Source: Methanohalophilus mahii DSM 5219 (GTDB lineage: Archaea; Halobacteriota; Methanosarcinia; Methanosarcinales; Methanosarcinaceae). From it: a stretch of 64,000 nt of DNA. Both the position numbers and the translations under genes were made by a program. The stretch lies in the NCBI RefSeq assembly GCF_000025865.1, contig NC_014002.1:682001-746000 (forward strand), written 5' to 3'. Numbering within the stretch: position 1 is the first letter of the stretch; every line of letters starts with the position of its first letter. Below, piece after piece: positions 1-64,000 of the stretch. The notes under the pieces were generated by a model. The model searched no databases and was not told the origin of the DNA. It worked only from the letters and a program-made list of their open reading frames with translations.

Positions 1-357
1 GCAGTTGAGTACCTGCAAAAAAACATCGAAATCAACCGGCTGGATAATGTTGAAGCCTTTGTGGCAGACGCCCGTGACCTTCCGGGGATGCTGGGTCAGG
101 TAGCAGACCATGTTATCATGAACCTGCCTCACAATGCCTGTGATTTTGTTGATGAGGCCGTGGCCCTGACAAAACCCGGAGGTCTTATCCATTATTACGC
201 AATGGCGCATGATGATGATCTTTTTGGTCCCTCTCTTTGCCTGATCGAGGAGACTGCAAAAAAAGCAGGCAGGGAATTTGAAGTACTGGTTACCCGCTCG
301 GTCCGTTCGTATGCCCCGCATCAGTATAACATATGTATCGATATGCGGATCTATTGA
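1..357 (+). CDS. trm5: tRNA (guanine37-N1)-methyltransferase Trm5, C-terminal part (partial)
   Basis: The reading frame is open from base 1 to a TGA at 355-357, so the 5' part lies outside the window. The visible 118 residues are the C-terminal half of a Rossmann-fold methyltransferase. They begin in the strand that follows the SAM site (LDNVEAFVADARDL), then carry the catalytic NLP loop (VIMNLPHNACDF) typical of Trm5, and end with a CIDMRIY strand. Trm5 methylates N1 of G37 next to the anticodon using S-adenosylmethionine and prevents frameshifting. Identification rests on the NLP loop and fold order; which Trm5 subclass it belongs to cannot be told from this fragment. Confidence 0.85.
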   Translation, partial: AVEYLQKNIEINRLDNVEAFVADARDLPGMLGQVADHVIMNLPHNACDFVDEAVALTKPGGLIHYYAMAHDDDLFGPSLCLIEETAKKAGREFEVLVTRSVRSYAPHQYNICIDMRIY

Positions 358-422
358 TATTATGCAGGCAAAATAGCGAAATGGTTAAATCCTAATATCC
401 GTATCTGGATACGCATCTATGT

Positions 423-494
423 GCCGTCGTGGCTTAGTGGTATAGCGGCTGATTCGTAATCAGCAGGCCGGGGGTTCGAATCCCCCCGACGGCT
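423..494 (+). tRNA. tRNA-Thr (anticodon CGT)
   Basis: A full cloverleaf is visible. The acceptor stem GCCGTCG (423-429) pairs with CGACGGC (487-493), with T as discriminator. The anticodon arm is GCTGA-TTCGTAA-TCAGC, with CGT at 455-457 reading ACG (Thr). The T arm is GGGGG-TTCGAAT-CCCCC. No CCA is encoded. It lies 65 bp after trm5 and is followed by an AT-rich gap. Confidence 0.96.
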
Positions 495-931
495 TATATT
501 CTCTCGGAAAACGGGTATACATTTGAATATTCGTGCAATATTTGCATAGAGAATGTATGTAATTGTAGTACCCATTTTTTTCCAGTCTTCGTACAATATA
601 TTATTTCCTGATTTTCTGCTCCTGTAATTGAATTTCATTTTATCCAAATCCCTTTCCCTTCTGGATAAATTACGAAACAAGGGATTGATCTGCCTGTGTG
701 AAGAGCAAGCTGAATATCAAACCAGTTTACAGGGTTATAACATCCTCTATTATATGCTAGAACTTGTGAAAAACATTAGATGTTGATGGTGATGAGGTCC
801 GATATGCAGAATCTACAAACCCGAGTTTACTTATCCTATTTTAGAATAATATTTTTTATCAGAAAAATTCAAAGGTAACTATTAATGTTAAGTTTTTTTA
901 TTTAAATATACAAATAATTCCTATGAGCTTA
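495..931. other. AT-rich intergenic stretch without a convincing gene
   Basis: About 440 bases between tRNA-Thr and a small minus-strand ORF. Only short open frames are present. One on the plus strand (about 645-788) contains a piece resembling the end of a winged helix (LRNKGLI), but it has no start, no ribosome binding site and no further similarity I recognise. Decayed DNA downstream of a tRNA gene is a common result of old integrations, but no attachment repeat or integrase is visible. Confidence 0.4.
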
Positions 932-1087
932 TTATAAGCCCCCTAGCCACCTTGTTAGAATAATAGTATAGAGAACAAGTAGAATAAGTCCTGCTGCAAG
1001 TTTTATATTTACATGTTTTACTGCCCATGCTGTTGACAAAAAATCGTCCGGAATGTATTTTTCAATATTATAGTTTTCAATTCCCAT
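932..1087 (-). CDS. putative small single-pass membrane protein (51 aa)
   Basis: The frame starts at ATG 1087-1085, just downstream of a G-rich ribosome binding site (GGGGGG), and ends at TAA. The first ~30 residues are polar and charged (GIENYNIEKYIPDDF). They are followed by one hydrophobic helix of about 18 residues (LAAGLILLVLYTIILTRW). The gene is divergent from the ZIP transporter 120 bp away. I do not recognise a family. It could be a genuine small membrane protein or a chance frame; the ribosome binding site and the clean amphipathic-then-hydrophobic layout favour a gene. Confidence 0.4.
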   Translation of the reverse strand: MGIENYNIEKYIPDDFLSTAWAVKHVNIKLAAGLILLVLYTIILTRWLGGL

Positions 1088-1210
1088 TTCGAAGTCCCCC
1101 CTACAAAAATGGGAATTCATTTTATATCTGCTTTTTTCACGATAGTTAAATTAATAACCAATTCAAAACAGACTTGAAATAAGTATCAAAGGGATAGAGG
1201 ATCTGGAAGT

Positions 1211-2023
1211 GTGGTGGATTTTTTACAAGATTTAAGTCCGGTAGTACAAGCTCTACTTGCAGGACTTTTCACATGGAGTTTTACTGCACTTGGAGCTGCA
1301 AGTGTATTTCTGACCAAAGAAATTAATAGAAAGTTTCTTGATACCATGCTTGGCTTCGCAGCAGGTGTGATGATAGCCGCAAGTTATTGGTCACTACTTT
1401 CTCCTGCTATTGAAATGTCATCAATGAGACAAGTTCCTGTTTGGCTTCCAGCTGCTGTTGGATTTCTTCTAGGAGGACTTTTCTTAAAGGGAATGGATGA
1501 ATTATTCCCTCATATTCAATATGGTCGCCCATCAAAAGATGCAGAAGGTATCAAAACGTCTTGGCAGCGAAGTACTTTGCTCGTTCTTGCAGTGACATTA
1601 CACAATATTCCTGAAGGACTAGCTATAGGCGTTGCATTCGGAGCAGTGGCAGTTGGTCATGCATCTGCTAACCTGGCAGGTGCTTTGGCTCTTACTATAG
1701 GAATTGGAATTCAGAATTTCCCAGAAGGACTTGTGATTTCTCTACCTTTAAGGCGTGAAGGTATGACTTGTTTGAAGAGTTTCTTTTATGGGCAAGCATC
1801 TGCAATAGTAGAACCAATAGCCGCTGTTGTTGGAGCCGGGTCTGTTATTTTAGTCGAATCTATATTGCCATATGCTTTATCTTTTGCAGCGGGTGCTATG
1901 ATTTTCGTTGTGATTGAAGAAATCATTCCTGAGTCACAACGAGGTGGCAATGCATCTTTAGCAACTATGGGTGCAATGATAGGTTTTGTTGTAATGATGA
2001 TTCTTGATGTATCTTTTGGCTAA
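1211..2023 (+). CDS. ZIP family divalent metal (zinc) transporter
   Basis: 270 residues, almost wholly hydrophobic, with about eight membrane segments: the bacterial/archaeal GufA/ZupT branch of the ZIP family. The diagnostic metal-binding helices are intact: HNIPEG at residues 131-136 in TM4 and QNFPEG at 168-173 in TM5. A loop near residues 95-115 (DELFPHIQ) lies between the third and fourth segments. The start is GTG at 1211, preceded by a weak GGAAG; the next codon is also GTG. The gene stands alone, with ~300 bp of AT-rich DNA downstream, and probably imports Zn2+ or Fe2+ into the cytoplasm. The metal cannot be decided from sequence. Confidence 0.88.
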   Translation: MVDFLQDLSPVVQALLAGLFTWSFTALGAASVFLTKEINRKFLDTMLGFAAGVMIAASYWSLLSPAIEMSSMRQVPVWLPAAVGFLLGGLFLKGMDELFPHIQYGRPSKDAEGIKTSWQRSTLLVLAVTLHNIPEGLAIGVAFGAVAVGHASANLAGALALTIGIGIQNFPEGLVISLPLRREGMTCLKSFFYGQASAIVEPIAAVVGAGSVILVESILPYALSFAAGAMIFVVIEEIIPESQRGGNASLATMGAMIGFVVMMILDVSFG

Positions 2024-2325
2024 CAAGAAGTTGTTTTGCATAATATGCAAGTAGAATACAAATATAAAATTTCAACCATCAAGTCTACTTAATTTATGTT
2101 TTAAATTTGCTATTTTTCACTCAATAAATAGATAATTCTTTTCTTTTCCAAATTGACAGTTCTGTATGTTACTATTTTTATTTTTTATAGCCTATCTGAT
2201 ACGAAATAAGTAAGTAAGTAAGTTGGTTATTTGTTTTCACTTATTCACACATTTTAAAAAATATAGAATAGGTTTTTAAGCTAATAGATTAAAATATTAA
2301 ATATAGTTTTTAGGAGGAATTAGGA
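2024..2325. other. intergenic region with TAAG microsatellite
   Basis: 300 bases without an ORF. At 2207-2222 the tetranucleotide TAAG is repeated four times. The stretch upstream of the next gene is AT-rich (several TATA-like runs around 2270-2300) and ends with a GGAGGAA ribosome binding site at about 2311-2317, so it mainly holds the promoter and leader of the MtaA-like gene. Confidence 0.5.
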
Positions 2326-3402
2326 ATGACTTCAAGAATGACACCACCTGAACGCATGGCAGCTGTCATGTCCGGACAAAAACCGGACCGCATACCAGTG
2401 GTACCTTTTATTCTCGGGTATGCATCAAAAATTACTGGAATATCTCTGGGTGATTTCTATGCAGATGGGGACAAATGCTTTGATGCACAGTTTGCATCAA
2501 TGCGTCTTCACGGCTATGAGCAAACACCAATGTATGGATATGCATCATTGGGGCCCTGGGAATTCGGAGGTAAGATTGGTTTTCCTTATGGAAAAGGCCA
2601 GGGTGCACCGTATGTCATAGAGCATCCTGTAAATACAATTGATGATATTGAGAATATAAAAGTTCCTGACTTTAAGGAAGAACTTCCCGGTGGGTACAAG
2701 CAGGCTGATATTGTGGCTTCCAGATGTGCAGAACACGGGATGCCCATCACTGTACAGATAGGTAGTACATTCACTGCCGCATCGGTGGTAGCTGAGACAT
2801 CTGAATTTTTCTCATGGATACTTACTGACCCTGATAAGGTGCACCAGTTACTTGAAAAAGTGAGTGATATGTTCATAAACGCACTCGACTACTTTGCGGA
2901 TAAATACGGTCCACAATCCCTTCTTCCCTTTGACGGAGGTCCGTCTGAATCAAATACCATGATTTCACCCCAGATGTTTGGGGAGTTTGCTTATCCATAC
3001 ATGCAAAAGATTCATAACCACGTCAAGGAACTAGGTATACATGCTGTACTTATGCATCCCTGTGCAAATCAGAATGGCAACGTTCCCTACTATACCAAAA
3101 TGAGGGAGGAAAATGATTGGGCAGGTAAATATGTATGGCTTTTTGGCCCGGAAACTCCTATCAAGAACCAGATTGATGCATTTGGTGACTATGATGTTAT
3201 ATGTGGTAATATCAATCCGCCATTGTTCCTGAACAGTACTTACGAGGAAGTTGTGGAACTCTGCCGGGAAAATATCGAAGAAGGTATTGATTCACCGGGT
3301 GGTTATATATTGGCTCCGGGTTGTGAATTCCCGCTGGATGCTTCTCCCATCAAGGTTATGGCAATGATGGATGCTGCACAGATGTATGGAAGTTACAGAT
3401 AA
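2326..3402 (+). CDS. UroD/MtaA-family protein (methylcobamide:CoM methyltransferase-like)
   Basis: 358 residues of the uroporphyrinogen decarboxylase fold used by MtaA/MtbA to move methyl groups from corrinoid proteins to coenzyme M. The family's zinc ligands are visible as His244-Pro-Cys246 (LMHPCANQ) and Cys333 (APGCEFPLDA). The N-terminus (PPERMAAVMSGQKPDRIPVVP) is the usual start of this family, and a strong GGAGGAA site precedes ATG 2326. No corrinoid protein or substrate-specific methyltransferase is adjacent, so the methyl donor is unknown. Methanogen genomes carry several such paralogues, some of them not CoM-specific. The zinc motif argues for thiol alkylation rather than heme synthesis. 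Confidence 0.8.
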   Translation: MTSRMTPPERMAAVMSGQKPDRIPVVPFILGYASKITGISLGDFYADGDKCFDAQFASMRLHGYEQTPMYGYASLGPWEFGGKIGFPYGKGQGAPYVIEHPVNTIDDIENIKVPDFKEELPGGYKQADIVASRCAEHGMPITVQIGSTFTAASVVAETSEFFSWILTDPDKVHQLLEKVSDMFINALDYFADKYGPQSLLPFDGGPSESNTMISPQMFGEFAYPYMQKIHNHVKELGIHAVLMHPCANQNGNVPYYTKMREENDWAGKYVWLFGPETPIKNQIDAFGDYDVICGNINPPLFLNSTYEEVVELCRENIEEGIDSPGGYILAPGCEFPLDASPIKVMAMMDAAQMYGSYR

Positions 3403-3504
3403 TTTCCTTCTTTTTTCTTATTCGTTTTTTTCTTATTTTCAATAAGGCCTTTATACTTGTCAAGGTTATTGTTTAGCAGATACTATTAGTTGTGGAGCAA
3501 AAAC

Positions 3505-4350
3505 ATGATTCCTGCTGAATTCCTCGTTGTATTTTTTGGGCTGATTTCTGCTGCTTCCTGGGGAGCTGGTGACTTTAGCGGAGGTTTTGCCTCTAAGAAG
3601 GCAAATGTCTATGCTGTGGTTTTGATTACTCAGGCTATTGGCGTATTTCTCCTAGCAGGTTCTGCATACATAATTGGGGAGAAGTTTCCGCCTCTTGACG
3701 GTATGGTTTGGGGAGTTCTTGCGGGTATTTTCATCAGTATCGCTCTTTTATCCCTTTACAAAGGTCTCTCCCTTGGCAAAATGGGATTTGTGGCACCTGT
3801 GTCAGCAGTTGTGGCTGCAGGTGTGCCGGTAATATATGCTGCCCTTTTTGAGGGTTTGCCGGAAGTCCACAAACTGCTGGGTTTTGTGGTTGCCCTGATT
3901 GCTGTATGGCTGATAGCCGCAGACAGTGAAGGGATCACTGTACAGAAAAAAGACCTGTACCTGCCTCTTGCAGCAGGTATGGGTTTTGGCCTTTTCTTTA
4001 TTACAATAGATATGGTAAGTGAAACTGCGGTTCTATGGCCTCTTACTGCTGCCAGGATTGCGGCTGTAGGTGTCTTACTTGTGTTCATCGCCTTGTCCGG
4101 CCCAGTGGAGATGCCCGGTCGCAGTGTGCTGCCTGTGATTCTTGTAGCAGGAATATTTGATACCGGGGGAAATACCTTCTATGCCCTTGCATCCCAGGCC
4201 GGCAGGCTGGATATTGCTTCGGTCACCTCGTCCCTTTATCCTGCAGGCACAGTGCTGTTGGCCTGGCTTATACTGAAGGAAAAACTTGCTCAGAAACAAT
4301 GGATGGGAGTGGCGGCTGCATTGGTGGCTATTGTGTTGATTTCGATTTGA
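3505..4350 (+). CDS. EamA/DMT-superfamily transporter
   Basis: 281 residues with about ten membrane helices arranged as two EamA repeats. The first repeat begins LISAASWGAGDFSGGFASKK. The second starts near residue 155 and ends in the typical LAWLILKEKLAQKQWMG helix pair. ATG 3505 is chosen because GGAG lies 7-8 bases upstream; a TTG 15 bases earlier lacks a site. The family exports or imports metabolites such as amino acids and nucleosides, and the substrate cannot be predicted here. It stands between the MtaA-like gene and a PH-domain gene, both on the same strand but with separate spacing. Confidence 0.82.
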   Translation: MIPAEFLVVFFGLISAASWGAGDFSGGFASKKANVYAVVLITQAIGVFLLAGSAYIIGEKFPPLDGMVWGVLAGIFISIALLSLYKGLSLGKMGFVAPVSAVVAAGVPVIYAALFEGLPEVHKLLGFVVALIAVWLIAADSEGITVQKKDLYLPLAAGMGFGLFFITIDMVSETAVLWPLTAARIAAVGVLLVFIALSGPVEMPGRSVLPVILVAGIFDTGGNTFYALASQAGRLDIASVTSSLYPAGTVLLAWLILKEKLAQKQWMGVAAALVAIVLISI

Positions 4351-4443
4351 GGCCCGGGTCCTGTGAAATAATTGGATAGGTTTATATCTGTATTAGTATA
4401 TTTATTATTACTGTTTAATTATAAAGGATGGAGTAGTGATCGT

Positions 4444-4818
4444 ATGGGTCTTTCGGGTATTTTTGGTAATGCAGGTGTCGTTGAACCTGATAAATTGGAA
4501 TCGGATTATGGACAATTTATGTGTGACGGGGAAACAATAGAAATTGGCTTTGTTGTTATCCGGGATACGTTTATTTTCACAAATAAGCGGTTAGTTATCG
4601 TGGATATCCAGGGCATGACGGGCAAGAAAAGGAGTTATCTGTCCATTCCCTATGGTAAAATCACAAAATATAGTATTGAGACATCAGGTCATTTCGATCT
4701 GGATGCAGAACTTAATATATGGGTTGGCAATGATCCGCAGCCAATTGAAAAGTCCTTTAACAAAAAGGTGGACATATACGATTTGCAGAAAATATTGTCC
4801 ACTCATGTGCTTGGTTGA
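4444..4818 (+). CDS. PH-domain (YvbH-like) protein
   Basis: 124 residues. After a short lead (GLSGIFGNAGVVEPDKLE) comes a bacterial pleckstrin-homology fold of alternating strands: IEIGFVVIRDTFIFTNKRLVIVD, then YLSIPYGKITKYSIETSG, then AELNIWVG, closed by a C-terminal helix (VDIYDLQKILSTHVLG). This pattern (phenotype-unknown bPH domain) occurs widely in bacteria and some archaea. The start is ATG 4444, about 10 bases after GGATGGAG. A frame extends upstream to 4372 but without a ribosome binding site. Function is unknown; no membrane segment is present. Confidence 0.65.
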   Translation: MGLSGIFGNAGVVEPDKLESDYGQFMCDGETIEIGFVVIRDTFIFTNKRLVIVDIQGMTGKKRSYLSIPYGKITKYSIETSGHFDLDAELNIWVGNDPQPIEKSFNKKVDIYDLQKILSTHVLG

Positions 4819-4918
4819 TTTTTACTAAAAATCAAAATATAACTGAATAGCCAATACCGTCGGTGCAGTCAAATCAGCATATCCAAGTTAAATATACCAG
4901 AAACACCGGTGATTAAAT

Positions 4919-5155
4919 ATGGAATATACAGTTGTTCTTGAAGTCGCAGAAGAGTGTGGTTACACGGCCCGCTGTCTGGAACTGCCCGCGGCTATAAGTG
5001 AAGGTGACACAAAGACAGAAGCCCTTGAGAATATCTGGGAAGCCATCGAACTGGTGCTTGATGTAATAGGGGATACCAAGGTTCTCGGGGAATTTACAAA
5101 GGTTGATGTTGCAAGTGACAGAACAGCCAACCATTTCCATTTTTATGATTCTTAA
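4919..5155 (+). CDS. HicB-like antitoxin-family protein, without HicA partner
   Basis: 78 residues with the HicB fold. A short strand (YTVVLEVAEECGYTARCLEL) carries the characteristic 'P-ai-SeGdTkeEAleNi-eAIel' segment, here PAAISEGDTKTEALENIWEA, and ends in an aspartate/histidine-rich tail. A GGTGAT site precedes ATG 4919. HicB proteins usually neutralise the adjacent HicA mRNA interferase, but no HicA-like double-stranded-RNA-binding ORF is present on either side. Solitary HicB-like proteins are common in methanogens and may have other roles. Fragments of a restriction gene follow directly. Confidence 0.7.
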   Translation: MEYTVVLEVAEECGYTARCLELPAAISEGDTKTEALENIWEAIELVLDVIGDTKVLGEFTKVDVASDRTANHFHFYDS

Positions 5156-5341
5156 GACAATATCCTCTAATCCTAGAAAATCTCATTGAACTTCTTCTAT
5201 TGGCTGATTATCATTATTTTTTGGTAAATTTATATTAAAACCTTGAATTTGGATTCATGTTTTTCCCATAGAAGGGGGTCCTTCCTTTTACCTTTAAAAC
5301 CTGTAATCTGTTTGAATTACCAAAAACTACCAATTTGTACC

Positions 5342-5536
5342 GAATTGGTAGTAATCCGTCAGAATGCTACCATTGACTGGACCCTGCGCAAAAACGTGCA
5401 GGCTAAAATGCGGGTAAGTATAAAGAGACTGCTCAAAAAATACGGTTATCCACTATACAAACAAAAGATAGCAACCCGTAATATACTGGAACAGGCAGAG
5501 GTCGTATGTCGGGATGTTGCAGTTTCTGCCACCTAA
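5342..5536 (+). pseudogene. remnant of type I restriction endonuclease R subunit (hsdR), C-terminus only
   Basis: The last ~64 codons before TAA 5534-5536 encode ELVVIRQNATIDWTLRKNV and then VSIKRLLKKYGYP, KQKIATRNILEQAEVVC. This matches the conserved C-terminal end of HsdR, which typically ends in TIDW, RVxVKRxLRKYGYPPDKQ and VLEQAE blocks. The family is about 1000 residues, so over 90% is missing. The frame upstream of 5342 has no similarity. No hsdM or hsdS lies nearby. This is debris of a lost restriction-modification locus. A short inverted repeat (ACCAATT/AATTGGT, 5329-5349) sits exactly at its left edge. Confidence 0.75.
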
Positions 5537-5560
5537 ATTGCAAATAAAACTTCATAAAAA

Positions 5561-5586
5561 AGAGTTCAGGCTGATTGCTGAACTCT
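5561..5586 (-). terminator. hairpin plus T-run after the putP remnant
   Basis: AGAGTTCAG (5561-5569) and CTGAACTCT (5578-5586) form a perfect 9-bp stem with an 8-base loop. Read on the minus strand the stem is followed by TTTTTT. It overlaps the stop codon of the putP reading frame and would end minus-strand transcription. Confidence 0.7.
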
Positions 5587-6801
5587 TTCGAACTCTTCCT
5601 GTATCTCCGAGGCAGGTTCACGGTCCATTTTTGTGATCAACAGGATCACAATGCTGGAAAGGATAAATCCCGGAACGATCTCGTAAAGATCAAATATTCC
5701 TCCGGATAGCTGTTTCCACAGGATTACCATGACACCGCCTGAGATCATCCCTCCAAGGACTGCATTTCTTGTAACCTTCCTGGAGAACAGGGAGAAAATA
5801 ATGGCTGGCCCAAATGCCGCACCGAACCCTGCCCAGGCATAAGCCACCAGGTCAAGGACAGAGCTTGCCGGGTCCAGGGCAAAATAATAGGCAAGAAGAG
5901 ATATTCCGATTACTGTGATACGTCCCATCCATACGAGTTCTTTCTGGGTGGCATCTGACTTGAAGACCAGCCTGTATATATCCTCTGTAAATGCGGATGC
6001 CGCCACAAGTAACTGGGAATCAGCGGTACTCATTATAGCCGCAAGGATGGCTGCCAGCATAATTCCGGCAATTATCGGGTGGAACAGGCTGTTTACCATT
6101 ACCATGAACACGGTTTCACTTGATGCGCCTGCCAGGAATTCCGGCACATAAGCCCTTCCCACAAGACCAACAATAACTGCGAAAGCCAGAGAGATGGTGA
6201 CCCAGGTTATGGCGATTGCTCGGGATTGTTTGATTTCCTCCGGGTCATTGATGGCCATGAAACGTACTAGTATATGGGGCTGGCCAAAATATCCAAAACC
6301 CCATGCCAGCAGGGATACTACACTTATCAGGGAAATCAGGCTGCCATCAGAACCTGTGAATGGGGTCAGCAGGCTCGGGTCAATGGTTCTGATTATATCA
6401 ACAGTTGATGAGATGCCACCCAGACCGTTCATTGCTGCAAAAGGTACGATTGTGATGGCCAGGACCATGAGTAAGCCCTGGAAAAAGTCGGTCCAACATA
6501 CAGCCATGAATCCTCCAAGGAAAGTATAGGAAATAATTACAAGTACGCCTATTGTGAGGGCAGTAAAGTACTCAACTCCAAAAACCGTGCTGAAAAGTTT
6601 ACCTCCTGCAACAAACCCTGATGAAGTATAGAACAGGAAGAATATAAGGATAAACAGGGCAGAAATAGTCCTCAAAAGTTTGCTCTTATCCCTGAAACGA
6701 TTTTCAAAATATACCGGCAGAGTCAGCAGGAGGGCTGTGAGGAGTATTATTGGGATAAGTTTCCTGAAATTAAATCCATTTTTCGGTATATAGTTCCTTT
6801 G
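5566..6801 (-). pseudogene. putP: 5'-truncated sodium/proline symporter (putP remnant)
   Basis: The frame encodes the SSS-family Na+/solute symporter from the third to last membrane helices, including PVYFENRFRDKSKLLRTISA and the PutP signature region (GFGYFGQPHILVRFMA, then AAILAAIMSTADSQLL). PutP is normally ~500 residues. Here about 410 codons are open, reading upstream to a TAG at 6802-6804, and roughly 90-120 N-terminal residues with two to three helices are missing. Just before the first recognisable block the sequence is already degenerate. Only ~70 bp separate it from the divergent next gene, so no intact 5' end fits. It most likely encodes no functional transporter; a TTG at 6675 could only start a shorter fragment. 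Confidence 0.75.
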
Positions 6802-6870
6802 CTAATAATTCAGTGGCCCACTGAATACATATCAAAAGTGATTTATGCTTACATCTCTCAATATTATATT

Positions 6871-7866
6871 ATGATACTGCAAATATCCTTTCCCCAGCCA
6901 ATTGTGCTTGTAAGCAGGTGCCTTGAATTTGAAAAAGTACGTTATGATGGGCAAGTGATTCACTGTCAGGCAGTGCGGGACCTTGAACCGTTTGTGGATT
7001 TCATTAAAGTATGTCCGGAAGTGGACATCGGTCTCGGGGTTCCAAGGGATACATTGAGGATTGTAAAGATCAAAGGTGAATATCGGCTTGTACAACCCAA
7101 AACAGGAAATGATGTAACTGAAAAAATGGATGAATTCACAGATTCTTTCCTTGGGGAACTTGTGGAGGTGGATGGTTTCATTTTTAAGTCCAAGTCTCCA
7201 ACAATTGGTATTCGTGATATCAAGGTTTATGGTGGATTAAGTAATGCCGGTGTAATTGAAAGGGGCAGTGGCTTCTTTGCAGACAAGATTCTGAAACGCT
7301 ATAGTGGTTATCCCCTTGAAGAGGATGACAGGTTGCGTAATGTACGTATCAGGCATGATTTTCTTACTCGTCTTTTTGCTTTTGCGGACTTCAGGGGAGC
7401 CTTGGATTCTGGTAACATGGAGCAATTGGTAGAATACAATCGCCGTTATCACCATCTTTTCATGCTTTACAGCCAACCGCTATCAAACAAAATGACTTCT
7501 CTTCTTGAGGGGGCTGAAGAGGCTGCTTTCAATGAGGTTTCAGAGGAATATTTTTCACTGCTTAAGGACATTTTTTCCAATCATCCATTTTCGGAATCCT
7601 ATGTCAATGCCGCACAGAACATCTATGAGGGTTTCAAGGAACAGGCAACTGCTGAAGACGACTTTCTCTTTAACGATGTAATTGATCTCTATTCCCGCAA
7701 CCTTGTGGGGGTGGAGACAGTTCTTGAAATGCTGAAATTCTTTGTCGGCAAATTTGCTTCAGATACATCCGTTTTTTCTAGGTTTTTCGAACCCTATCCT
7801 GCGGATCTGAAAATGGAAGTGGACCCTGGAAGGGATAAGGATTATTGGGAACATTTTCATTTTTAA
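6871..7866 (+). CDS. YbgA-like protein (DUF523 + DUF1722)
   Basis: 331 residues. The N-terminal DUF523 module (about 1-140) begins VLVSRCLEFEKVRYDGQ and contains the CPEVDIGLGVPRD and GIRDIKVY-x-LSNAGVIERG blocks. The C-terminal DUF1722 module (about 190-305) carries the YNRRYHHLFMLYSQ motif. This combination is E. coli YbgA, whose gene sits beside the photolyase gene phrB; here too the neighbour is a photolyase-family gene, converging with a 2-bp gap. ATG 6871 is chosen because homology starts there. It has no ribosome binding site and a TATA-like AT run ~20 bp upstream, so the mRNA may be leaderless. Biochemical function is unknown. Confidence 0.8.
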   Translation: MILQISFPQPIVLVSRCLEFEKVRYDGQVIHCQAVRDLEPFVDFIKVCPEVDIGLGVPRDTLRIVKIKGEYRLVQPKTGNDVTEKMDEFTDSFLGELVEVDGFIFKSKSPTIGIRDIKVYGGLSNAGVIERGSGFFADKILKRYSGYPLEEDDRLRNVRIRHDFLTRLFAFADFRGALDSGNMEQLVEYNRRYHHLFMLYSQPLSNKMTSLLEGAEEAAFNEVSEEYFSLLKDIFSNHPFSESYVNAAQNIYEGFKEQATAEDDFLFNDVIDLYSRNLVGVETVLEMLKFFVGKFASDTSVFSRFFEPYPADLKMEVDPGRDKDYWEHFHF

Positions 7867-7868
7867 TA

Positions 7869-9374
7869 TTATTTAAGGGATTTAAGGAAATCATCTGCAT
7901 GTGTCATTATTTGCTTAAGTTCCTTTTTATTTATCCTGTCCAGGTTTTTTAAAATGAGTTTCATACGGCCTATGTCCCTAAGTTTTTCATTATTCTTGTG
8001 AAGAAATGCCCAATAAAGGTAATTAAAGGGACAGGCATCTTCACCGGTTCGATGGTTGTGGTTATAGGTGCAGTTCTGACAGTAATCACTCATTTTGTTG
8101 ATATAGTTTGCAGAAGAGATATAGGGTTTTGTAGCAAGGATCCCTCCGTCTGCAAATTGTCCCATTCCTATAACATTGGGTTGCATAACCCAGTCATATG
8201 CATCTATGAAAGCTGCATGAAACCAGTTCTTTACCTTTGCAGGATTTACTTCTGCAAGCAATGCAAAGTTGCTCAGTATCATAAGTCTCTGTATATGGTG
8301 TGCATACCCTGTGTTAAGTACCTCTTCAATGACGCTGGCCATACAGTTCATTGATGTTCTTTCGGGGTACCAGTAAATGTCGGGTAATTCCCTTTCATGA
8401 TCAAACCAGTTACTTTTTAGGTATTTATCCCCTGTGTATTTGTAAATGCAATGCATGTATTCGCGCCATCCAAGTATTTGCCGGATGAATCCTTCGATGC
8501 TGTTTAGGGGGAGATTTTTTTGGTAATAAGCCAGCTCGGCCTTTTTGATTACATTTAGGGGATGTAGAAGCCCGAGGTTCAGGTAGGGGGATAAAATCGA
8601 ATGCCAGAGCACATTGTCACCCGTAAGCATTATGTCCTGATAGGGTCCAAAATTTGAGAGTTTTTCTTCTATAAAGAAGTCGAGTGCTTTTTGCGCATCT
8701 TCATGTGTTACAGCTAAATTGAAATCTTTTCCTTTTCCGTATGTAGGATATTCGCTTCTTTCAACTTCTGCTATAATCTCTTTAGTGATCTTATCAGGTG
8801 AAAATTTTATATGTTGGGGTGGTTTTTTCTGAAATCCATTTTTAGGTGGAAGTTTGCGATTTTCTCGATCTAGATTCCATTTTCCTCCAGAGGGTTTGCC
8901 ATCTTTTTCAAGCAGGATTTCACTATTTTTGCGACCTGTTCTGTAAAAATCTTCCATGATGAGGTTTTTGCGTGAGCTGGCCCATGTGTTAAATTCCGGA
9001 ATACTCCATATGAATTGTTTATTATCCACGAATACGATTTTGCAATCTATATTGAGTTTCCCAAGATATTCTTTGAGGGTTATATTCGCAGGCTCTGCAA
9101 TATTAAGTTCATCTATTCCCTTCTTTTTTATCCATCTGGATAAGGATTTTTCCAGTTCTGCTGTCTTTATGTAGGTTATATCTGCTCCCCTATTCCGGAG
9201 TTTTTCGGCATAGTGGCGCATTGCAGACTATACAAGAATCAGCTTTTGTTTGTGGTATGGGCGTGCAAGAGCAAAGCCGGTATATTCTATCATTATGATA
9301 GGGGCATTTGATAGGTTTCTTATCATCGGATTTTGACTAAAAAGCTGGTCTCCTATGATCCATATGCCTTTCAT
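7869..9374 (-). CDS. FeS-BCP (PhrB/CryB-type) photolyase-family protein with in-frame TAG
   Basis: Read from ATG 9374, the protein begins MKGIWIIGDQLFSQNPMIRN, then RPYHKQKLILV, an in-frame TAG at 9230-9228 (codon 49), then SAMRHYAEKLRNRGADITY, and stays open to TAA. With TAG counted it is 501 codons, the usual size of iron-sulfur bacterial cryptochromes/photolyases. The four cluster cysteines fall at 344, 432, 435 and 448 (NCMAS, CQNC, DACPFNYLYW), each six less than in Agrobacterium PhrB. The N-terminal alpha/beta domain matches the family on both sides of the TAG, with no frameshift. Pyrrolysine insertion, or readthrough, is therefore more likely than decay. The family repairs (6-4) photoproducts using FAD. 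Without readthrough the first ATG would be 9221, losing 51 conserved residues. Confidence 0.85.
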
Positions 9375-9395
9375 GTCTACAACTTCTCTTTTAGG

Positions 9396-9683
9396 TTAGA
9401 TGAATTTCACCGCAGTTCCGTATGCAAGGATATCGGCAGCATCGGCCATTGTCTGGGATGTTGTGAACCGCATGTTAACTATTGCATCGGCATCTAGTTT
9501 TTCTGCTTCTTCAACCATGCGTTGCATTGCTTCATCCCTGGATGTTTTGAGCATCTTTGAATAACCTTTAAGTTCCCCTCCGGCTACATTCTTCAGAGCT
9601 GCCCCTATATCGCTACCGATATGTCTCGATTGTACCGTATTTCCCATCACGATACCAAGGATTTTTTTGTTGTTTTTCATCAA
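9396..9683 (-). CDS. YbjQ/UPF0145-family protein
   Basis: 95 residues of the YbjQ fold. It has the opening strand KILGIVMGNTVQSRHIGSDI, an amphipathic helix with RDEAMQRMVEEAEKLDADAIVNMRF, and the closing strand ADILAYGTAVKF. The family forms small pentamers and is annotated as putative heavy-metal binding. The role is unknown. The start may be the first or second of two adjacent ATGs (9683 or 9680). It lies upstream of the photolyase gene on the same strand, with a 21-bp gap, so the two may be co-transcribed. Confidence 0.82.
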   Translation of the reverse strand: MMKNNKKILGIVMGNTVQSRHIGSDIGAALKNVAGGELKGYSKMLKTSRDEAMQRMVEEAEKLDADAIVNMRFTTSQTMADAADILAYGTAVKFI

Positions 9684-9777
9684 CGATTTCAGTAGTGGTT
9701 ATTATCAAGATCGCACCTCCATGACAATATTCTTATCACCGGATTTTCTATTTAAAAATAAAAAAGGTATTATGTCC

Positions 9778-10575
9778 TTACTCTTTTTCAAGATGGACAT
9801 CCAGTTGTGGAAATGGAATTTCGATTCCAAGTTCTCTGTAGGCTTTGAATATATTTTCTGTGAGTTCTTTCTTTACATCCCAGAAATCCCCTGTTTTTGT
9901 CCAGGCACGAAGCTGCAGGTTTACAGAGGAATCTGCAAGTTCGGTTGTCATTACGGCGGGGGCAGGGTCTGACAGTACTTTGGTGTGAGATTTCATCGTC
10001 TCAATGGCAATTTCAATGGCCCTGTCTATATTGGAACTGTAACTTATTCCTACATCAACACTTACCCTTCTGGTGGGCAGGCGTGTTGCATTGATAATCG
10101 GGTTTCCCCAAACAAGCTTATTAGGAATGGTGATGAATTTGTTATCGGGTGCAAGAAGTTCGGTGGCCATAATCCCAACGCCCGAAACAGTCCCTGATAT
10201 ACCGTTTATTTCTACGTATTCATTTTTATCTATGGGCCGCAGTGCAGCAATCCATATTCCTGCACCCAGATTTGTAAGCGTATCCTGCATCCCGAATCCA
10301 AGGATCAATCCAATCACGGCTGATAATCCCAGGACTACAGGTCCGACATCAAAATTCAATGTGGATAGTGTGGCAAGGATTACAATAACATAGAGTAGAA
10401 TGCTGAAAAATCTTGCCAGGAAATCGATCACAAGGGAAGGTAATTTTGTTCTGGAGATACTGTCTTTAAACATACCTGTCAGGATGCGGGCAATGATATA
10501 GCCTGCAACCAGTACTACCAGAGCCGCCCCGATGTCCCATACTGTAAGGTTGTTGAATTGAAACATTTCTGCCAT
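9778..10575 (-). CDS. mscS: small-conductance mechanosensitive channel (MscS family)
   Basis: 265 residues. Three membrane helices come first; the pore helix is GPVVLGLSAVIGLILGFGMQDTL, the glycine/alanine-rich TM3 of MscS. The beta domain follows with 'ALRPIDKNEYVEINGISGTVSGVGIMATEL' features (IxPfxvGDxIei family pattern, split here for brevity), then the PNKLVWGNPIIN strand and the C-terminal alpha/beta domain ending in FPQLDVHLEKE. The channel opens under membrane tension to release osmolytes during hypo-osmotic shock, which fits a halophilic or marine host. It is a single gene with its own AT-rich leader. Confidence 0.93.
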   Translation of the reverse strand: MAEMFQFNNLTVWDIGAALVVLVAGYIIARILTGMFKDSISRTKLPSLVIDFLARFFSILLYVIVILATLSTLNFDVGPVVLGLSAVIGLILGFGMQDTLTNLGAGIWIAALRPIDKNEYVEINGISGTVSGVGIMATELLAPDNKFITIPNKLVWGNPIINATRLPTRRVSVDVGISYSSNIDRAIEIAIETMKSHTKVLSDPAPAVMTTELADSSVNLQLRAWTKTGDFWDVKKELTENIFKAYRELGIEIPFPQLDVHLEKE

Positions 10576-10674
10576 TCTATCCTCCTTGAATCAAGTTTTA
10601 ACTCTACAAAGAAAATGGGGGCATTATGTATATAAAACAGATGTTTGGATTGGCGCTTGAAGGCATATTTTGTA

Positions 10675-11091
10675 TTATATTCCAATGATTCTTTTTTTGC
10701 AGTATCCGAGACTGTACCACTGGCATCCAGAACAAATATTATCGAACTTTTCTTCATCGATGTATTTCAGTTTTTTAAGAAGCTCACTGTACCGATAATG
10801 TTCTCCAAAATCAATTTCAAGAGCATCGGCTACTTTTCTGTCGAGCATTTTGACTTCTGTTTCGACTTCACAACCAATAAGACTTATCTTATCATTTGTG
10901 CTTTGTGAATCAATGATTTCCAGTCTGGGGCAGGCGGTGCAAATGCAATCCGGAGCATTTGTGACCTCTATCAGGGGATCGCAGCGGTTTAGTTTTTCAA
11001 TAATGTTTTCCATATTCTCTATAAATTGTTCAGAATAACCCTTCCCGACAAAGCCCTGGATGCAAAATATATGGTGTGCCCGAATTTGCAT
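10675..11091 (-). CDS. DUF1284 cysteine-rich protein
   Basis: 138 residues beginning MQIRAHHIFCIQGFVGKGYS, the conserved 'lR-HHllCi-gf-G-GYs-eF' opening of DUF1284. It then has the cysteine clusters CICTACP (near residue 52), a single IGCEVE, and CSGCQWYSLGYCKK at the C-terminus. This suggests an iron-sulfur cluster or zinc site built from several CxxC pairs. ATG 11091 is preferred because GGATAAAA precedes it; ATG 11103 has no ribosome binding site. The family occurs in anaerobes and its function is unknown. Confidence 0.78.
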   Translation of the reverse strand: MQIRAHHIFCIQGFVGKGYSEQFIENMENIIEKLNRCDPLIEVTNAPDCICTACPRLEIIDSQSTNDKISLIGCEVETEVKMLDRKVADALEIDFGEHYRYSELLKKLKYIDEEKFDNICSGCQWYSLGYCKKRIIGI

Positions 11092-11132
11092 TTTTATCCA
11101 CATCTAAAAAAATTAATGGAAAATGAGTACTA

Positions 11133-11540
11133 TTAGGGTACAAGAATGTCTCCTATGGAATGTATGATTCCATTGCTGCATTCGATATCAGGTTTAAGGA
11201 GTGGCGTATTTTCCACAAATATTTTCCCGTCGTTTTCCCGCAACCTCAGTTTGTTGCCACCTAGCGTAGTTAATGTTGCCTGTTTGCGGAGGTCTTCACT
11301 GCTGTATTTTCCTTCTACTATATGGTAATTAATAATATCTCTAAGATAATCAAGATCTTTGAAGGTATCGTCTATTACTGATTCGGGAATGGGTTCAAAA
11401 GCACTTTCCACTGGGGCAAAAATGGTGTAAGGCCCTTCTGTGGAATACTTTTCCATAAGGTCAAGTGCTTTGGCTGCTTTTAGGAGGGTGGGAAATTCTC
11501 CCATGTCTTTTGCGGTTTGGATAAGGTCCTTTGATTCCAT
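11133..11540 (-). CDS. fasciclin (FAS1) domain protein
   Basis: 135 residues forming one FAS1 domain. The H1 motif is YTIFAPVESAFEPIPESVID and the H2 block is LRDIINYHIVEGKYSSEDL, with the closing IECSNGIIHSIGDILVP strand. No signal peptide or lipobox is present, so unlike most archaeal fasciclins it looks cytoplasmic. FAS1 proteins generally act in adhesion or as small binding modules. It is followed on the same strand by the DUF1284 gene and preceded by the KH gene, with gaps of ~30-40 bp that allow co-transcription. Confidence 0.85.
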   Translation of the reverse strand: MESKDLIQTAKDMGEFPTLLKAAKALDLMEKYSTEGPYTIFAPVESAFEPIPESVIDDTFKDLDYLRDIINYHIVEGKYSSEDLRKQATLTTLGGNKLRLRENDGKIFVENTPLLKPDIECSNGIIHSIGDILVP

Positions 11541-11569
11541 TCTTGTCTCCTGTGGCTAATTTTGTCTGA

Positions 11570-12106
11570 TTAATAGGAATCCAGATGAGCTTGCATCAAT
11601 TCTTTGTGTTTTTTCTCAAGGAAACTGTACACAGGGCCATGATTTGCTCCTTCTATGAGCATTTCAACTGCAGTTCTCATAATTTGGATTTGCTCCGGGT
11701 ATCCTATGAAACTGACTGTTTTTCCATAGATTGAGATTTTCACTCCGATGAGATTTTCAGCAATTTCGCGAGTTTTACCTCCTTTGCCTATAATCCTGCC
11801 CTTTAGGCGAGTCATTTCCTTATTTGTAGATGCATATTTTGAAAGATCAATAACCTCTAGCATCAGCAGATCATCGTCCAGCATTGGTATTGTTTTTTCA
11901 GGATTGAATCCTCTTCCAATGGCTTTGATTGTTTCGATGGCTCTGAGAGTTCCTACGGGATCATCTCCCTGTATGACTTCCACGCTCCCGTTTTCACTGT
12001 CGATGTTGAGTTGTGAAGATGATTTTTCTTCTATGAATTTTTTAGTCTGGCCCTTTGGACCGATGATTGCACCAATTCTATCTTTTGGTATTTTTAAATG
12101 CGTCAT
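11570..12106 (-). CDS. KH-domain RNA-binding protein (archaeal Dim2/Pno1 homologue)
   Basis: 178 residues with two KH domains. Domain 1 carries IPKDRIGAIIGPKGQTKKFIE (GPKG loop) and domain 2 carries RLKGRIIGKGGKTREIAENL (GKGG loop). This is the archaeal Dim2/Krr1-like protein that binds the 3' end of pre-16S rRNA and works with the RIO1 kinase in small-subunit maturation. ATG 12106 is chosen for the GAGGT site 7 bases upstream; a TTG nine bases earlier lacks support. It lies directly after rio1 on the same strand, the archaeal rio1-KH arrangement. Confidence 0.9.
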   Translation of the reverse strand: MTHLKIPKDRIGAIIGPKGQTKKFIEEKSSSQLNIDSENGSVEVIQGDDPVGTLRAIETIKAIGRGFNPEKTIPMLDDDLLMLEVIDLSKYASTNKEMTRLKGRIIGKGGKTREIAENLIGVKISIYGKTVSFIGYPEQIQIMRTAVEMLIEGANHGPVYSFLEKKHKELMQAHLDSY

Positions 12107-12122
12107 GATTTTCAACCTCTGT

Positions 12123-12923
12123 TTACTTGTTTCTTTGTTTTTCGGTAATTATCCTTAAAAGTTCTTCTTCGTCGGGTTGTATGCCGTATTTCTTGAAGTG
12201 GCGGACAAGGTTTTTGATATCTCGTTTTAGAAATTCATTTGCCGATGGATGCTCAAGTGTTACAGATTGCCCCATGTCTATGAGATATGGTTCAAGGGTA
12301 GATGGATCAAGCAAAATATTGTATTCGCTAAGGTCTCCATGTACTAGTTTTGCTTCATTATAAAGTATTTTTATGTAATGTATAATGGTCTCAAAAATTG
12401 TTTGTGCAGATTGTTCACTAATTTTTACTTCCTTTAGAAGAGGGTAGGGTTTGTCTCCTTCTCCGATAAATTCCATGGCAAGTATGTTTTTGTGGGTATG
12501 TATTGGTCTGGGGGCGGCTATGCCACATTCTCTGGCACGCATAAGATTGCGGTACTCTTTTTTTGTCCATGCATATATGATGTCTTTTTTCTTGTGGCGT
12601 ATATTGCTAAAACGTGGGTCTCCACGTATGTATTCATCCATGGAATTAAAAGTGCTTGAAGATATGCGGTATATTTTGAGTGCAACATTTTTGTCTTTAC
12701 CTTCTGCAAGGAACACATTTGCCTCCTTACCGGTGCTGATGGATCCACCGAGACTTTCTATCACACCTTTCCTTGCCAGGTCATAAAGAGCTTTGAGGGT
12801 GGCTTCATCAAATACATTTTCCTTTACTTTCAGGTCCTCACTGTCTTTGCGTCTGATGCGCAATTTATCGACATCTGTGTCAAGTTTCCTTATATCTTTT
12901 GATTTTTTTACCATGCTGGCCAC
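12123..12923 (-). CDS. rio1: RIO1-type serine/threonine protein kinase
   Basis: 266 residues with the complete RIO1 pattern: the flexible ATP loop SLGGSISTGKEANVFLAEG, Lys in NVALKIYRISSSTF, the catalytic loop VHGDLSEYNIL, and the metal-binding LIDMGQSV. It takes part in late 40S/30S subunit maturation. Start codons GTG 12923 and ATG 12914 are both possible; GAGAAG lies between the usual distances for both. In many archaea eIF1A precedes rio1, but here the space upstream is the rRNA promoter region and eIF1A is absent. The KH gene follows 16 bp downstream. Confidence 0.93.
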   Translation of the reverse strand: MASMVKKSKDIRKLDTDVDKLRIRRKDSEDLKVKENVFDEATLKALYDLARKGVIESLGGSISTGKEANVFLAEGKDKNVALKIYRISSSTFNSMDEYIRGDPRFSNIRHKKKDIIYAWTKKEYRNLMRARECGIAAPRPIHTHKNILAMEFIGEGDKPYPLLKEVKISEQSAQTIFETIIHYIKILYNEAKLVHGDLSEYNILLDPSTLEPYLIDMGQSVTLEHPSANEFLKRDIKNLVRHFKKYGIQPDEEELLRIITEKQRNK

Positions 12924-13223
12924 ATCTTCTCAATACATAGTTCCCTGTATTTACTCTTGTGATATTTTATTTTTGTACATTTTCGTATTGTGTTTTGAAA
13001 TATGCCAGTTTGATATGTTCTTCATTCTATTTATGCGTTCCATTAATGAATGATTTGTTTTTTTGCCGTTCTCCACAATTCATTTCAATATTTGTTTGTA
13101 CGATACCTATTAATACGAGTGAACATATGTAGGAGTCTCGCTCAATGAATGGGTGTAGATGTAGCATTCACTGTTTGCATCTGCTTGATACCTGTTTGTT
13201 CGGTAGAAATTGATAATGCAAAT

Positions 13224-13355
13224 GCTTATATGCGTTCAGTGCGTATATATGTGTCCTGTGAATGGCACAGGATTGGTGACCTGTTTCATGCGTAAACCCA
13301 TGCTGGTTTGTCGTGTGACATGTTCCGGCTCTGCCGGATAACAAGGTTTATATAT
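13224..13355 (+). promoter_or_regulatory. tandem TATA-box promoters of the rRNA operon
   Basis: Within the ~680-base gap between rio1 and 16S rRNA, three archaeal TATA-like boxes point towards 16S: GCTTATATG (13224-13232), CGTATATAT (13242-13250) and TTTATATAT (13347-13355). Each is followed about 25 bases later by a purine-rich or ATG-like initiation context. The last would start transcription near 13375-13380 and give a ~220-base leader. Several tandem promoters are usual for archaeal rRNA operons. The rest of the gap holds no gene. Confidence 0.6.
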
Positions 13356-13458
13356 CAAAAGCAATATTCATGAGTTCCCGCGCATAACGCGCTTGGAAAC
13401 ATAATCACCTTCACATTAATCAAATGGAGACAGGAGATAACAATTCTGTCTGACACAC

Positions 13459-13486
13459 GCAATGGCAGTTCGGTGAATTCTGATCG
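13459..13486 (+). other. 5' arm of pre-16S processing stem (partner 15091-15118)
   Basis: GCAATGGCAG followed by TTCGG and CTGATCG here pairs with CGATCAG, CCGAA and CTGTCATTGC at 15091-15118. Between the outer 10-bp and inner 7-bp helices is a short UCGG/CCGA helix flanked by small bulges (AAA on the 3' strand, GAA on the 5' strand). This is a bulge-helix-bulge motif, the substrate of the archaeal splicing endonuclease that releases pre-16S rRNA. Confidence 0.75.
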
Positions 13487-13600
13487 TTAGTTATTAAGAA
13501 TTCACTGTGCAGGGCCTTTAATCAGCATCCATGTTGTTTAACAGGTACCCTGCCAACAATTTCCTTTAACCTTCAAAGGTGTGCTAGAAATTTAACATAA

Positions 13601-15074
<1,474 letters not shown>

Positions 15075-15160
15075 AAGCAAAAAAAACTTTCGATCAGAAA
15101 CCGAAAAACTGTCATTGCAATCATATTATATCATATAATCCAACAACGTTGGGAAACCAA

Positions 15161-15233
15161 GGGCTTGTAGATCAGTTGGAAGATCGCTGCCTTTGCAAGG
15201 CAGAGGCCCTGGGTTCGAATCCCAGCAAGTCCA
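15161..15233 (+). tRNA. tRNA-Ala (anticodon TGC)
   Basis: Sits in the 16S-23S spacer as in most euryarchaea. The acceptor GGGCTTG pairs with CAAGTCC (15226-15232), with A as discriminator and one G-U pair. The anticodon arm is CTGCC-TTTGCAA-GGCAG, with TGC at 15194-15196. The T arm is CTGGG-TTCGAAT-CCCAG. No CCA is encoded. Confidence 0.97.
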
Positions 15234-15323
15234 TATTTAATGCACCAGGCAAGTAATTTTGCCCGGGAAGGATGGATGTGCTCTTTCTGACCAAGGAGAG
15301 CACGATGAGATCGTGTATAAGTT

Positions 15324-15350
15324 GCATACCTGACGCTTACTGGAGTAAGC
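15324..15350 (+). other. 5' arm of pre-23S processing stem (partner 18281-18307)
   Basis: GCATACCTGA and GAGTAAGC here pair with TCAGGTATGT and GCTTATTC at 18281-18307, separated by a short central helix (CTGG/CCAG) with unpaired bases on both sides. This encloses 23S rRNA exactly and has the bulge-helix-bulge layout of archaeal rRNA processing sites. Confidence 0.7.
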
Positions 15351-15356
15351 AAACGG

Positions 15357-18277
<2,921 letters not shown>

Positions 18278-18391
18278 ATTGCTTATTCCAGGCGAAATCA
18301 GGTATGTAATCATAACAAAATACACGGTCCGATGAAACGCAAAGTTTATGACGGTTGCGTCATAGAATCACGCTTCGCACATGACCCATGT

Positions 18392-18463
18392 GCCAAGGTG
18401 GCGGAGCGGCTACGCAATCGCCTGCAGAGCGATTCCATCCCGGTTCGAATCCGGGCCTTGGCT
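18392..18463 (+). tRNA. tRNA-Cys (anticodon GCA), between 23S and 5S
   Basis: The acceptor GCCAAGG pairs with CCTTGGC and the discriminator is T (U73, the identity base of tRNA-Cys). The anticodon arm is ATCGC-CTGCAGA-GCGAT, with GCA at 18424-18426. The T arm is CCCGG-TTCGAAT-CCGGG. It lies upstream of 5S rather than downstream. A second, different tRNA-Cys gene lies at 52990-53060. Confidence 0.96.
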
Positions 18464-18490
18464 TTCATCAATTCCATCTCATATAAGTTG

Positions 18491-18614
18491 AGTACAGCGG
18501 CCATAGCGGCAGGGTAACTCCTGTACCCATCCCGAACACAGAAGATAAGCCTGCCAGCGTTGTATACGGTACTAAAGTGCGAGAGCCTTTGGGAACTATA
18601 CATCGCTGCTGACT
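18491..18614 (+). rRNA. rrf: 5S ribosomal RNA
   Basis: About 124 nt with the conserved 5S core (GCCATAGCGGCAGGG, CCCATCCCGAACACAGAAG, TGCGAGAGCCTTTGGGAA). The flanking TTGAGT (18488-18493) and ACTCAA (18612-18617) extend the terminal helix and probably form the processing stem. A CTTTTTC-type T-rich run around 18635-18655 is a likely terminator for the operon. Confidence 0.95.
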
Positions 18615-18790
18615 CAACTTATTGATACTTACCTTTTCTCAATTCGCACTTTTTCAATATATGTCCTGCAATTATTAATATGTTAGAGAAATCGATATTA
18701 TGTCTCAAATTCTACAACGATAATTATGTTGAGGTAATGATGGGTGAAGAGTAAAAGATAGATTGAATGAATTCAATAAAGGAATATGGT

Positions 18791-19132
18791 TTATTTGCCT
18801 GATATTCCTTCAATCATCTGTTTACCTTCTTCAGTAGCACTATATATTATCCAATTTCCTTCTCTGGTTCCTTTAATAATACCACTTCCACTTAATATTG
18901 AAAGGTGGTATGATAACTTTGAATCAGATACTTTCAGAATATGCTTTATAATGCATACACAAAGGGGTTGGCTGGCTACCATATATAATATTTTCAACCT
19001 GAGTGGGGATGATAATGCATGGTGAATCTCACTCCATCGCTTTAATTCATCTTCAGGAGGCATTTTTTTATAAAGGTTGTCCACTCCTCCCTTATATTCT
19101 ATTTCGCATTTTATGGGTTCGGGAATAATCAT
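18791..19132 (-). CDS. ArsR-family winged-helix repressor
   Basis: 113 residues. A C-terminal winged helix (SSPLRLKILYMVASQPLCVC, DSKLSYHLSILSGSGIIKGTREGNW) follows a charged N-terminus. The CVC pair at residues 58-60 lies at the start of the recognition region, where ArsR/SmtB proteins hold arsenite or thiophilic metal (ELCVCDL in ArsR). Cys9 might be a third ligand. It is divergent from tgtA 115 bp away, and no arsenic resistance gene is adjacent, so its targets are unknown. The fold is certain; metal sensing is inferred. Confidence 0.85.
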   Translation of the reverse strand: MIIPEPIKCEIEYKGGVDNLYKKMPPEDELKRWSEIHHALSSPLRLKILYMVASQPLCVCIIKHILKVSDSKLSYHLSILSGSGIIKGTREGNWIIYSATEEGKQMIEGISGK

Positions 19133-19246
19133 TTTTTCACCTGCTACAATAAATACTGAACTGGGATATATTGTCTTCCTCCTTTACACATTTTTCCATT
19201 ACCATTCAAATACACATATATACTATCACCGGTATTTATTGCTCCC

Positions 19247-20722
19247 ATGACCGCTGTATTCGAAATACTGCAAAAAGACGCAGCTGGCCGTATTGGTAGA
19301 CTGCATACACCACATGGTGTTGTTGAAACACCAACGGTTATGCCAGTGATAAATCCCAATATAAACACAATACCCTCTTCTGAAATGCACCAGTTTGGTG
19401 CACAAATACTTATTACAAATTCATATATCATTTCCCGTAAGGAAGTACTCAGAAAAGTAGCATTGGAAAAAGGTCTGCATCATCTTCTGGATTTTGATGG
19501 TCCGATCATGACAGATTCAGGTTCCTTTCAACTATCCGTTTATGGGGATGTTGAAGTAACGAATGAGCAGATTATAGAGTTCCAAAAAAACATTGGTTCT
19601 GATATTGCAGTTCCCCTTGACATTCCAACTCCTCCTGATGTCTCTTATAAAAGGGCAGAAGAAGAACTTGAAACTACTCTTGAAAGAGTGATTGCAGCCA
19701 GAGAAATAGTAACGGACGATATGCTTTTGGCGGGTCCTGTACAGGGCTCCACTCATCTGGACCTCAGGGTCCACAGTGCCAAATCTCTTTCAAAATATGC
19801 CTTTGATGTATATCCTATCGGAGCTGTGGTTCCACTCATGGAATCCTACCGTTATGCGGAACTGGTTGATATTGTTATTTCTTCTAAAAAAGGTCTTGAT
19901 CCCGTAAAACCGGTCCATCTATTTGGTGCCGGTCATCCAATGATGTTTGCTCTTGCTGTATCAATGGGATGTGACTTATTTGATTCAGCAGCTTATGCCC
20001 TATATGCAAAAGCAGGACGCTATATAACTGTTGCCGGGACCACTCATCTCAAAGATCTTCAATATCTTCCATGTAATTGTCCGGTGTGTTCTGCTCATAC
20101 CGCATCGGAAATTAAATCCGCTTCCAACTCCAAGGAATTACTTGCAAGACACAATTTATATGTGACATTTGCAGAAATTCGCAACATCAAGCAGGCAATA
20201 AGGGAAGGTAATTTGTTAGAGCTAGTTGAACAGCGGTGCAGGAGCCATCCTTCAATGTTGTCAGCTCTTAAAAGATTATACAAGTACACCCCATGGCTTG
20301 AAAGACTTGATCCGTTTTCCAAATCCACTTTCTTCTATACCGGACCCGAATCTTCAAAAAGGCCGGAAGTTGTGCGATTTAAAGAAAGAATTGGCCGCTT
20401 TAATCTGAATGGTAAAATTCTCATACGCTCGAAATCTGTGAAAGGCGAAGCAACTTATGATCACGTCCTGAATTTCAAACCTCCGTTTGGAGCATATCCT
20501 GTTGAACTCTCTGAAGTATATCCTTTCAATGCGGAAATCCCTGGCGAAATGGATCCAGGTGCAATAGGTGTGGCGTTACAAAACGTAATAGAACTCATTA
20601 ATAAAAACAGGAATGGAGTATTCTATTTGAATCTCCCTGAACAGTACACTGTTCATTCACTTTATGAAAATCTCAAGAAGATCGCCATTCCTTTAGATGA
20701 AATGCCCAATGAAAATCTTTAA
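19247..20722 (+). CDS. tgtA: archaeosine tRNA-guanine transglycosylase, catalytic subunit
   Basis: 491 residues. The TGT barrel comes first: TPTVMPVINPNINTIPSSEM, the catalytic Asp in IMTDSGSFQLSVYG, GPVQGSTHLDLR, and the zinc site CNCPVC (about residues 283-288) with a following His. The extra domain of archaeal TGT follows (PWLERLDPFSKSTFFYTGPES). The enzyme swaps G15 of tRNA for preQ0 on the way to archaeosine. At 491 residues it lacks the C-terminal PUA domain, as in other Methanosarcinales, where that part is a separate protein. ATG 19247 is preceded by a TATA-like run ~30 bp upstream and no ribosome binding site, suggesting a leaderless mRNA. Confidence 0.95.
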   Translation: MTAVFEILQKDAAGRIGRLHTPHGVVETPTVMPVINPNINTIPSSEMHQFGAQILITNSYIISRKEVLRKVALEKGLHHLLDFDGPIMTDSGSFQLSVYGDVEVTNEQIIEFQKNIGSDIAVPLDIPTPPDVSYKRAEEELETTLERVIAAREIVTDDMLLAGPVQGSTHLDLRVHSAKSLSKYAFDVYPIGAVVPLMESYRYAELVDIVISSKKGLDPVKPVHLFGAGHPMMFALAVSMGCDLFDSAAYALYAKAGRYITVAGTTHLKDLQYLPCNCPVCSAHTASEIKSASNSKELLARHNLYVTFAEIRNIKQAIREGNLLELVEQRCRSHPSMLSALKRLYKYTPWLERLDPFSKSTFFYTGPESSKRPEVVRFKERIGRFNLNGKILIRSKSVKGEATYDHVLNFKPPFGAYPVELSEVYPFNAEIPGEMDPGAIGVALQNVIELINKNRNGVFYLNLPEQYTVHSLYENLKKIAIPLDEMPNENL

Positions 20723-20770
20723 CTAAACTGACAGAAATCACGGATTTGAATCTTATCCTGGGTGATTTAC

Positions 20771-21712
20771 TTGGTATCTACAACTGGATCAAAGTCCCGC
20801 AACCCCTATCTGGAACTACTCAGACCTGAAATAGCTGATATGGATCTTGCCCTGCCGGCAGCAAGTGCATTGCTTGCATCATATATGTATGCCGGAAACC
20901 TACCTTCTGTTTTGCCTTTCATTATTGCAATTATTGGTGGTTATGCTGCTATAACAAGTTCTTATGTGTTCAATGACTGCTGTGATATTGATATAGATAA
21001 GATCAATCTGCCCGAAAGGCCCATTGCATCTTCCACTCTCACTCAGGAACAGGGGCTAAAATATGCCTTTATTCTTGTAGTGATTGCATCAATAGCAGCC
21101 CTGTACCTGAATCCCGAGTCTTTTGTGGTACTTGTGATAGCAGTTAGTACTATAAGCATATATTCAAAATTTGCTAAAAGATCTACCTACTTAAGTTTTG
21201 TACCAGTGGGTATTGCATACGGGCTTGTGCCGATTGGTATTTGGCTTGCTTTTGATCCCGCGGGAATTTTAAAGGGTACGGATACTTCTATTCTTCCCCT
21301 ACCCGGGATTTTCCTGGGAATTATGATGTGTGTAACTGATTGGGGTTTCACTCTTTCCGGCGTGTCCAGGGATGTGGAAGGTGACCGGGCTAAAGGTGCT
21401 CCTACATTCCCTGTAGTATTTGGTGTGTATGCAACATCTAAATTGGTGACTGGCTGTTGGATTATAGGTGTAATTTCTTCTCTCATAATAGGTTGGACTG
21501 CACAACTTGGTCCGATTTTTTTCACAGGGGCAATTCTTGCGGGGCTATGGATGATTATTCAGTCCGTTGATTTTATCAAAAATCCTCTGCCTGAAAGAGG
21601 TGGAATGCTTTTCCTTCAGGGTTCTCGTTACAGGGGCGTAATGTTTGGCTCCCTGATAATTGATGTAATCCTGTCTATAGTTTCTGAGGGTTATGTGAAT
21701 ATTCTATGGTGA
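20771..21712 (+). CDS. UbiA-family prenyltransferase
   Basis: About 313 residues with eight to nine membrane helices. The two Asp-rich motifs of UbiA enzymes are present: NDCCDIDIDKINLPERPI (about residues 71-88 counted from GTG 20762) and DVEGDRAKGAPTFPVVFG in the fifth loop. TTG 20771 is preferred because GGTGAT (20761-20766) overlaps the alternative GTG 20762. It is followed by a geranylgeranyl-reductase-like gene whose ribosome binding site overlaps its stop. The enzyme could be the ether-lipid DGGGP synthase, or could attach a polyprenyl tail to an aromatic electron carrier such as methanophenazine. Operon partners favour prenyl-group processing; the substrate is not determined. Confidence 0.85.
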   Translation: MVSTTGSKSRNPYLELLRPEIADMDLALPAASALLASYMYAGNLPSVLPFIIAIIGGYAAITSSYVFNDCCDIDIDKINLPERPIASSTLTQEQGLKYAFILVVIASIAALYLNPESFVVLVIAVSTISIYSKFAKRSTYLSFVPVGIAYGLVPIGIWLAFDPAGILKGTDTSILPLPGIFLGIMMCVTDWGFTLSGVSRDVEGDRAKGAPTFPVVFGVYATSKLVTGCWIIGVISSLIIGWTAQLGPIFFTGAILAGLWMIIQSVDFIKNPLPERGGMLFLQGSRYRGVMFGSLIIDVILSIVSEGYVNILW

Positions 21713-21718
21713 TTTATA

Positions 21719-22876
21719 ATGGATGCTGATGTCATTGTAGTTGGTGCTTCTCCTGCCGGCTTAGCTGCTTCCAGGGAAGTATCAGAGCAGGGTTTGGATG
21801 TCCTTTTACTGGACAAACAAGAAGTATTGGGTGAAAACACACATCCTGCTAACACTTTTTTTAAAGGAATGTTTGACAGGGCCGGGGAGAGTGTGGATGA
21901 TTCATATGTCCTCAAAAATTTAAGAGGTGCTAACATTGTTGCCCCTTCCGGATCCTATGTGGAAGTCGAAAGTCCCGCTTATTTTCTGGACCGCCCTGCA
22001 TTTGACCGACACTACATAAAAAAAACCAGAGATTCAGGTGTTGATATTGCAACGTCAGTTGAAGCATATAATGTATTGAAAAATGATGATGGTGTTTCTG
22101 TGAGTACTTCGCAGGGTATCTTCGATTCAAAACTTGTAATCATCTCAGATGGGATCAATTCCAAACTTGCTTCTCTTTGTGGCCTTTCTGCAATGAAACA
22201 TCCGGATGATATAGGTTGGGCTATGGAGGCAGAGGTAGAAGGCGATGGGATCGGTGAGCCGGACATGTTTGAATATTTCGTGGGAAGCGTGGCTCCCGGA
22301 TGGAAATCAACTTATTCTCCCTGTGGGGGTGACAGGGCAACCCTGGGTGTCTATGTAAGAAGGCATGGTAGGGATGTATCTTCCTTTTTTGATAGGTGGG
22401 TGGATAAATTCAAGCGGATGAAGGGTTTGTCAAACTTAAGCATAGGTGAAGTGAAAACCGGAGGAGACCCTATCGCTACTATTCCAAACCAGATGGTTGC
22501 TGATGGTATTATGCTGACAGGAGGAGCATCCGGACAATCCGGCATTGGCTATTCCATACACGGTGGCAAAATGTGTGGAAAAGTTGCTGCTGAAAGTATA
22601 CAGGAGGTAAATACCTCTGCTCGTTTCCTGTCCCGTTATTCACGTATGTGGGCAAAGGAATACAGGACTGAGTATTATTTGGGCAGAATGGCACTTGAAA
22701 CGCTCCGCAAAATGGATGACAGGGAGATCGATGATATGATGGAACTTTTCAAGCAAGAGAATTTGTCCTTCCTTCAGGGTTCCTCGCTTCAAAAAGCATT
22801 ACAGGTATCTCTTTTCATGTTCAAAAGGAAACCTTCATCACTTCTTGGATTCAGTGCATTCCTGAGAAACAGGTGA
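21719..22876 (+). CDS. geranylgeranyl reductase-family FAD oxidoreductase
   Basis: 385 residues. The N-terminal Rossmann motif VIVVGASPAGLAASREVSEQ binds FAD, and the middle and C-terminal GGR features include DGINSKLASLCGL and GGASGQSGIGYSIHGGKMCG. These enzymes saturate double bonds of geranylgeranyl chains in archaeal lipids or of prenyl tails of respiratory carriers. The gene follows the UbiA gene with a GGTGAT site formed by its stop, and its own stop overlaps the start region of the next radical SAM gene. The three genes clearly form one operon. It is a paralogue-rich family, so the exact substrate is open. Confidence 0.85.
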   Translation: MDADVIVVGASPAGLAASREVSEQGLDVLLLDKQEVLGENTHPANTFFKGMFDRAGESVDDSYVLKNLRGANIVAPSGSYVEVESPAYFLDRPAFDRHYIKKTRDSGVDIATSVEAYNVLKNDDGVSVSTSQGIFDSKLVIISDGINSKLASLCGLSAMKHPDDIGWAMEAEVEGDGIGEPDMFEYFVGSVAPGWKSTYSPCGGDRATLGVYVRRHGRDVSSFFDRWVDKFKRMKGLSNLSIGEVKTGGDPIATIPNQMVADGIMLTGGASGQSGIGYSIHGGKMCGKVAAESIQEVNTSARFLSRYSRMWAKEYRTEYYLGRMALETLRKMDDREIDDMMELFKQENLSFLQGSSLQKALQVSLFMFKRKPSSLLGFSAFLRNR

Positions 22877-22887
22877 TGTGTGGTACC

Positions 22888-24021
22888 ATGAAATACGATT
22901 TTTATACAAATCCCTTCTTCAAGGTTTATGCGACTGTTGAAAACGGACATGTCAATATGCATACTTCAGGTCTTGCATCAAAAGCAGTGAAACCGCTGCT
23001 ATCAGATATGCTGTATATGTTCGATGGTTCCAAGCCTGCTCTTGTAAATGGTGACTCTCTTGTATTTTCCACCTGGATGCCTCCAATCCCTGGAAGGGCT
23101 TTTGACAGGTTGGTTTCCAGTCAGATGGGATATATGAGGGGGAAAATGGTTCCAGAACAGGTGACAATTTCTATCACTGAGGAATGTCCTAACAGGTGTC
23201 TGCATTGTGCACTACCCGATACAAATAACAGGACATCTCTTTCTCCTGAGATTGTAAAAAATGCTATCGATCAGTGTCTGGAAATAGGTTCAACTTTAAT
23301 TATTTTTGATGGGGGCGAGCCTCTGCTATATAATGGACTTGAAGATCTCATTAACTATGTTGATAATGAGAAGGCAATAAGCGGCATGTTTACTTCAGGT
23401 GTGGGTCTGGATTTTGCAAAAGCCCTGGCATTAAAAGAAGCAGGTCTGAATATGCTCAGTGTCAGTCTGGATAGTGCATTTGAAGCAAACCATGACAGGA
23501 TGCGTGGCAGGACAGGTGTTTACAGGGCTGCTATATCTGCTATAGAGAATGCCCTTGATGTCGGATTAATGATAAATATCTATGTTGTAATTTCTCCTTC
23601 GAATATCGATGAGCTGGACGATTTCTACCAACTTGCAAAGGACATGGGTGTACATGAGATCACCTTTTTTGAGATCGTGCCCACGGGTCGATGGTTTGAC
23701 CATAAGGATGATCTTCTCTCATCCAGAGGCATGCAAAAATTCAATGATTTTATTGAGCGTTCAAACAATATGGATGGACCTCGTGTATTTTCGGTTCCTC
23801 ATGTATTGCGCAAAATGGGATGCTTTGCGGGTAAAAAATGGTTACATATAACTCCTGAAGGAAATGTCAGTCCATGTGCATGCATACCAATTTCGGTGGG
23901 TAACATACATGAAGAAAAAATAAGTAGAATATGGGATAGAATCCGGAAAGATTCTGTCTATAAAGCAAAAACCTGCCTTATGCGGGATGATAATTACAGA
24001 AATCAATACGTCCTTAAATAA
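22888..24021 (+). CDS. radical SAM protein with SPASM-like C-terminus
   Basis: About 377 residues. A ~90-residue N-terminal extension precedes the radical SAM barrel, whose cluster motif is CPNRCLHC (CxxxCxxC). GGEPLLY (SAM-binding GGE) and a C-terminal GCFAGKKWLHITPEGNVSPCAC region follow, with further cysteines up to KTCLMRD. The layout is like MoaA/AhbD/SPASM enzymes that modify peptides or cofactors. ATG 22888 is preceded by AGGTGA; GTG 22873 and ATG 22876 overlap the upstream stop and are alternatives. Its place behind UbiA and GGR suggests it acts on a prenylated product, but nothing in the sequence proves that. Confidence 0.8.
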   Translation: MKYDFYTNPFFKVYATVENGHVNMHTSGLASKAVKPLLSDMLYMFDGSKPALVNGDSLVFSTWMPPIPGRAFDRLVSSQMGYMRGKMVPEQVTISITEECPNRCLHCALPDTNNRTSLSPEIVKNAIDQCLEIGSTLIIFDGGEPLLYNGLEDLINYVDNEKAISGMFTSGVGLDFAKALALKEAGLNMLSVSLDSAFEANHDRMRGRTGVYRAAISAIENALDVGLMINIYVVISPSNIDELDDFYQLAKDMGVHEITFFEIVPTGRWFDHKDDLLSSRGMQKFNDFIERSNNMDGPRVFSVPHVLRKMGCFAGKKWLHITPEGNVSPCACIPISVGNIHEEKISRIWDRIRKDSVYKAKTCLMRDDNYRNQYVLK

Positions 24022-24034
24022 TATATAAAATATA

Positions 24035-24052
24035 ATCAGGGTTTCCCCTGAT
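24035..24052. terminator. bidirectional hairpin between convergent genes
   Basis: ATCAGGG (24035-24041) and CCCTGAT (24046-24052) enclose the loop TTTC. The site lies in the 45-bp gap where the radical SAM operon and the coiled-coil gene meet tail to tail, with T-rich sequence on the plus side and A/T-rich sequence on the other. Confidence 0.6.
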
Positions 24053-24066
24053 CATCATTTTCATTC

Positions 24067-24921
24067 TTATAGAAGACCGGACTTCTGGAGAGTCATGAGG
24101 TTTTCTGTAGTAAGTTTCTCGCCGGATTTGAACTTATCAAATATATCCTCGGCATCCTTACGGACTTCTTCCATATCTGCGCCTTTCTTGCCACCATCTT
24201 TCTTCTTGAGTTTGCGAAGTTCTTTGTCAATATCCCGGATTTCCTTCTGAGCTGCAATGAAAGCCTTGTGCTGTTCATCTGCTTTTTCCTGGATTTGTAC
24301 AAACTCTTTATGTGCAGTATCGGATTCCGCGCGTATCTTATCCGCTTCTTTGAAAGTGGTAATCATCTTGTCATGATATTCCTGAGCTTTCTGAGCATAT
24401 TCAGAAAGGGTTGAATGGTAGCCGGAAGCCTCTTCCCTGATTTCCTGTGCTTCCGTAAGCAGATCATTTAGCTCAGTGTTACTTTCAATTTGCTTTTTCT
24501 TTGTATCGTAAAGTTTCCTGAGTTCGGATATCTTGTTGACCAGTTCCTTTTCTTTTGATGGTGTAAGCACTTCGGTCTGCTGTGAGAATTCCAGTCTGTC
24601 GATATCCTTGCGAATCTCTTTCAGGGATGGTCCAGTAAGATTATTGGCACTTCTGAGCTCATCAACTTTTCCAAAAAGTTCATTTGCCTTCTCATTGGTC
24701 TTATCACGAAGGTCCTTGAATTCCTGGACTTTTTCGTTGTTTTCATCACGAAGTTTTTTGTATTCCTGTGCTTCATTGATAAGATCTTTGGTCCTTTTGT
24801 TGAGCTCATTGCGGTTTGATGCAAGTGTACTTGCCTGTGCATTAAGTTCATTACGTTTATTCTTGTGTTCTTCAGAGGCGTCCCTCAGATCTTTCCTTTT
24901 GTCTTTCAGTTCTTTTTGCAT
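24067..24921 (-). CDS. long coiled-coil protein linked to serB
   Basis: 284 residues that are almost entirely charged heptads (for example KELKDKRKDLRDASEEHK, then TLASNRNELNKRTKDLINEA), forming at least two long coiled coils broken near a NLTGPSLKE segment. The C-terminus ends MTLQKSGLL. ATG 24921 is chosen because GGAGGAT lies nine bases upstream; the frame extends 15 codons further without support. Proteins like this are conserved next to phosphoserine phosphatase in methanogens and halophiles. No membrane segment or catalytic domain is present. Function is unknown; a structural or scaffold role is a guess. Confidence 0.75.
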   Translation of the reverse strand: MQKELKDKRKDLRDASEEHKNKRNELNAQASTLASNRNELNKRTKDLINEAQEYKKLRDENNEKVQEFKDLRDKTNEKANELFGKVDELRSANNLTGPSLKEIRKDIDRLEFSQQTEVLTPSKEKELVNKISELRKLYDTKKKQIESNTELNDLLTEAQEIREEASGYHSTLSEYAQKAQEYHDKMITTFKEADKIRAESDTAHKEFVQIQEKADEQHKAFIAAQKEIRDIDKELRKLKKKDGGKKGADMEEVRKDAEDIFDKFKSGEKLTTENLMTLQKSGLL

Positions 24922-24999
24922 GTTCGATATATCCTCCCGGTCCAGCAAATGTAGCTGGCATTTCATGCATTTCTAATGCACGATACTTCAGGATTCACT

Positions 25000-25683
25000 T
25001 TATTGTAGTGAATCAATCACGGAGATTAAGGCCCTAAGGTCTTTCTTCGAAATTATGACATCTGCATGTTGATGGAGAATTGGTTTTGGATTGAATGCGA
25101 TTGAATAACCTGCTCTCTTAAATATACAGACATCATTTGCCCCATCTCCTACCACGATACAATCTTCGGGCAGGAAGCCATTCTTTCTGGCAATTTCTTC
25201 AAAGGCAAATTCCTTTGAAAGGTTTTGTGTCATGGGGCCAGACACTACACCTGTCAGATATCCATTTTTCACCTCTAGAGTGTTGGCATATACGTAATCG
25301 ATGTTGAGTAATTTTGCAACCCTGTCAGAGGAAAGTGTAAATCCTCCGGATAACATTGCAGTTTTGTATCCAAGTGATTGTACATGCTCGAGGAGTTCTT
25401 TTGCACCAGGCATCAGTTCGATCTTTTCAACCGCTTCCGTTGCCTTTGTTATTTCCAGACCTTTAAGAAGCTTCACTCTTTCCAGAAGAGCCAGGTTGTA
25501 GTCCAGTTCTCCTCTCATTGTGCGATCTGTAATCTGTGAAACTTTGTCTGCCACTCCTGCAGCAAGTGCAAGCTCATCGATACACTCAGCATCTATTAGG
25601 GTGCTGTCCATATCAAAAATAATCAGTTTAGAAAATTTTCTGTTAGAATTGCTGGCTAAAGTCACTTCATCAAACCTGATCAT
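25000..25683 (-). CDS. serB: phosphoserine phosphatase
   Basis: 227 residues of the HAD superfamily. Motif I is IIFDMDSTLID (nucleophile Asp24, acid Asp26), motif II is MLSGGF, and motif III is VVGDGANDVCIFKRAG. The cap helices contain TDRTMRGELDYNLALLERV, typical of SerB. It hydrolyses O-phosphoserine to serine, the last step of serine synthesis. O-phosphoserine is also the substrate of SepRS encoded elsewhere in this window, so SerB competes for that pool. A small hairpin (GATTCACT/AGTGAATC, 24992-25014) overlaps the stop. Confidence 0.94.
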   Translation of the reverse strand: MIRFDEVTLASNSNRKFSKLIIFDMDSTLIDAECIDELALAAGVADKVSQITDRTMRGELDYNLALLERVKLLKGLEITKATEAVEKIELMPGAKELLEHVQSLGYKTAMLSGGFTLSSDRVAKLLNIDYVYANTLEVKNGYLTGVVSGPMTQNLSKEFAFEEIARKNGFLPEDCIVVGDGANDVCIFKRAGYSIAFNPKPILHQHADVIISKKDLRALISVIDSLQ

Positions 25684-25856
25684 TTGAGATAATAATAGAG
25701 GTATGTAGGAAATATGGCTGTAGATTAGTCACATTGCTTTTAACTTTTTCGGATAAAAAGATCTGCTATTCCCAGTCTTGTTTAACAATTTAGTACTGTT
25801 ATGTGTAATTCCAAAAATAATATATGCTACGTAGTTATTTTCCCTCTGTGATTATT

Positions 25857-26693
25857 ATGGTAAAAGTAGGATTTATCAAATTGGGTAACTTGGGTATGAG
25901 CCAGGTAATTGACCTTGTACAGGATGAAATTGCAGCCAGGGAAGGTATCACCACCCGCGTATTTGGTACTGGCCCCAAAATGGACAAAGAAACAGCAGCT
26001 TCTACTGAAGAATTGAAGGCATGGGACCCTGACTTTGTTGTAATGATCAGTCCCAATGCAAGTGCACCGGGTCCCAAATCTGCCCGTGAGTTATGGAAGG
26101 ATTATCCATGTATTGTTGTCTCTGACGGACCTACCAAGAAAGATGACAGACAGGCTCTTGAGGATGCAGGTTTCGGTTACATTATAATGACCGTTGATCC
26201 TCTTATCGGTGCCAAGACAGAGTTCTTGGATGCTGTTGAAATGGCTTCTTTTAACTCTGATGCAATGAAGGTCCTTTCCACTTGTGGTGTTGTCAGGCTT
26301 CTTCAGGAAGAACTGGATGCAGTAACTGCTCAGGTCGATGAAGGCAAATCTGGTGCAGACCTTGAACTTCCACACATTCTTGCAAAACCACAGAAATGCA
26401 TTGAACGTGCTGGTTTCAATAATCCTTATGCTAAAGCAAAAGGTCTTGCAGCCCTCCACATGGCAAGTAAGGTTGCTGAAGTAAACATGCCAGCCTGCTT
26501 TATCCTTAAAGAGATTGAAGATGTCACCCTTACTGCCGCAACAGGCCATGAACTCATGCGTGCAGCCTCCCAACTTGCAATTGAAGCCAGGGAAATCGAG
26601 AAAGCCAATGATTCTGTGTTCAGGCAGCCTCATTCCAAGAAAGGTTTCCAGCTTCAGAAAACAAAACTTTATGAAAAACCACAGAAAGTGTGA
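25857..26693 (+). CDS. mtd: F420-dependent methylenetetrahydromethanopterin dehydrogenase
   Basis: 278 residues beginning MVKVGFIKLGNLGMSQVID, the hallmark N-terminus of Mtd, with AAREGITTRVFGTGPKM, VVMISPNASAPGPK and the C-terminal REIEKANDSVFRQPHSKKGF. It oxidises or reduces methylene-H4MPT with coenzyme F420 in the C1 branch, the oxidative direction in methylotrophs. ATG 25857 lies ~35 bp after an AATAATATAT TATA box and lacks a strong ribosome binding site, so the transcript has a very short leader. The predicted start 11 codons upstream has no support. A small membrane ORF follows. Confidence 0.97.
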   Translation: MVKVGFIKLGNLGMSQVIDLVQDEIAAREGITTRVFGTGPKMDKETAASTEELKAWDPDFVVMISPNASAPGPKSARELWKDYPCIVVSDGPTKKDDRQALEDAGFGYIIMTVDPLIGAKTEFLDAVEMASFNSDAMKVLSTCGVVRLLQEELDAVTAQVDEGKSGADLELPHILAKPQKCIERAGFNNPYAKAKGLAALHMASKVAEVNMPACFILKEIEDVTLTAATGHELMRAASQLAIEAREIEKANDSVFRQPHSKKGFQLQKTKLYEKPQKV

Positions 26694-26721
26694 ACTCACT
26701 TTCTTTTCTCATTTTTAAAAC

Positions 26722-26859
26722 ATGGATCCACTGACAATTGTTATCATTGCACTAGTTGTCTTTGTAATGGCAGTGCTTTTAACAGCCTTTTTCTTAAAAT
26801 CTGCGATATTGATGTCACAGCAGCAAAAAGAGAATATAAACCTAAAAGAAAAGAAATAA
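26722..26859 (+). CDS. putative 45-aa single-span membrane protein after mtd
   Basis: ATG 26722 to TAA 26859. The protein starts MDPLTIVIIALVVFVMAVLL, a hydrophobic helix running to about residue 25 (TAFFL), and then has a polar, lysine-rich tail (QQQKENINLKEKK). The shape is that of a small single-pass membrane protein with a cytoplasmic basic tail. It lies 28 bp after mtd on the same strand without a clear ribosome binding site. I recognise no family. Clean hydrophobicity followed by charge favours a real gene, but the short length keeps this uncertain. Confidence 0.45.
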   Translation: MDPLTIVIIALVVFVMAVLLTAFFLKSAILMSQQQKENINLKEKK

Positions 26860-26964
26860 TATATTTCTATATGTTTCATTTCGGGCAGGACTTATCTATT
26901 AGTATAAACATATACTATGCTAGTTGGTATAGTTTATATTAGATTTTTAAACGCAGGTGGTTTT

Positions 26965-27708
26965 TTGTCGGAAACAGATTACAAAAGTGATGTACATATT
27001 ATCACAGAGAAAGTAAAATCCGAAGAGCCTCTTTTAATTGAAGGGTTCCCTGGTATCGGGCTTGTGGGTAATATTGCAAGTCAGCAAATAATTGAAGAAC
27101 TCGATATGGAATATATAGGTTCCATAGAATCTCGTTATTTCCCTCCCATAGCAGTTCTCTATGAAGGAGTAATCAATATGCCTGTAAGGATATATGAAAA
27201 TCCGGATCTCAATCTGATAATGGTTGTGTCGGATATCCCCATTAATCCTTCTGTTTCCTATGATGTAAGTAAGGCCCTTGTTGATTGGGCTCAGTCGGTA
27301 AATGTAAAGGAAATTATTTCAATTGCCGGAATTGCTACCGCGAGTGAAGAACCCCTTGTGTTCGGTGCTGCTACAACTGAGGAAATGCTGGAGCGCATAA
27401 AAGAAAAAGTGGAAATCTTCCAGATGGGTACAATATCGGGTATATCCGGCAGTATTATGGCGGAATGCTTTATGCGTAAACTTCCTGCTATCAGTCTTCT
27501 GGGAGCTACACAAACCCAGAATCCGGATCCAAGAGCCGCTGCAGCTGTGATAAAAATACTAAATGACCTGTTTGATTACTCAATAGATACGGAAAGTCTC
27601 ATCGAGCAGGCCGAAAAGATTGAAGTTGAGATGCAAAAACTAGCAGAAGATGTGCGGACCACCGAACAGCCTTCTTCCACCAGGAAAGAGTTCCCGATGT
27701 ATGGGTGA
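26965..27708 (+). CDS. PAC2-family protein (archaeal proteasome assembly chaperone homologue)
   Basis: 247 residues. The PAC2 opening EPLLIEGFPGIGLVGNIASQ is followed by MPVRIYENPDLNLIMVVSD, a strand with IISIAGIATA and the ISGSIMAECFMRKLPAISLLG segment; the tail is helical and charged. The family includes PbaB and eukaryotic PAC1/2 chaperones. TTG 26965 is chosen because AGGTGG ends four bases before it; an ATG at 26917 lies within the likely promoter. The DUF473 gene follows after 5 bp, so the two form an operon that is conserved in methanogens. Confidence 0.88.
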   Translation: MSETDYKSDVHIITEKVKSEEPLLIEGFPGIGLVGNIASQQIIEELDMEYIGSIESRYFPPIAVLYEGVINMPVRIYENPDLNLIMVVSDIPINPSVSYDVSKALVDWAQSVNVKEIISIAGIATASEEPLVFGAATTEEMLERIKEKVEIFQMGTISGISGSIMAECFMRKLPAISLLGATQTQNPDPRAAAAVIKILNDLFDYSIDTESLIEQAEKIEVEMQKLAEDVRTTEQPSSTRKEFPMYG

Positions 27709-27713
27709 TATAA

Positions 27714-28103
27714 ATGGAATATGTTGCTTTAACCGGAATCTCTCACGATGTAGTTACAGATCTTAAGAATCATGGCTTAAGGACTATTGAGATTAGAAGT
27801 CCTCATAATTTTTTCACGACACTGAATCTAAATGTAGGAGAAAATATTTTCCTTACTTCTACAAGTACACAGGATTTGACTGCAGGCACAAAGGGTATTA
27901 TTGTAAAACTGATGAAACATCAGGTTTCTACACATCGTATAATTAATGGTACGGATAATTTTTACGAGGAAAGAGAAATGACCATGATACGTATCCAGCT
28001 GAAATCTAAATGTGTGGCAAGGGTGAGGAAAGTGCTCTCCAATCAGATTGGGCAGATTACACTGGTTGACGCCGAAGAAATGTCTTTCTATGATGCCCGT
28101 TGA
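27714..28103 (+). CDS. DUF473 family protein
   Basis: 129 residues beginning MEYVALTGISHDVVTDLKNH, with the central NLNVGENIFLTSTSTQDLT and DLTAGTKGIIVKLMKHQ blocks of the archaeal DUF473 family. It is a small, probably beta-rich protein without membrane segments or obvious catalytic residues. The start ATG has GGTGAT formed by the PAC2 stop region. The conserved pairing with PAC2 hints at a shared, unknown role. Confidence 0.85.
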   Translation: MEYVALTGISHDVVTDLKNHGLRTIEIRSPHNFFTTLNLNVGENIFLTSTSTQDLTAGTKGIIVKLMKHQVSTHRIINGTDNFYEEREMTMIRIQLKSKCVARVRKVLSNQIGQITLVDAEEMSFYDAR

Positions 28104-28733
28104 TCAATCAAAGGTACCCGGGATAATTCCCAGTGCCTTTTCTACTTTTTCCAGCATGTCATAGCGTATTCCGATAGGTACTTCTTCACTACTATACTTG
28201 CTGTGTTTTCTGGATCCTTTGCAGCCAAAAGACAGGCTTATTCCTTTATTCAGGGTCCCTGCTACACAATCACTGCATACAGAAGCTGCGCCTATTGTTT
28301 GAATATCTGCTGGAGTTCCGTTGTAATAGGCCATCGCCTGGATGATTCGCATTGCTTTTTCCGGTTTCAGGTACAGAATACAAATATCAAATTTTGTACT
28401 TTTTTTTGACAAAGGTTCAATTTTCAAAGTCCCGTATTCCTTTTCCAGCCGGCAGAGGGAAAGGACCGCATTTTCTGCGATTTCGTATGATGCGTATCTA
28501 CCGGAATTGAAATAGTATTCAGCCGGAGGTTGTCTATTTTTATTAAGGATGAATTTGCCAACTCTGCATCTTTGTGCCGTAATCAGGGATTGTTTTCCAT
28601 ATCTTGCATCCGTAATAATTTCGCAGAAGAGTTTCTCTGATACGTCCCCTTTCGTACTGTTCTGGAAAGTAATACAAACCGGATTTCCTTCATCCATAAT
28701 GTCCTTTATGTTTTTCAACCAATCATGTACCAC
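28104..28733 (-). CDS. DUF169 family protein (short form)
   Basis: About 209 residues. The DUF169 signature CR-x-GKFIL (QRCRVGKFIL), SGRYASYEIAENAV, and the C-terminal SVCSDCVAGTLNKGISLSFGCKGSRKHSKYSSEEVPIGI block are all present, with conserved cysteines in CSDC and GCKGSR. GTG 28733 is preferred because GGGG lies eight bases upstream, giving an 11-bp overlap with the end of the endonuclease V gene; the frame runs on to 28781. Family function is unknown. A longer DUF169 paralogue sits beside SepCysS in this window. Confidence 0.8.
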   Translation of the reverse strand: MVHDWLKNIKDIMDEGNPVCITFQNSTKGDVSEKLFCEIITDARYGKQSLITAQRCRVGKFILNKNRQPPAEYYFNSGRYASYEIAENAVLSLCRLEKEYGTLKIEPLSKKSTKFDICILYLKPEKAMRIIQAMAYYNGTPADIQTIGAASVCSDCVAGTLNKGISLSFGCKGSRKHSKYSSEEVPIGIRYDMLEKVEKALGIIPGTFD

Positions 28734-29394
28734 TGCTTTTACCCCATTTCTTTTTCTCTTCTCCTGCACATCGATGAGCAAGTCTTAATGGTTCAGGCAT
28801 TTTGCTTCCTTTCAGGCACTTTATTGTTATTTCCAGACAACTTTTGATGGATGTACGATGTCCGACTGTAATTACGATTGGTTTTGTTTCGGACAATACT
28901 TTAAGGAGCCAACCTCTTTGTTTTCCTCCATCATACAATGGCTGGGCTTCATTTTCTTTTTGTGGTATTTTTGCCCTGCCACAAAACATTCTTTTTGTGA
29001 TCCCGATCGTGGGCTTATCCAGGACCACTCCAATATGAGAGGCAAATCCGGCGTTTGCGGGATGGGTGACACCACAGGCATTGATCATAAGCAGGTCAGG
29101 TTTGTTGCTGAGCTTTTGATAGGCTCTTATTGTCCCTTCTCCCTCACGAAATGAAAAATACCCTGGTATATAAGGAAAACTTATCTTTCCGATATGAAAT
29201 GTCCTTTCGACAAATTCCATTGTGGGATATTTTAGTACGACAATACAGCATATCACCAGATTTTTGAAGTAGGTGCAGTCAGCACCCCCAATAAGTTTGA
29301 TATTTTCAAACCCATCAATGGTGACTACCTTTCTGCCTATTTCTTCCTGCAGATTTCTGAACCACTATAGAGCGGAATCTGACAACGTTTTCAT
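28723..29394 (-). CDS. nfi: endonuclease V homologue with in-frame TAG at codon 10
   Basis: Read from ATG 29394, the product starts MKTLSDSAL, then TAG (29367-29365), then WFRNLQEEIGRKVVTIDG and IKLIGGADCTYF, and continues through PYIPGYFSFREGEGTIRAYQ and HPANAGFASHIGVVLDKPTI to TGA. The ATG overlaps the sepS stop as ATGA, a classic coupled start, and between the TAG and GTG 29256 there is no ATG, GTG or TTG. Starting at GTG 29256 would remove Asp39, the equivalent of the first catalytic Asp of EndoV. TAG therefore probably encodes pyrrolysine. EndoV cuts next to deaminated bases (inosine). The second usual Asp position is Asn105 (INACGVTHP), so activity may be altered. Confidence 0.8.
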
Positions 29395-31010
29395 GAAATT
29401 TCTGTCTTTATCGTGGTAAACACAGGTCCCCGTATGTCGATTTTCTTGTTTTTGCCGGTCACGTAACGCTGGGCAAGGGGGGAGAGTTTAATATTGATTT
29501 CTGCAGGTGTCTTTATTATCCGTGCGCGTGTCTCAATTTCAGTATCGCCCTTTGCAACAGCATCTTCGATCTCGCTTGCTGCCTTTGCTGCCAGTGCTTC
29601 AATAAACCTGACACCAGTCCTTGCTGAATGGTTGGAAAATGCTTTTTTCCATTTTTTGTTATCTGGCAATCCCAGGATATCGTTATTGTAAATTACAATC
29701 TCATTAAAAGCAGCCGGGCCACAGAGTTTAGTGTCTTCTTCTGGTTCGATGACTGAAACCTTTACATTGTGCCCTTCAATTTCTCCTTCCCACGCAGGGA
29801 ATTCACAGGGGCTGGGTTCGGATGCATGGGTCTCACACTGCTTAACAATGGCTTCGAATATTTCCCTGCCCTGGGATGATTCGGGTATCATGTCAATTTC
29901 GACATGTCTGGCAAGTTCGCTGTCGGACATCTCCCATTCAGAGTACAATTCCATCTGTGGATAGCTCATGCCCCGCAGGTCGGTGGCCTCATGGATGATC
30001 ATGGCAAGCCTTTCAACCCCAAGGCCCAGATTCATCACTGGATAGGGAATATCATATTTTGAAAGAGGTATCGGGGAGTATATTCCAAAAGTTGCAATTT
30101 CTACCCACCCATCTGAATATTTGGTATTGGAACCTACAAGTTTTGGGTGGTATGCAAATACCTCTATCTGGGTATCTGGACTGTAATATTTACTGCGTTT
30201 TTCATCTGGCCTGAATTGGAATTTTTCAAAACCAAATTGGGACAACAGGGCCTGTGCAACAGCTTTGCCGTGATCCACAGTCACATCCTCGTCCATGATA
30301 ACACAGGATGCTGAATAATAGGTCATAAGCCTAGCAGCATCTTCCTGTTGTTCCCGACGGAAGCACCTGTCGATGGAGAACAAATTGAATGGTGGTTCAC
30401 GGCGTTTGAGAATCTCTGATAGGCTGATGAACCAGCCGGAGGTCATATGGCTGCGCAGGGTACGTTTGCCGGCTTTGGGTGCCAGTTCCTTGAATTCCGG
30501 GAACACCTGATCTATTACTTCGACTATGAGGGAATCTGACACGTCCAGCTTTGCGGCCATTTCGGGAACAAGATCATCGCCTTCGATCTCTCCTTTCTTA
30601 TAGGCGTGCAGGACCTTTCTTATTATATCAATATCTTCTGTGGAAAGGTCTCCCAGCATTTCTTTTATTTTTGATATCCGCTCATCGGATATGCCGGCAT
30701 TTGGGCGGGGAAGTCCTGCCAGATAGAAACATCTGTCAAGTACGGCCAATGCTTCATGGCCGAATTGTTTGTGCACTTCCTGTTCATCAACAATGATGGG
30801 ATTCATCATCTCCTCAAAACCCATACGAAGATAGGCTTCCCTGAGTTTTGAAATAGTATCATAAACAGGATGAGGCTTACCATAGTTGATTGATGTTATG
30901 GGGTAGCGTTCATTGAACAGGGGCTTTTTGACATACTTTGCGCTATCGTTCCAGGCCCTGTCAAAATCTTCGCTGGCATTTTCTCTTATTTTATCAGGAT
31001 CGAATTTCAT
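29391..31010 (-). CDS. sepS: O-phosphoserine-tRNA(Cys) ligase (SepRS)
   Basis: 539 residues of the class II SepRS family (usual length ~537). The N-terminus reads MKFDPDKIRENASEDFDRAW, motif 2 is DRCFRREQQEDAARLMTYYS, the phosphoserine-binding region MTSGWFISL is present, and motif 3 is NLGLGVERLAMIIHEATDLRG. It charges tRNA-Cys with O-phosphoserine, which SepCysS (42716-43909) converts to cysteine. Its stop codon overlaps the endonuclease V start by four bases. The translin-like gene lies 12 bp upstream on the same strand. Confident call. Confidence 0.96.
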   Translation of the reverse strand: MKFDPDKIRENASEDFDRAWNDSAKYVKKPLFNERYPITSINYGKPHPVYDTISKLREAYLRMGFEEMMNPIIVDEQEVHKQFGHEALAVLDRCFYLAGLPRPNAGISDERISKIKEMLGDLSTEDIDIIRKVLHAYKKGEIEGDDLVPEMAAKLDVSDSLIVEVIDQVFPEFKELAPKAGKRTLRSHMTSGWFISLSEILKRREPPFNLFSIDRCFRREQQEDAARLMTYYSASCVIMDEDVTVDHGKAVAQALLSQFGFEKFQFRPDEKRSKYYSPDTQIEVFAYHPKLVGSNTKYSDGWVEIATFGIYSPIPLSKYDIPYPVMNLGLGVERLAMIIHEATDLRGMSYPQMELYSEWEMSDSELARHVEIDMIPESSQGREIFEAIVKQCETHASEPSPCEFPAWEGEIEGHNVKVSVIEPEEDTKLCGPAAFNEIVIYNNDILGLPDNKKWKKAFSNHSARTGVRFIEALAAKAASEIEDAVAKGDTEIETRARIIKTPAEINIKLSPLAQRYVTGKNKKIDIRGPVFTTIKTEIS

Positions 31011-31022
31011 ATGAGTTCCCTT

Positions 31023-31658
31023 TTAAATTTGCTTTATTTCCTGAGAATTTGTCATTAATTTCTGGAATTTATATTGCTGTAATGCATGTGTCAGATCTCC
31101 TCTGGTCTTTTCATTCAGGGATCTGAGTACATCCGTGTGTCGCCTGAGGTTTGCGGTAATTACATCGGGATAATCAAACATGATCAAAAACGAATAAATG
31201 TTATCCATAATTTGTAAATATTGTTCCCCTTCTGCCACTTTGTCTTCTCTTATCAGATCAAGTACATGCCTTCTCAATTCGCCGCCTGCCTCTGCCAGGC
31301 CATTAAGATAGGCTGAATCTTCGATTTCCATCTGCTTGGGGGTTGGAAGTTCCTCAAGTGACTTATTTTCACATAGTAAAGAATAGGTGATAATACATTC
31401 CGCATATTCCTGCTGTGCCTGTCCCACAGGTCCTTTGTAATATATTTCAGGGTATTTTCCCAGGGTTTCATTCATTTCCCGGAGATAATTATGAGCAGTC
31501 AGGATATTCTTTTCGACAGTATCCCGATCTTTGCGATGAATGGCGATAGTAGTTGTACGGCAGGCTCTTACAAGTTTACGTGACAGGGCCAGACCCTTTT
31601 CCCGTGCAGCATCCTTTTCTTCAAAATTTCCAATAAGGATGCCGGTAATAGAATCCAT
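31023..31658 (-). CDS. translin-family protein
   Basis: 211 residues, all helical. It has the translin pattern: REKGLALSRKLVRACRTTTI with the basic helix, LTAHNYLREMNETLGKYPEI, a central QQEYAECIITYSLL helix, and DYPDVITANLRRHTDVLRSL near the C-terminus. Translin/TRAX proteins form octameric RNA-binding shells and can have nuclease activity in the TRAX subunit. Archaeal homologues are short and uncharacterised. The gene lies directly upstream of sepS in the same operon. Confidence 0.85.
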   Translation of the reverse strand: MDSITGILIGNFEEKDAAREKGLALSRKLVRACRTTTIAIHRKDRDTVEKNILTAHNYLREMNETLGKYPEIYYKGPVGQAQQEYAECIITYSLLCENKSLEELPTPKQMEIEDSAYLNGLAEAGGELRRHVLDLIREDKVAEGEQYLQIMDNIYSFLIMFDYPDVITANLRRHTDVLRSLNEKTRGDLTHALQQYKFQKLMTNSQEIKQI

Positions 31659-31703
31659 GTTTATTAGGAATTATTTAGATAATAAAAAAAGATACCTGAT
31701 GAA

Positions 31704-31976
31704 TTATTCATCCACAGGTATTGTTTCAAGCTGACTTGCTACATTCCAGATTAATGTACGGGTATGAAGGGGAATGTTGGGGTCATTGCTGATATCTTCA
31801 AGAATGGATATGCTTGAAGAAGCTCTCAGGAAAAGGGCTTCACTGTCATCGTTTAACTTTTCCACGACTTCGGTTGCGGAGCGCCTGATATTTCTTGGGA
31901 CTGAATTATCGTTTGCTATGTGCTCCAGTACCTGTGTGCATTGCTCTATAACATCTTTAGTATTAACAGACAGCAT
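31704..31976 (-). CDS. UPF0147 family protein
   Basis: 90 residues of the archaeal UPF0147 family, with [37 protein letters not shown] and [19 protein letters not shown]. It is a small all-helical protein of unknown role found in nearly all archaea. ATG 31976 is chosen because GGTGAT lies four bases upstream; GTG 31985 overlaps that site. It is 45 bp from the translin-like gene on the same strand. Confidence 0.88.
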
Positions 31977-32195
31977 TTTGATCACCTTGAGTTAATTAGG
32001 GGCATAAAATAAGAGTTAGTTCTGTATGTCTAACTAATAATCTCATATAAAAACTTACCCGTTTGTTGGAATCTTATCTTATGGAAGTTGCCTTTTAATT
32101 CAGTCAGATTTAAATTCCTGGGTGGACTATTACCTCTTTGTACTGAATGTTGTATTCTGGCTACATATTGTTCTTTTAGTTGTGATGTGATAATA

Positions 32196-32687
32196 ATGGG
32201 AAGAAATAATGACGATGCTAAAATAAGAAGAATTTCTAAATTGCTTGAACTGGGTGGCACAATGCTTGCACAACATTGTGATACTTGTGGCTCTCCTTTA
32301 TTCCGTTATCAGGGTCAGGTCCTATGTCCTCTATGCAATATTGCGGAAGAGGGGGAAGAGGCCCAGGATGAAAAGGTAGAGGAAACTATCCCTTCTGTTG
32401 AAACAGAAGTATCCACCGGCAAAAAAGAGGAGTTTGAAGCAGAGAATGTTGAAAGTAAAGCAAAAGTTTCTTCGGAGCAACCTGATACTCACCTTCATGA
32501 ACCGGTGTCCGATGCATTGCATGCTGAAAGGAAGGTTGCAGGTTCCCTTGAGCAATTGATTGAATCCAAACTTGTTGAAATAGCAAAAAATATTCAATCA
32601 GAAACTGATCCTCGGAGAGTAGAAGATGCTTTTGATCTTATAGAGAGGGGAGTTACCATTCTGGAAAGGATAAGACATAATTCCTGA
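32196..32687 (+). CDS. zinc-ribbon protein of the Sjogren/scleroderma autoantigen 1 (p27) family
   Basis: 163 residues. The N-terminal family signature is KIRRISKLLELGGTMLAQHC, followed by a zinc ribbon CDTCGSPLFRYQGQVLCPLC (two CxxC pairs, about residues 28-47). An acidic, low-complexity linker (EEGEEAQDEKVEET...) and a C-terminal helix (VEDAFDLIERGVTILERI) complete it. ATG 32196 is chosen since the family begins there. Archaeal members are thought to be linked to transcription or replication, but no function is established. It converges with hef (2-bp gap). Confidence 0.85.
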   Translation: MGRNNDDAKIRRISKLLELGGTMLAQHCDTCGSPLFRYQGQVLCPLCNIAEEGEEAQDEKVEETIPSVETEVSTGKKEEFEAENVESKAKVSSEQPDTHLHEPVSDALHAERKVAGSLEQLIESKLVEIAKNIQSETDPRRVEDAFDLIERGVTILERIRHNS

Positions 32688-32689
32688 TC

Positions 32690-34954
32690 TTATCCTTTAT
32701 ATTCGCTACAAACCACTTCTCTTATACGTGCAGCGGTTTTAGGGCCAATGAGTTTCACTTCCCTGAGTTCTTCTTCGCAAGCCTTCATAACGGCTTCCAC
32801 AGATCCAAAATGTTCTAGCAGGTTGCGTGCTGCCTGTGGTCCAAGCTGGGGTATTGCGGATACAATATATTCCTGCTGTTTCGAAAGGATAGGAGCAGCC
32901 TTTTTCCCGTGGGGATTGATAGGTTTTTTATCCTTTCCCTGCTGTCTTTTTGCTATCTGGAGTATGAGGGCTGCTGTTTCTTCTGCGTCTCTGGTATGGA
33001 GAATAGTTGTTTCAAAATCCATTGATATTGATAACATTGCACCGTAAATTGAAGAGGGATTGATACGCCGGGCGTTGAATAGTCCACCCCCTTCGATAAT
33101 CAGGATGGTTTTTTCATAAGTGCGTGTCAGGTTTGAAATCTGCTCAAAGAGCTTCCCCTCTATAAGTGAATTAACGAAATCCCCGCTTTCCTTTCTCTCG
33201 ATAGCGATATTCTCACTGACAACGTAATCTCCCACTTCGAGAGTTCTTACACTAAGGGACGCACCTGCTTTTTGTAGATTGCGTGTTACAGTACTTCGTA
33301 TCTCTCTTTGGTCCGCCACGACTTCCGGTCCGCTTTCATCTGCAGGTTCCACATTGTTGTCGAAATCCTCAAGACTGCGCTGCTTTTCTTTTATGAAAGC
33401 ATTTTCTTGTTCATCTGTGGCTAGTGTTTCCTGGAGTTGTTTGATATTGCCCTGCATCTTCTTTTCCCGGTTTGCACTGCTCCAGTAGTAGCCTTCATCC
33501 CGGGTTCCCTTCGTTACCAGAACTACAACCCTGCCGGCATGTTTGCGGCCGGTTCTCCCCTTTCTCTGGATACTGCGTATTTCCGAGGGGATTGGTTCAT
33601 AAAAAACAACCAGGTCTGTTGCAGGTATGTCCAGTCCCTCTTCAGCAACGGAAGTTGCAACAAGTACATTGAAGTTACCCTGTTTGAAATGATCAATTAT
33701 TTCGACCTGTTGTTTCTGGGTTAGTCCTTTGTCTTTGTATTTTGAACTCTGCCCTACGAATTTCACTGGATTTATATCTTCAATCTCTGATAGTGCATCT
33801 GTTACCATTTCTGCGGTATCCCTGAAATTGGTAAAAACGATCACTCTTGAATCTGGATTGGAGGTTAATTGTTCTTTTACAATGTTACACACGGTTTCAA
33901 GCTTGGGATGCTCTGCGCCGCACTCTTTAAGACGATGGGATAATTGCCTCATGAACAGGTCTTCCATGAGTCTTTTAGAAGCCTTACTCGCTCCCTTTGT
34001 ACAGGCTTCCCTTTCCAGGCGGTCCACATATCTGGCAAGAGCACCCACACCCTGGGTTTCAATTACTTCTATTGCATGGCCTGCTTTGAGGATTTCTGCC
34101 ATGAGGGATATGGAACTGTATACGGAAGGATCGGGGTTTCCACTTCTGAGCTGGCCCTGCATTTTTCTTTGAAGTCCCAGTAGTTCCTTTTTTGAGGTTT
34201 TTTTCCCGTAGGGCAGTCTGTATCCCAGTTCATCCAGTTTTTGAATCCTGTCTTCCAGGACTTTATCAAGCAAACCTTTAAGGCTTTGCATTTCATCGGG
34301 CAATTTTAAGTGAACCCATTCGACTTGTTTATGGTGGATATAAGGGGCAACATCAGAATCGTCTTCTGTTTTGACTGCCACCTTTTCGATATGCAGACTC
34401 TCACAGACCTCTGCTATCTTTTCATCAGAGCTGCCCGGGCTTGCAGTAATTGCCAGGCACAGGGGTTCTTTTGCCTGGTTGAAATATTCCTCTGCAATGT
34501 AGGTATATGAATAGTTTCCAACAGCACGGTGTGCTTCGTCGAATGTTATGTGGGCCACATCCCGAAGACTGATCCTTTTTGTGAGCAGGTCGTTCTCGAT
34601 AACCTGTGGTGTGGATACTATTACCCTGCCCTTTTCCCACATCTTTTCTCTCTTTGCAGGAGGAAGATTTCCCGTAAAAGTCATCACTTCTTCAGGTTTC
34701 AGGTTTAGCATCTGGCTAAAAAAAGCTGCGTGTTGTTCGACCAGTGGTTTTGTGGGTGATAGCATCACCACTTTTTTTCCCGTGGTCTCCAGTCTTGATG
34801 CCATAACAAGCAGGGCTACTATTGTTTTGCCCAGTCCTGTGGGAAGGACTACCAGTGTAGAGGAGGAAAGCGCTTTGCCTGCCAGGTCAAGCTGATAGAG
34901 ACGTTGTTCTGCAGAATCAGGTTTTATCAGGGGGTGTTGTATGTACTTTACCAT
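32690..34954 (-). CDS. hef: Hef helicase/nuclease (XPF/FANCM family)
   Basis: 754 residues. The N-terminal SF2 helicase has Walker A LPTGLGKTIVALL, DEAH in TFDEAHRAVG, the SAT-like ITASPG, and motif VI QRKGRTGR. After a linker follows an ERCC4 nuclease with GDYVVSENIAIERKESGDF (GDxnERKxxxD). The C-terminal helix-hairpin-helix pair reads IPQLGPQAARNLLEHFGSV and KLIGPKTAARIREVV. Both activities look intact. Hef processes stalled replication forks and is specific to euryarchaea. Confidence 0.96.
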   Translation of the reverse strand: MVKYIQHPLIKPDSAEQRLYQLDLAGKALSSSTLVVLPTGLGKTIVALLVMASRLETTGKKVVMLSPTKPLVEQHAAFFSQMLNLKPEEVMTFTGNLPPAKREKMWEKGRVIVSTPQVIENDLLTKRISLRDVAHITFDEAHRAVGNYSYTYIAEEYFNQAKEPLCLAITASPGSSDEKIAEVCESLHIEKVAVKTEDDSDVAPYIHHKQVEWVHLKLPDEMQSLKGLLDKVLEDRIQKLDELGYRLPYGKKTSKKELLGLQRKMQGQLRSGNPDPSVYSSISLMAEILKAGHAIEVIETQGVGALARYVDRLEREACTKGASKASKRLMEDLFMRQLSHRLKECGAEHPKLETVCNIVKEQLTSNPDSRVIVFTNFRDTAEMVTDALSEIEDINPVKFVGQSSKYKDKGLTQKQQVEIIDHFKQGNFNVLVATSVAEEGLDIPATDLVVFYEPIPSEIRSIQRKGRTGRKHAGRVVVLVTKGTRDEGYYWSSANREKKMQGNIKQLQETLATDEQENAFIKEKQRSLEDFDNNVEPADESGPEVVADQREIRSTVTRNLQKAGASLSVRTLEVGDYVVSENIAIERKESGDFVNSLIEGKLFEQISNLTRTYEKTILIIEGGGLFNARRINPSSIYGAMLSISMDFETTILHTRDAEETAALILQIAKRQQGKDKKPINPHGKKAAPILSKQQEYIVSAIPQLGPQAARNLLEHFGSVEAVMKACEEELREVKLIGPKTAARIREVVCSEYKG

Positions 34955-35029
34955 ATTACCCTTTACTTATCTTTAAAGGGAAATAACAAATAATTTTTAT
35001 TAATAACTTATCAGTGCGGGTTGAAAGTA

Positions 35030-36787
35030 TTAGAGGGAGAGGGGCCTTCCGGCTTCCTCTAACTCCATCTTTCCTCTGATCAATTTATTCAGGTTTCCTT
35101 CAAGATCACTTACAGGGGTGCGAACCTGCTTCATGGTATCTCTCTCACGAATCGTAACGGTATTATCTTCAAGGGTTTCATAGTCGATAGTTATCGAATA
35201 TGGAGTACCGATTTCATCATTCCTGCGGTATCTTCTTCCGATGGTTCCCGAATCATCATAAGCCACCATCAATCCCATGTCCTTGAGGTTACTTACGATC
35301 TGCCTGCCTTTACTGACCAGTTCATCACTGTTTTTCATAAGTGGCAGGACTGCTACCTGTATTGGGGCGATTTCGCTCTTAAATTTGAGAAGAGTGCGCT
35401 CTTCTTCCTTTTCTTCTTCAGCTGTAGGGGCCATTTCGGTCTCATAAGCATGTTCCAGTAATGTATAGAATATCCTGTCGATTCCGTAGGAAGGTTCGAT
35501 CACATGGGGTACCACAGTTTCCCCGCTTATTTTCTCTTCCACTTCCTCAGCTGAAACAACATCTTTTGGTACTGAAACTTCCTCGCCGTTGACTACTATG
35601 TTTATATCGCCATCTTTTTCAAGTTCTTCAGGTCCGAGTTGCTTGAGGGTTTCTGCAACATCCTTTGCTTTTTTCCTGAACAGGGGCCCCAGTTTTCCCA
35701 TATCCGGTTTTACAGCAAATTTTTTCACCATTTTAGGTTCATCATATTCAATATAGACAGCCAGATCGTCTTTGCTCATTTTTGTATGAGCATTCAGGTC
35801 ATAGTCAGTCCGATCAGCAATACCCACTGTTTCTATCCATCCAAAACGAGTTGTTTTGATTTCGCCATCCCAGCAATCGATTGCATAATGTGCCATCTCA
35901 TCTTTCTTATGCTGGCGGAATCTCAGTTTGTCGGGAGAAATACCAATACGTTTGAGGAAACGGTTGGTAAGTGCAATATGATAGGCAAGGAATTCGTGGG
36001 CAATGATTTTTTTGTCGATTGCTTCCCGAATTGTCATTTCTTCCAGTTCTCCTCTTTCCTGGGCTTTATCGGAATAAAGTATTATCAGGTCATTTTCAAC
36101 TGCAGCAATTTCAGGGTGCTTTTTTTCTTGTGGATGGATGAATATTTCAGCCTCAGCCTGGGTAAATTCCCTGAGTCTTATGACACCCTGTCGCGGGGAA
36201 ATCTCATTACGGTATGATTTACCGATCTGGGTTACACCGAAGGGCAGTTTTTCCCTGTAATAACGTGCCAGCCTCTGGAAATCAATAAAAATTCCCTGGG
36301 CGGTTTCCGGACGCAGGTATCCGGGTCTGCCATTACCGGGTCCTATGCTCGTCTCAAACATCAGGTTAAACTCCCTTGCCTTTCCAAGTTTTCCCTCACA
36401 TTCCGGGCAGCAAATATCATATTTGCTGATTATATCATCTACTTCTTCATTGCTCAATGCATCCGCAACCGCTACATAGTCCTCGATCAGATGATCTGCC
36501 CGGAAGGCCTCTTTGCATTGTTCACACTCACATAAGGGGTCGGAGAAGCCACCTACATGACCCGAAGCTACGAATATGTCCTCTATGCCAATGGTAGGAG
36601 TTTCTATTTCCATGAAGCCTTCCCGGACAACATAGAATTGTCTCCATATGTTCTCTATTCTGCGTTTCAGGGTACTTCCCAGGGGTCCGTAGTCATAGAA
36701 TCCGGCAGTACCTCCGTATAATTCAAAAGAGTTCCACAGGAATCCGCGTCGTTTTGCCAGTTCGATAACCTGCTCATATTTGTCCAT
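35030..36787 (-). CDS. glyS: glycyl-tRNA synthetase (class II, alpha2 type)
   Basis: 585 residues with the eukaryotic/archaeal GlyRS order. N-terminal ELAKRRGFLWNSFELYGG and a zinc-binding insertion (CECEQC, then CCPEC) are followed by motif 2 GKSYRNEISPRQGVIRLREF, the glycine-binding EPSYGIDRIFYTLL motif 3, and an anticodon-binding domain (PIQVAVLPLMKNSDELVSKG). A weak ribosome binding site precedes ATG 36787. It is a single gene with ~350 bp of promoter DNA upstream. Confidence 0.96.
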   Translation of the reverse strand: MDKYEQVIELAKRRGFLWNSFELYGGTAGFYDYGPLGSTLKRRIENIWRQFYVVREGFMEIETPTIGIEDIFVASGHVGGFSDPLCECEQCKEAFRADHLIEDYVAVADALSNEEVDDIISKYDICCPECEGKLGKAREFNLMFETSIGPGNGRPGYLRPETAQGIFIDFQRLARYYREKLPFGVTQIGKSYRNEISPRQGVIRLREFTQAEAEIFIHPQEKKHPEIAAVENDLIILYSDKAQERGELEEMTIREAIDKKIIAHEFLAYHIALTNRFLKRIGISPDKLRFRQHKKDEMAHYAIDCWDGEIKTTRFGWIETVGIADRTDYDLNAHTKMSKDDLAVYIEYDEPKMVKKFAVKPDMGKLGPLFRKKAKDVAETLKQLGPEELEKDGDINIVVNGEEVSVPKDVVSAEEVEEKISGETVVPHVIEPSYGIDRIFYTLLEHAYETEMAPTAEEEKEEERTLLKFKSEIAPIQVAVLPLMKNSDELVSKGRQIVSNLKDMGLMVAYDDSGTIGRRYRRNDEIGTPYSITIDYETLEDNTVTIRERDTMKQVRTPVSDLEGNLNKLIRGKMELEEAGRPLSL

Positions 36788-37147
36788 AATTTAATCCTCG
36801 ATAAATGGTACGATATTAATGAAAGTGATCTCATTCTCCATATTTCCATAACATTTAATTCTGTCGAACTATTTCAAAATTGTACAATAATTATGAACAA
36901 TTAAAATCTAACAACGTTTGCTCACTTTATAGAGTATGTGTGATCTGTCAATATTTTTAAATCATATTTATTTGTATATATATCTTTTAATTTCTCATCA
37001 TTATGATGATTGTATTAAAAAAGTATTTATAGAGGACTGTATATACACTTTATTGGGCAAGACCAATTTCATATCGTACCACCACCACCTAACATATCTT
37101 CATTTGGCCATACCACTTACATGGTCTTGCTCTCTTCTTTTCAATTT
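36788..37147. other. intergenic promoter region upstream of glyS
   Basis: 360 AT-rich bases with no plausible gene. TATA-like runs occur near 36960-36985. A small palindrome TCATCA-TTA-TGATGA lies at 36995-37009. It contains the promoter of glyS (minus strand) and the 3' flank of aroA'. I see no RNA gene or repeat. Confidence 0.45.
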
Positions 37148-37939
37148 TTATCTATTGAGGACTTCCTCCACAGTTTCTCCCCCATGTACAATGCGGGATA
37201 TTTTAGATACGGTAACGACCGGGTCTTCGGACTGGAATACATTTCTGCCGATTGCAACACCTCTGCCGCCTGCCTCCAGTGAATCATGTATCATTTGCAG
37301 GAGGTCTTCTTCTGTTTCCATCTGGGGGCCGCCTGCTATAACAATAGGTACCGGGCAGCCTTCCACGACTTCTTTGAATGAATCAATATCTCCTGTGTAA
37401 TTTGTTTTAACGATATCTGCCCCCAGTTCGGCACCCACTCTTGCAGCATGTTTCACATAATCTGCATCATGTTCTGATGCTACGCGGGGTCCTCTGGGAT
37501 ACATCATTGCAAGAAGTGGGATTCCCCATTCATCACAGCCCTTTGCAATTCTTCCAAGATCCTGCAACATCTTTGCCTCATCATCTGCACCTATATTTAT
37601 GTGCACTGATACTGCATCAGCGCCCACCTTAATGGCTTCCTCGATGGTGGTAACCAGTACCTTGTGATTTGGGTCAGGACCAAGGGATGTTGAGCCGGAA
37701 AGATGGATTATCAATCCCACGTCCTTCCCATATCCTCTGTGGCCGTATTTGGGAAGTCCCATATGTCCCAATACTGCATTTGCACCACCTTCAGCAACTT
37801 TATTTACAGTAGCAGGCATGTCTGTCAGTCCTCTTAGAGGTCCTGCCCCTACTCCGTGGTCCATTGGTATGATTATTGCGTTTTGTGTATTACGATCGAA
37901 TATGCGTTCGATCCTTACGGATTTGCCAATTTCACTCAT
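37148..37939 (-). CDS. aroA': 2-amino-3,7-dideoxy-D-threo-hept-6-ulosonate (ADH) synthase
   Basis: 263 residues of the archaeal class I aldolase family. [16 protein letters not shown], the strand with [13 protein letters not shown], the Schiff-base lysine in [11 protein letters not shown] and the phosphate-binding [17 protein letters not shown] and [13 protein letters not shown] segments are all seen. It makes the first precursor of the archaeal dehydroquinate route to aromatic amino acids; a fructose-bisphosphate aldolase activity exists in relatives. ATG 37939 is used because AGGAGAG lies upstream; the frame extends six codons further without a site. Confidence 0.88.
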
Positions 37940-37983
37940 GTGTACTCTCCTGTACATCTATGTACATGTATTTTTATAAAAAA

Positions 37984-38502
37984 TTATTGTGAGCAGGTAT
38001 TCTCATTCTGGTATTTACCATTGTATCCTTCATCAACTTCTGTGTGCAGGGTATAAAATACAAGTTGTATGAGACGCGCATTTTTCTGCAGTTTCAGGCC
38101 ATTGGGATTATACACAACCAGTAAACACTCGCTTCTGCCCCGGTATCCGGCGTCCCATACAGCGGTTTCCAGGGTTGCTCCGGCACGTATCAGGCTTGAC
38201 CTTGGTGTTGCGAGTGCTGCAATAGTTTTAGGGATATTAACGATTTCATTAAAGATAATTTTATATATGCCTTTTTCAAGCTCAATCCATTCCTCATTAA
38301 AATCAAGAGGTATGCTTTCAGGAATTTGTCTTTTTGAATTATCAAAATCGATGGTACCCTTTCCATTTAGGCTGTGCACACTTTCAAGTGTAAGTTCAAT
38401 TCCATTGGGTTGCACCTGAAGCTCTTGATTCACAAACCCTTCAACAAGAGGCTTATCTACCTCCAGAAGTTTGTTAAGTTCGTTTTTTGATAGCATTGAC
38501 AT
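37984..38502 (-). CDS. dut: dUTPase / dCTP deaminase-family protein
   Basis: 172 residues of the trimeric dUTPase/dCTP-deaminase fold. It has VQPNGIELTLESVHSL, the nucleotide-binding PRSSLIRAGATLETAVWDAGYRG block (motif 3, Gly-Tyr-Arg-Gly) and the C-terminal ARLIQLVFYTL strand. Archaeal members annotated as dUTPase share this form; the deaminase Glu is replaced by Thr-Ala-Val here (LETAVWDAG), so pyrophosphatase activity is the better guess. The gene lies next to aroA' on the same strand, 27 bp upstream. Confidence 0.85.
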   Translation of the reverse strand: MSMLSKNELNKLLEVDKPLVEGFVNQELQVQPNGIELTLESVHSLNGKGTIDFDNSKRQIPESIPLDFNEEWIELEKGIYKIIFNEIVNIPKTIAALATPRSSLIRAGATLETAVWDAGYRGRSECLLVVYNPNGLKLQKNARLIQLVFYTLHTEVDEGYNGKYQNENTCSQ

Positions 38503-38596
38503 GTGTTATATACCTCTTTTTTGTATTTCTATTGTAAGGCAGTTTTTTATATCATTCTGTCCCAATATTCAGTAAGATTCTTTGGAAGGGTATTTT

Positions 38597-38980
38597 ATGT
38601 TGAACCTTATTATTCAAACACTTCTGATCATTATTATACTCGTCTCAATATATCTTGTTCGCAATAATAAAACTAAACTCCATTGTCGTATAATGGGTTT
38701 TGCTTTGTTTGCACAGCTTTTGTTGACAATATTTTTTATGTATCCTGCTATGTCTGGCGTAAGGTCTACTTATTATTTTAACACGTTCTTCAATATAGAA
38801 TTGCTTTTCCATCATGGATTGGGCCTTTTTGTCCTTCTCTTGGGCCTTTATGTAGAATTACTTTTTATGGGCAGGGTCAAGGATATTCTCAATCGATTCG
38901 TTGCAATGAAACTCATAGCTGCATTATGGTTCCTTTCTTATCTGCTGGGAGTCCACCTCTATCTTGTGATGTACTATTGA
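38597..38980 (+). CDS. four-helix membrane protein (DUF420-like)
   Basis: 127 residues, four hydrophobic helices: LNLIIQTLLIIIILVSIYLV, a second with ALFAQLLLTIFFMYPAM, a third around FHHGLGLFVLLLGLYVELLF, and a fourth LIAALWFLSYLLGVHLYLVM. Histidines lie in HCRIMG, FHHGLG and GVHLYL, one per helix region, which would suit heme binding. ATG 38597 follows GGAAGG. The similarity to DUF420/YozB is in topology and histidine positions only, so function is open. Confidence 0.6.
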   Translation: MLNLIIQTLLIIIILVSIYLVRNNKTKLHCRIMGFALFAQLLLTIFFMYPAMSGVRSTYYFNTFFNIELLFHHGLGLFVLLLGLYVELLFMGRVKDILNRFVAMKLIAALWFLSYLLGVHLYLVMYY

Positions 38981-39071
38981 ATGTGAAATTGTACATCTAA
39001 GGATGGGGTGATGTATTAGTGCTACCCATTGAAGATTATCATAATAAAAAGATTGGCAAATAAAAAATGAT

Positions 39072-39473
39072 TTACACGATATGCACAGTACTTAACCTTT
39101 CCTTCACAAACCTGTAAGCAAATACTCCATCATTACCTGCAATGATCCAGATTAGAGGGAAATTACGCATGGATTTTTTGTCCCGGTCCGAAGGTCTTGC
39201 AGTATTTGCTGGATGGGTATGATAAATTCCTACTACATCCATTCCCTCTTTTTCTGCATCATTCCAAATTCTGTAGAATTCCGTGGAATCAAGTTCAAAA
39301 CTGTACTGTGTACGCCTGGAGTTTTTCACAGGAACTACCCTCTTTATGGAGGCCACATATCCTTCATTGATTCCTAACAGTACACCACAGGCTTCAAAAG
39401 GACGATTTGATTCAAGTTCTTCCAATATGATCGAAAGGTGTTCCTGTGAAATACCTATTTTACTGGCGGTCAT
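39072..39473 (-). CDS. JAMM/MPN metalloprotease (Mov34/Rpn11-like)
   Basis: 133 residues forming one JAB/MPN domain. Glu27 lies in RPFEACGVLLG, and the zinc motif HxH-x7-S-x2-D is complete as H85-T-H87 ... S95 ... D98 in YHTHPANTARPSDRD. Archaeal JAMM enzymes remove ubiquitin-like SAMP proteins or release thiocarboxylated carriers (Mec, HcyD in bacteria). ATG 39473 is selected because GGAGTGAT lies upstream inside the end of the preceding radical SAM gene. A MoaD-like carrier and an E1 enzyme that could be its partners lie 10-13 kb away. Confidence 0.88.
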   Translation of the reverse strand: MTASKIGISQEHLSIILEELESNRPFEACGVLLGINEGYVASIKRVVPVKNSRRTQYSFELDSTEFYRIWNDAEKEGMDVVGIYHTHPANTARPSDRDKKSMRNFPLIWIIAGNDGVFAYRFVKERLSTVHIV

Positions 39474-39483
39474 GATGTATGGA

Positions 39484-40461
39484 TCACTCCAGGTCAATAT
39501 GGGGATTTAGGTCACAGGCAGTACACGGAAGGCACATTGTTCTTGAAATATCGGCCCGCAACCCGTGTTTGTCCAGTATGTTGCGGAGGACCTTTGTAAG
39601 TTTAAGCAGCCTGTATTTAGTCGGACGTTCAATGTCGATATCACCCATGCGCAAAGGATGAACGCCTCCGGCGCGTAAAATCGGTATAATACCCAACGAA
39701 GCAAGTTCTTCCAATCCCTTTTCCACAATTTCATCGGATTCCCCAAGACCGATTATGAAATTGGAAAATACTTTATTCTTTCCGAAGATATCCACGGCTT
39801 CTCGCAGATACCAGAGGATTTCGTCCAGTTCCTGATCCGGGCATACCGTGGGATATAGATCACGGTCCATCGTTTCTACGTTGTATTTTATTTCATCTGC
39901 ACCGGCTTTTTTCAGGGAGGCAGAACTGCCTTGAGTCGGATATATGGATACGCCTATGGGTACATTGTATTTTTTTACCGCATTGAGGACCTCAATAGCA
40001 CGTTTGACCTCTTTTTCTGCTGTTTCCTCAACTCCTGAGGTAATGGATATCGCTTCCATCATTCCCGAAGAATATCCCATATCCACAAGTTCCAGCACTT
40101 CATCAAGGCTTTTCACCTTCCCGCCAAGTTTCGGAACGGGGCAGAATTTGCAATTATATACACACTTCTCACTTATGGTGATATATGCCTGCCCGGGGCA
40201 GTGGATAAGTTCTTCTTCGAGATGTCCCCTTACAAGCTCGTTTCCCCCTTTCAAAATCACAATTTCCCCTTTATCCATTACAGCTTTGAGGGGTGAACCT
40301 TCATTTACTGTAAGGCGTACACGATGCCTGCCGGATTTGAGGAAAAATGCGGTATTTCCTGCTCCGGGCCCTGCTGTTGGGATTGTAATTCTACCAAGCA
40401 GTGACCTGTCCAGATTTACAGCACCGATTGATATTAGTTCAGCCTTAATTTCTGGTTCCAT
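39484..40461 (-). CDS. radical SAM protein (archaeal, biotin-synthase-like subgroup)
   Basis: 325 residues. An N-terminal all-beta extension of ~85 residues (GRHRVRLTVNEGSPLKAV) precedes the radical SAM core with CVYNCKFCPV (CxxxCxxC), GVEETAEKEV, then EIKYNVETMDRDLYPTVCP and FIIGLGESDEIVEKG. Three more cysteines form CLPCTAC near the end, a possible second cluster. The core resembles biotin-synthase-like methanogen enzymes. No substrate is known. ATG 40461 or GTG 40470 may start it; the AAGTGA before ATG 40461 is favoured. Its stop forms the ribosome binding site of the JAMM gene, so both are one operon. Confidence 0.8.
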   Translation of the reverse strand: MEPEIKAELISIGAVNLDRSLLGRITIPTAGPGAGNTAFFLKSGRHRVRLTVNEGSPLKAVMDKGEIVILKGGNELVRGHLEEELIHCPGQAYITISEKCVYNCKFCPVPKLGGKVKSLDEVLELVDMGYSSGMMEAISITSGVEETAEKEVKRAIEVLNAVKKYNVPIGVSIYPTQGSSASLKKAGADEIKYNVETMDRDLYPTVCPDQELDEILWYLREAVDIFGKNKVFSNFIIGLGESDEIVEKGLEELASLGIIPILRAGGVHPLRMGDIDIERPTKYRLLKLTKVLRNILDKHGLRADISRTMCLPCTACDLNPHIDLE

Positions 40462-40652
40462 AGAATTCACTTATAAATATTTTTAATTAGATACATAAAT
40501 GAAAATAACAGCAGCATCACCCATTTCTTCTTCTATCTCCATTTCTTCTGTATTGGAATAATTTTTATTCATCATAAATAGAGGTAGTATTGAAAAGCAG
40601 AGCCGACATCTACTAGACCAATACGACCCTTACTTTTCCATCTGCGTTATTT

Positions 40653-41049
40653 TCAATTGACCGGTAATTCATATTTCTTTGTGAATCCACCGGTGAAGGA
40701 GACATCAACTGAATCCTGTACAGGCATTTCATTTGTTTCATGCCCGTCTGATAGGTAGCTTAAACCGTATAGACTCTGCCTTGCATCCTTAAAATAGAAC
40801 CTTTCCTGCAGAAACCTTTCATCTTTTAGCCGGTTTAATGCATATCTTACTGTTCTGGGTGGAAGATAACTTTCTTCTGCAATTTCTTTCTGGGTCAGGT
40901 ATCCACCGTATTCCAGGACCTTGAGGACAAGTTTTGCAGATGGTGGTAATTCTTCGATTGTTTCTCGAAGTTTTTTTCGGTTATGGTTGTTTGCTTTTTT
41001 TACAATCTGTGCGTCTGCTTTACTATTGCCAACAAAAACGATCCCTCAT
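40653..41049 (-). pseudogene. winged-helix (MarR/IclR-like) regulator with a frameshift after the start
   Basis: A perfect GGTGA site (41060-41056) precedes ATG 41049, but that frame stops after eight codons. From 41046 on, the adjacent frame is open to TGA 40653 and encodes IVFVGNSKADAQIVKKANNH, RKKLRETIEELPPSAKLVLK, a winged helix (YGGYLTQKEIAEESYLPPRT, VRYALNRLKDERFL) and a C-terminal tail. The open frame has no start codon of its own. Removing one G from the GGG run at 41044-41046 joins the two, giving a start MRIVFVGNSK. Total length 397 = 3n+1. It is either a recent frameshift mutation, a sequencing error or programmed frameshifting. The HTH itself looks intact. Confidence 0.75.
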
Positions 41050-41073
41050 GTTATTTCACCTTCCTTTATCAGC

Positions 41074-41118
41074 GAACTTCACAATAGTGAACTTCACAAT
41101 AGTGAACTTCACAATAGT
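41074..41118. repeat. three tandem 15-bp repeats, operator-like
   Basis: GAACTTCACAATAGT is repeated three times without mismatch (41074-41088, 41089-41103, 41104-41118). Each junction contains the palindrome TTCAC-AATA-GTGAA. A minus-strand TATA box (TTTATATA, about 41135-41142) lies just upstream and would start transcription inside the repeats, 25-60 bases before the regulator's ATG. This is the expected place for an autoregulatory operator. Confidence 0.75.
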
Positions 41119-41273
41119 GACATATACCTTTTAGTATATAAATTTGATGCAGTATATTCCAACCTTTTTAAAATAACTTATAGCGCAAATTATTATGCTA
41201 TGTATTCTGACTGGACACTATTCTAAACTATATGGTCCCTGTTTTCCCACCTGCACATTTATTCGGACATTTT

Positions 41274-41283
41274 CCTATTTGCC
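41274..41283 (-). promoter_or_regulatory. half-site GGCAAATAGG upstream of tusA-like gene
   Basis: CCTATTTGCC on the plus strand, the exact complement of GGCAAATAGG at 46599-46608 upstream of cysH and close to the palindrome GGCAATATTTGCC at 51432-51444. It lies 65 bp before the TusA-like ORF. One member of a set of similar sites in promoters of the sulfur region. Confidence 0.4.
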
Positions 41284-41347
41284 TGTACCTCAACTTATTT
41301 ATCCCTCGTGGTAGAAGGCTCAAGTTGTCAATTAAAAAGGTAATAAT

Positions 41348-41593
41348 ATGGAAGAGCAAACAACTGAATTGGATTTAAAAGGAGAAGTGTGCCCGTTTAC
41401 TTTTGTAAAAACAAAATTACAGCTTGAACAAATGGGGAGTGGAGAGGTTCTGACAGTCATTTTCGACCACGCGCCTGCGATCGGAAACGTTCCCAAGAGT
41501 GTCAGGAATGAAGGGCATACAGTTCTTGGAATAGATCATATAGATACTAATCTCTGGAAAGTTCACATAAAAAAGCTTGATCGAAAGGTTTAA
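41348..41593 (+). CDS. TusA/SirA-family sulfur carrier-like protein (CPFT variant)
   Basis: 81 residues of the TusA fold: TTELDLKGEVCPFTFVKTKL, GEVLTVIFDHAPAIGNVPKS and NLWKVHIKKLDR. The single catalytic Cys of TusA is kept, but the usual CPxP motif is CPFT, so the second proline is lost. TusA proteins carry persulfide sulfur to tRNA thiolation, molybdenum cofactor or other enzymes. ATG 41348 lies in an AT-rich leader with GGTAATAAT upstream. A second, CPYP-type paralogue lies at 52525-52761, so two TusA-like genes flank the sulfur region. Confidence 0.85.
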   Translation: MEEQTTELDLKGEVCPFTFVKTKLQLEQMGSGEVLTVIFDHAPAIGNVPKSVRNEGHTVLGIDHIDTNLWKVHIKKLDRKV

Positions 41594-41674
41594 CCTCTAT
41601 TTACAGGCCAATTTGATCAATGTGCCAGTTCAATTTAAACTATCAGGCCTTGTTGTCCCACGTCGGGACTGATG

Positions 41675-41710
41675 CAAAAAAGGAGTTGGATTCTTTTGGC
41701 AAGAATCCAA
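41675..41710 (-). terminator. strong hairpin plus T-run after the SepCysS operon
   Basis: TTGGATTCTT (41686-41695) and AAGAATCCAA (41701-41710) form a perfect 10-bp stem with a 5-base loop. On the minus strand the stem is followed by TTTTTT. It lies two bases after the DUF169 stop. Confidence 0.8.
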
Positions 41711-41711
41711 T

Positions 41712-42719
41712 TCATTGAGCTACTTTTCTCTTGAATTTTGCAACGTTGTCAAGCATTACTTCTATTCCGCGATTTATGATCGCTTCGAACTTCTCACCTC
41801 TCATAGCCGCACGATTGATGGATTCGTGAAGTTCTATTAATAGGACAACATCGATCCAGTTATCGCGTCTGCGGTAGATAAGGGTGTTTTCGAATAAGTC
41901 TGCTGTCATATCCAATGCTTTTTCTGCCGCATTTGTGTCCTTAAATTTGACTGGGATATGAAGTGTGACTGATGTGCTTTTTCCTTTTTCATCCTTTGGT
42001 ATATAAAGTCTTATGATCTCGTTTTTGAAACGTCCCAGGAAGTGGTCTGTTCCTTTTGTAAATCCAAGAGCAAGAATGGAATCCACCACTCTGGTTGGAA
42101 GATCATCCATGAGGCATCCACAGAGAGCTTTTGTGATGCTCTCTTCTTTGAGAGATTCTGTAAGCTCTATAAAGGAATCCAATGGGAATCCAAACACAAT
42201 TTCATCGTTTCTGTAATCACTGAACATGCGTGCTCCGCTACACAGAAGCGAGAGGTTCACAGTGTTTTCCATCACAGGAATGGCAGTACATTCGCCACAA
42301 ACTGCAAATTCTCCTTTGAATTTTGATTCTATCATGTTCCCTTTTACCTTAGCGAGGGTCGCTGCCAATAGCATGAGTTTACTGGCATTTCCAATAACTA
42401 CTACTGCATCCGGTTCAAATTCACATTTATCAAGTGGTGCCACGGTTATTTTATCTATATTTGCCGGCTTAATTCGGGGATATACCTCTCCATAACTCGG
42501 CTCTGTGAAACCAAGTGCCAGTTCTGCACTTGCACAGGAGATATCATCAATGGTAGCTGTGAATGTAGTGCCATATGCAGCACTTTTACGTACCATTTCA
42601 CAGTAACGCATTGGGGAGGTGATGTTTGCTGTCTCATCACTGTTAAGTTTAACAGCAATCGGTGTAAGCGGAAGTCTAAAAAAGTGTCTGAATCTTTTTG
42701 TCATTTCTGCATATGTCAT
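41712..42719 (-). CDS. DUF169 family protein (long form), SepCysS operon
   Basis: 335 residues. The N-terminus has the DUF169 opening FFRLPLTPIAVKLNSDETAN; then come MRYCEMVRKSAAYGTTFTAT, the CASAELALGF block, CGECTAIPV and CSGARMFSDYRNDEIVFGFP. Conserved cysteines stand at CEMV, SCASAE, CGEC and CGCL, several of them likely cluster or thiol ligands. Its ATG overlaps the SepCysS stop as ATGA, so it is translationally coupled to a sulfur-inserting enzyme. That suggests a role in sulfur or cofactor supply, but the family has no known function. Confidence 0.8.
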   Translation of the reverse strand: MTYAEMTKRFRHFFRLPLTPIAVKLNSDETANITSPMRYCEMVRKSAAYGTTFTATIDDISCASAELALGFTEPSYGEVYPRIKPANIDKITVAPLDKCEFEPDAVVVIGNASKLMLLAATLAKVKGNMIESKFKGEFAVCGECTAIPVMENTVNLSLLCSGARMFSDYRNDEIVFGFPLDSFIELTESLKEESITKALCGCLMDDLPTRVVDSILALGFTKGTDHFLGRFKNEIIRLYIPKDEKGKSTSVTLHIPVKFKDTNAAEKALDMTADLFENTLIYRRRDNWIDVVLLIELHESINRAAMRGEKFEAIINRGIEVMLDNVAKFKRKVAQ

Positions 42720-43909
42720 GTACTAGCCCCCACCTTGATACCATGTTCTCTGGCAATGTCTATGAAAGCATCTGCCACGTATTCAACCTGTTCCCTGCTA
42801 AGTCCGTAGGTATTCAACTTGAAATTCTTACTCATTCCAGGGTGCACTCCGGTAATTTTCCGTTTTTTAAGTTCATGGTAGAGGAAATATCCTCGCCTTT
42901 TTGTTGTGGCTGAAACTTCATAAAATGGGAATGTCTCAAAAGCCACCAGTGTATGCTCGGTTGGTTTTACACCCATCTGGTGGAACCCTTCTATTCGTTC
43001 AAGCTGGGAAGCAAGGTAACGGGCGTTTTCTACCTCTTCATTCCAGTGCTTGACACGTTTGACAACAGCAGGAAATGAAGCCATAAGTGACATCACCGGT
43101 GCCCCGAACACAGGTGAACATCCAAACAGTGCAACTTCTTTTTTCGTGAAACCCCGACCACTCCAGTCTCCACGGATAGTTGATTTTTCAAACACCTGCT
43201 GGCTCCACTCAAAAGTGGTCGCAAGAATTCCCATAGGAGCTGATGCTGCCCAGCTTTTGTGTCCTGAAGCGCACAGGAAATCTACACCAAGTTTCTTGCC
43301 ATCAATAGGCATGATGCCTGAGGAGTATGCCGTGTTCAACAGGAACGGAACTCCGTATTCTTTGCATATTTTTCCCACAGCTGCGGCATCAGCTACATTC
43401 CCATAACGATAATCCACATGGGTAAGCAGTGCCAGTGCAGGAAGAGAACCGGTCTTTCGTTCGACTTCTTCGAATTTTTCGGCATACATCTGTGGATCTA
43501 TGGTGAATTCGGGATAGCCGTTATGTGGTACTTCAACCACTTTTAACTGGTTTGCTTCTGCTGCCAGATAAGATGTATAATGGGCAAGGGAATCCAAAAC
43601 GATGGTGTCACCGGGTTCGGTCACCATATGCATAGCTGCCCATTTTGCGTGTCGGCAGCCGGCTGTGAACCTGACATCGTCCATATTAAGGAATTCTGCT
43701 ATATCTGCGGAAAGATTCCTGACCGGCGGTTTCTGAACCAGGTCAACCCTGGATTCGAAACAATAATCACATACCGAATAGCCGTCTGCAAATTCAAGTA
43801 CTGCTTTCCTGGCTTCAGCTGTAAGTACTCCGCCTCGCTGGATAGGATTCAGGTTTATGTATGTACTCTCAACTCCACGTTTCAGATTATTGTAAATATC
43901 CAGATTCAC
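42716..43909 (-). CDS. pscS: O-phosphoseryl-tRNA(Cys):Cys-tRNA synthase (SepCysS)
   Basis: 397 residues of a PLP fold-type I enzyme. RGGVLTAEARKAVLEFADGY and CDYCFESRVDLVQKPPVRNL open it, with the catalytic cysteine pair in CDYC and another in AGCRHAKWAAMH. The PLP lysine lies in ASGHKSWAASAPMG. It replaces the phosphate of Sep-tRNA(Cys) with sulfur to form Cys-tRNA(Cys), completing the route begun by SepRS at 29391-31010. A thioredoxin-like gene lies 38 bp upstream and DUF169 overlaps downstream, forming one operon. Confidence 0.96.
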   Translation of the reverse strand: MNLDIYNNLKRGVESTYINLNPIQRGGVLTAEARKAVLEFADGYSVCDYCFESRVDLVQKPPVRNLSADIAEFLNMDDVRFTAGCRHAKWAAMHMVTEPGDTIVLDSLAHYTSYLAAEANQLKVVEVPHNGYPEFTIDPQMYAEKFEEVERKTGSLPALALLTHVDYRYGNVADAAAVGKICKEYGVPFLLNTAYSSGIMPIDGKKLGVDFLCASGHKSWAASAPMGILATTFEWSQQVFEKSTIRGDWSGRGFTKKEVALFGCSPVFGAPVMSLMASFPAVVKRVKHWNEEVENARYLASQLERIEGFHQMGVKPTEHTLVAFETFPFYEVSATTKRRGYFLYHELKKRKITGVHPGMSKNFKLNTYGLSREQVEYVADAFIDIAREHGIKVGAST

Positions 43910-43947
43910 TCAAATTTCCCCTGCTTAGTCCTATAATCGTAGTTGCT

Positions 43948-44202
43948 TTAGCCAGTTTGGTGCAGATTGATCTCATGTTCTATCTCCTCCTTTTCTACCC
44001 TTCCAATGAGTACAACCTCACCGTCAATGGCAATCGTCGGGACCTCCTCGATTCCCAGCTACTTTGCACGTTTTGCACCTTCGGGACCGGCAATATTGAT
44101 TTCCTTGAACATTATTCCACCTGAGAGGATGTCCACTATTTTCTTTCTGACATAATGACAATTCAAGCATGTATCGGAATAATATAGTTCTAACAACATC
44201 AT
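43948..44202 (-). CDS. thioredoxin/glutaredoxin-like protein with in-frame TAG
   Basis: Frame MMLLELYYSDTCLNCHYVRK with a CxxC redox site, then INIAGPEGAKRAK, a TAG (44061-44059), then LGIEEVPTIAIDGEVVLIGR and KEEIEHEI to TAA. Both halves are one thioredoxin fold in the same frame: the second holds the cis-proline VPT and the central strand. TAG stands where relatives have the last residue of the helix before the 'LGI-xVPT' strand. The frame is open up to ATG 44220; a TATA box at 44218-44227 predicts transcription starting near the ATGs at 44202/44199, so a leaderless start there is preferred. It could reduce SepCysS or feed it sulfur. Pyrrolysine insertion is the best explanation of the TAG. 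Confidence 0.8.
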
Positions 44203-44241
44203 ATCACAATTGGTTGGCATATAAATAACAAATTGTATCTC

Positions 44242-44254
44242 GACAAATCTTGCC
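44242..44254. promoter_or_regulatory. degenerate sulfur-region operator in the SepCysS promoter
   Basis: GACAAATCTTGCC matches 11 of 13 positions of GGCAAATATTGCC, the complement of the palindrome core at 51432-51444. It lies between the divergent thioredoxin-SepCysS-DUF169 operon and the small gene at 44303, about 20 bp upstream of the former's TATA box. Confidence 0.35.
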
Positions 44255-44302
44255 GCACCCCACCATGTTATACATTAATATGAGTTATACATATTTGATA
44301 TT

Positions 44303-44533
44303 ATGGATGAAAATACTCTTAACCGTACAAAGTCTGCAATTGACGCATTGATAGATGTTCAGCAACTCTGGATAGACAATGTTCCTGAATATAACCTATC
44401 GGATCAGGATCTTGTCAAATTGAAAAAACGCCTGAAAAGAGCAATGGACAATGTACAGAAAATCTACAACGAAAACGAAGATAAAATGGTAAATGCAGAA
44501 GAAATATTAAAAAAGAAACGTAGTCCTGAATGA
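44303..44533 (+). CDS. small charged helical protein (76 aa), unknown
   Basis: ATG 44303 to TGA. All-helical and highly charged: NRTKSAIDALIDVQQLWIDN, then LSDQDLVKLKKRLKRAMDNV and a lysine-rich tail EEILKKKRSPE. No cysteine, membrane helix or known motif is seen. A TATA-like TTATACATTAATATG precedes it by ~25 bp, suggesting a nearly leaderless transcript. It converges with the permease gene (6-bp gap). I do not recognise the family. Composition and a promoter support a real gene. Confidence 0.6.
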   Translation: MDENTLNRTKSAIDALIDVQQLWIDNVPEYNLSDQDLVKLKKRLKRAMDNVQKIYNENEDKMVNAEEILKKKRSPE

Positions 44534-44539
44534 CCGGCA

Positions 44540-45499
44540 TCAGGACACCAATCGGATTGTTGCGTATGCCAGGGAACTTGCTATCAGTGGCGAAACTACC
44601 CACATTACAATAATACGTTTGACAGTCTTGCTTTTTACAGTAGCAATTCCTTTTTTGGCACATCCTATTCCTATGACTGCTGCAGGCACAACCTGTCCGA
44701 GTGCCACCGGAACACCTGCAATAGATGCAGAATGTACAATGACAGCCGAAATGAATTCAACAAAGACGGCACGTATTGCACAGATTTCTGCAATATCGTC
44801 TCCAACTGTCTGGAGGATACGACCACCAATCAGTAATGCACCAACTCCGAGGGTAAGGCCTCCAAGTATCGCTCCGTTTGTAGGGTCTAGGAATCCGGCT
44901 CCAACAAGGGGGCCGACAGCATTTGCAACATTATTTGCCCCTGCAGAGTAAGCCACATAACAACCGGTAACTGTTAGGAGCATGCCTATTATTTTTCTTA
45001 TTTGTTCTTCGGATTCGTGATCGACAAGCCATACCAATACTTTAGGATGGATATATCTGCCAGCAATATATGCAAGGACAAATGACAGGATAGGTGTGGC
45101 CATCCACCATAATACGATGTAGGAAAGTAATTTTGTATCCAAGACTCCGTAAAATACACCTATGCCGACAACTGCTCCTACTGCAGCCTGACTTGCAGAG
45201 ATCGGCACCTTGAGCCAATTTCCGATAAATAGGCTAATAGAAGCTGCTGCGATTGCAATGATGGCGGCAATAAGTGTTATTGTACTGCCGGGGACAATTC
45301 CTTCCCCTAGTGTTTTAATGACTTCCCCACCATTTAAGACCGCACCAAGTAAGGAGAAAACGGCTATCAATAATATTGCCTGATTCTTAGTTCTTGCTTT
45401 TGCACCGTAAGCAGCACCCATCGAAGCTGCAGCATTATTTCCGCCAACATTGATCCCCATGAATATTGCCGCTGCCAGTGCTGCCAATATTATTAACAT
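44540..45499 (-). CDS. PiT/CysP-family anion permease (probable sulfate permease)
   Basis: About 319 residues with ten or so membrane helices. It has the two PiT signature repeats, INVGGNNAAASMGAAYGAKA near the N-terminus and AYSAGANNVANAVGPLVGAG in the second half. The family moves phosphate with Na+ or H+, and the CysP branch moves sulfate. It is divergent from the sulfite reductase gene, shares with it a promoter region carrying the operator-like site, and lies directly in a sulfate-reduction cluster, so sulfate is the best guess. ATG 45499 has GGAG nine bases upstream; ATG 45514 is an alternative. Confidence 0.82.
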   Translation of the reverse strand: MLIILAALAAAIFMGINVGGNNAAASMGAAYGAKARTKNQAILLIAVFSLLGAVLNGGEVIKTLGEGIVPGSTITLIAAIIAIAAASISLFIGNWLKVPISASQAAVGAVVGIGVFYGVLDTKLLSYIVLWWMATPILSFVLAYIAGRYIHPKVLVWLVDHESEEQIRKIIGMLLTVTGCYVAYSAGANNVANAVGPLVGAGFLDPTNGAILGGLTLGVGALLIGGRILQTVGDDIAEICAIRAVFVEFISAVIVHSASIAGVPVALGQVVPAAVIGIGCAKKGIATVKSKTVKRIIVMWVVSPLIASSLAYATIRLVS

Positions 45500-45627
45500 A
45501 TTCATATTCTCCATCGTTACATTAAAAAATTTTTATATAAACGGGACTGCTTCCTAAATTCACCTCCTAAAATGATTGTACAATATATATTAATGGAGAA
45601 ACAGGCCAAATTTACCACTTTATGCAA

Positions 45628-45641
45628 TGCAATATTTGCCT
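45628..45641. promoter_or_regulatory. operator-like site between permease and sulfite reductase genes
   Basis: TGCAATATTTGCC (45628-45640) differs at one position from the core GGCAATATTTGCC of the perfect palindrome at 51428-51448. It sits immediately upstream of the TATA box GCTATATATA (45651-45660) of the sulfite reductase gene and in the shared divergent promoter region of the permease. Confidence 0.5.
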
Positions 45642-45693
45642 TATGATGCAGCTATATATAGCAAACCGATACTACACTTAGTAGGGAATATGC

Positions 45694-46554
45694 ATGGAAG
45701 AAAAAGAAATCAATTATGCAAGGCTCAAACAAGGTGGTTTTCTTCGTCAACGCCAAAAGGAAGATTTTTTCTCCATACGGCTTCGCATAGTCGGTGGCCA
45801 GCTGACATCAGACCAACTGAGGTCACTAGCCAATGCTGCGGATAAGTATGGAAAAGGAGAAATCCACATAACTTCCAGACAAGGAGCTGAAATCTCATTT
45901 GTGGAACTTGAAGATGCAGATGCCATGTTGAATGAGCTGGAATCGGCAAATGTGCATCAAGGTACCTGTGGTCCGAGAGTCAGGGGAGTTGTTGCCTGTC
46001 AGGGAGACCGTGTTTGTACCCATGGTTTGATAGATGCATTAGGTATTGCCAGAAAAATTGATGAAAAATATTTTGCTTCTGAATTACCGAGTAAATTCAA
46101 GTTTGCTGTGACGGGTTGTCCGTCATCCTGCATGAAGCCCCAGGAAAACGACTTCGGAATAATGGGTGGTCTTGAACCAGAGTGGATCGATGATAAATGT
46201 ACACGTTGTGGTCTCTGTGAAACGACATGCCCGGTGGATGCAATTAAAATAGAAAATGACACCCTGTATTTTGATGAGGAGAAATGCAATCTCTGTGGTG
46301 ATTGTGTTTTTGTCTGTCCCACATCTGCATGGATTGAAGTCAAATCCGGTTACACCATCTGGGTTGGAGGAAAGGTTGGCAGGCATCCTGAACTCGCTAT
46401 CAAATTGATAGATATTGTGGATGAAAAAACGCTCTTTGAGATAATCGAGAAAACACTGGATTTCTACAGGGAAAATGCACCTGCAGGCGAAAGGTTCCGA
46501 GATACTCTTAAAAGAGTGGGACTGGAAAAATACAAGGCAGATGTACTTGAATAA
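45694..46554 (+). CDS. small sulfite reductase with fused ferredoxin domain
   Basis: 286 residues. The N-terminal ferrodoxin-like domain of siroheme reductases is followed by the siroheme/[4Fe-4S] ligands in two pairs, Cys102-x5-Cys108 (ACQGDRVC) and Cys142-x3-Cys146 (GCPSSC). A fused 2[4Fe-4S] ferredoxin follows, with Cys169/172/175/179 and 198/201/204/208. The C-terminus returns to the reductase fold (YTIWVGGKVGRHPELAIKL). This is the single-repeat Dsr-like protein type of methanogens. It would reduce sulfite to sulfide with electrons from the ferredoxin domain. Neighbouring APS reductase and ATP sulfurylase genes support an assimilatory role. No separate redox partner gene is adjacent. Confidence 0.88.
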   Translation: MEEKEINYARLKQGGFLRQRQKEDFFSIRLRIVGGQLTSDQLRSLANAADKYGKGEIHITSRQGAEISFVELEDADAMLNELESANVHQGTCGPRVRGVVACQGDRVCTHGLIDALGIARKIDEKYFASELPSKFKFAVTGCPSSCMKPQENDFGIMGGLEPEWIDDKCTRCGLCETTCPVDAIKIENDTLYFDEEKCNLCGDCVFVCPTSAWIEVKSGYTIWVGGKVGRHPELAIKLIDIVDEKTLFEIIEKTLDFYRENAPAGERFRDTLKRVGLEKYKADVLE

Positions 46555-46598
46555 ATCTAACCATTCGCTTTACGCACTTATCTGAAGGGTGTTTGTCC

Positions 46599-46608
46599 GG
46601 CAAATAGG
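46599..46608 (+). promoter_or_regulatory. half-site GGCAAATAGG upstream of cysH
   Basis: Identical over ten bases to the complement of 41274-41283, in the 208-base gap between the sulfite reductase and APS reductase genes. No other structure is seen in this gap apart from AT-rich stretches near 46680-46700. Confidence 0.4.
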
Positions 46609-46762
46609 TCAAAATTGGTGTTTACTTAGCCGTGGCTATAGTTGCTGGATATTTTCAAAAGATGTCTCTTGAAACAGATGTACAAAAAACGATAATGATT
46701 GATGTGAAATGAATTACTAAGCTATGCATGAATTTAAGGAATATTGAATTGAGGATGATACA

Positions 46763-47509
46763 ATGCCAGAGGAGGATTTGGGATTAGCAGAAAAAGTAGA
46801 ACAATTAGATAAAGAATATGAACACAGTTCTCCGCAGGAAATACTGGAATATGCACTGGGAAATTATTCCCCGGACATTTCCATAGCATTCAGCGGGGCT
46901 GAAGATATTGTGTTAATCGATATGGCAAAGAAGATCAGGGATGATGTACGGATATTTTCACTGGACACAGGAAGACTGCATCCTGAAACATACCGATTCA
47001 TGGACAAGGTCAGGGACTATTATGATATTCCTATCGAGATATATTTTCCCAACAGGGATAAGACTGAAGAATTGGTCCGTCAGAAGGGATTATTCTCATT
47101 CTACAGGGATGGTCACAAAGAGTGCTGTGGGGTCAGGAAAGTGGACCCTCTCAAACGGGCACTTAATGATGTTGGTTCCTGGGTAACAGGCCAGAGAAAA
47201 GATCAGAGTCCCGGCACGCGTTTATCCATTCCCGTTATTGAGCTTGACAGGGTGTTTGGGGATGGCAACCTTGTAAAATTCAATCCTCTGGCAAACTGGA
47301 CATCAAAACAGGTATGGCAATACATAAGAGAAAATGATGTTCCTTACAATGAGCTTCATGAAAAAGGATTTGTCAGCATTGGCTGTGAACCATGTACCCG
47401 GCCGATACTGCCCGGACAACATGAACGTGAAGGTCGATGGTGGTGGGAAGAAGCCACCAAAAAAGAGTGTGGACTCCACTCCGGTAATATTGGACAGAGT
47501 CACAAATAA
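46763..47509 (+). CDS. cysH: APS/PAPS reductase, iron-sulfur type
   Basis: 248 residues. The PP-loop-like nucleotide site is [16 protein letters not shown] with [12 protein letters not shown]. The [4Fe-4S] ligands that mark APS reductases are complete: adjacent Cys121-Cys122 (KECCGVRK) and Cys208-x2-Cys211 (GCEPC). The catalytic Cys236 lies in the C-terminal ECGLH motif. This combination is that of plant/bacterial assimilatory APS reductases, which use APS directly and form sulfite plus AMP. That fits the absence of an APS kinase gene here. ATG 46763 follows GAGGATGATACA. ATP sulfurylase lies 58 bp downstream. Confidence 0.93.
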
Positions 47510-47567
47510 GGGCACAGTTTTCGCTCTTTTTAGTATTTAGAATCTCCAGTTACAGGGAAGATACAAT

Positions 47568-48722
47568 ATGATTAAACAACAAAACCCGCATGGTGGGAAG
47601 TTAATTGACAGAACTCTTTCCTCGGAAAATGTCAGGGAAATAATCAGTCAGACAGATAAATTCCAGAGTATGGATGTGGACATAGGGATTGCCAGAGATA
47701 TGGAAAACATAGCCAATGGTTTGTTCAGTCCCCTTGAAGGCTTCCTCACTCGTGAAGATTATGAAAATGTGCTCTCTAACAAGAGATTGTCAAATGGCAT
47801 CCCCTGGACAATTCCGATTGTACTTGATATTTCCCATGAAAAGGCCTCAATAATTAAATCCGGCGATGACGTCATCCTCCGGTATGAAGATAGGCCGATA
47901 GCTCTTCTTCATGTTGAGGAAATCTACGACCTCGATAAGGATGCTCATGCTCAGCAGGTCTTTGGAACTACGGATAAATCCCACCCCGGAGTTGCCAATA
48001 CATACCGGATGGAAGACAATTTGGTAGGGGGTAAGATAGACCTCCTACAAGAAACACCGTCCCCTTATCCCAAATATGCATTGAAACCCAAAGAGACAAG
48101 AAAACTGTTCCAGGAGATGAATTGGAATACCATTGTGGGATTCCAGACCCGGAATGTGCCTCACCTAGGTCATGAATATATTCAGAAAACAGCACTCAGT
48201 AATGTGGATGGCCTCTTCATAAACCCGGTGATCGGTAAAAAGAAATCCGGTGATTTCAGGGATGATGTAATCCTTGAAGCTTATGAAACTTTGATCGAGA
48301 ATTATTTCCCGCAGGAGAGAGCCACCCTGGGTATTTTCCAGACCGAAATGCGTTATGCAGGCCCCCGTGAAGCAGTATTCCATGCGATTGTACGCAAGAA
48401 CTTTGGATGTACCCATTTCATTGTGGGTCGTGATCATGCAGGGGTTGGATCATTCTATCCTCCGTTTGCAGCACATGAGATTTTCTCCGAATTCGATGAT
48501 CTGGGCATAATCCCTATGTTCTTCAAATCCTTCTTCTACTGCAAGAAATGTGGAAGTATTGCCCATTCAAAGATCTGCCCACATTCTTCGGATTTCTACA
48601 TACATTTCAGTGGAACTCGTATGCGGGAGTTACTCGTGACTGGGAAACGCCCTCCGGCAGATTCCATGAGGCCTGAAATTGCAGATGTTATATTGAAGTA
48701 TGACAATCCTTTTGTTGAGTGA
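47568..48722 (+). CDS. sat: sulfate adenylyltransferase (ATP sulfurylase)
   Basis: 384 residues of the homo-oligomeric Sat family. The active-site QTRN is at 193-196 with His199 and His202 (HLGH), and GRDHAGVG at 287-294. A zinc site occurs in CKKCGSIAHSKICPH (Cys325, 328, 337, His339), as in archaeal/Thermus enzymes. The FSGTRMRELL block near 347 is present. It activates sulfate with ATP to APS. No APS kinase domain is fused, consistent with the APS-specific reductase upstream. A hairpin terminator follows, ending the sir-cysH-sat unit. Confidence 0.95.
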   Translation: MIKQQNPHGGKLIDRTLSSENVREIISQTDKFQSMDVDIGIARDMENIANGLFSPLEGFLTREDYENVLSNKRLSNGIPWTIPIVLDISHEKASIIKSGDDVILRYEDRPIALLHVEEIYDLDKDAHAQQVFGTTDKSHPGVANTYRMEDNLVGGKIDLLQETPSPYPKYALKPKETRKLFQEMNWNTIVGFQTRNVPHLGHEYIQKTALSNVDGLFINPVIGKKKSGDFRDDVILEAYETLIENYFPQERATLGIFQTEMRYAGPREAVFHAIVRKNFGCTHFIVGRDHAGVGSFYPPFAAHEIFSEFDDLGIIPMFFKSFFYCKKCGSIAHSKICPHSSDFYIHFSGTRMRELLVTGKRPPADSMRPEIADVILKYDNPFVE

Positions 48723-48737
48723 AACAAAAACGATAAT

Positions 48738-48776
48738 CCTGTTACATCCTTACCGGAGGTAACAGGAGATATTTTT
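48738..48776 (+). terminator. hairpin and T-run after sat
   Basis: CCTGTTAC (48738-48745) and GTAACAGG (48759-48766) form an 8-bp stem with a 13-base loop, followed by a TATTTTT run. It lies 16 bp after the sat stop and ahead of the convergent substrate-binding protein gene. Confidence 0.75.
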
Positions 48777-48798
48777 GAAATTGTTAGGTGGCACAATG

Positions 48799-49710
48799 TT
48801 ATAATGCTAGCTGGTTCACAAAACGCATATCAAAAATGTCTTTTTCTTCCAATGGCTGGGAGATGAAACCAAGTTCATGTAAGGTCGGATTGAATTTCAT
48901 GGTTGATTCAATATATTTGTATGAAATCCCAGCAAAGTATTTAGGGGATATTTCATACATCTCCTGCACAAAATCAGCATCTACTACTCCGACTTTTTCT
49001 GCAACAATCCGGGCTGCATTTCCGGGATTTTTGCGGATGAACTTACATCCTTTGTCATGTATTTTGATGAAGTCTAAAACCAGCTCTGGAAAGTTTTCAA
49101 TCACGTCAGCACTTGCGATGATACCGTAACTTGGGTTATCTGGCCATAACCTGTCAGGTGAGATGACGGTTTTTGCATTACAAAATCTTTTAGCTGCAAC
49201 TGCAAGGGAAGGGGTGCCGACTGCAACTTGGATCTCACCATCAGCCATAGCTTCAGGGATCATATCAGCCCATTCGTAATTTTTAACAGTGATTTTCCCT
49301 TCAAAACCACTTTTTTTAATGCAGTTACGAATTATCACGTCATGAATGGACCCGTCTGGGGGACAGGCAATGGTTAATCCCTTAAACTGTTCAAAAAACA
49401 AGGACGGATTACTTCCACATTGATCCAGAGATTTGAATTCTGAATTTGCAATCATAACTGTGCCTTCAACGTGTCCTCCGGCAATACATTTTATTGCAAC
49501 CCCTCGATCGATACCGATCATTACCGGAGGCAGGCCAATATAACCCAGATCTACTTCTCCCCTTTCAAACGCCTGGACGATCGCAGGTCCTCCTCCGAAG
49601 AGACTCCAGTTTGCTTCTATATTTGCCTTTTTCAACCAATCAGTATTCATTAATATGAACGAAGTGTGGTACATGGTCGAAAGATGGCCGATATTTAATG
49701 ACTTTCTCAT
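48799..49710 (-). CDS. periplasmic-binding-fold (SsuA/NMT1-like) protein without signal peptide
   Basis: 303 residues of the type II substrate-binding fold used for nitrate, sulfonate, taurine and thiamine precursors: LNIGHLSTMYHTSFILMNTD, FGGGPAIVQAFERGEVDLGYIG, GVAIKCIAGGHVEGTVMIAN and IPEAMADGEIQVAVGTPSLA. It starts directly in the first beta strand with no signal sequence, lipobox or membrane helix, and no ABC permease or ATPase gene is nearby. It is probably cytoplasmic and may be a sensor, a chaperone-like binder or an enzyme. ATG 49710 has AGGAG seven bases upstream. Its place in the sulfur cluster suggests a sulfur-containing ligand. Confidence 0.8.
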   Translation of the reverse strand: MRKSLNIGHLSTMYHTSFILMNTDWLKKANIEANWSLFGGGPAIVQAFERGEVDLGYIGLPPVMIGIDRGVAIKCIAGGHVEGTVMIANSEFKSLDQCGSNPSLFFEQFKGLTIACPPDGSIHDVIIRNCIKKSGFEGKITVKNYEWADMIPEAMADGEIQVAVGTPSLAVAAKRFCNAKTVISPDRLWPDNPSYGIIASADVIENFPELVLDFIKIHDKGCKFIRKNPGNAARIVAEKVGVVDADFVQEMYEISPKYFAGISYKYIESTMKFNPTLHELGFISQPLEEKDIFDMRFVNQLAL

Positions 49711-49740
49711 CACACAACTCCTGGATATTTTATAAAAATA

Positions 49741-49795
49741 GGGGATAAATTAAAGCCATGAATTATGGCAAGACAATTTTCATGGCTTATGCCCC
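49741..49795 (-). repeat. long imperfect inverted repeat between carrier and binding-protein genes
   Basis: AAGCCATGAA (49753-49762) and TTCATGGCTT (49779-49788) match perfectly, and outward GGGGATAAAT/ATGCCCC extends the pairing. On the minus strand it is followed by TATTTTTATAA, which is also the TATA box of the binding-protein gene. It could end transcription from the thrC/moaD-like operon, act as an attenuator, or bind a regulator. Confidence 0.55.
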
Positions 49796-49810
49796 TCATT
49801 TACCTGACGT

Positions 49811-50086
49811 TTAACCACCACTTACTGCAGGAAGAATGGAGACTTCGTCGGATGCCTTTATTTCTGTTTCCAGGCCTGACAGATGCCTTATATCTTCCCC
49901 GTTTACATAGATATTAACAAACCGGCGAATTTCGCCGTTCTCAAAAAGACGGTTTTCGAACTCTTCGCCAAATTCCTTTATCAATTCATCAAACAGGCTC
50001 CTGATTGTCGTGTTCTGCAGGTCAAATTCAGATGATCTTGTTTTTGTAATGTTGTTCAATGCTGATGAAAATCTTACTGATACCAT
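49811..50086 (-). CDS. MoaD/ThiS-like sulfur carrier (ubiquitin fold, C-terminal Gly-Gly)
   Basis: 91 residues with a beta-grasp fold, [60 protein letters not shown] and [15 protein letters not shown]. The C-terminal Gly-Gly is what E1 enzymes adenylate and convert to a thiocarboxylate. ATG 50086 is preceded by AAGTGA; GTG 50095 is an alternative. It follows the threonine-synthase-like gene by 20 bp and has a MoeB-like E1 nearby. It could serve molybdopterin, but no moa gene adjoins; a carrier for amino-acid sulfur insertion, as CysO or HcyS, fits the context better. Confidence 0.88.
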
Positions 50087-50106
50087 GTTATTCACTTTCC
50101 TGATCT

Positions 50107-51354
50107 TTATTGTGTGCTAGTAGAATTATTATTGTACTTGTTTGTAAATGCTGATAGTGTAGGCTTAATCGATTCCGGCTGCTCAAGTGTTTTTGCAATT
50201 GTATCCTGAGTCTTTAAGCCATTACCTGTTACATATACTACGGTTTTCTCGTCCGGATTTATATGTCCGCTTTCAACCAGTTTTTTTAGGCCTGCAATTG
50301 TTGTTCCTCCTGCGGGTTCAGTGAAAATACCTTCGGTATTTGCAAGTAAACGTATAGCTTCAATAATTTCTTCATCTGTAGGTGATGCTGCGTATCCACC
50401 GGATTGATGAATTATTTCTTTTGCATAATAACCATCAGCCGGATTGCCGATTGCAAGACTATGAGCCACCGTATCCAACTCTCTTATAGGTACTACTTCT
50501 GTAGCATTTTGAACAGCAGTTGATATAGGTGAGCAACCTAAAGGTTGGGATCCTGAAAATTTTATATTGCTACTGTTGTCAACAAACCCTATATTTTCGA
50601 GTTCGTTATAACCTCTAAAGAGTGCGCATAGCAATGCCCCGCTTCCCAGGGGGGCAACTATATGGTCGGGGGTGTCCCAGCCAAGTTGCTCTGCAGTCTC
50701 AAAAGCCAGTGTTCTGGACCCTTCGGTATAATAAGGTCTGATTGTTATGTTAACAAATGCCCAGTTCGGGTTCAGATCAGCCACCTCACTTGCGAGACGA
50801 TTAGCATCATCATATGTTCCGTCGACTGCAATGGTGTTAGGTTTATACGTAAGCATCTGTGTGATCTTGCCAGGTTCTATTGACGAAGGAATGAAAATGT
50901 ATGCAGGAAGTCCTGCTTTTGCAGCATGTGCACCAACAGCAGATGCAAGGTTTCCGGTCGAAGCACAACCCACAGCTTCTGCACCTAACTCAAGCGCCTT
51001 GCTGACAGCTACCGATGTTACCCTATCCTTAAAAGAGTTGGTGGGATTTACGGAATCATCAAGGATATAAAGTTCCTGCAAGCCCAACTCTTTGCCAAGA
51101 TTTTCGGCACGATGAAGTTTGTTGTAACCTGCTCCCAGGTCCACATAGTTCGTACCGTCAATTGGTAGCAGATCCGAATATCTCCAGATGGACGGAGGAC
51201 CTTTAGATATTTTTTCTTTACTGGCACGATTCTGGATTTCGTCCCAGTCATAATGTACTTCAAGAGGGCCAAAACATTCGTAGCATGTGTTCTGTATTCC
51301 TCCAGGGTACTCGGTACCACATTCCCTACATTTTAAACCAATTACATGACTCAT
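50107..51354 (-). CDS. threonine-synthase-like PLP enzyme (candidate sulfur-amino-acid synthase)
   Basis: 415 residues. An N-terminal zinc ribbon ([17 protein letters not shown]) leads into a fold-type II PLP core with the lysine at ~K109 in [10 protein letters not shown] (K113 from the upstream GTG), the phosphate loop [20 protein letters not shown], and [16 protein letters not shown]. The ThrC family includes threonine synthase and the Methanosarcinales cysteate synthase, which uses phosphoserine and sulfite for coenzyme M. This one is flanked by a carrier, an E1 and the sulfite-forming pathway, so either cysteate synthase or a thiocarboxylate-dependent cysteine/homocysteine synthase is plausible, besides plain ThrC. 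ATG 51354 has AGGTGAT upstream. Confidence 0.82.
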
Positions 51355-51427
51355 GTTATATATCACCTGATTTTAGGTTCGCTATTACTAATTGGTATAA
51401 TATGCCTTATAGATATTACTCTTAGTT

Positions 51428-51448
51428 ATCAGGCAATATTTGCCTGAT
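51428..51448. promoter_or_regulatory. perfect palindrome in the divergent promoter of thrC-like and moeB-like genes
   Basis: ATCAGGCAA and TTGCCTGAT form 9-bp arms around a 3-bp spacer (TAT). The core GGCAATATTTGCC recurs with one mismatch at 45628 and in part at 52812. The palindrome lies ~75 bp upstream of the thrC-like start and ~190 bp before the E1 gene, and is the likely binding site of a dimeric regulator of this region. Confidence 0.6.
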
Positions 51449-51636
51449 TTTTTGCAACTGGAATTTCAAGTTGATCATTGTTTAATCGTTGAGATGCCAA
51501 TTCAAATATTGCCGGCATAAGTACGTATATATCTGCGTAATTCTTTTTTATGTAAACGATATCAAAAGTAATGTTTACAGCATAAAACCTTATACTGGCT
51601 GGCGACAGGATACAAGAGGTAGAGAGGTTAAGGACA

Positions 51637-52446
51637 ATGAATGAATTTACCGAAGAGCAGATAAAACGTTACTCAAGACACATAATCCTGCAGGAAGTTG
51701 GCGGGGAAGGACAACAGAAATTATTGTCCTCCAAAGTTCTCTGTATAGGGGCAGGCGGACTCGGTTCTCCAATAATACAGTACCTGGCGGCGGCAGGTGT
51801 AGGTACTATAGGAATTGTTGACGATGATGTTGTGGAATTAAGCAATCTTCAGAGGCAGGTGATACACGGTGGCAATTCGGGTATACCAAAAGTGGAATCT
51901 GCCAAATATTTTGTCAAAAAACTGAACCCAGATGTTGATGTCATAACCCATAATGAAAGAATAAATCCTGATAATATTTCAGATATCATAAATGACTATG
52001 ACATAGTTGTAGATGGCTCAGACAATTTTGCAACCCGCTACCTTGTAAATGATGCCTGTGTCCTCGGAAAAAAGCCGCTTTCACATGGTAGTATCTTTCG
52101 TTTTGAGGGATATGTTACGACCATACTTCCGGATGAAGGTCCATGCTACAGATGTCTCTTTGAACATGCCCCTCCTGCGGGGATGGTTCCAAGTTGTCAG
52201 GAAGCAGGTGTCATTGGCGTCCTACCGGGAATTATAGGAGTCATACAGGCAACCGAAGTGGTCAAGTATCTTCTTGGTTTGGGTGATTTATTAGTGGGTA
52301 GGATGATTTATTATGATGCACTTAATATGTCTTTCGACGAGATAAAAATCAGGAAAAATCCATCATGTCCTGTATGCGGTCAAAACTCCAAAATTAAGTC
52401 TATCAAGTATGAAAATTATCAGGATACACAACTTTGCACCTATTGA
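51637..52446 (+). CDS. MoeB/ThiF/HesA-family E1-like enzyme
   Basis: 269 residues. It has RYSRHIILQEVGGEGQQKLL, the nucleotide loop GAGGLGSPIIQYLAAAGVGT, DVVELSNLQRQVIH, VVDGSDNFATRYLVNDAC, the first zinc pair CYRC, the SCQEAGVIGVLPG loop, and CPVCG near the end completing the zinc site. Such enzymes adenylate the Gly-Gly end of MoaD/ThiS-like carriers for sulfur transfer. The gene is divergent from the threonine-synthase-like gene over the palindrome at 51428. Its substrate is most likely the carrier at 49811-50086. ATG 51637 follows GAGAGGTTAAGGAC. Confidence 0.93.
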   Translation: MNEFTEEQIKRYSRHIILQEVGGEGQQKLLSSKVLCIGAGGLGSPIIQYLAAAGVGTIGIVDDDVVELSNLQRQVIHGGNSGIPKVESAKYFVKKLNPDVDVITHNERINPDNISDIINDYDIVVDGSDNFATRYLVNDACVLGKKPLSHGSIFRFEGYVTTILPDEGPCYRCLFEHAPPAGMVPSCQEAGVIGVLPGIIGVIQATEVVKYLLGLGDLLVGRMIYYDALNMSFDEIKIRKNPSCPVCGQNSKIKSIKYENYQDTQLCTY

Positions 52447-52524
52447 GGCACAGAATAAAGATTGTTTTTCTATCTTTAACTGTAAACTATTGCTGAAATT
52501 GAATAAATTGCCTGTAACCTGAAT

Positions 52525-52761
52525 TCAGACCTTGCTGACGTATATTGTAAATGTCCCATTTTTTTCTTGGACGGAAAGAAGTTTATCTCCTGATTTCTTT
52601 GTCCAGGATACGATATTTTGGGGGGTCATTGGGTCATCCGATATAACCTTTAAAATTTCTTCGCGATCGAGAGTATCCAGAGTACTTTTAGTCTTAACAA
52701 GGGGGTATGGGCAGCACTGTCCCCTTACATCCAGTTCAAAATCTGCTATTATTTCATTCAT
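52525..52761 (-). CDS. tusA: TusA/SirA-family sulfur carrier (canonical CPYP)
   Basis: 78 residues with FELDVRGQCCPYPLVKTKST, EEILKVISDDPMTPQNIVSW and a final strand FTIYVSKV. The CPxP motif is intact with an additional preceding Cys. It binds sulfur as a persulfide and passes it on. GGTGATAAG precedes ATG 52761. It converges with the E1 gene and its promoter carries a copy of the sulfur-region site at 52812. Likely the soluble sulfur shuttle of the cluster. Confidence 0.92.
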   Translation of the reverse strand: MNEIIADFELDVRGQCCPYPLVKTKSTLDTLDREEILKVISDDPMTPQNIVSWTKKSGDKLLSVQEKNGTFTIYVSKV

Positions 52762-52811
52762 TTCTTATCACCTTTGTTTATGCTCTGGTTATTATTGTAA
52801 ATATCCAATAA

Positions 52812-52824
52812 GGCAATATTTAGG
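52812..52824. promoter_or_regulatory. operator-like site upstream of tusA
   Basis: GGCAATATTTAGG shares the first ten bases with the palindrome core at 51432-51444 and ends like the GGCAAATAGG half-sites. It lies about 50 bp upstream of the tusA start codon on the minus strand. Confidence 0.4.
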
Positions 52825-52989
52825 ATATACGCACGATTCCATATGTTCGGTTTTATACAGGCCTTTGGCAAATAATTCATGTTCTATACTTTAAATTTTT
52901 GCAGATTCTTTGGAATTAAAACTACGGTATGTTATAATGAAAATAATTCTCTCTTTGGCGGTGTCTCCTAAGAAAATTGAGATACACGA

Positions 52990-53060
52990 AGGCTGGAGTG
53001 AGAATTGAACTCACCTATACCGATCTGCAGTCGGTTGCATAACCACTCTGCCATCCAGCC
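52990..53060 (-). tRNA. tRNA-Cys (anticodon GCA), second copy
   Basis: Minus-strand cloverleaf. The acceptor GGCTGGA pairs with TCCAGCC and the discriminator is T. The anticodon arm is ACCGA-CTGCAGA-TCGGT (GCA at 53028-53026). The T loop reads TTCAATT instead of TTCGAAT. It differs from the rRNA-operon tRNA-Cys in all stems except the anticodon loop. Its TATA box (CTTATATATT, about 53117-53127 read backwards) lies ~60 bp upstream. Confidence 0.93.
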
Positions 53061-53080
53061 ATATACATATGCAAACTGCA

Positions 53081-53096
53081 ATTCACTGTTGTGAAT
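53081..53096. promoter_or_regulatory. ATTCAC-TGTT-GTGAAT palindrome at the tRNA-Cys start site
   Basis: Perfect 6-bp arms with a 4-bp spacer, matching the TTCAC-N4-GTGAA form of the three operator-like repeats at 41074-41118. It lies about 25-35 bases downstream of the tRNA-Cys TATA box, i.e. over the expected transcription start, 20 bp before the tRNA. Confidence 0.4.
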
Positions 53097-53313
53097 GGTT
53101 GTGTAATAGGGTTAAATAATATATAAGGATTGAGATAAAGGCAAATTGGAGCTGTTACTCTGGTCTTAAGAAGTGCTAATGAAAAGATTCGGTATTCATT
53201 CCCGCAATTTTGTGCTACTATGAAGAAGCAATTAAAGCCATCTTTTCAGGATACATGAACCATAGAAACATTAAAATCATTTTAGGTTTATTGGATGCTC
53301 AGGTGAAACTAAA

Positions 53314-53679
53314 ATGAGTTCAGAACTACCCCCACAGGTCCAGAACCAGCTGGCACAGTTGCAGCAGGTTCAGCAACAGGCCCAGACACTTGCCATGCAA
53401 AAAAACCAGATCGAGAGTACACTGAAAGAAACGGAAAACGCTCTTGAAGAACTTGAACAGTTGTCCGGTGATGCAGTTGTCTACAGGACTGTTGGGGACA
53501 TGCAGATACGTACTACCAAGGATGATGCTATTGAAAAGCTCAAAGAGAGAAATGAAACTCTTTCCCTGAGATTGCAGTCTATTTCTCGTCAGGAAGAACG
53601 CGTCTCCAAACGTTTCAACCAGCTTCAGGAACAGGTCAAACAGGCCATGGGTACTCAGGGCGGTTATCAGGCACAGTGA
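53314..53679 (+). CDS. pfdB: prefoldin beta subunit
   Basis: 121 residues of two long helices (QVQNQLAQLQQVQQQAQTLA and LSLRLQSISRQEERVSKRFN) linked by the beta hairpin AVVYRTVGDMQIRTTKDDAI, the prefoldin beta pattern. With the alpha subunit it forms the hexameric jellyfish chaperone that hands unfolded proteins to the thermosome. No KEOPS or RpoP gene precedes it. A DHH gene follows after 65 bp. Confidence 0.95.
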   Translation: MSSELPPQVQNQLAQLQQVQQQAQTLAMQKNQIESTLKETENALEELEQLSGDAVVYRTVGDMQIRTTKDDAIEKLKERNETLSLRLQSISRQEERVSKRFNQLQEQVKQAMGTQGGYQAQ

Positions 53680-53744
53680 GCCTGACCTGCCTGCCAACTA
53701 TCATTTGCCGGCACAATTGCGGGTAGTGATAGGTAGAGGTTGAA

Positions 53745-54710
53745 ATGAAAGTAGATGAAGAGGGATTCTACAACAAACTTCTTGACTACCATAATATCCT
53801 GTATCTATGTCATCGCAATGCGGATCCCGATGCCGTAAGCAGTGCCTTTGCTCTATCTGAAGCTATTGGGGGCAAAGTAGGACTGGTTGATGGTTGCAAT
53901 CGTGTCGCTTCCTTGCTGGTTGACAAACTCGAGATTGATGTTGTGGAAGACCCAAACCCCGAAGACTACGATCTTACGGTTGTAGTAGATACTTCAACAA
54001 TTGCACAATTAAATGATATTGAACTGTGTCACTATGGTGTGATTGATCACCACGCCACAACCGCTCTTACAGAGAATGCAGCATTTTATCTGCACCGCAA
54101 TAAGACATCTGTTGCAGAAATAGTTTATGATGTACTGAAATGTATGGGTGCCCCTATTATGAACCGCACTGCAGTGGGTCTTATGACAGGGATAGTGACC
54201 GATACCGGGCATTTCAAACATGCAACAAGTGATACTTTCCGTACATTTTCTAATATCATTGAAAGTAGTGGTGTTGAATATGCGGAAGTACTGGAGCTGA
54301 TGGCTTCCACTCCACAGGATGTGTCTATGCGTATTGCCATGCTAAAGACGGCTAATCGTGCGGAGATTGAAAGAGTGGAAAGCTGGCTTGTGGCTACCTC
54401 ACATGTAAGCTCCTTTGGAGGTTCTGCTTCTTCAATGCTGATAAATATAGGTGCTGATGTTGCATTTGTAGGTACGGTGAAAGAAAATTCTATTCGGGTT
54501 AGCGGAAGGGCAAAGCGAGATGCTGTAAATGCCGGAGTAAACCTGGGTCAGATCATGGAAGATGTGAGTGCTGATTACAATGGCACAGGTGGAGGACATG
54601 CAGGTGCTGCGGGTATCGATGTAGTTGCCGATATGGAAGAGATACTTTGGGCCTGCAAACAAAAGGTTATTGAAGTTCTCCGGAATAAGAAGAATCCGTC
54701 TAGTTTATAA
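53745..54710 (+). CDS. DHH/DHHA1 family phosphoesterase
   Basis: 321 residues. The DHH domain has LCHRNADPDAVSSAFALSEA, VVVDTSTIAQL and GVIDHHATTAL (the DHH triad); the DHHA1 domain has NIGADVAFVGTVKENSIRVSGRA and GGGHAGAAG near the end. This is the RecJ-like/NrnA group that degrades short oligonucleotides or pAp. As the sulfate cluster uses APS rather than PAPS, a pAp phosphatase role is not required. A GGTAGAGGT site precedes ATG 53745. Confidence 0.9.
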   Translation: MKVDEEGFYNKLLDYHNILYLCHRNADPDAVSSAFALSEAIGGKVGLVDGCNRVASLLVDKLEIDVVEDPNPEDYDLTVVVDTSTIAQLNDIELCHYGVIDHHATTALTENAAFYLHRNKTSVAEIVYDVLKCMGAPIMNRTAVGLMTGIVTDTGHFKHATSDTFRTFSNIIESSGVEYAEVLELMASTPQDVSMRIAMLKTANRAEIERVESWLVATSHVSSFGGSASSMLINIGADVAFVGTVKENSIRVSGRAKRDAVNAGVNLGQIMEDVSADYNGTGGGHAGAAGIDVVADMEEILWACKQKVIEVLRNKKNPSSL

Positions 54711-54778
54711 ATCTTAATTTCAAATACCATAGATAATGATGTACTTTGTACATGACAAAATGGCTGTTATGTGATAAC

Positions 54779-56083
54779 ATGATCGAATACTGGAACCCAC
54801 AGATTGAAAGAATGCCCCTTGATGAGCTGGAACTGATTCAGGAGGAGCGGCTGCGCCATCTTGTAGACTATGTCTATACTCACTCTCCTTTTTACAAAAA
54901 ACGTTTTGATGAAGCCGGAGTAAAACCGGAAGATATCAAGACCCTGGATGACCTGCAAAAACTTCCGTTTACCTATAAAAAGGACCTCAGGGACAATTAT
55001 CCTAAAGGAATGTTTTGTGTACCTGATACACAGCTTGTACGTTACCATGTTTCTTCAGGTACTACTGGCAAACCTACGGTTGTGGGTTATACCAAAAATG
55101 ACATCCATGAGTGGGCCAAATCCCTCGGAAGAGCATTAACCTCGATTGGTGTGGGCCGGGGAGATGTCCTTCAGGTAAGTTACGGATACGGTCTTTTTAC
55201 AGGTGGGCTCGGACTGCATTATGGTGCTGAAGAAGTGGGTTCCACAGTCTTGCCTATTAGTGTTGGTAACACCGATAAACAGCTTGAACTGATGCAGGAT
55301 CTCGGTACCACAACGCTTGCATGTACTCCTTCTTATTTCCTTTACATGACAGAAGAAGCAAACGACAAGGGAATTGACTTCCAGAAAGATACCGGCCTGA
55401 AAACCGGTATATTCGGAGCCGAACCATGGACTGAGGAAATGCGTAAGCGTATGGAAGATGCTACAGGTATCAAGGCGTATGATGTGTTTGGTACCTCTGA
55501 ACTCAGTGGCCCGCTTTTTACTGAATGTACTTGCCAGGACGGAATTCATATCTGGGGCGACCAGTTTATTGTGGAAATAATCGATCCCGAAACTGGAGAA
55601 ACTCTACCAGAAGGAGAAAAGGGAGAACTTGTAATAACCACTCTTACAAAAGAAGCCCTGCCTCTTATCCGATACAGGATAGGAGATTATACAATCCTGA
55701 ACAAGCAACCCTGTGAATGCGGACGTACACATCCCAGAATAATGAGGGTGACCGGACGTGTGGATGATATGCTGATTATCCGTGGAATCAACGTATTCCC
55801 GGGACAGGTAGAATCCGTGCTTATGAAGATACCCGAAGTTGGAGAGCATTTCATGATACATGTGGATCGTATCAATGAAATGGATACAATGAAGATACAG
55901 ATTGAAATGAATGATGAAGCCTTTAGTGACAAGGTCAACGACATAATCTTCCTGGAGAAAAAAGTTGCCTCTGCCCTAAAGAGTGTGCTCAATCTTTCTG
56001 TTGGTGTCGAACTGGTAGAAAATGGTACCCTTCCACGTTCTATTGGTAAATCCAAAAAGGTAATCGATAATAGAAAGCTATAA
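54779..56083 (+). CDS. paaK: phenylacetate-CoA ligase-family enzyme
   Basis: 434 residues of the PaaK branch of adenylate-forming enzymes: HLVDYVYTHSPFYKKRFDEA, the P-loop HVSSGTTGKPTVVGYTKND, FGAEPWTEEMRKRME, DVFGTSELSGP, and the C-terminal MLIIRGINVFPGQVES and LPRSIGKSKKV. It activates an aryl acid to its CoA thioester. Archaea use it to salvage aryl acids into aromatic amino acids together with indolepyruvate oxidoreductase. An ACT-domain gene follows. ATG 54779 is used (GTGAT before it); an upstream ATG at 54746 lacks a site. Confidence 0.93.
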   Translation: MIEYWNPQIERMPLDELELIQEERLRHLVDYVYTHSPFYKKRFDEAGVKPEDIKTLDDLQKLPFTYKKDLRDNYPKGMFCVPDTQLVRYHVSSGTTGKPTVVGYTKNDIHEWAKSLGRALTSIGVGRGDVLQVSYGYGLFTGGLGLHYGAEEVGSTVLPISVGNTDKQLELMQDLGTTTLACTPSYFLYMTEEANDKGIDFQKDTGLKTGIFGAEPWTEEMRKRMEDATGIKAYDVFGTSELSGPLFTECTCQDGIHIWGDQFIVEIIDPETGETLPEGEKGELVITTLTKEALPLIRYRIGDYTILNKQPCECGRTHPRIMRVTGRVDDMLIIRGINVFPGQVESVLMKIPEVGEHFMIHVDRINEMDTMKIQIEMNDEAFSDKVNDIIFLEKKVASALKSVLNLSVGVELVENGTLPRSIGKSKKVIDNRKL

Positions 56084-56132
56084 AGAATTTCAGGGTAATT
56101 TATAGATTATAACACCGCAGGTTGATGATCCC

Positions 56133-56570
56133 ATGGAAGAGAAATTTATCAAACAGATATCGCTCTTTGCAGAGAATAAGCCAGGTCGCCTTGCAAATAT
56201 TGCATCCAGCTTCAAAGAGGCATCCGTCAATATAAGAGCATTTACTATCGCTGAAGCAGGGGATTTCGGAATTATAAGGATGGTAGTAGACAAGCCGGAA
56301 CAAGCACATCGTGTCTTGCATGATGCAGGCTTTACAGTCTCCGAAACAGATGTCCTGGGCATACAAATGGAAGATGTACCCGGCCAGCTTGCAACAATAT
56401 CCGAGGTACTTGGCAAAAAAGGTGTCAACATCGATTATGCTTACGCTTTTGTAACAAAAACAGAAAAAGCGTTCCTCATAATCCGGGTTAATGATTTGAA
56501 TACTGCTGTTGAAACGCTTTGTGACGAAGGAATTCCATTGCTGGATATGAATGATGTGCAAAACATCTAA
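56133..56570 (+). CDS. double ACT-domain regulatory protein
   Basis: 145 residues with two ACT domains: QISLFAENKPGRLANIASSF and GIQMEDVPGQLATISEVLGK, each with the 'NxPGrLa' amino-acid binding loop and the paired strands. ACT domains bind amino acids and regulate enzymes. The gene stands 50 bp behind paaK, a pairing seen in many anaerobes, so it may tune the aryl-CoA ligase in response to an aromatic amino acid. Confidence 0.88.
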   Translation: MEEKFIKQISLFAENKPGRLANIASSFKEASVNIRAFTIAEAGDFGIIRMVVDKPEQAHRVLHDAGFTVSETDVLGIQMEDVPGQLATISEVLGKKGVNIDYAYAFVTKTEKAFLIIRVNDLNTAVETLCDEGIPLLDMNDVQNI

Positions 56571-56609
56571 TCTTTCTTTTTTTGGAAAGTAAAACCACGG
56601 CTCTTATAT

Positions 56610-56936
56610 ATGACTACTAATTCCACCTTACAGAGCAAACTTGGGGGTTCGCATTCCACCATCATAGGGGGCAGGCATGGCAAGAAACTGCTTAAAATAA
56701 TCAGTGATCATCCAGATGTCAAAAGGATAATCCCTTCAGTAATTACTGTTAAAGGTAAGAGTGCACCGGGGGGAAAGATAGATATTAAAATTCTTCGTCC
56801 GGATAGCAGAGGCAATTTGAGGGCTCTTTTGACCCATGGTACTTCTTCCCAGGAAGTAAGAATTGTTACAAATGTTGGGATGGAAGAAGAGGGAGAAAGA
56901 ATAATGCAGGAATTAAATGCAATGTTTATGGAGTGA
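56610..56936 (+). CDS. DUF2103 family protein
   Basis: 108 residues: KLGGSHSTIIGGRHGKKLLK, a strand pair with IPSVITVKGKSAPGGKIDIK, and SSQEVRIVTNVGMEEEGERI. This small archaeal family, KH-like in layout, is often annotated as metal binding (His-rich GGSHSTIIGGRHG start). The stop overlaps the GTG that begins the frame of the next gene, so the two are coupled. Function is unknown. Confidence 0.8.
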   Translation: MTTNSTLQSKLGGSHSTIIGGRHGKKLLKIISDHPDVKRIIPSVITVKGKSAPGGKIDIKILRPDSRGNLRALLTHGTSSQEVRIVTNVGMEEEGERIMQELNAMFME

Positions 56937-56944
56937 TCCTCTGT

Positions 56945-57919
56945 ATGTATCTGGGTATTGATCACGGCACAAATGCAATGCGTTTTGCAGCTCTTGATAA
57001 ACATGGAAAATTCTTCTATTTTGAAGTTCCCCGAACAGATATGAAGGGGATGGAAAGCAGTGATATTCTTGAATTGATTGAAAAGGAATTCAATATCAAG
57101 ACAGAACAAATTGAAATGATTGCCCTGACTTATTCTATGGGAGATGGAATTGTCAATATAATGGATATACAGGATGTCCAGGATCGTGGGGTAAGAAGTA
57201 TTGAGGGAGTCGGTAAAAAAACCGGTGCGGGAACCCTGGTGTTTGATAGTATCAAGAATGCACAAATCCCTGCAGTTGTGATACCGGGGATACATTCACA
57301 CAGCCATACGGATCCCCGCATGAATGTATTTTCTCATTCCACAAGCCCTGAAAAAATTGGAATTGCCTATGATGCATTAGCCAGGGGTATTAATAATTTC
57401 ATTGTATCAGATATCAGTTCAAATACTGTAACTCTGGCTGTTGCAAACGGGGAGGTCGTAGGTGCCCTTGATGCATGTATTTTCGCACCAGGCACTGTAC
57501 ACGGCCCTCTTGATCTTGAAGCGATAAGGCAGGTTGATGCCGGTATATTTGGTGCAAACGAGGCATTCATGAATGGCGGTGTGCTGAAACATACATCATA
57601 TAAAAACACTGCAGATTTGATTGAAGGGTTAAAGAATAATGAAGATCAGGCAAAACTTGCAATTGATAATCTTGCTCTTTTTGCATCCATGGAAATAGAA
57701 GCCATGAAAGTCCTGCTAAAGGATTATTCAACATGTGATTGTCTTTTTCTTGCAGGCTCTATGGCAGAAGTGGATTCTCTTGTGGAAAAAATACGCCACC
57801 ACCTGGATATGAACCCCCGGCTCCTGGGGAAATGGAGTGCAGCTACTGGATGTGCCCGTATGGCCAGGGATATTGCAAAAGGTAAAAAGCAAATCCTGGG
57901 TATCGAAGTTAGGATATGA
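56945..57919 (+). CDS. methanogenesis marker protein 12
   Basis: 324 residues. An actin/ASKHA-like ATP-binding fold begins MYLGIDHGTNAMRFAALDKH. It continues with SMGDGIVNIMDIQDVQDRGV, GIHSHSHTDPRMNVFSHSTS and CLFLAGSMAEVDSLVEKIRH. It is the methanogen-specific marker 12 (DUF1464-related), found in essentially all methanogens and of unknown function, possibly methyl-CoM reductase related. ATG 56945 is preferred over GTG 56933 because GTGATCC lies before it. It follows DUF2103 in one operon and converges with the nitrilase gene. Confidence 0.9.
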   Translation: MYLGIDHGTNAMRFAALDKHGKFFYFEVPRTDMKGMESSDILELIEKEFNIKTEQIEMIALTYSMGDGIVNIMDIQDVQDRGVRSIEGVGKKTGAGTLVFDSIKNAQIPAVVIPGIHSHSHTDPRMNVFSHSTSPEKIGIAYDALARGINNFIVSDISSNTVTLAVANGEVVGALDACIFAPGTVHGPLDLEAIRQVDAGIFGANEAFMNGGVLKHTSYKNTADLIEGLKNNEDQAKLAIDNLALFASMEIEAMKVLLKDYSTCDCLFLAGSMAEVDSLVEKIRHHLDMNPRLLGKWSAATGCARMARDIAKGKKQILGIEVRI

Positions 57920-57922
57920 ATC

Positions 57923-58705
57923 TCAATTGGAATACAGGTCTTCCCGACGGTCGTCCAGTACGGGTATTTTACTGGATAGTTCTTTGGCAAGTGAGAGGTC
58001 GATGTCTGCCATTATTATGCATTCATCGCGGCCGGAATCCGCAAGAGTATTTCCCAGGGCATCAATAATCATGGAACTTCCAGGGAAAGATTTGGTAGGG
58101 TCTTTTCCTGTGCGGTTACACATCACATGAGGTATCTGGTTTTCTACTGCTCTGGCGGGACCCAGGATTCTCCAGTGATTGCCCCGGGGGTCCGGAAATT
58201 GGGCAATCGTTACCAGTAAATCGGCTCCTTGAAGCACAAGTTTGCGTGCAACTTCAGGAAACCTTATTTCATAGCATATTTCCAATCCGATACATATATT
58301 TTCAAGTTTTATGGGATGGATGGAATCACCCGGGGTGAAGTGGCTTTTTTCTTCCCCGAAAGGGTGGATTTTGCGATAAGTTCCCCGGATTATACCATTT
58401 TCAATACAGAATCCTAGATTGGCATAGGGTTTGGTTTCAGCATCCAGTTCTTCTACGATTGAACCGATAAGGATACAGTTATTCTTTTGTGAAAAATTCA
58501 CAAGTTGTCCTATTGTGGGGTAGGGTGGCTTCTCTGCCAGTTTATCCATTTGTTCATAACAGAAACCTGTGGAAAACACTTCCGGGAATACAATTATTTC
58601 AGCACCCATAGTAAGGGCTCTATCCGCCCTAGCAAGGGCTCTTTCAATGTTTGTTTTCTTATTGCAATGTTCAACATCCATCTGGATACAGGCAACTTTT
58701 ACCAT
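57923..58705 (-). CDS. carbon-nitrogen hydrolase (nitrilase superfamily)
   Basis: 260 residues with the Glu-Lys-Cys triad complete: Glu42 (VFPEVFSTG), Lys112 (YRKIHPFG) and Cys144 (GLEICYEIRFPEVARKL). This is the omega-amidase/Nit-type branch that hydrolyses amides or carbamoyl groups. It lies 11 bp behind the TPP-dependent enzyme on the same strand, hinting at a keto-acid or amide substrate derived from amino acids. The exact substrate cannot be set from sequence. Confidence 0.9.
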   Translation of the reverse strand: MVKVACIQMDVEHCNKKTNIERALARADRALTMGAEIIVFPEVFSTGFCYEQMDKLAEKPPYPTIGQLVNFSQKNNCILIGSIVEELDAETKPYANLGFCIENGIIRGTYRKIHPFGEEKSHFTPGDSIHPIKLENICIGLEICYEIRFPEVARKLVLQGADLLVTIAQFPDPRGNHWRILGPARAVENQIPHVMCNRTGKDPTKSFPGSSMIIDALGNTLADSGRDECIIMADIDLSLAKELSSKIPVLDDRREDLYSN

Positions 58706-58716
58706 AATGTATCTCC

Positions 58717-60222
58717 TCAGTATTTGGGACAGGTACCCTTTGCAAGGATTATGGATATTCCCTTTTTTTCCATTTTTCCCATCAGAAGGGCCTGTAATTT
58801 ACTTTCTTTTATTTTTTCTGCAAAATCCACCACTTCAATGTCATCATGAAATGCTTCAAGAACAGGTGTAAGGTCCGGTACATCCTGTCCTCCAGTCATA
58901 GCTGCAACATCATTCTGCAGGATAATGGCCAGAAGGTCAAAACCGTTGGATTTTGCATTGATCAATCCCTGTATTCCTGTATGTGCCAGGCCGAAATCCC
59001 CGATGACTGCGATGCCTTTTCCTTTGAAACCACAGGCAACCGATATGGCAGAGCCAAGTGCAAAACCTGCATCCACGGCCTTAAGGGGTGCAGAAGTACT
59101 TAATATAGAACAACCCATATCACCTGCAATTGGTTTATCTATCGTGCCAAGCACCCTGTAAAGAGGCAGATAGGGGCATGTATCACAGATAGATCGAGGT
59201 CCTCTTTCCTTAATAGTCTCCGGTTTGATCACTTTATCCATATGTATTTTTTCGATATTTTCAAGAGCATGCAGTATATGATTGGCTTTTATTTTACCAT
59301 GGGGTATATGTCCTGTGGATTTGCCCCTTACGTTGTCTTCGATTGAAATATGAGATTCTATATAATCTTCTGTTTCCTCAGCCACAAGCACATATTCATG
59401 GTGATCAATGAAATTTTTCAATTTTTTAATCGGCAGTGGGTAAACCATGTCCAGTGCCAGATGTGAAATTTCGGAGTTATTTTCTTCAATAATTTTTTCC
59501 ACAAGGCAGGCAGGATAACCCGAGGAAATAATTCCTGTTTTTGTTGTATTGATACGACACAGGCAATCCTGTGATTGAGAATAATCTTCCATTAAAGGGA
59601 ATGTCAGTGAATGGAAACGCTGATGCTTGCCTTTCATAGTATATTCCCATACAGACCTGTCAAATTCAGGTGGCAGGATAGTCTTTTTTGGTTGCAATAC
59701 AGCATCATTTCCACAAAATGAATCCAGAAGACGGGAAGTTACTCTAACTATTACGGGAACACTTGCTTTTTCCGAAAGCTCGATCGCTTCTGTCAACGTA
59801 GTAAACAGTTTTTCAGGAGTTGCAGGATCAAAGACAGGTACCTCGGCAAGGGGCCCGAAATAGCGTGAGTCCTGTTCATTCTGGGATGCTGTGGCACCAG
59901 GGTCGTCCCCTGCGATTATCACCAGGCCTGCACCGATTGTATGGGTGGCGGATGTAACCAGAGGGTCACAAAGTACATTCATACCCACATGTTTTGTCAG
60001 GACAAAAGACCTGCGCCCGTCGATCGAGGCGCCCAGTGCAGTTTCAAGAGCCACCTTTTCATTAATCATCCAGAAAGTATTGTCCGCCCAGAAATCATCG
60101 TTTTTGAAATGATCCACAATAGAAGTAACAGGATAGCCGGCAACCGCGCTGACCAGCTTAATTTCCAGCAGACTGGCAGCCCCTAATATCACATCTTTGC
60201 CACTTATTTGACGTTCATTCAT
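58717..60222 (-). CDS. TPP-dependent 2-oxoacid oxidoreductase-like protein (IorA-like, no ferredoxin domain)
   Basis: 501 residues. The N-terminal pyrimidine-binding half (LGAASLLEIKLVSAVAGYPV, DDPGATASQNEQDSRYFGPL) and the C-terminal TPP half (GDMGCSILSTSAPLKAVDAG, AVIGDFGLAHTGIQGLINAK with the GD...N motif) match indolepyruvate:ferredoxin oxidoreductase alpha. IorA has about 600 residues and ends with a 2[4Fe-4S] ferredoxin domain, which is missing; only CDTCPYLP and the final KGTCPKY remain. No IorB gene adjoins. Its start overlaps the marker-11 stop (ATGA). Reaction is uncertain. Confidence 0.82.
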   Translation of the reverse strand: MNERQISGKDVILGAASLLEIKLVSAVAGYPVTSIVDHFKNDDFWADNTFWMINEKVALETALGASIDGRRSFVLTKHVGMNVLCDPLVTSATHTIGAGLVIIAGDDPGATASQNEQDSRYFGPLAEVPVFDPATPEKLFTTLTEAIELSEKASVPVIVRVTSRLLDSFCGNDAVLQPKKTILPPEFDRSVWEYTMKGKHQRFHSLTFPLMEDYSQSQDCLCRINTTKTGIISSGYPACLVEKIIEENNSEISHLALDMVYPLPIKKLKNFIDHHEYVLVAEETEDYIESHISIEDNVRGKSTGHIPHGKIKANHILHALENIEKIHMDKVIKPETIKERGPRSICDTCPYLPLYRVLGTIDKPIAGDMGCSILSTSAPLKAVDAGFALGSAISVACGFKGKGIAVIGDFGLAHTGIQGLINAKSNGFDLLAIILQNDVAAMTGGQDVPDLTPVLEAFHDDIEVVDFAEKIKESKLQALLMGKMEKKGISIILAKGTCPKY

Positions 60223-61130
60223 GGAAGTTCAGCGTCCATTATTACCGAATCATCAGGTCTTGCAAACCAAGGCAGGGCAGCAAGGGCACCTATTACACCT
60301 TTGCCATCCATCCAGACATCCACGCCATGATTTTCAGCATACTCCATTGCAAATTCATATGTCAGCTCAGCAGACCTGCACAATTTGCTGTATTCCCTGA
60401 CACTGGAGGCATTAAAGGAGTCGAGGACAACCATGCCTGTATCCTGTGACGCACTGTATTTTTCCAGTGCATTGCGAATATCTTCAAGCAGTGTGTTCTT
60501 TGCCCTTTCATCCACACATCCAAATTCCAGCACTGTTGAAACACAATTCTGGGTTCTTGCCGACACAGGGAAAAGTTGCACCAGGGAGTGGGACAGATAC
60601 ACACTTTCCACACAATCCAGTTCTTTTGCGATGTTGTGGGTCAGACACCAGGTAGCACCTGTTTCTTTGGTGTCAGTATCATCAATACCCACCAGTACAC
60701 GCTTGCGTCGGGGTACAACGATGGTACCTTTTGCCTCTTTTCCTCCTCCTGATGGGGTGGTTTCAAAACGCACAACACCGGCTGCCTGTGCACGACAACA
60801 AGTGGCACCGACACCCCCGCCACCCAGTCCGGCATAGGTGATCTCCACTTCATTATCTTTGACTTCCACCGCTTCAATACCTGCAGCAGCAGACGATGGC
60901 TTTAGTTCAAGGGGTACATTATCAATTTCTACAAGATAGCGAGTCATATTTCCCAGTGTCCTTATCTGCCGGACAATAGGGGAATGGGAATAATGGTGCC
61001 TGGCCCATGCAGCACCACCATAACAGTTACTATGTTCAATTATCTCCGCACATTCATCCTTTTCATCACATATGGCATAGATTGCCCTGTAGGGAATCGA
61101 GTACGGTTCATCAAGTTCTATCTCTTTCAT
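60219..61130 (-). CDS. methanogenesis marker protein 11
   Basis: 303 residues. YRAIYAICDEKDECAEIIEH opens it. A glycine-rich TYAGLGGGGVGATCCRAQAA block and the signature RVLVGIDDTDTKETGATWCL (TiaS-like IDDTD motif) follow, then SVYLSHSLVQLFPVSARTQN. Marker 11 occurs only in methanogens and is related to nucleotide-binding tRNA-agmatinylating enzymes; its role is unknown. The stop overlaps the TPP enzyme start by four bases, so both are translated together. Confidence 0.92.
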   Translation of the reverse strand: MKEIELDEPYSIPYRAIYAICDEKDECAEIIEHSNCYGGAAWARHHYSHSPIVRQIRTLGNMTRYLVEIDNVPLELKPSSAAAGIEAVEVKDNEVEITYAGLGGGGVGATCCRAQAAGVVRFETTPSGGGKEAKGTIVVPRRKRVLVGIDDTDTKETGATWCLTHNIAKELDCVESVYLSHSLVQLFPVSARTQNCVSTVLEFGCVDERAKNTLLEDIRNALEKYSASQDTGMVVLDSFNASSVREYSKLCRSAELTYEFAMEYAENHGVDVWMDGKGVIGALAALPWFARPDDSVIMDAELP

Positions 61131-61169
61131 TAGGCTGGATAATTGTCGGAAAATGCTTTAAATCTTTTG

Positions 61170-61859
61170 TCAGGAGATATATCCTTCATCTTTCAAACTC
61201 ACAAATTTTCCTTCCCCGATTATTACATGATCCAGTACATCAATTCCGAGTATTTTTCCGCCATCAACGAGTTTACGGGTAATATTTATATCTTCCCTGC
61301 TTGGAGTGGGATCTCCCGATGGATGATTGTGTGTAAGAATAACAGAGGCTGCTGATTCCAGAAGGGCTGATTTGAATACCTCTCTTGGATGAACAATATT
61401 GGCATTGAGACTGCCTATAGATACCACTTCTTCCCGGAGGACCTGGTTTTTGGTATCAAGGTGAAGGGTTGTAAGATGTTCCTTTTTCTGGCACCTCAAC
61501 TGGGGATGCAGGAGTTTGTACACATCATCCGGGGAACGGATGCGTGGCAGCGGCTCATCTGAATGTTTCTCAAGTCTGCGAGCCAGTTCGAATATTGCAG
61601 AGATCTGGGAAGCCTTTGCAATCCCCACACCATGGATTTCGGTCAGCTTTGTGATATTGGCCTGACTCAAATTTTTGATAGAATAATTTGCAAAAATACG
61701 ACTGCATAGATTGATCACATTTTCCTTCGAAGTTCCGGTTCGCAGGATTATTGCAAGCAGTTCTGTATTGGAAAGGCTTGATGGCCCATATTTTGCAATC
61801 CTCTCCCTTGGCCTGTCCTCCTGGGGCATATCATGTACCCTTAATTTCTGCTCATCCAT
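61170..61859 (-). CDS. radC: RadC-like JAB-domain protein
   Basis: 229 residues. A UPF0758 N-terminal domain with helix-hairpin-helix (LTEIHGVGIAKASQISAIFE) is followed by a JAB metalloprotease-like domain with HNHPSGDPTPSRED, the zinc motif of RadC. RadC is linked to genetic transformation and DNA processing in bacteria, with little data in archaea. It stands alone between marker 11 and the MobB-MoaE gene, which is divergent. Confidence 0.92.
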   Translation of the reverse strand: MDEQKLRVHDMPQEDRPRERIAKYGPSSLSNTELLAIILRTGTSKENVINLCSRIFANYSIKNLSQANITKLTEIHGVGIAKASQISAIFELARRLEKHSDEPLPRIRSPDDVYKLLHPQLRCQKKEHLTTLHLDTKNQVLREEVVSIGSLNANIVHPREVFKSALLESAASVILTHNHPSGDPTPSREDINITRKLVDGGKILGIDVLDHVIIGEGKFVSLKDEGYIS

Positions 61860-61970
61860 ACATTATATAAATAATCATCTAATATATAAATAATTCGTAA
61901 TATTTCTTAATTATCAAATTATGTAAACCAATCCAATGCCTACTTATACTTATAATTCCATGCCATAATT

Positions 61971-62795
61971 ATGAAAGCCGTAGCTGTTATTGGTTACAAA
62001 AATACTGGCAAGACAACGTTTGTTTGCAGACTGGCTGAAAAACTTGCTTTGAAGGGCAAAGTTGGCACTGTAAAGATCATGCATGATCATCGTTTTGATT
62101 CCCCCGAAAAAGATACGGGTAAACATTTCGATTCTGGCGCCGAAAATGTGACTGCAGTCTCAGATGAAGGTGTGATTTCTATTCAACGTGGAGGAGGCCT
62201 TGATGAAGCCCTTGAAGTCCTTGCGGACAGGGGGATGGATTACGCTATCGTGGAAGGTGCGACAAACAGCGATTTGCCCAAAATAATGCTGGGGGAGATG
62301 GAAGATGAAGTAGGGAATGTTGTACTCACGCTTGCTCCCTGTTCGGACTGGGGCATGGAAGAAGTTGCAGGAGTTGTACAGCAAACATCCGAAATCGTAA
62401 CCCTGAACAGTATGATTAACAAAATACGTCACATGTCTGAATTTCCTCTGACTGGAAGTATCGGTACCTTTACCGGGGTGGTCAGAGGACAGACAGATGA
62501 TATCAGCACAAAAATGCTCGAATTTGAGAAATATGAGACAGTTGCTGATGAGCGTATAGAAAAGATATGTAATGACCTCAAACAAAGAGAAGGAATTATC
62601 GAAGTATTGATCCATCACAAAAGTGGCCGGCTCATGAGGGGAGAGGATATTGTGTACATTGTTGTAGCATCGGCCCACCGGCAGGAGTTATTCAAAGCCC
62701 TCAGTGATGCGATTGAAAGAGTAAAGTCAGAGGTGCCCATCTGGAAAAAAGAAGTCACCATGGAAGGTGATTTCTGGGTACATGATCACGCGTGA
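61971..62795 (+). CDS. MobB-MoaE fusion protein (molybdopterin)
   Basis: 274 residues. The N-terminal ~145 are a MobB GTPase with Walker A GYKNTGKTTFVCRLAEKL and a DYAIVEGATNSDLPKI switch. The C-terminal ~130 are MoaE, the large subunit of molybdopterin synthase: GSIGTFTGVVRGQTDD, then EFEKYETVADERIEKICNDL, IHHKSGRLMRGEDIVYIVVA and PIWKKEVTMEGDFWV. MoaE transfers sulfur from MoaD thiocarboxylate to make molybdopterin, so the MoaD-like carrier at 49811 might also serve here. Fusions of these two domains are known in methanogens. Confidence 0.92.
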   Translation: MKAVAVIGYKNTGKTTFVCRLAEKLALKGKVGTVKIMHDHRFDSPEKDTGKHFDSGAENVTAVSDEGVISIQRGGGLDEALEVLADRGMDYAIVEGATNSDLPKIMLGEMEDEVGNVVLTLAPCSDWGMEEVAGVVQQTSEIVTLNSMINKIRHMSEFPLTGSIGTFTGVVRGQTDDISTKMLEFEKYETVADERIEKICNDLKQREGIIEVLIHHKSGRLMRGEDIVYIVVASAHRQELFKALSDAIERVKSEVPIWKKEVTMEGDFWVHDHA

Positions 62796-62815
62796 ACCAG
62801 CCGAATTTAATTTTT

Positions 62816-64000
62816 TTATTTTGCAATCGGGAGGGTACTCTGGCCGTGAGGCATGAAATGGATTTTCACGGTCGGATTTTTTGCAATGATTGAATCGATT
62901 GCCTGCTGGATGTCTGCTACAGGCTTGAAATACACATCCTGTATATCTTTTTCAGGCATTTCTGAATACATGAGCAAATCATGTTTCATTGCAAGCTGTG
63001 CGATAAATGCCGCTTTATGAGCCCCAAACTCAAAATCTGAGTTGAATTTTTCAATTGTTTCTACAGGACAACTGCATTGTCGGCTCCAGCGCTCAAATAT
63101 TTCATGACCAAACCCTTCCCCACAGGGGGCTGCAAGCAAGATGGTGCCTCCGTCAATAACTGCATTTTTTGCATTGTCCAGCGGTTTGTAGGCCTGATAG
63201 AGGTTCATCCCTTTTGAGACATCGGTTGCTGTAATGACAACATCTGCAGGTTCCACTTCCACCTTGTACATTTTATCCACACATTCAACTCCCTTTCTAT
63301 GGGCAGCTATAATATCACCGGCTACAGCCCGGACGATTTCCTTTTTGCTGTTGAGGACCACATTGAGTAAAAAGTCCGGGCCGAATATTTGAGTCGCTTC
63401 CTCCATATCCTGTCTTACAGGACTGTCGATATTGCCGGTAGTCGCCTCTTCAAGAGTCATCATTTTATGGTTTGTAATAACAGAATTATTGGAACTCACT
63501 CCGGGAAGGATTGCTTTTGCCCCTCCGCTATAACCTGCATAATAGTGGAATTCAATATTACCGGTACACACTATTATATCGGATTCATAAACTTCTTTGA
63601 ATACTTCTACCGGAGTTCCCCTGGAAGTTGTTCCCACCTTTGCACAATTCTCTTTATCGTGTTCAACAAACCTGACTTTTCCATAAAGAGGACCCAGTAT
63701 TTTTTTAATCTCCTCTTCAGTCTGCTGGCGATGAAGTCCCAGGGCACAGACCACCGTTACATTTTCTTCGGTACATCCTCCGGATTTTAATTCTTCAAGA
63801 AGTATTGGGAGCATTGTTGAAGAAGGGGATGGACGGGTTATATCACTGACTATGATGGCTACACTGGATTCTGGTGTTACGATTTCTGAAAGTCGTTTGC
63901 TGTTTACCGGATTTGCAAGAGCATTTTTTACAAGCTCATCGGGGGGAGATTGTACTTCTATTTCAGAGGGCATCAGGATATCACCCATATTGGAATCCGG
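62816..64000 (-). CDS. LarA-like (nickel-pincer lactate racemase family) protein, 5' end beyond window
   Basis: The frame is open to the last base, and the residues before the first ATG (PDSNMGDILMPSE, equivalent to the 'iPdeNllgvLeP' start) show that the gene begins outside. 395 residues are visible: DITRPSPSSTMLPILLEELK, the histidine motif ALGLHRQQTEEE, EFHYYAGYSGGAKAILPG with the pincer-region His and Lys, and SSNNSVITNHKMM. LarA racemises lactate with a nickel-pincer cofactor, but the family has many other 2-hydroxyacid targets. No larB/larC/larE genes are in view. Substrate unknown. Confidence 0.85.
   Translation of the reverse strand, partial: PDSNMGDILMPSEIEVQSPPDELVKNALANPVNSKRLSEIVTPESSVAIIVSDITRPSPSSTMLPILLEELKSGGCTEENVTVVCALGLHRQQTEEEIKKILGPLYGKVRFVEHDKENCAKVGTTSRGTPVEVFKEVYESDIIVCTGNIEFHYYAGYSGGAKAILPGVSSNNSVITNHKMMTLEEATTGNIDSPVRQDMEEATQIFGPDFLLNVVLNSKKEIVRAVAGDIIAAHRKGVECVDKMYKVEVEPADVVITATDVSKGMNLYQAYKPLDNAKNAVIDGGTILLAAPCGEGFGHEIFERWSRQCSCPVETIEKFNSDFEFGAHKAAFIAQLAMKHDLLMYSEMPEKDIQDVYFKPVADIQQAIDSIIAKNPTVKIHFMPHGQSTLPIAK

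Follow-up and report, generated by a model that had tools for sequence, protein, structure and literature searches.

A shared in-frame TAG in an endonuclease V-like gene of Methanohalophilus that is probably read as pyrrolysine

The endonuclease V (EndoV) homologue of the halophilic methanogen Methanohalophilus mahii, a gene of a DNA-repair family whose start overlaps the stop codon of sepS, has an in-frame TAG as its tenth codon, and the reading that we favor, with reasonable if incomplete confidence, is that this UAG is translated as pyrrolysine within an EndoV-like protein whose active site is altered and whose sequence is under loose constraint. A first-pass annotation of this DNA had proposed translation through the TAG into endonuclease V. 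The translational part of that interpretation is supported by the presence of the TAG in six species, by selection on codons 11–46, by the lack of conservation of the GTG at codon 47, by an invariant Gln16 and by a full pyl system; the other part, that the product is endonuclease V in the sense of an active enzyme, is doubtful.

Gene layout and the decoding of UAG

The window, by which we mean the whole 64,000-nucleotide stretch analyzed, corresponds to bases 682001–746000 of the single 2,012,424-bp contig of M. mahii, and the features of the locus are collected in Table 1. On the minus strand the TGA of sepS (29393–29391) is overlapped by an ATG (29394–29392) in the arrangement ATGA, and the frame opened there reads MKTLSDSAL, the TAG (29367–29365), and then WFRNLQEEIGRKVVTIDGFENIKLIGGADCTYF, ending at a TGA at 28725–28723. 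It comprises 223 codons including the TAG, with 213 sense codons behind it. The initial description of an ATGA-coupled frame that crosses a TAG at codon 10 into EndoV was thus accurate in both its coordinates and its reading, as was the statement that the frame lacks any ATG, GTG or TTG from the TAG to the GTG at 29256 (codon 47). Elsewhere in the window, a TAG-containing ORF at 14710–15069 was set aside as its frames resemble non-coding DNA; this region is perhaps an rRNA operon.

Table 1. Features of the sepS–EndoV locus (window coordinates)
Feature	Position	Strand	Basis
sepS, O-phosphoserine--tRNA ligase, 539 aa	29391..31010	-	NCBIfam TIGR00470, 762 bits
EndoV homologue, 223 residues including the UAG-encoded residue at position 10	28723..29394	-	Pfam PF04493, E 3e-58
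EndoV ATG start, overlapping the sepS stop, kept in 6/6 species	29392..29394	-	sequence, alignment
In-frame TAG, codon 10, kept in 6/6 Methanohalophilus genomes with EndoV	29365..29367	-	alignment
Asp39, equivalent to T. maritima D43, present	29278..29280	-	alignment
GTG codon 47, first ATG/GTG/TTG 3′ of the TAG; GTA in 3/6 congeners	29254..29256	-	alignment
Asn105, at the position of the T. maritima metal ligand D110; Asp in other aligned Methanosarcinaceae	29080..29082	-	alignment
DUF169 family gene, next after EndoV and overlapping its end	28104..28781	-	ORF and profile match

The M. mahii genome encodes a complete pylTSBCD set in one cluster, with a tRNA-Pyl gene (pylT) of anticodon cta and with PylS, PylB, PylC and PylD each scoring above their NCBIfam cut-offs; PylS was found in all eight Methanohalophilus genomes searched. 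TAG terminates only 12 of the 394 long ORFs counted in a 444-kb sample of the genome, and one of these is the 355-codon front of an mtbB-like gene (L074) that continues for 111 codons past its TAG. In M. acetivorans, a UAG introduced into an ordinary reporter, with no special context, is read as pyrrolysine at 20–30% (PMC2933860), and PYLIS-like elements are not required (PMC2933860, PMC8211752); the 5′ mRNA of the EndoV gene folds better than shuffled sequences, with a z of −2.6. Taken together, the pyl set, the rarity of TAG ends and the M. acetivorans reporter make pyrrolysine the natural candidate for residue 10, which we infer from the presence of tRNA-Pyl(CUA). The selection described below shows that the TAG is crossed and is silent as to which residue is inserted, so that a near-cognate tRNA could in principle read UAG and place an ordinary residue there; such a tRNA would, however, have to outcompete a dedicated CUA-anticodon tRNA and its synthetase, and we consider this extremely unlikely. 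A literature search on pyrrolysine together with endonuclease V returned nothing on this gene, which is also unnamed in the main text of PMC3639795. We note separately that the stop codon of pylB itself is TAG in each of the eight Methanohalophilus genomes (L069:6386–7447, minus strand; L060–L066), as has been reported for several other Methanosarcinaceae (PMC2933860).

Distribution of the TAG and selection behind it

EndoV has a patchy distribution in the family, with matches above the Pfam cut-off in 37 of 111 genomes. Alignment of the sepS–nfi junction in relatives, a check put forward with the first-pass annotation, shows that all six Methanohalophilus genomes holding EndoV, M. euhalobius and M. 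profundi among them, agree both in the ATGA overlap and in having TAG as codon 10. The codon-10 TAG is absent from every other Methanosarcinaceae EndoV examined, and the residue aligned to it in other genera is mostly Glu, Asp or Lys. Two congeners (G033 and G037) cleanly lack EndoV and have the DUF169 gene directly behind sepS; their sepS genes are more distant (79 and 78% identity). The retention of the TAG in six species is not by itself beyond what common descent predicts: with about 0.24 changes observed per site, we estimate that any three bases would go unaltered over the six-species tree roughly half the time, and the conservation is therefore not significant and no proof that pyrrolysine matters.

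More informative are the changes behind the TAG, which were mapped by parsimony on the six-species tree and compared with a null in which those base changes are placed at random under uniform mutation. Codons 11–46 have accumulated 9 nonsynonymous (N) and 16 synonymous (S) changes against a neutral expectation of 17.4 N (P about 0.0005), and codons 11–223 have 67 N and 78 S against 98.6 N (P below 0.0005), with no new stop in codons 11–223 across the six species where 5.9 are expected (P 0.0025). Codons 1–9 plus 11–25 likewise show fewer N changes than neutral (P 0.002), and codons 1–9 by themselves point weakly in the same direction (P 0.03). The few N changes and the lack of new stops indicate that the region behind the TAG is still selected as protein, and because the TAG is common to all six species, this selection postdates it; homology thus continues past the in-frame TAG under purifying selection. 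The gene is nonetheless only loosely constrained compared with sepS, for which the same mapping gives 45 N and 214 S. Pairwise EndoV dN/dS values are 0.13–0.40 (0.07 for the near-identical pair L033 and L035), and two terminal branches are indistinguishable from neutral (L032, P 0.29; L031, P 0.12).

In a rival reading, translation begins only after the TAG, at a non-standard codon such as ATA19, CTG15 or ATT26, with the TAG just ending a 9-codon leader and pyrrolysine uninvolved. Six near-cognate codons lie between the TAG and GTG47 (CTG15, ATA19, ATT26, ATC32, ATT35 and CTG46), and ATA19, which has a purine-rich stretch (AGGA) immediately 5′ of it, is the only one unchanged in all six species; CTG15, ATT26 and ATC32 are unconserved, as is GTG47, replaced by GTA in three species and hence not a conserved start. 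Initiation at ATA19 would, however, exclude Gln16, which sits between the TAG and codon 19 and is invariant in 22 aligned EndoV proteins, and the codons before ATA19 are also low in N changes (7 N, 10 S, P 0.018). AUA start codons are, moreover, very rare, and we regard a start behind the TAG as very unlikely. A further argument offered at the outset, that starting at the GTG would lose the first catalytic Asp, holds to the extent that Asp39 (T. maritima D43) does precede GTG47; it is weaker than first stated, because Asn has already replaced the counterpart of T. maritima D110, and crossing the TAG would not keep the catalytic site whole.

Active site changes and gene decay

The EndoV homologue matches PF04493 over essentially its whole length (197 bits, profile positions 3–198 of 198), and Asp39, Glu84, His111 and Lys134 correspond to D43, E89, H116 and K139 of T. 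maritima EndoV. The new observation is that the catalytic Asp110 is replaced by Asn (Asn105) in all six Methanohalophilus copies, leaving the metal-binding set D43/E89/D110 incomplete; D110 is a metal ligand in the T. maritima enzyme (PMC4650699), and other aligned Methanosarcinaceae EndoV proteins keep Asp at this position. The hypoxanthine-pocket residue G111 is also changed, to Ala, in all Methanohalophilus copies. A solved T. maritima chain, 6ozf, has Asn at the D110 position and, judged by its sequence, is an engineered form. Scores fall below the NCBIfam equivalog cut-offs, at 186.5 of 230 bits for NF008629 and 167.6 of 300 for NF041102, and the identity of the homologue as an active enzyme appears doubtful; with the metal-binding Asp lost, the protein is probably a poor or dead nuclease.

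Substitutions of this kind, present in every Methanohalophilus copy, are among the points favoring the main rival to the pyrrolysine reading, namely that the TAG ended the gene in the ancestor of the genus and that the remainder is a slowly decaying pseudogene that only looks intact. Rapid divergence points the same way: within Methanohalophilus EndoV diverges 5.5 times as fast as sepS, where other comparisons give 1.5–2.9, and the EndoV stem branch is roughly threefold longer than the one for sepS (0.76 vs 0.25); one other lineage (L010) has an EndoV/sepS ratio similar to that of Methanohalophilus. The N changes after the TAG are nevertheless far below neutral, and neither a dN/dS near 1 nor the random stops that should follow a disabling change are seen. 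The first-pass annotation had named two kinds of evidence that would count against it, and the outcome is mixed: no start or frame bypassing the TAG was found in the relatives, but marks of decay are present. Besides the two congeners that lack the gene, two have a broken frame. In the complete genome L034 a 7-nt deletion interrupts EndoV; that branch is still under selection (12 N, 21 S, P 0.0002), and the break is therefore apparently recent. In M. profundi (L035) one T is missing from a T-run, but sepS bears a 1-nt frameshift in the same assembly, and the EndoV gap is thus likely to be an assembly error; the sepS frameshift suggests indel errors in that record more generally. The frames of the other four of the six are intact. 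In a second genus, g10, two genomes (L036 in G056 and L037 in G059) likewise have a split or frameshifted EndoV gene, which therefore seems dispensable in the family.

The citrate synthase gene provides a further point in favor of decay. It has one TAG in M. mahii (G000:C1:499583–500647, L098; L096–L102), for which the authors of the genome proposed pyrrolysine (PMC3017947), and among the congeners it is open in two, in fragments in four and not found in one. TAG and gene decay therefore go together in this genus, which lowered our confidence in pyrrolysine at the EndoV codon; with the selection behind the TAG weighed against it, we still hold the pseudogene explanation to be unlikely. The state of citrate synthase in the congeners also calls into question the published suggestion for that gene. 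An MFS-type transporter of M. mahii has an in-frame TAG at codon 289 (L078:1159–2298, minus strand; G000:C1:1011158–1012297), where five congeners have Trp in an open frame; this TAG reflects either a nonsense mutation of recent origin or a further site where pyrrolysine is tolerated.

Proposed course of events and comparison with known systems

Under the pyrrolysine reading, ribosomes finishing sepS would reinitiate at the overlapping EndoV ATG, and at codon 10 the PylS-charged tRNA-Pyl(CUA) would read UAG as pyrrolysine in a fraction of passes, yielding the 223-residue EndoV-like protein. The TAG would have a single origin, no later than the common ancestor of the six species, at a variable and probably exposed site near the N-terminus (occupied by Glu, Asp or Lys in relatives), a position that would accommodate pyrrolysine but not need it. 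Weak purifying selection has been retained, with Asp110 lost in the same lineage as the TAG, and the protein probably cleaves poorly or not at all and perhaps only binds. The picture is probably that of a pyrrolysine-containing, perhaps nuclease-dead EndoV-like protein whose gene is drifting toward loss. A more elaborate alternative, in which such a nuclease-dead protein binds inosine-containing nucleic acid without cutting it, has its abundance coupled to pyrrolysine supply by the early UAG and is retained for a new role in one genus, strikes us as quite unlikely.

The methylamine methyltransferases MtmB, MtbB and MttB resemble this case in having an in-frame TAG that is read through in the same organism (as in the mtbB-like gene above), but their pyrrolysine is catalytic and conserved across genera, whereas the EndoV TAG is near the N-terminus, distant in sequence from the catalytic residues, and confined to one genus. 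With endonuclease V itself (nfi; T. maritima 2w35 and E. coli Nfi) the protein shares the whole Pfam domain and the four active-site equivalents listed above, and differs by the changes at D110 and G111 and by its sub-cut-off scores. M. mahii citrate synthase is alike in organism, in its single in-frame TAG and in the pyrrolysine proposed for it; it differs in having full-length copies without an internal stop in two congeners and fragments in four. The EndoV TAG also serves as a caution that in genomes of this type such a codon can accompany the decay of a gene. Outside the methylamine methyltransferases, pyrrolysine has been demonstrated or proposed at few amber codons, and the closest precedent for the EndoV TAG is the neutral amber codon of the M. 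acetivorans tRNA-His guanylyltransferase Thg1, where pyrrolysine was observed and is unneeded for activity (PMC2933860). Both are housekeeping-type genes unconnected with methylamine metabolism, each has a single in-frame TAG and a host with pylTSBCD, and in both the residue is probably neutral. In Thg1, however, pyrrolysine has been seen directly in a protein that works without it, whereas in EndoV it is deduced and a catalytic residue has been lost; and the Thg1 amber is present in one species whereas that of EndoV is fixed in six, which makes it, unlike a single-species amber, old enough for statistics of selection.
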